12,582 nt of DNA from an uncultured Lachnospiraceae bacterium (GTDB lineage: Bacteria; Bacillota_A; Clostridia; Lachnospirales; Lachnospiraceae): assembly GCA_902767195.1 (NCBI GenBank), contig CACXGS010000314.1, forward strand, positions 1 to 12,582, read 5' to 3'. The translations under genes were made by a program, and so were the position numbers. Shown piece after piece: positions 1-12,582 of the stretch. Below the pieces are notes generated by a model. The model had not been told where the DNA came from. It saw only the letters and a program-made list of their open reading frames with translations, and ran no database searches. How positions within the stretch are numbered: position 1 is the stretch's first letter; each line of letters begins with the position of its first letter.

Positions 1-908
1 CCCTGCATCTCAAGAGATGTGAAGTAGTTGCCTACCATAGTCTTATATACTTTAACACCCTTCTCAGCCAGAACTTCCTGAACATGGTTATTAACAATGA
101 AGAGCTCCATATTCGGTGTTCCGCCGGTACCATTAACAAGTACGCATACCTCATGTCCTGCGAAATCAAGATCGCCAAGGATCTTATCAAGCATCATATC
201 AACGATCTCATCAGCCGGAGCAACTTTCATCTTCTTAACACCGGGCTCACCATGAACGCCGATACCGATCTCCATCTCGTCCTCAGCCAGCTCGAATCCG
301 GGCTCACCTGCTGCGGGAACAGTACAAGGAGTAATAGCCATACTCATGGAACGAACATTGTCAATAGCCTTCTGGGATGCAGCCTTAACTTCTGCAAGGC
401 TTGCACCTGTCTCAGCCTTAGCACCTGTGATCTTGTGAACAAGAACAACACCTGCAATACCACGACGACCAACTGTGTAGGTAGATCCGTCTACTGCAAC
501 GTCATCATCGATAATAACCTGGTCAACTTCGATATCATCCATATCTCTGGCCATATCAGCAGCCATCTCGAAGTTCATAACATCGCCGGTATAGTTCATG
601 ATCAGCATCAGAACGCCGTTGCCATTGTCAATAGCCTTGATGCCTTCATAGATCATATCCGGTGTCGGAGAAGTAAATACAGCGCCTGCAACTGCAGCAT
701 CAAGCATACCTTTTCCAACGTATCCGCCAGCTACCGGCTCATGTCCGCTTCCGCCACCACTGATCAGAGCAACTTTGTCTGTCTTCTTCTCGGATCTTAC
801 AACAACGTTGCCAGCCTCAATTTTAGTAACGTACTGGGGATATGCTTTGCACATACCTGCGATCATCTGATTCTCAACCTGGTCAACTGCATTAATAATC
901 TTCTTCAC
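1..908 (-). CDS. dhaK: Dihydroxyacetone kinase subunit DhaK (3' end cut by window)
   Basis: This is the substrate-binding subunit of PTS-type dihydroxyacetone kinase, which binds dihydroxyacetone covalently while DhaL-ADP phosphorylates it in the cytoplasm. I translated 302 codons from the minus strand. The Gly-rich GGGSGHEP segment (about residues 51-58, His56), Asp109 in NYTGDV and His219 in GIGVHGEPG match the family's substrate-site His56, Asp109 and hemiaminal-forming His218 of the E. coli protein. The start is GTG at 906-908, preceded by AAGGAGG with good spacing; no better ATG lies nearby. About 30 C-terminal residues are expected beyond position 1. The usual partners dhaL and dhaM would lie further left and are not visible. 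The gene has its own promoter and is separated from rpsU by a terminator. Family and active site are clear; which phosphate donor system is used is inference. Confidence 0.95.
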   Translation of the reverse strand, partial: MKKIINAVDQVENQMIAGMCKAYPQYVTKIEAGNVVVRSEKKTDKVALISGGGSGHEPVAGGYVGKGMLDAAVAGAVFTSPTPDMIYEGIKAIDNGNGVLMLIMNYTGDVMNFEMAADMARDMDDIEVDQVIIDDDVAVDGSTYTVGRRGIAGVVLVHKITGAKAETGASLAEVKAASQKAIDNVRSMSMAITPCTVPAAGEPGFELAEDEMEIGIGVHGEPGVKKMKVAPADEIVDMMLDKILGDLDFAGHEVCVLVNGTGGTPNMELFIVNNHVQEVLAEKGVKVYKTMVGNYFTSLEMQ

Positions 909-973
909 CGTGCTTACCTCCTTATTACTTGCAAAAATAGCACTATTAATTACTTTGGTCAAAACATATAACT

Positions 974-989
974 TTGACCTTATAGTCAA
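974..989. promoter_or_regulatory. Operator-like dyad TTGAC-N6-GTCAA near the dhaK transcription start
   Basis: This is a perfect 5+5 inverted repeat with a 6-base spacer, centred just downstream of the dhaK -10 box, where a repressor would block transcription. The same half-sites and spacing occur at the PH-domain gene promoter (10190-10205). Regulator unknown; chance is possible because the half-site equals the -35 core. Confidence 0.35.
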
Positions 990-993
990 TGTT

Positions 994-1022
994 ATTATAA
1001 CACTGTTGCACAAGACGGTCAA
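994..1022 (-). promoter_or_regulatory. Sigma-A-type promoter of dhaK
   Basis: On the minus strand TTGACC (1022-1017) and TATAAT (999-994) are separated by exactly 17 bases, a near-consensus housekeeping promoter about 85 bases upstream of the dhaK GTG. A second, weaker pair, TTGACC (962-957) and TATTTT (939-934), also with 17-base spacing, lies closer to the gene and could be an alternative start. Called by eye. Confidence 0.75.
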
Positions 1023-1105
1023 TCGGATGCAGAACAAATTACATGAAAAACAGACAAAAATCATAAAAAAACATCTGCCATAAAAGCATAATCGCCCTGT
1101 GACAG

Positions 1106-1145
1106 AAAAAAAGATCCGCAGAAACATACTGCTTCTGCGGATCTT
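1106..1145 (-). terminator. Rho-independent terminator of rpsU
   Basis: A 13-bp perfect stem (AAGATCCGCAGAA at 1111-1123 pairing with 1133-1145) with a 9-base loop is followed on the minus strand by a run of T. It starts 15 bases after the rpsU stop and isolates rpsU from dhaK. Confidence 0.9.
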
Positions 1146-1160
1146 CAGCTTGCACAATAA

Positions 1161-1337
1161 TTATTTGTATTTACGCTTTCTGGCAGCTTCGGACTTCTTC
1201 TTACGCTTCACGCTGGGCTTCTCGTAATGCTCGCGCTTGCGGATCTCCTGCTGGATGCCCGCCTTAGCACAACTTCTCTTGAAACGACGAAGAGCGCTGT
1301 CCAGAGATTCGTTCTCTTTTACGATAATACTCGACAT
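1161..1337 (-). CDS. rpsU: 30S ribosomal protein S21 (bS21), 58 aa
   Basis: This is the small basic protein of the 30S subunit platform that contacts the 3' end of 16S rRNA near the anti-Shine-Dalgarno region. The translated 58 residues begin [20 protein letters not shown], continue with the family's [17 protein letters not shown] core and end in a Lys/Arg-rich tail, which is the usual length and layout for Firmicutes S21. The ATG at 1335-1337 sits behind GGAGGGAGG. The gene has its own promoter (1410-1437) and terminator (1106-1145), so it can be made as a monocistronic message. No terminator was seen between alaS and this promoter, so read-through from alaS is also possible. Confidence 0.97.
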
Positions 1338-1357
1338 TAACTCACCTAACCTCCCTC

Positions 1358-1384
1358 CAGTTGTGAATTGTGCTAATACAACTG
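1358..1384 (-). repeat. Inverted repeat in the rpsU leader next to the ribosome binding site
   Basis: CAGTTGT (1358-1364) and ACAACTG (1378-1384) form a 7-bp stem with a 13-base loop in the rpsU 5' untranslated region. The 3' strand of the stem ends directly at the GGAGGGAGG ribosome binding site (about 1350-1357), so folding could change access to it. I do not recognise a catalogued leader motif. Confidence 0.4.
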
Positions 1385-1409
1385 TCTGGGTATTTTTGCA
1401 CTGTTCTAT

Positions 1410-1437
1410 ATTATAACATAATCAGGACTCTCGTCAA
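1410..1437 (-). promoter_or_regulatory. Promoter of rpsU (extended -10)
   Basis: On the minus strand TTGACG (1437-1432), a 16-base spacer and TATAAT (1415-1410) preceded by TG-N give a strong extended -10 promoter. It lies between the alaS stop and rpsU, with a leader of about 65 bases. Confidence 0.8.
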
Positions 1438-1455
1438 CTGATTTTTTCAAAAAGT

Positions 1456-4095
1456 TTATGCCAGCTGGGCAGATGCCAGTTCTACGGCTTTATCCAGGGC
1501 ATCTTTAATCCCTGCCGGATTCTTTCCGCCGGCCTGAGCCATGTTGGGACGTCCGCCGCCGCCGCCACCGACAAGTTTAGCAGCGTCTTTGATGATCTTC
1601 CCGGCATGAGCACCGGCTTTTACCGCGTCATCAGTAGCGGTAACAATCAGGTTGACCTTATCCCCGTTGTCAGAAGCCAGGACAACAACTCCGCTGCCTA
1701 TCTTGACCTTAAGGTCATCGGACAGGGTACGAAGGGCGTTCATGTCTACATTCTTCACGGATACCGGAAGGATCTTCCACTCGCCGGATTCCACCACATT
1801 GCCCATCACATCAGCGGCCTCACTCTTGGCAATCTGATCTTTGAGCTTCTCATTCTCAGAAGAGAGGGCCTTGATCTCATCCAACAGAGCGTGGATCCGG
1901 GATGTCAGGTTATGAGGCTCTGTTCTGGCTGCCCTGGCTGCTTCCAGAAGAGTATCTTCTTCCTCGTGATAATAATGAAGAACATTATCTCCCGTAAGAG
2001 CTTCCACACGGCGCACGCCTGCTGCTACCGCTCCCTCGGAAAGGATCTTAAATGTCTTGATATCGCCTGTATTCCGGACATGGGTTCCTCCGCAGAACTC
2101 TTTGGAAAAGTCTCCCATGCTGACTACACGGACCTTCTCCCCGTACTTCTCTCCGAAAAGAGCCATGGCGCCGGTCTTTTTGGCCTCATCCACAGTCATG
2201 ATATCGGTAGATACCGGAATGGCCTCTTCAATCTTATCGTTAACGATATCTTCTACTGCCTTCATCTCTTCAGGAGTCAGAGCCTGGAAATGAGTGAAGT
2301 CAAAACGAAGACGGTCTTTATCCACATAGGAACCCTTCTGTTCTACATGGGTTCCAAGAACTGTACGAAGAGCTTTCTGAAGAAGGTGGGTAGCGCTGTG
2401 GTTCTTTGCGGTATCCCCGCGCTGCTTCTTATTGATGGCCAGAGTAACCTGGTCACCGGTCTTAAACATTCCTCTGCTAACACGGCCGATATGTCCTACT
2501 TTGTCACCCAGAAGCTTAACGGTATCTTCCACCACAAACTCCCCGTCGGGACCGGTGATGATTCCGGAATCAGCATGCTGGCCGCCGCCGGTAGCGTAGA
2601 AAGGTGTTGCCTCTACAAAAATGGTTCCCACCTGTCCGTCCGTCAGGGCTTCTGTAATCTCCTCTTCCGTGGTCATCACGGTGATGGGGGAGGTGTATTC
2701 CGAATGATCATAGCCCACAAACTGTGTCGTGATTCTGGGGTCGATGGACTCGTATACCGTCACGTCGGCTCCCATATAATTCGTAACCTTTCTGGCATTT
2801 CTGGCCTTGACCCTCTGCTCTTCCATCAGGGCCTTAAAACCATCTTCATCGATGGAGAAGCCTTTCTCTTCAAGGATCTCTCTGGTGAGGTCCAGCGGGA
2901 ATCCGTAGGTATCATAAAGCTTAAAGGCATCTTCTCCGGAAAGCTCTTTACTTCCCTCGCTGACCATCTTAGCTTCCAGTTCATCCAGAATCTTCAGGCC
3001 CTGGTCAATGGTTTTGTTAAAGCTGTTCTCTTCCTGGGTAAGAACCTTAAAGATCAGTTCTCTCTTCTCGAAGAGTTCGGGATAGCCGTCTTTGGATCCC
3101 TCAATCACGGTCTTGCTGAGCTCTGCAAGGAACTTGCCCTCGATCCCCAGAAGACGTCCGTGCCTTGCCGCACGACGGATAATTCGACGCAGAACATAGC
3201 CCCGGCCCTCGTTGCTGGGGGTGATACCGTCGGAAATCATAAAGGTGGCAGACCGGATATGGTCAGTAATCAGACGAATGGAAACGTCATCTTCATAGTC
3301 TGTATGGTACGTCTTGCCGGCCATCTCACAGACCTTGTCCCTAAGAGAGCGGATCGTGTCCACATCAAAAATGGAATCCACTTCCTGGACAACAACAGCC
3401 AGACGCTCCAGTCCCATACCGGTGTCAATGTTCTTATTCTGAAGAGTGGTGTAATTGTTGTGCCCGTCATTCTCGAACTGGGTAAATACATTATTCCACA
3501 CCTCAATATAACGGTCACAGTCACAGCCGACCGTACAATCCGGCTTTCCGCAGCCGTATTTCTCACCACGGTCATAATAAATCTCGGAACAGGGACCGCA
3601 GGGACCTGCGCCATGCTCCCAGAAATTATCTTCCTTACCGAAACGGAAAATACGTTCCGGGGCGATGCCCACATCGTCTCTCCAGATGTCAAAAGCCTCA
3701 TCATCATCCAGATATACAGAAGGGTACAGACGGTCCGGATCCAGACCTACTGTCTCTGTCAGGAACTCCCAGGACCACGCAATCGCCTCTTTCTTAAAAT
3801 AATCTCCGAAAGAGAAATTGCCCAGCATCTCAAAGAAGGTGCCATGACGGGCTGTCTTTCCCACGTTCTCAATATCTCCGGTACGAATACACTTCTGGCA
3901 GGTGGCCACCCTGCGTCTGGGCGGGATCTCCTGTCCGGTGAAATATGGCTTTAAAGGAGCCATACCGGCATTGATCAGCAGAAGACTGTTATCATTATGC
4001 GGCACCAGCGAAAAGCTGTTCATTATAAGGTGTCCTTTGCTTTCGAAAAAGTCCAGAAACATTTTTCGAAGTTCGTTTACTCCGTATTTTTTCAA
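1456..4095 (-). CDS. alaS: Alanine-tRNA ligase, 879 aa
   Basis: Cytoplasmic class II synthetase that charges tRNA-Ala. In order it shows the aminoacylation core (about 1-250, with RVATCQKCIRTGDIENVGKT and the HGTFFEMLGNFSFGDYF segment), a tRNA-recognition helical region, the editing domain with zinc-binding HSATH (His566, His570) and CGGTH (Cys668, His672), and a C-terminal C-Ala domain ending with a glycine-rich GGGGGGRPNMAQAGG segment (843-857). A cysteine cluster at 182-193 (Cys182, 187, 191, 193) is an insertion seen in a subset of bacterial AlaRS and may bind zinc. Length fits the family (E. coli 876). The start is a rare TTG at 4093-4095, chosen because GGAGGG lies 7 bases upstream and the N-terminus then aligns. 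It is downstream of the 47-aa peptide gene and probably shares its promoter. No T-box leader is visible upstream. Confidence 0.98.
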   Translation of the reverse strand: MKKYGVNELRKMFLDFFESKGHLIMNSFSLVPHNDNSLLLINAGMAPLKPYFTGQEIPPRRRVATCQKCIRTGDIENVGKTARHGTFFEMLGNFSFGDYFKKEAIAWSWEFLTETVGLDPDRLYPSVYLDDDEAFDIWRDDVGIAPERIFRFGKEDNFWEHGAGPCGPCSEIYYDRGEKYGCGKPDCTVGCDCDRYIEVWNNVFTQFENDGHNNYTTLQNKNIDTGMGLERLAVVVQEVDSIFDVDTIRSLRDKVCEMAGKTYHTDYEDDVSIRLITDHIRSATFMISDGITPSNEGRGYVLRRIIRRAARHGRLLGIEGKFLAELSKTVIEGSKDGYPELFEKRELIFKVLTQEENSFNKTIDQGLKILDELEAKMVSEGSKELSGEDAFKLYDTYGFPLDLTREILEEKGFSIDEDGFKALMEEQRVKARNARKVTNYMGADVTVYESIDPRITTQFVGYDHSEYTSPITVMTTEEEITEALTDGQVGTIFVEATPFYATGGGQHADSGIITGPDGEFVVEDTVKLLGDKVGHIGRVSRGMFKTGDQVTLAINKKQRGDTAKNHSATHLLQKALRTVLGTHVEQKGSYVDKDRLRFDFTHFQALTPEEMKAVEDIVNDKIEEAIPVSTDIMTVDEAKKTGAMALFGEKYGEKVRVVSMGDFSKEFCGGTHVRNTGDIKTFKILSEGAVAAGVRRVEALTGDNVLHYYHEEEDTLLEAARAARTEPHNLTSRIHALLDEIKALSSENEKLKDQIAKSEAADVMGNVVESGEWKILPVSVKNVDMNALRTLSDDLKVKIGSGVVVLASDNGDKVNLIVTATDDAVKAGAHAGKIIKDAAKLVGGGGGGRPNMAQAGGKNPAGIKDALDKAVELASAQLA

Positions 4096-4134
4096 AACGT
4101 TACCCTCCTGAATCTATTATGAATCGTTTCTGAT

Positions 4135-4156
4135 TCTAATCTGAATCTAATCTGAA
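4135..4156. repeat. Two tandem copies of an 11-bp unit
   Basis: The unit TCTAATCTGAA occurs twice head to tail in the 80-base gap between the 47-aa peptide gene and alaS. Nothing else is evident in this gap beyond weak 5-bp hairpins and the alaS ribosome binding site. Function unknown. Confidence 0.5.
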
Positions 4157-4175
4157 TGGATCTTTATCCATGCTA

Positions 4176-4319
4176 TTACTTTTTCTTGTCTTCGTTATTC
4201 TTTCCGGCAGATCTCATATTGTGAATCTTCTTACCACAGAGAACTCCCAATACTGCCACTACAGCATAAACTAAAAAGGAGACTGCGTATTGGGCAAATG
4301 CTCCTAGTACAGCTGACAT
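4176..4319 (-). CDS. 47-aa single-pass membrane peptide, unrecognised
   Basis: A short open frame on the minus strand: ATG at 4317-4319, stop TAA at 4176-4178. AAGGAGGG sits 5 bases upstream of the ATG, as strong a ribosome binding site as any in the window. The peptide starts MSAVLGAFAQYAVSFLVYAV, has one hydrophobic helix (about residues 4-28), then a basic, charged tail (GKKIHNMRSAGK, ending NEDKKK). This predicts an N-out, C-in membrane peptide by the positive-inside rule. It lies between hisIE and alaS, 67 bases after the hisIE stop, with its own promoter (4375-4403). I do not recognise the family and assign no function. Confidence 0.75.
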   Translation of the reverse strand: MSAVLGAFAQYAVSFLVYAVVAVLGVLCGKKIHNMRSAGKNNEDKKK

Positions 4320-4374
4320 ATTAACCCTCCTTCTGGTTTGCCTTTCTTTTGATAAACATACTTATGGCGTTGTA

Positions 4375-4403
4375 ATCATAGCATAACTAATGACGCTGTG
4401 CAA
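4375..4403 (-). promoter_or_regulatory. Internal promoter for the 47-aa peptide gene and alaS
   Basis: On the minus strand TTGCAC (4403-4398), a 17-base spacer and TATGAT (4380-4375), preceded by TG-N, overlap the last codons and stop of hisIE. This would let the peptide gene and alaS be transcribed when the his operon is off. Called by eye. Confidence 0.55.
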
Positions 4404-5664
4404 GCTCGTCCGTGATTTCTTTCCAGGTCAGGTCGCGGTCTGCCATCAGCACCATCATATGATAGAGAAAATCACAGATCTCGTACTTCAATTCCTCCGA
4501 ATCGGGATTCTTGGCGGCGATCACGATCTCCGTCGCTTCCTCTCCCACTTTCTTGAGAATTTTATCCACTCCCTGGTCAAAGAGATAGTTGGTGTAAGAG
4601 CCTTCCTTGGGATGGTCTTTTCGTTCTATGATGGTATCGTAAACCTGCTGGAAAATCTCCAGAGGATTATTGGTATCGGTTTCCTTTTCCAAAAGGCTCG
4701 TGTAGAAACAGGTCCGGTTGCCGGTATGGCAGGCTGCTCCCACCTGGGCTACCTTTGCCAGCAAAGTGTCCCGGTCACAGTCAATGCTCAGGGACTTGAC
4801 ATACTGAAAATGTCCCGAAGTATCTCCTTTGGTCCAGAGCTCCTGCCGGCTTCTGCTGTAATAGGTCATCTTCCCGGTTGCGATGGTCTTCTCAAAAGAT
4901 TCCTTTGTCATGTAAGCCAGCATGAGGACTTCCCCGGTCTTATAATCCTGAGTGATACAGGGGATCATGCCCTGACTGTTCAACTTAAATTCGTCAAAAT
5001 CCATCGCGCTTTCGAAAAGATTCATGGGAATTCTGTTCCCGGCAAGTGCCTGCTTGAGTCCCATCATATCCTTCCTTTCGGAATCGGACAGGATCAGGGC
5101 GTCCGGCATAGACATTCTGATCTGGTCGGAGAGGGCAGCCGGATCATCGGAGAGGGAAAACAGCATCATGGGCATAGACAGATGATATTTCAGATAATCT
5201 GCCGTATGGCAGTATTCCTTATCCGAACAGTCCCCTGAGAGAAGAATTCCTCCGAATCCCTCTTCATCCAGGCAAGCCTGTACTCTTTCAAGGGTCTCCT
5301 CGGGTTTCCCGGCAGGAATCATCCGAAAGATTCTCTCTGCTCCAAAGCGTCCGATTGCCTCCTTTATGGCCTCTTTCACGCCCTCGGAATCTTCTGCACC
5401 CTCCATAGAAACCACCACAGTGCGGGCACCTGCATAGACCATTTTTTTAATGTCTTCAAATCTTCGGACAGCACCATGTACGATCAGGGGAATATCGCTG
5501 TTCCTGCTGATCTCCTGGATAGTCCGGATATCACCGTGACCGCCCTCCTCGAAGGAAGCGCTGTCATAAAAGTATAATTCATCGGCTCCGCAGTTGTCAT
5601 AATAAACAGCATCTTCAAGGGGATGCTCCGGATCAATCTGCGCGACCAGTTTTATATAATCCAT
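4387..5664 (-). CDS. hisIE: HisIE bifunctional enzyme with an N-terminal HisF/HisA-like barrel domain, 425 aa
   Basis: It carries out steps 2 and 3 of histidine synthesis: phosphoribosyl-ATP pyrophosphohydrolase (HisE) and phosphoribosyl-AMP cyclohydrolase (HisI). HisI spans about 222-325, with the metal-site segments IDCDRD (294-299) and ACHTGNRTC (311-319). HisE spans about 335-425, with [13 protein letters not shown] and the [13 protein letters not shown] helix. Ordinary HisIE is about 200 residues. Here some 215 extra N-terminal residues resemble the HisF/HisA (beta-alpha)8 barrel: Asp11 sits where the catalytic Asp of HisF lies, followed by GADELYFYD (26-34) and [23 protein letters not shown] (58-80). 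The second catalytic Asp and the phosphate-binding glycine motifs look lost, so this half is probably not a normal HisF or HisA. ATG at 5662-5664 follows AAAGGA, 19 bases after hisB. No break or frameshift is seen, so the fusion looks real. Confidence 0.95.
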
Positions 5665-5683
5665 GGGTTAAAGTCCTTTCTGC

Positions 5684-6277
5684 TTACAACGACCCTTTGG
5701 TGGACAGGACATCCACGATTCGGGGATCAAAGGAAACTGCCTCATCCAAAGCCCTTGCAAAAGCTTTGAAGGCTGCTTCCATTATATGATGATTATTGCT
5801 CCCGTGGATCAGCTTCAAATGCAGGTTCATGGCTGCGGCATAGGAGACAGCATAGAAAAACTCCCGAACCATCTCTGTGTCAAATGCTCCGACTTTCTCC
5901 ACAGTAAAAGGAATGTCACAGACAAGGTATGGTCTTCCGCAAAGGTCTACTGCGCTCATCACCAGGGTTTCATCCATGGGGAGAAGGGAACTTCCGTAAC
6001 GGCGGATTCCTTTTTTATCTCCGGCTGCCTCCAGAATAGCCTGGCCCAGAACGATCCCGGTGTCCTCAATGGTATGGTGGCAATCCACGTGAAGGTCTCC
6101 CTCCACCTTGCAGTCAAGGTCGAAGAAACCATGACGGGCAAAACTGTTCAGCATATGATCAAAGAAACCGATCCCGGTATCTGCTTTGCACTGTCCGCTG
6201 CCGTCCAGGTTCAGATCGATCACAATCTTTGTCTCACTTGTGGTGCGCTCTATATGCGCTGTCCTCTTATTTTTCAT
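5684..6277 (-). CDS. hisB: Imidazoleglycerol-phosphate dehydratase, 197 aa
   Basis: It converts imidazole-glycerol phosphate to imidazole-acetol phosphate (histidine step 7). It is a monofunctional IGPD of typical length without the phosphatase domain found in E. coli HisB. The two pseudo-repeats carry the manganese-binding signatures FFDHML (38-43) with HHTIED (67-72) and NNHHIMEA (161-168). I choose ATG at 6275-6277: AGGAGGA lies 9 bases upstream, inside the end of hisD. A GTG at 6284-6286 would give 200 residues, but it abuts the ribosome binding site and overlaps the hisD stop, so it is unlikely. The gene is translationally close-coupled to hisD. The histidinol-phosphate phosphatase must be encoded elsewhere. 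Confidence 0.96.
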   Translation of the reverse strand: MKNKRTAHIERTTSETKIVIDLNLDGSGQCKADTGIGFFDHMLNSFARHGFFDLDCKVEGDLHVDCHHTIEDTGIVLGQAILEAAGDKKGIRRYGSSLLPMDETLVMSAVDLCGRPYLVCDIPFTVEKVGAFDTEMVREFFYAVSYAAAMNLHLKLIHGSNNHHIMEAAFKAFARALDEAVSFDPRIVDVLSTKGSL

Positions 6278-6282
6278 CAATA

Positions 6283-7578
6283 TCACTCCTCCTCGAAACG
6301 GACGGCTATGGAATTGGCATGGGCCGTCAGATGTTCCGCCCTGGCGAAGGTTTCTATTTCCTTATGCACCGCTTTAAGCGCTTCTTTTGAATAATAAATG
6401 ATACTGGACTTCTTTATAAAATCATCCACGTTCAGAGGGGAGAAGAACTTGGCTGTCCCATTGGTAGGAAGAACGTGGTTGGGTCCGGCGAAATAATCTC
6501 CCAGGGGCTCGGAACTGTACTCTCCGATGAAAATAGCTCCGGCATTGCGGATCTTTGTCATCACCTCAAAGGGATTGGCTGTCACAATTTCCAGGTGTTC
6601 GGAAGCAATCTCATTGGCCACATCTATGGCCTGGTCCAGATCTTCTGCCTCCAGAATATAGCCGAAATTTTCCAGAGACGATCTAATGATATCTGCTCTG
6701 GACAAAGTCTTCAGATACTCTTCAATCTCCCTGGGCACTTCCTCCGCCAGTCTCCTGCTGGTCGTTACCAGGATAGCGCTGGCCAGCTGGTCATGCTCTG
6801 CCTGGGACAGGAGGTCTGCTGCCACATAATGGGCATTGGCCGTGTCATCCGCAAGAACCAGGATCTCACTGGGTCCGGCGATGGAATCGATGCTCACATG
6901 CCCGTACACCTCTTTCTTGGCCAGGGCAACATAAATGTTGCCGGGTCCTACGATTTTGTCCACCTTTTTGATGGATTCTGTTCCGTAGGCCAGGGCTGCA
7001 ATGGCCTGGGCTCCTCCTACTTTATAAATGTGTGTGGCCCCGGCTTCGTGGGCAGCCACAAGAGTGGCCGGAGTGATCTTTCCCTCCCGGTCAGGAGGAG
7101 TCACCATGACAATCTTCTCTACACCGGCTACCTTGGCCGGCACAATATTCATCAGTACGGAAGAGGGATAGGCTGCCTTCCCTCCCGGGACGTAGACCCC
7201 CACTGAAGCAAGAGGCATGATCTTCTGGCCAAGGATGGTCCCGTCAGGCCTGGCATCAAACCAGCTGTTTCTCTTCTGCTTTTCATGATAGGACCGGATG
7301 TTTACGAGAGCTTTCCGGATTACCTCCACCAGGCTTTCGTCCACCTGGTCATAGGCTTCCCGGATCTCTTCTCCCGTCACCTGAAGTGAATCCCTGTCCA
7401 GACGGCAATGGTCAAACTTCTCCGTGTAAGAAAACATGGCCTCGTCGCCGCCTTCCCGGACATCATTCAGGATGGCCCGGACAGCCTTCTCATAGTCTCC
7501 GTATTGATTGGGACTTCTTTTGAGAAGGTCACTCAGGATATTGTTAATATTGTCTCCGGATACTTTACATATTTTCAT
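6283..7578 (-). CDS. hisD: Histidinol dehydrogenase, 431 aa
   Basis: A zinc- and NAD-dependent enzyme for the last two steps (histidinol to histidinal to histidine). The full family length is present. Seen in the sequence: the cofactor region with VGGAQAIAALAYGT (187-200), the signature VGPGNIYVALAKKEVYG (210-226) and SIAGPSEILVLAD. Zinc ligands fit Gln259 and His262 in SQAEHD, Asp361 and His420; the catalytic pair Glu327-His328 is in ASEHLE. ATG at 7576-7578 follows TGAGGAAAT. It is 37 bases after the hisG stop, and its own stop lies within the ribosome binding region of hisB, pointing to a single operon message. Confidence 0.98.
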   Translation of the reverse strand: MKICKVSGDNINNILSDLLKRSPNQYGDYEKAVRAILNDVREGGDEAMFSYTEKFDHCRLDRDSLQVTGEEIREAYDQVDESLVEVIRKALVNIRSYHEKQKRNSWFDARPDGTILGQKIMPLASVGVYVPGGKAAYPSSVLMNIVPAKVAGVEKIVMVTPPDREGKITPATLVAAHEAGATHIYKVGGAQAIAALAYGTESIKKVDKIVGPGNIYVALAKKEVYGHVSIDSIAGPSEILVLADDTANAHYVAADLLSQAEHDQLASAILVTTSRRLAEEVPREIEEYLKTLSRADIIRSSLENFGYILEAEDLDQAIDVANEIASEHLEIVTANPFEVMTKIRNAGAIFIGEYSSEPLGDYFAGPNHVLPTNGTAKFFSPLNVDDFIKKSSIIYYSKEALKAVHKEIETFARAEHLTAHANSIAVRFEEE

Positions 7579-7615
7579 ATTATTTCCTCATTATTCTATG
7601 TCGAATTCCTGGTCG

Positions 7616-8275
7616 TCAGGGGCAATTCCCCTCTTTCCTCTCCTTCAGATCTCTGAGATCACGAATCAGCCGGCTGATCCTCTCCTGTTCCATCTTCAGA
7701 CTGACCTGGTTCACCACCATCCTCGCGGACAGATCACAGATCTCCTCCAATACCGCCAGACCATTGGCCTTCAGAGTGGAACCTGTCTCCACAATATCAA
7801 CGATCACTTCCGACAAACCCACTATAGGAGCCAGTTCCACGGAACCGTTGAGCTTGATGATCTCCACGGTCTGATATTTTTCATTATAAAAATAATCCTT
7901 AGCAATGTTGGGGTACTTGGATGCCACCCGGATCAGCTCACCGTGCTTCAGCTTATCTCTGGAATCTTCAGGCCCGCAGACACACATTTTACAGGCGCCA
8001 AATCCCAGATCCAGCATCTCATAAAGGCTGCGGCCTTCCTCCAGGATAGTGTCAGCGCCAACTACGCCGATATCCGCCGCCCCGTACTCCACGTAAGTGG
8101 GTACATCCGAAGCCTTTGCCAGGAAGAACTTGAGCTTTCTCTCTTCATTGACAAAGATCAGTTTTCTGGTATTCTTATCTTTCATAGCCTCGCAGGATAT
8201 TCCAAGTTCCTCAAACCAGGCCATGGTAGTCCTGGCCAGTCTGCCTTTGGCCAGTGCAAGTGTAAGATATCTCAT
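7616..8275 (-). CDS. hisG: ATP phosphoribosyltransferase, short form (HisG-S), 219 aa
   Basis: First committed step of histidine synthesis: ATP plus PRPP to phosphoribosyl-ATP. At 219 residues it lacks the C-terminal regulatory ACT-like domain of long HisG, so it should act as a hetero-octamer with HisZ, which is encoded directly upstream. Seen: LALAKGRL at the N-terminus, [19 protein letters not shown] (57-75), and the PRPP-binding loop [11 protein letters not shown] (163-173). The ATG at 8273-8275 follows the hisZ stop with no gap, and GGGAGGAG in the end of hisZ supplies the ribosome binding site. This tight coupling suits making two subunits in equal amounts. Feedback inhibition by histidine is expected to act through HisZ. 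Confidence 0.97.
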
Positions 8276-9541
8276 CTAATACTCCTCCCTGAATTCCGCC
8301 AGGGATTTGATTTCCCGGTTCCCTTTTATAAAATCATGGACAATCACCTGATCCCCTGACAGAATCAGAAGGCAATCGGCCCCCATACCCTTCACATAGT
8401 CCTGATAATCCTGATCATTATTTTCCCCACAACGGCACAGGAGCTCCGTCCTGATCCCCCTTCGGCGGAGGTCTTTTGCAAGACGGATCGCCGTTTCCCG
8501 TTTCTCATGGTCATAGAGCAGGGAAGTATATCCGTAATCCCGGATAGATATGGGTATATCCTGTCTGGACAGGGCCGCCATCAGCTCATCCACCAGGATC
8601 GTAAAACCTATCGCCGGCGCGGATTTCCCGAAAAGGGCCAGCAGGTTATCATAACGGCCGCCCTTTCCGATGGCATCTCCGGTCCCGTAGGTATAACCCT
8701 GGAAAATGATACCTGTATAATAATCATAGTGATTGACCATACCCAGGTCAAAGCGGACGTACCGCTCATAACCGTACATACAGAGGACCTCGTAAACTTC
8801 CCTGAGACGGGCAATCGCATTCCTGCAGCCATCTCCCACAGAAAGCTCACAGGCCCGGTCAAGCATAGACACATCTCCAAAAAGCTCATGGTAATGAAGA
8901 AGGAGCTTCCGGTAGGGCTCATCCATTTTCACATCATTTAAAAGAAGCTCCATAGCCAGGGAATTCCTGTTTTCGATATTCTCATGAATCTTATCCCGGA
9001 CCCCTTCATCCACAGGCAATCCTTCAATCACCGACCGGTAAAAACCCGCTTCACAGATATCCACACAGAACTCATTAAGACCAGCCTCCAGAAAACACTC
9101 GATCATCATAACAATAGCTTCGGCATCTCCCTCCGGGCTGTTATCATTAATGTATTCCGCACCAAGCTCTCTCTTCTCCGTCAGTTTCCCCTGATAGCCT
9201 TCATGGTTGATAAAAGTCCTGCCCTCATAAGAAAGACGGATCGGATAGTGACAGTCACTGTAATATTTAGCCACACTCCGGGCAACAGACGGAGTCATAT
9301 CCGGCCGCAGCACCAGCGTATTGTTGTTGCGGTCAAAAAACTTAAACATCTCCCTGGAACTAACCGTCCCTGTATCACTATTGAAGATGTCAAAGAATTC
9401 AAAAATCGGGGTGGTGATATCCTGATAACCGTAAAGGTTAAGAACACGGTGCAGTCTACCCATCACCGCGTCTCTCTTCTTCCACTCCGAGCTGTAAATA
9501 TCCCGGACTCCCTGTGGTGTGTGAAGCAGCTTTTCAATCAT
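8276..9541 (-). CDS. hisZ: ATP phosphoribosyltransferase regulatory subunit HisZ, 421 aa
   Basis: A catalytically dead relative of histidyl-tRNA synthetase that joins short HisG and carries the histidine-sensing site. Seen: class II synthetase motif-2-like region GRTFINHEGYQGKLTEKRELGAEYI (107-131), RPDMTPSVARSVAKYY (about 79-94) where true HisRS has RPEGT, and IGKGGRYDNLLALFG with APAIGFTI near the end. The RPDMT form and the pairing with a short HisG argue for HisZ over HisS. I chose ATG at 9539-9541 because AGGAGG lies 10 bases upstream; a TTG three codons earlier sits only one base from that site. First gene of the his operon, with a promoter just upstream. Confidence 0.95.
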   Translation of the reverse strand: MIEKLLHTPQGVRDIYSSEWKKRDAVMGRLHRVLNLYGYQDITTPIFEFFDIFNSDTGTVSSREMFKFFDRNNNTLVLRPDMTPSVARSVAKYYSDCHYPIRLSYEGRTFINHEGYQGKLTEKRELGAEYINDNSPEGDAEAIVMMIECFLEAGLNEFCVDICEAGFYRSVIEGLPVDEGVRDKIHENIENRNSLAMELLLNDVKMDEPYRKLLLHYHELFGDVSMLDRACELSVGDGCRNAIARLREVYEVLCMYGYERYVRFDLGMVNHYDYYTGIIFQGYTYGTGDAIGKGGRYDNLLALFGKSAPAIGFTILVDELMAALSRQDIPISIRDYGYTSLLYDHEKRETAIRLAKDLRRRGIRTELLCRCGENNDQDYQDYVKGMGADCLLILSGDQVIVHDFIKGNREIKSLAEFREEY

Positions 9542-9573
9542 AATGAACAATCCTCCTGATAATACAATTAATA

Positions 9574-9603
9574 ATTATAACGTAAAATGAAGGAGAATGC
9601 CAT
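9574..9603 (-). promoter_or_regulatory. Promoter of the his operon
   Basis: TATAAT (9579-9574 on the minus strand) lies about 33 bases before the hisZ ATG. The best -35 is ATGGCA (9603-9598) with an 18-base spacer, four of six matches. The short leader leaves no room for a T-box or attenuator, so any histidine control would act on initiation or through HisZ feedback. Confidence 0.6.
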
Positions 9604-9613
9604 ATAAAGTTGC

Positions 9614-9686
9614 AAAAAAAGTGGGTGCCAGGCACCTTTACAGAAATGTTAACTACGTAACATTTCTGTAAAGGTGCCTGGCACCC
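9614..9686 (-). terminator. Terminator made of a perfect 29-bp inverted repeat, downstream of the PH-domain gene
   Basis: Positions 9623-9651 and 9658-9686 are perfect reverse complements with a 6-base loop (ACTACG). On the minus strand the stem is followed, after two bases, by seven T (9620-9614), so it can end transcription of the PH-domain gene 6 bases after its stop. On the plus strand no T run follows. Each arm itself contains the near-palindrome GGTGCC-A/T-GGCACC, so smaller hairpins are possible within each arm. Such a long perfect stem also looks like a dispersed palindromic repeat that was recruited as a terminator. Confidence 0.85.
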
Positions 9687-9692
9687 GCATCG

Positions 9693-10130
9693 TTAATTCC
9701 AATGCATCTCGTCCATATCATCAAGCTCCATGGGATCGATATGGGCGGCAGAACCATACATATCCTTTCCGACAACTTTCTTGAGTTCCCTTTCCTCCTC
9801 GATCATGTCACTGATCAGGCGTTTCACTTCATCGGGATTCTTTATATTCTGTAGTCGGATCACCGGGGTGGAACGGTCCTTGGTATTCATCTCGATGGAT
9901 CCCGTCCCGAAGATTCGCTGGCCCAGAGACCGGGTCATTGTGATGTCCATGATACGGTAGAGGAGACATTCATCCTCTCTGGAATTCAGGAAACCGGACT
10001 TAATATATATTCTCTCATTGGCTACACGGTAACTGGTAAAGCTAAGAGGAAACCACATGTGATGTTTACGGTCTGACCATATGATCTGGTCTGATTTCCT
10101 TCTTACTCTTGCATCCTGTACAGCTGACAT
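9693..10130 (-). CDS. Bacterial PH-domain protein, 145 aa, function unknown
   Basis: A small cytoplasmic protein with one bacterial PH-like domain (bPH_2/YdbS type, about residues 25-115). The recognisable pattern is FTSYRVANERIYIKSGFLNS (31-50), ECLLYRIMDITMTRSLGQRIFGTGSI (54-79), then DRSTPVIRLQNIKNPDEVKRLI (85-106). The acidic tail (about 106-143: EEERE, MELDDMDEM) is not part of the domain. No signal peptide or membrane helix is seen, unlike many family members that carry two helices before the domain. ATG at 10128-10130 follows GGGAGG at 6 bases. It is monocistronic with a strong promoter and the long hairpin terminator, and divergent from rqcH. The family has no settled function; ligand and partner are unknown. 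Confidence 0.8.
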   Translation of the reverse strand: MSAVQDARVRRKSDQIIWSDRKHHMWFPLSFTSYRVANERIYIKSGFLNSREDECLLYRIMDITMTRSLGQRIFGTGSIEMNTKDRSTPVIRLQNIKNPDEVKRLISDMIEEERELKKVVGKDMYGSAAHIDPMELDDMDEMHWN

Positions 10131-10176
10131 GATGATCCTCCCTTCAAATTACTTATCTGAAATGATTTTCAGGCGT

Positions 10177-10205
10177 ATTATATCACAGGTTGACATCCGG
10201 GTCAA
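10177..10205 (-). promoter_or_regulatory. Promoter of the PH-domain gene with an overlapping TTGAC-N6-GTCAA dyad
   Basis: On the minus strand TTGACC (10205-10200), a 17-base spacer and TATAAT (10182-10177) preceded by TG-N give a near-ideal promoter. The -35 box forms one half of a perfect dyad, TTGAC-N6-GTCAA, at 10190-10205, the same pattern as at 974-989. A further hairpin, CTGAAA-TGAT-TTTCAG, lies at 10157-10172 around the expected start of transcription. Confidence 0.75.
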
Positions 10206-10281
10206 AAGTTCCGTCCCTGTCTCCTCTGATATCTTCTATCATTGTAAATGTGTGGTTTCAGATGGAAATGATAACTATCTC

Positions 10282-10310
10282 TTTACATTTTCACCGATAT
10301 AGATTATTGT
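10282..10310 (+). promoter_or_regulatory. Promoter of rqcH
   Basis: TTTACA (10282-10287), a 17-base spacer and TATTGT (10305-10310) lie 40 bases before the rqcH start. The 220-base gap between 10130 and 10351 holds only the two divergent promoters and short inverted repeats (ATCTGAAA at 10155, TTTCAGAT at 10256). Confidence 0.6.
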
Positions 10311-10350
10311 ATCGTTACAAATTCAATCTACAGGAAACGAGGAAATAATC

Positions 10351-12102
10351 ATGGCATTTGACGGTATTGTCATAGCAAATATAGTACATGATATGAGAAG
10401 GCTTCTGACAGGAGGCCGGATCTATAAGATCTACCAGCCGGAGAATGATGAGCTTCTTCTGGTGATAAAGAATCAGAAAGAAACCTATCGTCTTCAGATC
10501 TCTGCCGGGGCCAGTCTGCCCCTGATCCGCTTTGTTCAGGATAATAAAAAGAATCCTCTGACTGCCCCTAATTTCTGCATGCTTCTTCGAAAACACATCG
10601 GAAACGGCAGGATTCTGGAGGTCGCCCAGCCACGTATGGAGCGAATCGTGGAAATGACCATCGAACATCTGGACGAGATGGGCGATGTGCGCAGAAAAAA
10701 ACTGGTAACAGAGATCATGGGAAAACACAGTAATATTATCTTTTTGGATGAGGAAGACACGATTATTGACAGCATCAAGCATATCTCTGCCCAGATCAGC
10801 TCCGTGAGGGAGGTTCTTCCCGGGAGAAGCTATGTGGCTCCACCCGACCAGGGGAAAATCGCTCTTGCCGACCTGAGTCTTTCCTGGGCACAGGAAACTC
10901 TTTTTAAGAAAGCGCTGCCGGTCCGAAAAGCGATTTACACCGGCATTGCCGGCATCAGCCCTCTCTTTGCCGGAGAACTCTGTTACCGGGCCGGTCTTGA
11001 TGCCGATGCGTCCGCCGCTTCCCTGACGGATCAGGATCGGTCTGCCCTTTACGGACAGCTCACCCTTCTCGAGCAGCAGATTGAGGAAGGCGCATTCTGC
11101 CCCAATATTGTCTATGAGGGAAAGGTCCCGAAAGAATTTGCCTCCTTCCCACTGACTATGTACAGAGATTACGTATCGAAATCCTTCGATTCTATTTCTG
11201 ATGTGCTGGCTACCTTCTATTCCGAAAGGGAAACGATTACCAGGATCCGTCAGAAATCAGTGGATCTGCGCCATGTCATACAAAACGCTCTGGAACGAAC
11301 TGCGAAAAAATATGATCTCCAGAGAAGACAGTTAAAGGATACGGAAAAAAGAGACAGTTACAGGATCTACGGGGAGCTGCTCCACACCTATGGTTACAGT
11401 GCTGAGCCGGGACAGAAAGAACTGACCTGCATCAACTATTATGACGGACAGGAGATCACCATTCCCCTTGATCCCACTCTCACTGCTCAGGAAAATGCAA
11501 AGAAATATTTTGACCGCTACGGGAAGCTGAAGAGAACCTATGAGGCCCTCACCTCTCTGGTTGAAGAGACAGCCCGGTCCCTTTCCCATCTGGAGTCCAT
11601 CAATACTTCTCTGGAGATTGCCAGAGAGGAGGAAGACCTGGCCATGATCCGCCAGGAGCTCATGGATTACGGTTATATGAAACGGCACGGACAGGCGGGA
11701 AAGAAACGCAGGACTCCAAAGAGCAAACCTCTTCATTACATATCCTCAGACGGTTTTCATATGTATGTAGGGAAAAACAATTATCAGAATGATGAGTTGT
11801 CTTTCAAGTTAGCCAACGGAAAGGACATGTGGTTCCATGCAAAAAAAATGCCCGGCTCTCACGTAATCGTGAGGCTGGGAACCGCAGACGAACTGCCGGA
11901 CCGGACATACGAAGAAGCCGCCCGACTGGCAGCATACTATTCCAGCGGACGGGACAACCCCAAGGTGGAAGTGGATTACACCAAACGGCGGCAGCTTAAG
12001 AAACCTCCCCATGCCGTGCCGGGTTATGTGATCTATCATCAGAACTGGTCCATGTCGATCGAACCGGATATCACAGGGATTGAGGAAATAACGGAAAACT
12101 GA
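10351..12102 (+). CDS. rqcH: RqcH, NFACT-family ribosome quality-control factor, 583 aa
   Basis: Homolog of eukaryotic NEMF/Rqc2 and B. subtilis RqcH, which binds stalled 50S-peptidyl-tRNA and recruits tRNA-Ala to add C-terminal alanine tails for degradation. Older annotations call it fibronectin-binding protein A. Seen: NFACT-N start MAFDGIVIANIVHDM, EIMGKHSNIIFLD (121-133), helical and coiled-coil arms (about 295-345 and 390-445) around LDPTLTAQENAKKYFDRYGKLKRT (373-396), and the NFACT-R domain (about 461-575) with SDGFHMYVGKNNYQND and KDMWFHAKKMPGSHVIV (491-507). The Asp-Arg tRNA-contact pair (D97/R98 in B. subtilis) reads Glu97-Arg98 here. Length fits the family. ATG follows GAGGAAAT. It is the only plus-strand protein gene, and no U-tract terminator is seen after its stop. 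Confidence 0.96.
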   Translation: MAFDGIVIANIVHDMRRLLTGGRIYKIYQPENDELLLVIKNQKETYRLQISAGASLPLIRFVQDNKKNPLTAPNFCMLLRKHIGNGRILEVAQPRMERIVEMTIEHLDEMGDVRRKKLVTEIMGKHSNIIFLDEEDTIIDSIKHISAQISSVREVLPGRSYVAPPDQGKIALADLSLSWAQETLFKKALPVRKAIYTGIAGISPLFAGELCYRAGLDADASAASLTDQDRSALYGQLTLLEQQIEEGAFCPNIVYEGKVPKEFASFPLTMYRDYVSKSFDSISDVLATFYSERETITRIRQKSVDLRHVIQNALERTAKKYDLQRRQLKDTEKRDSYRIYGELLHTYGYSAEPGQKELTCINYYDGQEITIPLDPTLTAQENAKKYFDRYGKLKRTYEALTSLVEETARSLSHLESINTSLEIAREEEDLAMIRQELMDYGYMKRHGQAGKKRRTPKSKPLHYISSDGFHMYVGKNNYQNDELSFKLANGKDMWFHAKKMPGSHVIVRLGTADELPDRTYEEAARLAAYYSSGRDNPKVEVDYTKRRQLKKPPHAVPGYVIYHQNWSMSIEPDITGIEEITEN

Positions 12103-12108
12103 CATTCC

Positions 12109-12130
12109 GGGGCAGCCACGCTGATACCCC
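12109..12130. other. Hairpin between the rqcH stop and RNA element A
   Basis: GGGGCAGC (12109-12116), loop CAC, GCTG (12120-12123), a 3-base bulge, then CCCC (12127-12130). Neither strand has a proper T run after it, so it is at best a weak terminator for rqcH. Its CCCC overlaps the strand that closes the outer helix of RNA element A, so the two pairings exclude each other. Confidence 0.55.
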
Positions 12131-12325
12131 CAATCGACAGACAACCGGTTCCGTCGCAGAGGCGTTGCCCACTCCCGGTAAGCTATCTGCCTGCTACGAC
12201 TAAGGCGGCTGAGGCATTCACGAAGGATTTGTTCTTACCTCAGCCGCCAAGTCTTTGCGGCAGAGGATCTTACCTCTGTTCCAGCAAAGCCTCTGCTTAC
12301 GGAATCCGGTTGCCGCCGACTGGGG
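12128..12325 (-). ncRNA. Candidate structured RNA element A, complete, about 200 nt
   Basis: Nested helices, given by position: P1 12128-12136 with 12317-12325 (one mismatch); P2 12142-12153 with 12300-12312 (one bulge); P3 12156-12163 with 12289-12296; P4 12177-12182 with 12269-12274; P5 12186-12191 with 12259-12264; a GAC/GTC pair at 12198 and 12251; P6 12204-12214 with 12238-12248, capped by a 23-base loop. Internal loops hold sequence shared with copy B (12162-12173, 12216-12233, 12274-12291). No open frame fits. Strand is inferred: two A-C mismatches on the plus strand (12133/12320 and 12141/12313) become G-U pairs on the minus strand, and the loops are purine-rich on that strand. No good promoter was found. 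The class is not identified; the raiA-motif RNA of Firmicutes (about this size) is one candidate to test. Confidence 0.7.
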
Positions 12326-12411
12326 TAAACAGCCTCCGGTTCAAATCCTTTTTTGCAACTACCCAATAAAGATCTCTTCAGGGTTGGCGTGGAGATAGTG
12401 TTTGGTTGCAT
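12326..12411. other. Spacer between RNA elements A and B; no gene seen
   Basis: The 86-base stretch holds a run of six T (12349-12354) and a possible hairpin (TGCAAC at 12354-12359 with GTTGCA at 12405-12410, and ATCTC at 12372-12376 with GAGAT at 12392-12396 inside it). If A is on minus and B on plus, divergent promoters should be here, but I see no convincing -35/-10 pair on either strand. Confidence 0.5.
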
Positions 12412-12582
12412 TACCTACCAGTAGACAGACAGTTGGGTTTCCGAAAGCGAAGGCTTTGCAGGAACAGAGCCGAGATCCACTGCTTACGTAGACAAGGGTT
12501 CCGGGATATAAACAAATCGTTCGTGAATATCCCGGAACCCTATGTCGTAGTTAGCAGTTAGCTCGGCGGTAGTGGGCAACGC
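12412..12582 (+). ncRNA. Candidate structured RNA element B, inverted relative of A, cut by window end
   Basis: Read on the plus strand it carries the same order of parts as A read on the minus strand. P2 5' strand is at about 12430-12443 and P3 5' strand GCGAAGGC at 12447-12454. The shared block GGCTTTGC-N-GGAACAGAG follows at 12452-12469. P4 pairs 12469-12474 with 12562-12567, and P5 pairs 12479-12484 with 12553-12558. P6 pairs 12491-12509 with 12527-12546, with one bulged A, and is capped by a loop containing ACAAATC-N-TTCGTGAA. The shared block AGTGGGCAACGC (12571-12582) comes last. The 3' strands of P3, P2 and P1 lie beyond the window. Paired segments differ from A yet still pair, and loops are conserved, as expected for a structured RNA. 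Confidence 0.68.

Follow-up and report, generated by a model that had tools for sequence, protein, structure and literature searches.

Dispersed intergenic palindromes of a Clostridia family, often placed behind genes, with arms that appear to be kept complementary in DNA

The stretch of DNA analysed here (12,582 nucleotides; hereafter the window) ends in two inverted copies, A and B, of a long hairpin-forming sequence downstream of rqcH, and raises the question of what keeps their arms paired. The initial annotation read them as copies of an unassigned structured RNA, selected for RNA folding. With confidence only slightly better than even, we favour the view that A and B belong to an unnamed family of non-coding palindromes, about 180–240 nt long and dispersed between genes, whose arms are kept complementary in DNA and which would function as a folded DNA hairpin or cruciform.

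The gene preceding copy A, rqcH (10351–12102, plus strand), encodes an NFACT protein (Pfam NFACT_N, E 1.5e-151, and NFACT-R_1) and ends in a TGA codon at 12100–12102. Copy A occupies positions 12128–12326 of the plus strand and is enclosed by the outer stem CCCCA..TGGGG; its predicted fold reaches −104.7 kcal/mol (z −9.5). The core of copy A (12176–12282) comprises helix P4 (GGTAAG at 12177–12182, pairing with CTTACC at 12269–12274), helix P5 (TCTGCC at 12186–12191, pairing with GGCAGA at 12259–12264), a three-by-three loop and the variable apical hairpin P6 (12204–12248). Copy B lies on the minus strand, tail to tail with A, at 12411–12582, its 3′ limit being estimated; it possesses a core at 12461–12568 and a 15-bp P6 apical hairpin at 12495–12541, recognised both as an inverted repeat and in the fold. 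Together with its 3′ flank, copy B folds at −85.9 kcal/mol (z −6.8). Covariance model R2 scores the cores of A and B at 64.8 bits (E 1.8e-17) and 75.9 bits (E 7.8e-21), respectively, scores that are not independent, as both copies are among the 40 sequences from which R2 was built. Model R1 also matched the window twice in antisense (46.6 and 46.5 bits); these matches, a product of the near-palindromic sequence, were dropped. The spacer between A and B (approximately 12327–12410), as read from its sequence, has no room for an ORF of 60 aa.

The window appears to be a complete metagenome contig, its length of 12,582 agreeing with that given in a protein record; copy B is cut off by the contig end at 12582 and its 5′ outer arm is missing. 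Contigs of another genome, G639, likewise end at or inside copies (L313, L314, L317 and L321), suggesting why the contig of the window stops inside B; the element probably breaks short-read assemblies. Elsewhere in the window, a small protein with a bacterial PH domain (bPH_2; 9696–10130, minus strand) is encoded between rqcH and genes that we take to be his genes. Positions 1161–1422, presumably a conserved small ribosomal protein gene, are 80% identical to a stretch near a copy in genome G604 and are not part of the element.

Copies A and B have their loops in common and differ in their helices. Among the 40 pairs of the core, 13 are changed on both sides, none is changed on one side only and none is broken. 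No shuffle out of 500 reached 13 of 40, and sliding the partner by 1–3 columns left at most two double changes. Changes on both sides affect three of six pairs in P4, two of six in P5 and six of the 11 pairs in the shared part of P6, which confirms the two structured inverted copies with compensatory changes in these helices that had been described from the sequence.

The assignment to no known class also stands, as the window yields no Rfam family at the gathering score; at a limit of E 10 it gives four matches, to eukaryotic RNA families only. Rfam 15 contains raiA, HEARO, ROOL, GOLLD and OLE, so that the raiA-motif RNA put forward as a possible identity, along with the other four classes named for checking, finds no backing in this search. 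Across nine loci of relatives, the only Rfam match was a sub-threshold PyrG_leader lying outside the element, and in 14 stretches of the related genomes G347 and G634 no match falls on an element. With RNAs of the raiA, OLE and ROOL kind the element shares covarying helices around fixed loops; it is set apart from them by the lack of an Rfam match and by a mismatch pattern differing from that of RNA controls, described below. A literature search, mostly judged by titles, found no printed description of the element.

A covariance model built from A and B matches 17 of 397 genomes of one Clostridia family, presumably Lachnospiraceae; labels found among the closest rqcH relatives are Eubacterium sp., Eubacteriales bacterium and Clostridiales bacterium. 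Copies fitting an exact pattern number 22 in G347 and 10 in G271; this strict pattern, which misses many variants, matches 12 of the 17 carrier genomes with 0 to 22 copies per carrier, and a reversed control pattern produces two hits in all. The consensus core common to the matches consists of CNNNNAACTAACTGCTAACTNCGACTAA, a variable hairpin and then TTAGTCTNCGTAAGCAGTGGATTTNNNNCTCCGCTAA. The loop TTCACGAA-N-GATTTGTT, noted initially as shared by both copies, is indeed present in the two copies of the window, but it is absent from the family consensus and so characterises this pair only. Four of the five genomes from the genus of G347 contain copies that could be read; G637 gave a match to the neighbouring gene alone.

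Outside the family, model R2 (11 candidates scored per genome, with poor sensitivity) matched two of 391 genomes, G114 and G305, the former already included in the family set and the latter falling within its range. Motif scans of viral contigs returned 103, 12 and 17 stretches, all attributable to chance once neighbouring motifs were checked. A 17-base pattern scan of the genome collection gave nine loci, all judged chance, and blastn against plasmids and phages gave two and one short matches, respectively, also chance.

The whole element forms one long imperfect hairpin, and each copy is a single hairpin in the folds examined; the outer stem is specific to the locus, the core is conserved and the apical hairpin varies. 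Of 117 cores, 80 have a recognisable outer stem. This stem is preceded by GAC and followed by TG in many copies of G347, G634, G604, G474, G539 and G620, stem ends that are not evident in copy A. Outer stems differ between loci of one genome with complementarity retained, and between the orthologs L282 and L305 two outer-stem pairs have changed, both with full compensation. Mismatches at fixed positions mark the core: CTA facing GGAT, A·A, U·C, an N-N′ pair that varies freely and C·U.

The helices covary in 86 distinct copies, which align without gaps. Both U·C and C·U are fixed, each in 79 of the 86, and N-N′ is a Watson-Crick pair in 45 of 86 copies versus 22.2 expected. An alignment of 40 copies has 92.4% of its cells paired and contains 166 double changes versus 41.5 in shuffles; the number of pair types (42 versus 40.9 in shuffles) is not in excess. 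Homologs in both alignments preserve P4, P5 and P6, and the argument that drift alone would not keep this pairing holds. The core of one copy in G474 (L183) is a perfect palindrome, its 3′ arm being the exact reverse complement of its 5′ arm, and looks as if a templated correction had copied the 3′ arm from the 5′ arm.

An RNA under selection for its fold tolerates G·U pairs and not A·C mismatches on its own strand. The 80 distinct outer stems, aligned from their GAC end with neither mismatch credited, contain 1075 Watson-Crick pairs, 16 G·U, 17 A·C and 12 other combinations; after dereplication to 73 stems, the counts are 15 G·U and 16 A·C. As a control we used nine RNAs of G347 and G634 (a T-box, a group II piece, RAGATH-18, four tRNAs, SAM and 6S), which represent the ten Rfam matches in 14 stretches of these genomes after removal of one duplicate tRNA. 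They contain 210 Watson-Crick pairs, 23 G·U, 3 A·C and 20 other combinations, a distribution different from that of the outer stems (Fisher P 0.002); leaving out 6S, whose match fits poorly, gives 18 G·U and 2 A·C (P 0.003).

Because these independent outer stems, unlike the RNA controls, accept G·U no more readily than A·C, complementarity of the arms at the DNA level is supported and the pairing appears to be maintained in DNA; the earlier claim of selection on RNA folding is not supported by these counts. Pooling all helices of the 86 copies makes G·U the rarer class (22 versus 50 A·C, P 0.001), with an A·C excess that sits mainly in P4 (3 to 14) and P6 (0 to 20) and that related copies for the most part share by descent. 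Read literally, the pooled 22:50 leans to an RNA of the opposite strand, not of the strand folded in the initial annotation. Two tRNA controls were discarded: in one (8 tRNAs, 7 of them from carrier loci; G·U 14, A·C 0) the bracket line may mark paired positions only, and in a fixed-geometry recount of 10 tRNAs (G·U 13, A·C 5, other 19; P 0.14) at least four were misframed.

The 20-kb stretches of G347 and G634 hold 49 copies scoring at least 50 bits, none of them inside a called gene. A same-strand gene lies on the 5′ side of 35 of the 48 classifiable copies and is lacking for the other 13 (P 0.002), with about 11 loci counted in both genomes and G347 alone giving 18 of 25. The core begins 60–90 nt past the stop codon in 24 of the 35 sense copies, and the outer stem of such copies mostly begins 23–30 nt past it. 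The core of copy A starts 74 nt past the rqcH stop, inside this range. As most copies in these two related genomes lie directly behind a gene, the position of copy A next to rqcH is probably no accident. Beyond this genus, a wider set examined with crude gene calls shows a weak bias: a same-strand gene precedes 30 of 55 copies, and 6 of 56 overlap an ORF of 72–338 aa.

Upstream genes are diverse; 20 of 26 were scanned, and 19 of these match varied Pfam families, including EPSP synthase, DAHP synthetase, IF-1, amino acid kinase with ACT domains, solute-binding protein and carbohydrate phosphorylase. No preference for a replication strand was found in G347 (13 leading, 12 lagging). Where an intrinsic terminator would have a run of T immediately after its stem, the 3′ flanks of the element begin with TGTTT, TGGTTTT, TGTGTA and similar sequences. 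Separate terminator-like sites lie after 4 and before 3 of the 35 sense copies; the figures are 36 of 175 for control genes and 4 of 175 for shuffled sequences. The element would likely affect the 3′ end of the preceding gene.

Both flanks could be aligned with G634 for 14 of the 25 copies of G347. The copy is kept in G634 at 11 of these sites and is missing from three, all read as deletions, although sites without a copy are under-sampled here, as the G634 stretches were chosen around their own copies. One loss is a deletion between GGG repeats that left a 5′ remnant, another a deletion between GGGGA repeats that also removed about 200 nt of other sequence, and the third an internal deletion. 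No clean insertion and no target-site duplication was found in this comparison, in which G634 sites bearing a copy are over-sampled. Across the 11 orthologous copies, the element is 93.2% identical, the upstream flank 94.1% and the downstream flank 73.2%, the last value being lowered by misaligned stretches.

Copies also recombine with each other. The L308 copy of G634 is a recombinant of two direct copies of G347 (L279, 10056–15280) and has mismatched outer arms; the 5.2 kb between the two G347 copies, missing in G634, contains a YhgE/Pip-type gene and a second gene that looks similar by eye. L280 and L306 show a further difference between the two genomes, inside a degenerate neighbouring copy.

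The initial annotation named the paired ends of a mobile element as its main alternative. This idea is not supported: many copies are solitary, and no mobile gene was found in the four between-copy intervals that were read; they contain small ORFs, ordinary-looking genes or tandem repeats. Where copies do form close pairs (at most 2.4 kb apart, both scoring at least 30 bits), 16 of 17 pairs are tail to tail, one orthologous pair being counted twice; only L328 and L327 of G639, 1.5 kb from each other, form a direct pair. In L285, L296 and L152, each member of the pair lies behind its own convergent gene.

Several loci show further repeats near the copies. In L193 of G114 (2146–3518), two nearly identical copies lie in inverted orientation about 1.2 kb from each other, upstream of a gene that we take to be prfB-like; the sequence between them contains small ORFs only. 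In G473, the hairpin forms the opening half of a repeat unit some 550 nt long (L184, 1599–2150, and L151, 1435–1990), which is 93.9% identical over 574 nt and has TIR-like ends; its second half looks structured by eye. Minisatellite-like tandem arrays directly adjoin copies in L152 (733–1429) and L188 (1841–2311). In L285 of G347, a RAGATH-18 RNA and a group II intron piece (9230–9302 and 1622–1754) occur in the same 20-kb stretch as three copies, not adjacent to them.

Known repeats offer a closer parallel than known RNAs. YPAL (RU-2) of Yersinia and ERIC are described as dispersed intergenic palindromes of about 127–170 bp that fold as a hairpin; YPAL targets lie next to or span a dyad symmetry, and the elements are described as co-translated with upstream genes (PMC2229807; PMC2267715). 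The present element resembles them in being multi-copy, intergenic and non-coding, with each copy folding as a long hairpin. It occurs in another phylum and is set apart from YPAL by the published descriptions rather than by sequence comparison: here each copy has its own, compensated stem sequences, the placement behind stop codons is tight in two genomes, and target-site duplications and empty sites, as reported for YPAL, were not found among the G347 and G634 sites compared, which favour loci where G634 has a copy. On our best reading, the nearest known kind is an interspersed palindrome of the ERIC/YPAL type, with a function that we infer.

The tight placement behind stop codons also suits an RNA role. 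The element could be a 3′-UTR RNA element co-transcribed with the preceding gene, acting for example as a barrier to 3′ exonuclease or as a protein-binding site, and its covarying helices around fixed loops would agree with this, as would a conservation close to that of the upstream flank and above that of the downstream flank. The outer stems nevertheless lack the G·U bias of the RNA controls, and 13 of 48 copies lack a same-strand gene on their 5′ side; we regard this explanation as doubtful. The mismatch count is, on our best reading, the main reason for preferring action as DNA over action as RNA at the gene's 3′ end. Pairing in DNA could in turn be all there is: an interspersed palindrome, neutral or selfish, that was dispersed by transposition or gene conversion in the past and has no present function, its stems being renewed by template-switch correction only. 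Template switching in replication is a known way of keeping stems paired (PMC8794818), and the uneven number of exact-pattern copies among the 17 carriers, the losses by deletion and inter-copy recombination and the perfect core of L183 are in line with it. But correction alone would erase the fixed mismatches, yet U·C and C·U persist in nearly all copies, which argues that the core is under selection; orthologous copies are also better conserved than their downstream flank, even if the identity of the latter is lowered by misalignment. We therefore consider a functionless palindrome unlikely.

Integron attC sites carry R boxes of the form RYYYAAC/GTTRRRY at the base of their stem. None of 115 copies tested carries a complementary R-box pair at a distance of up to 80 nt from its core, and the copies are scattered. 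This makes it very unlikely that the element is an attC-like, folded-DNA recombination site moving units of a gene plus its hairpin, despite its position behind stop codons in gene orientation in two genomes and despite variable stems, fixed unpaired bases and a variable tip that recall attC sites, which are described as single strands folded into hairpins, in which unpaired bases are conserved and the terminal structure varies (PMC2727003). The G634 recombinant with its missing 5.2 kb might suggest such excision, but its mismatched outer arms are what ordinary recombination between repeats is expected to leave. Mobilisation by a Y1 (RAYT) transposase, as for REP, BIME or REPIN elements, is the most improbable of these explanations. 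Those elements are likewise multi-copy extragenic palindromes, some in inverted pairs, and RAYT transposases are described together with REP elements (PMC2817692); the present element is about five to six times longer than the REP lengths given in PMC2267715 and shows no RAYT linkage in the loci examined. Y1_Tnp matches are equally common in carriers and in other genomes (12 of 20 each), eight carriers, among them G638 and G604, have none, and a copy is found at one of 38 Y1 loci (some of them overlapping) and at none of eight RAYT-like loci (longer or weaker matches).

Returning to a palindrome that acts as folded DNA, we hypothesize that the family would have spread as a non-autonomous element and then lodged behind genes. 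Template-switch correction during replication would renew the complementarity of the arms, while the mismatched core may be kept as a DNA hairpin or cruciform bound by a putative protein. More tentatively, and with appreciably less confidence than in the general reading, the family could represent folded-DNA elements of a new class. Such a hairpin at a gene end would be recognised, as single-stranded DNA or as a cruciform, by its fixed mismatched core, in which one pair is free to vary (U·C, N-N′, C·U), and would stay paired through template-switch correction, so that its strong covariation would imitate that of a structured RNA.

Covariation is commonly regarded as the strongest sign of a functional RNA, and here it is accompanied by a mismatch spectrum that points to DNA. 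If this reading is true, comparing G·U with A·C would provide a cheap check on candidate structured RNAs that derive from palindromic repeats. For this Clostridia family, it would add a repeat comparable to ERIC and YPAL, often located at gene ends and a source of deletions.
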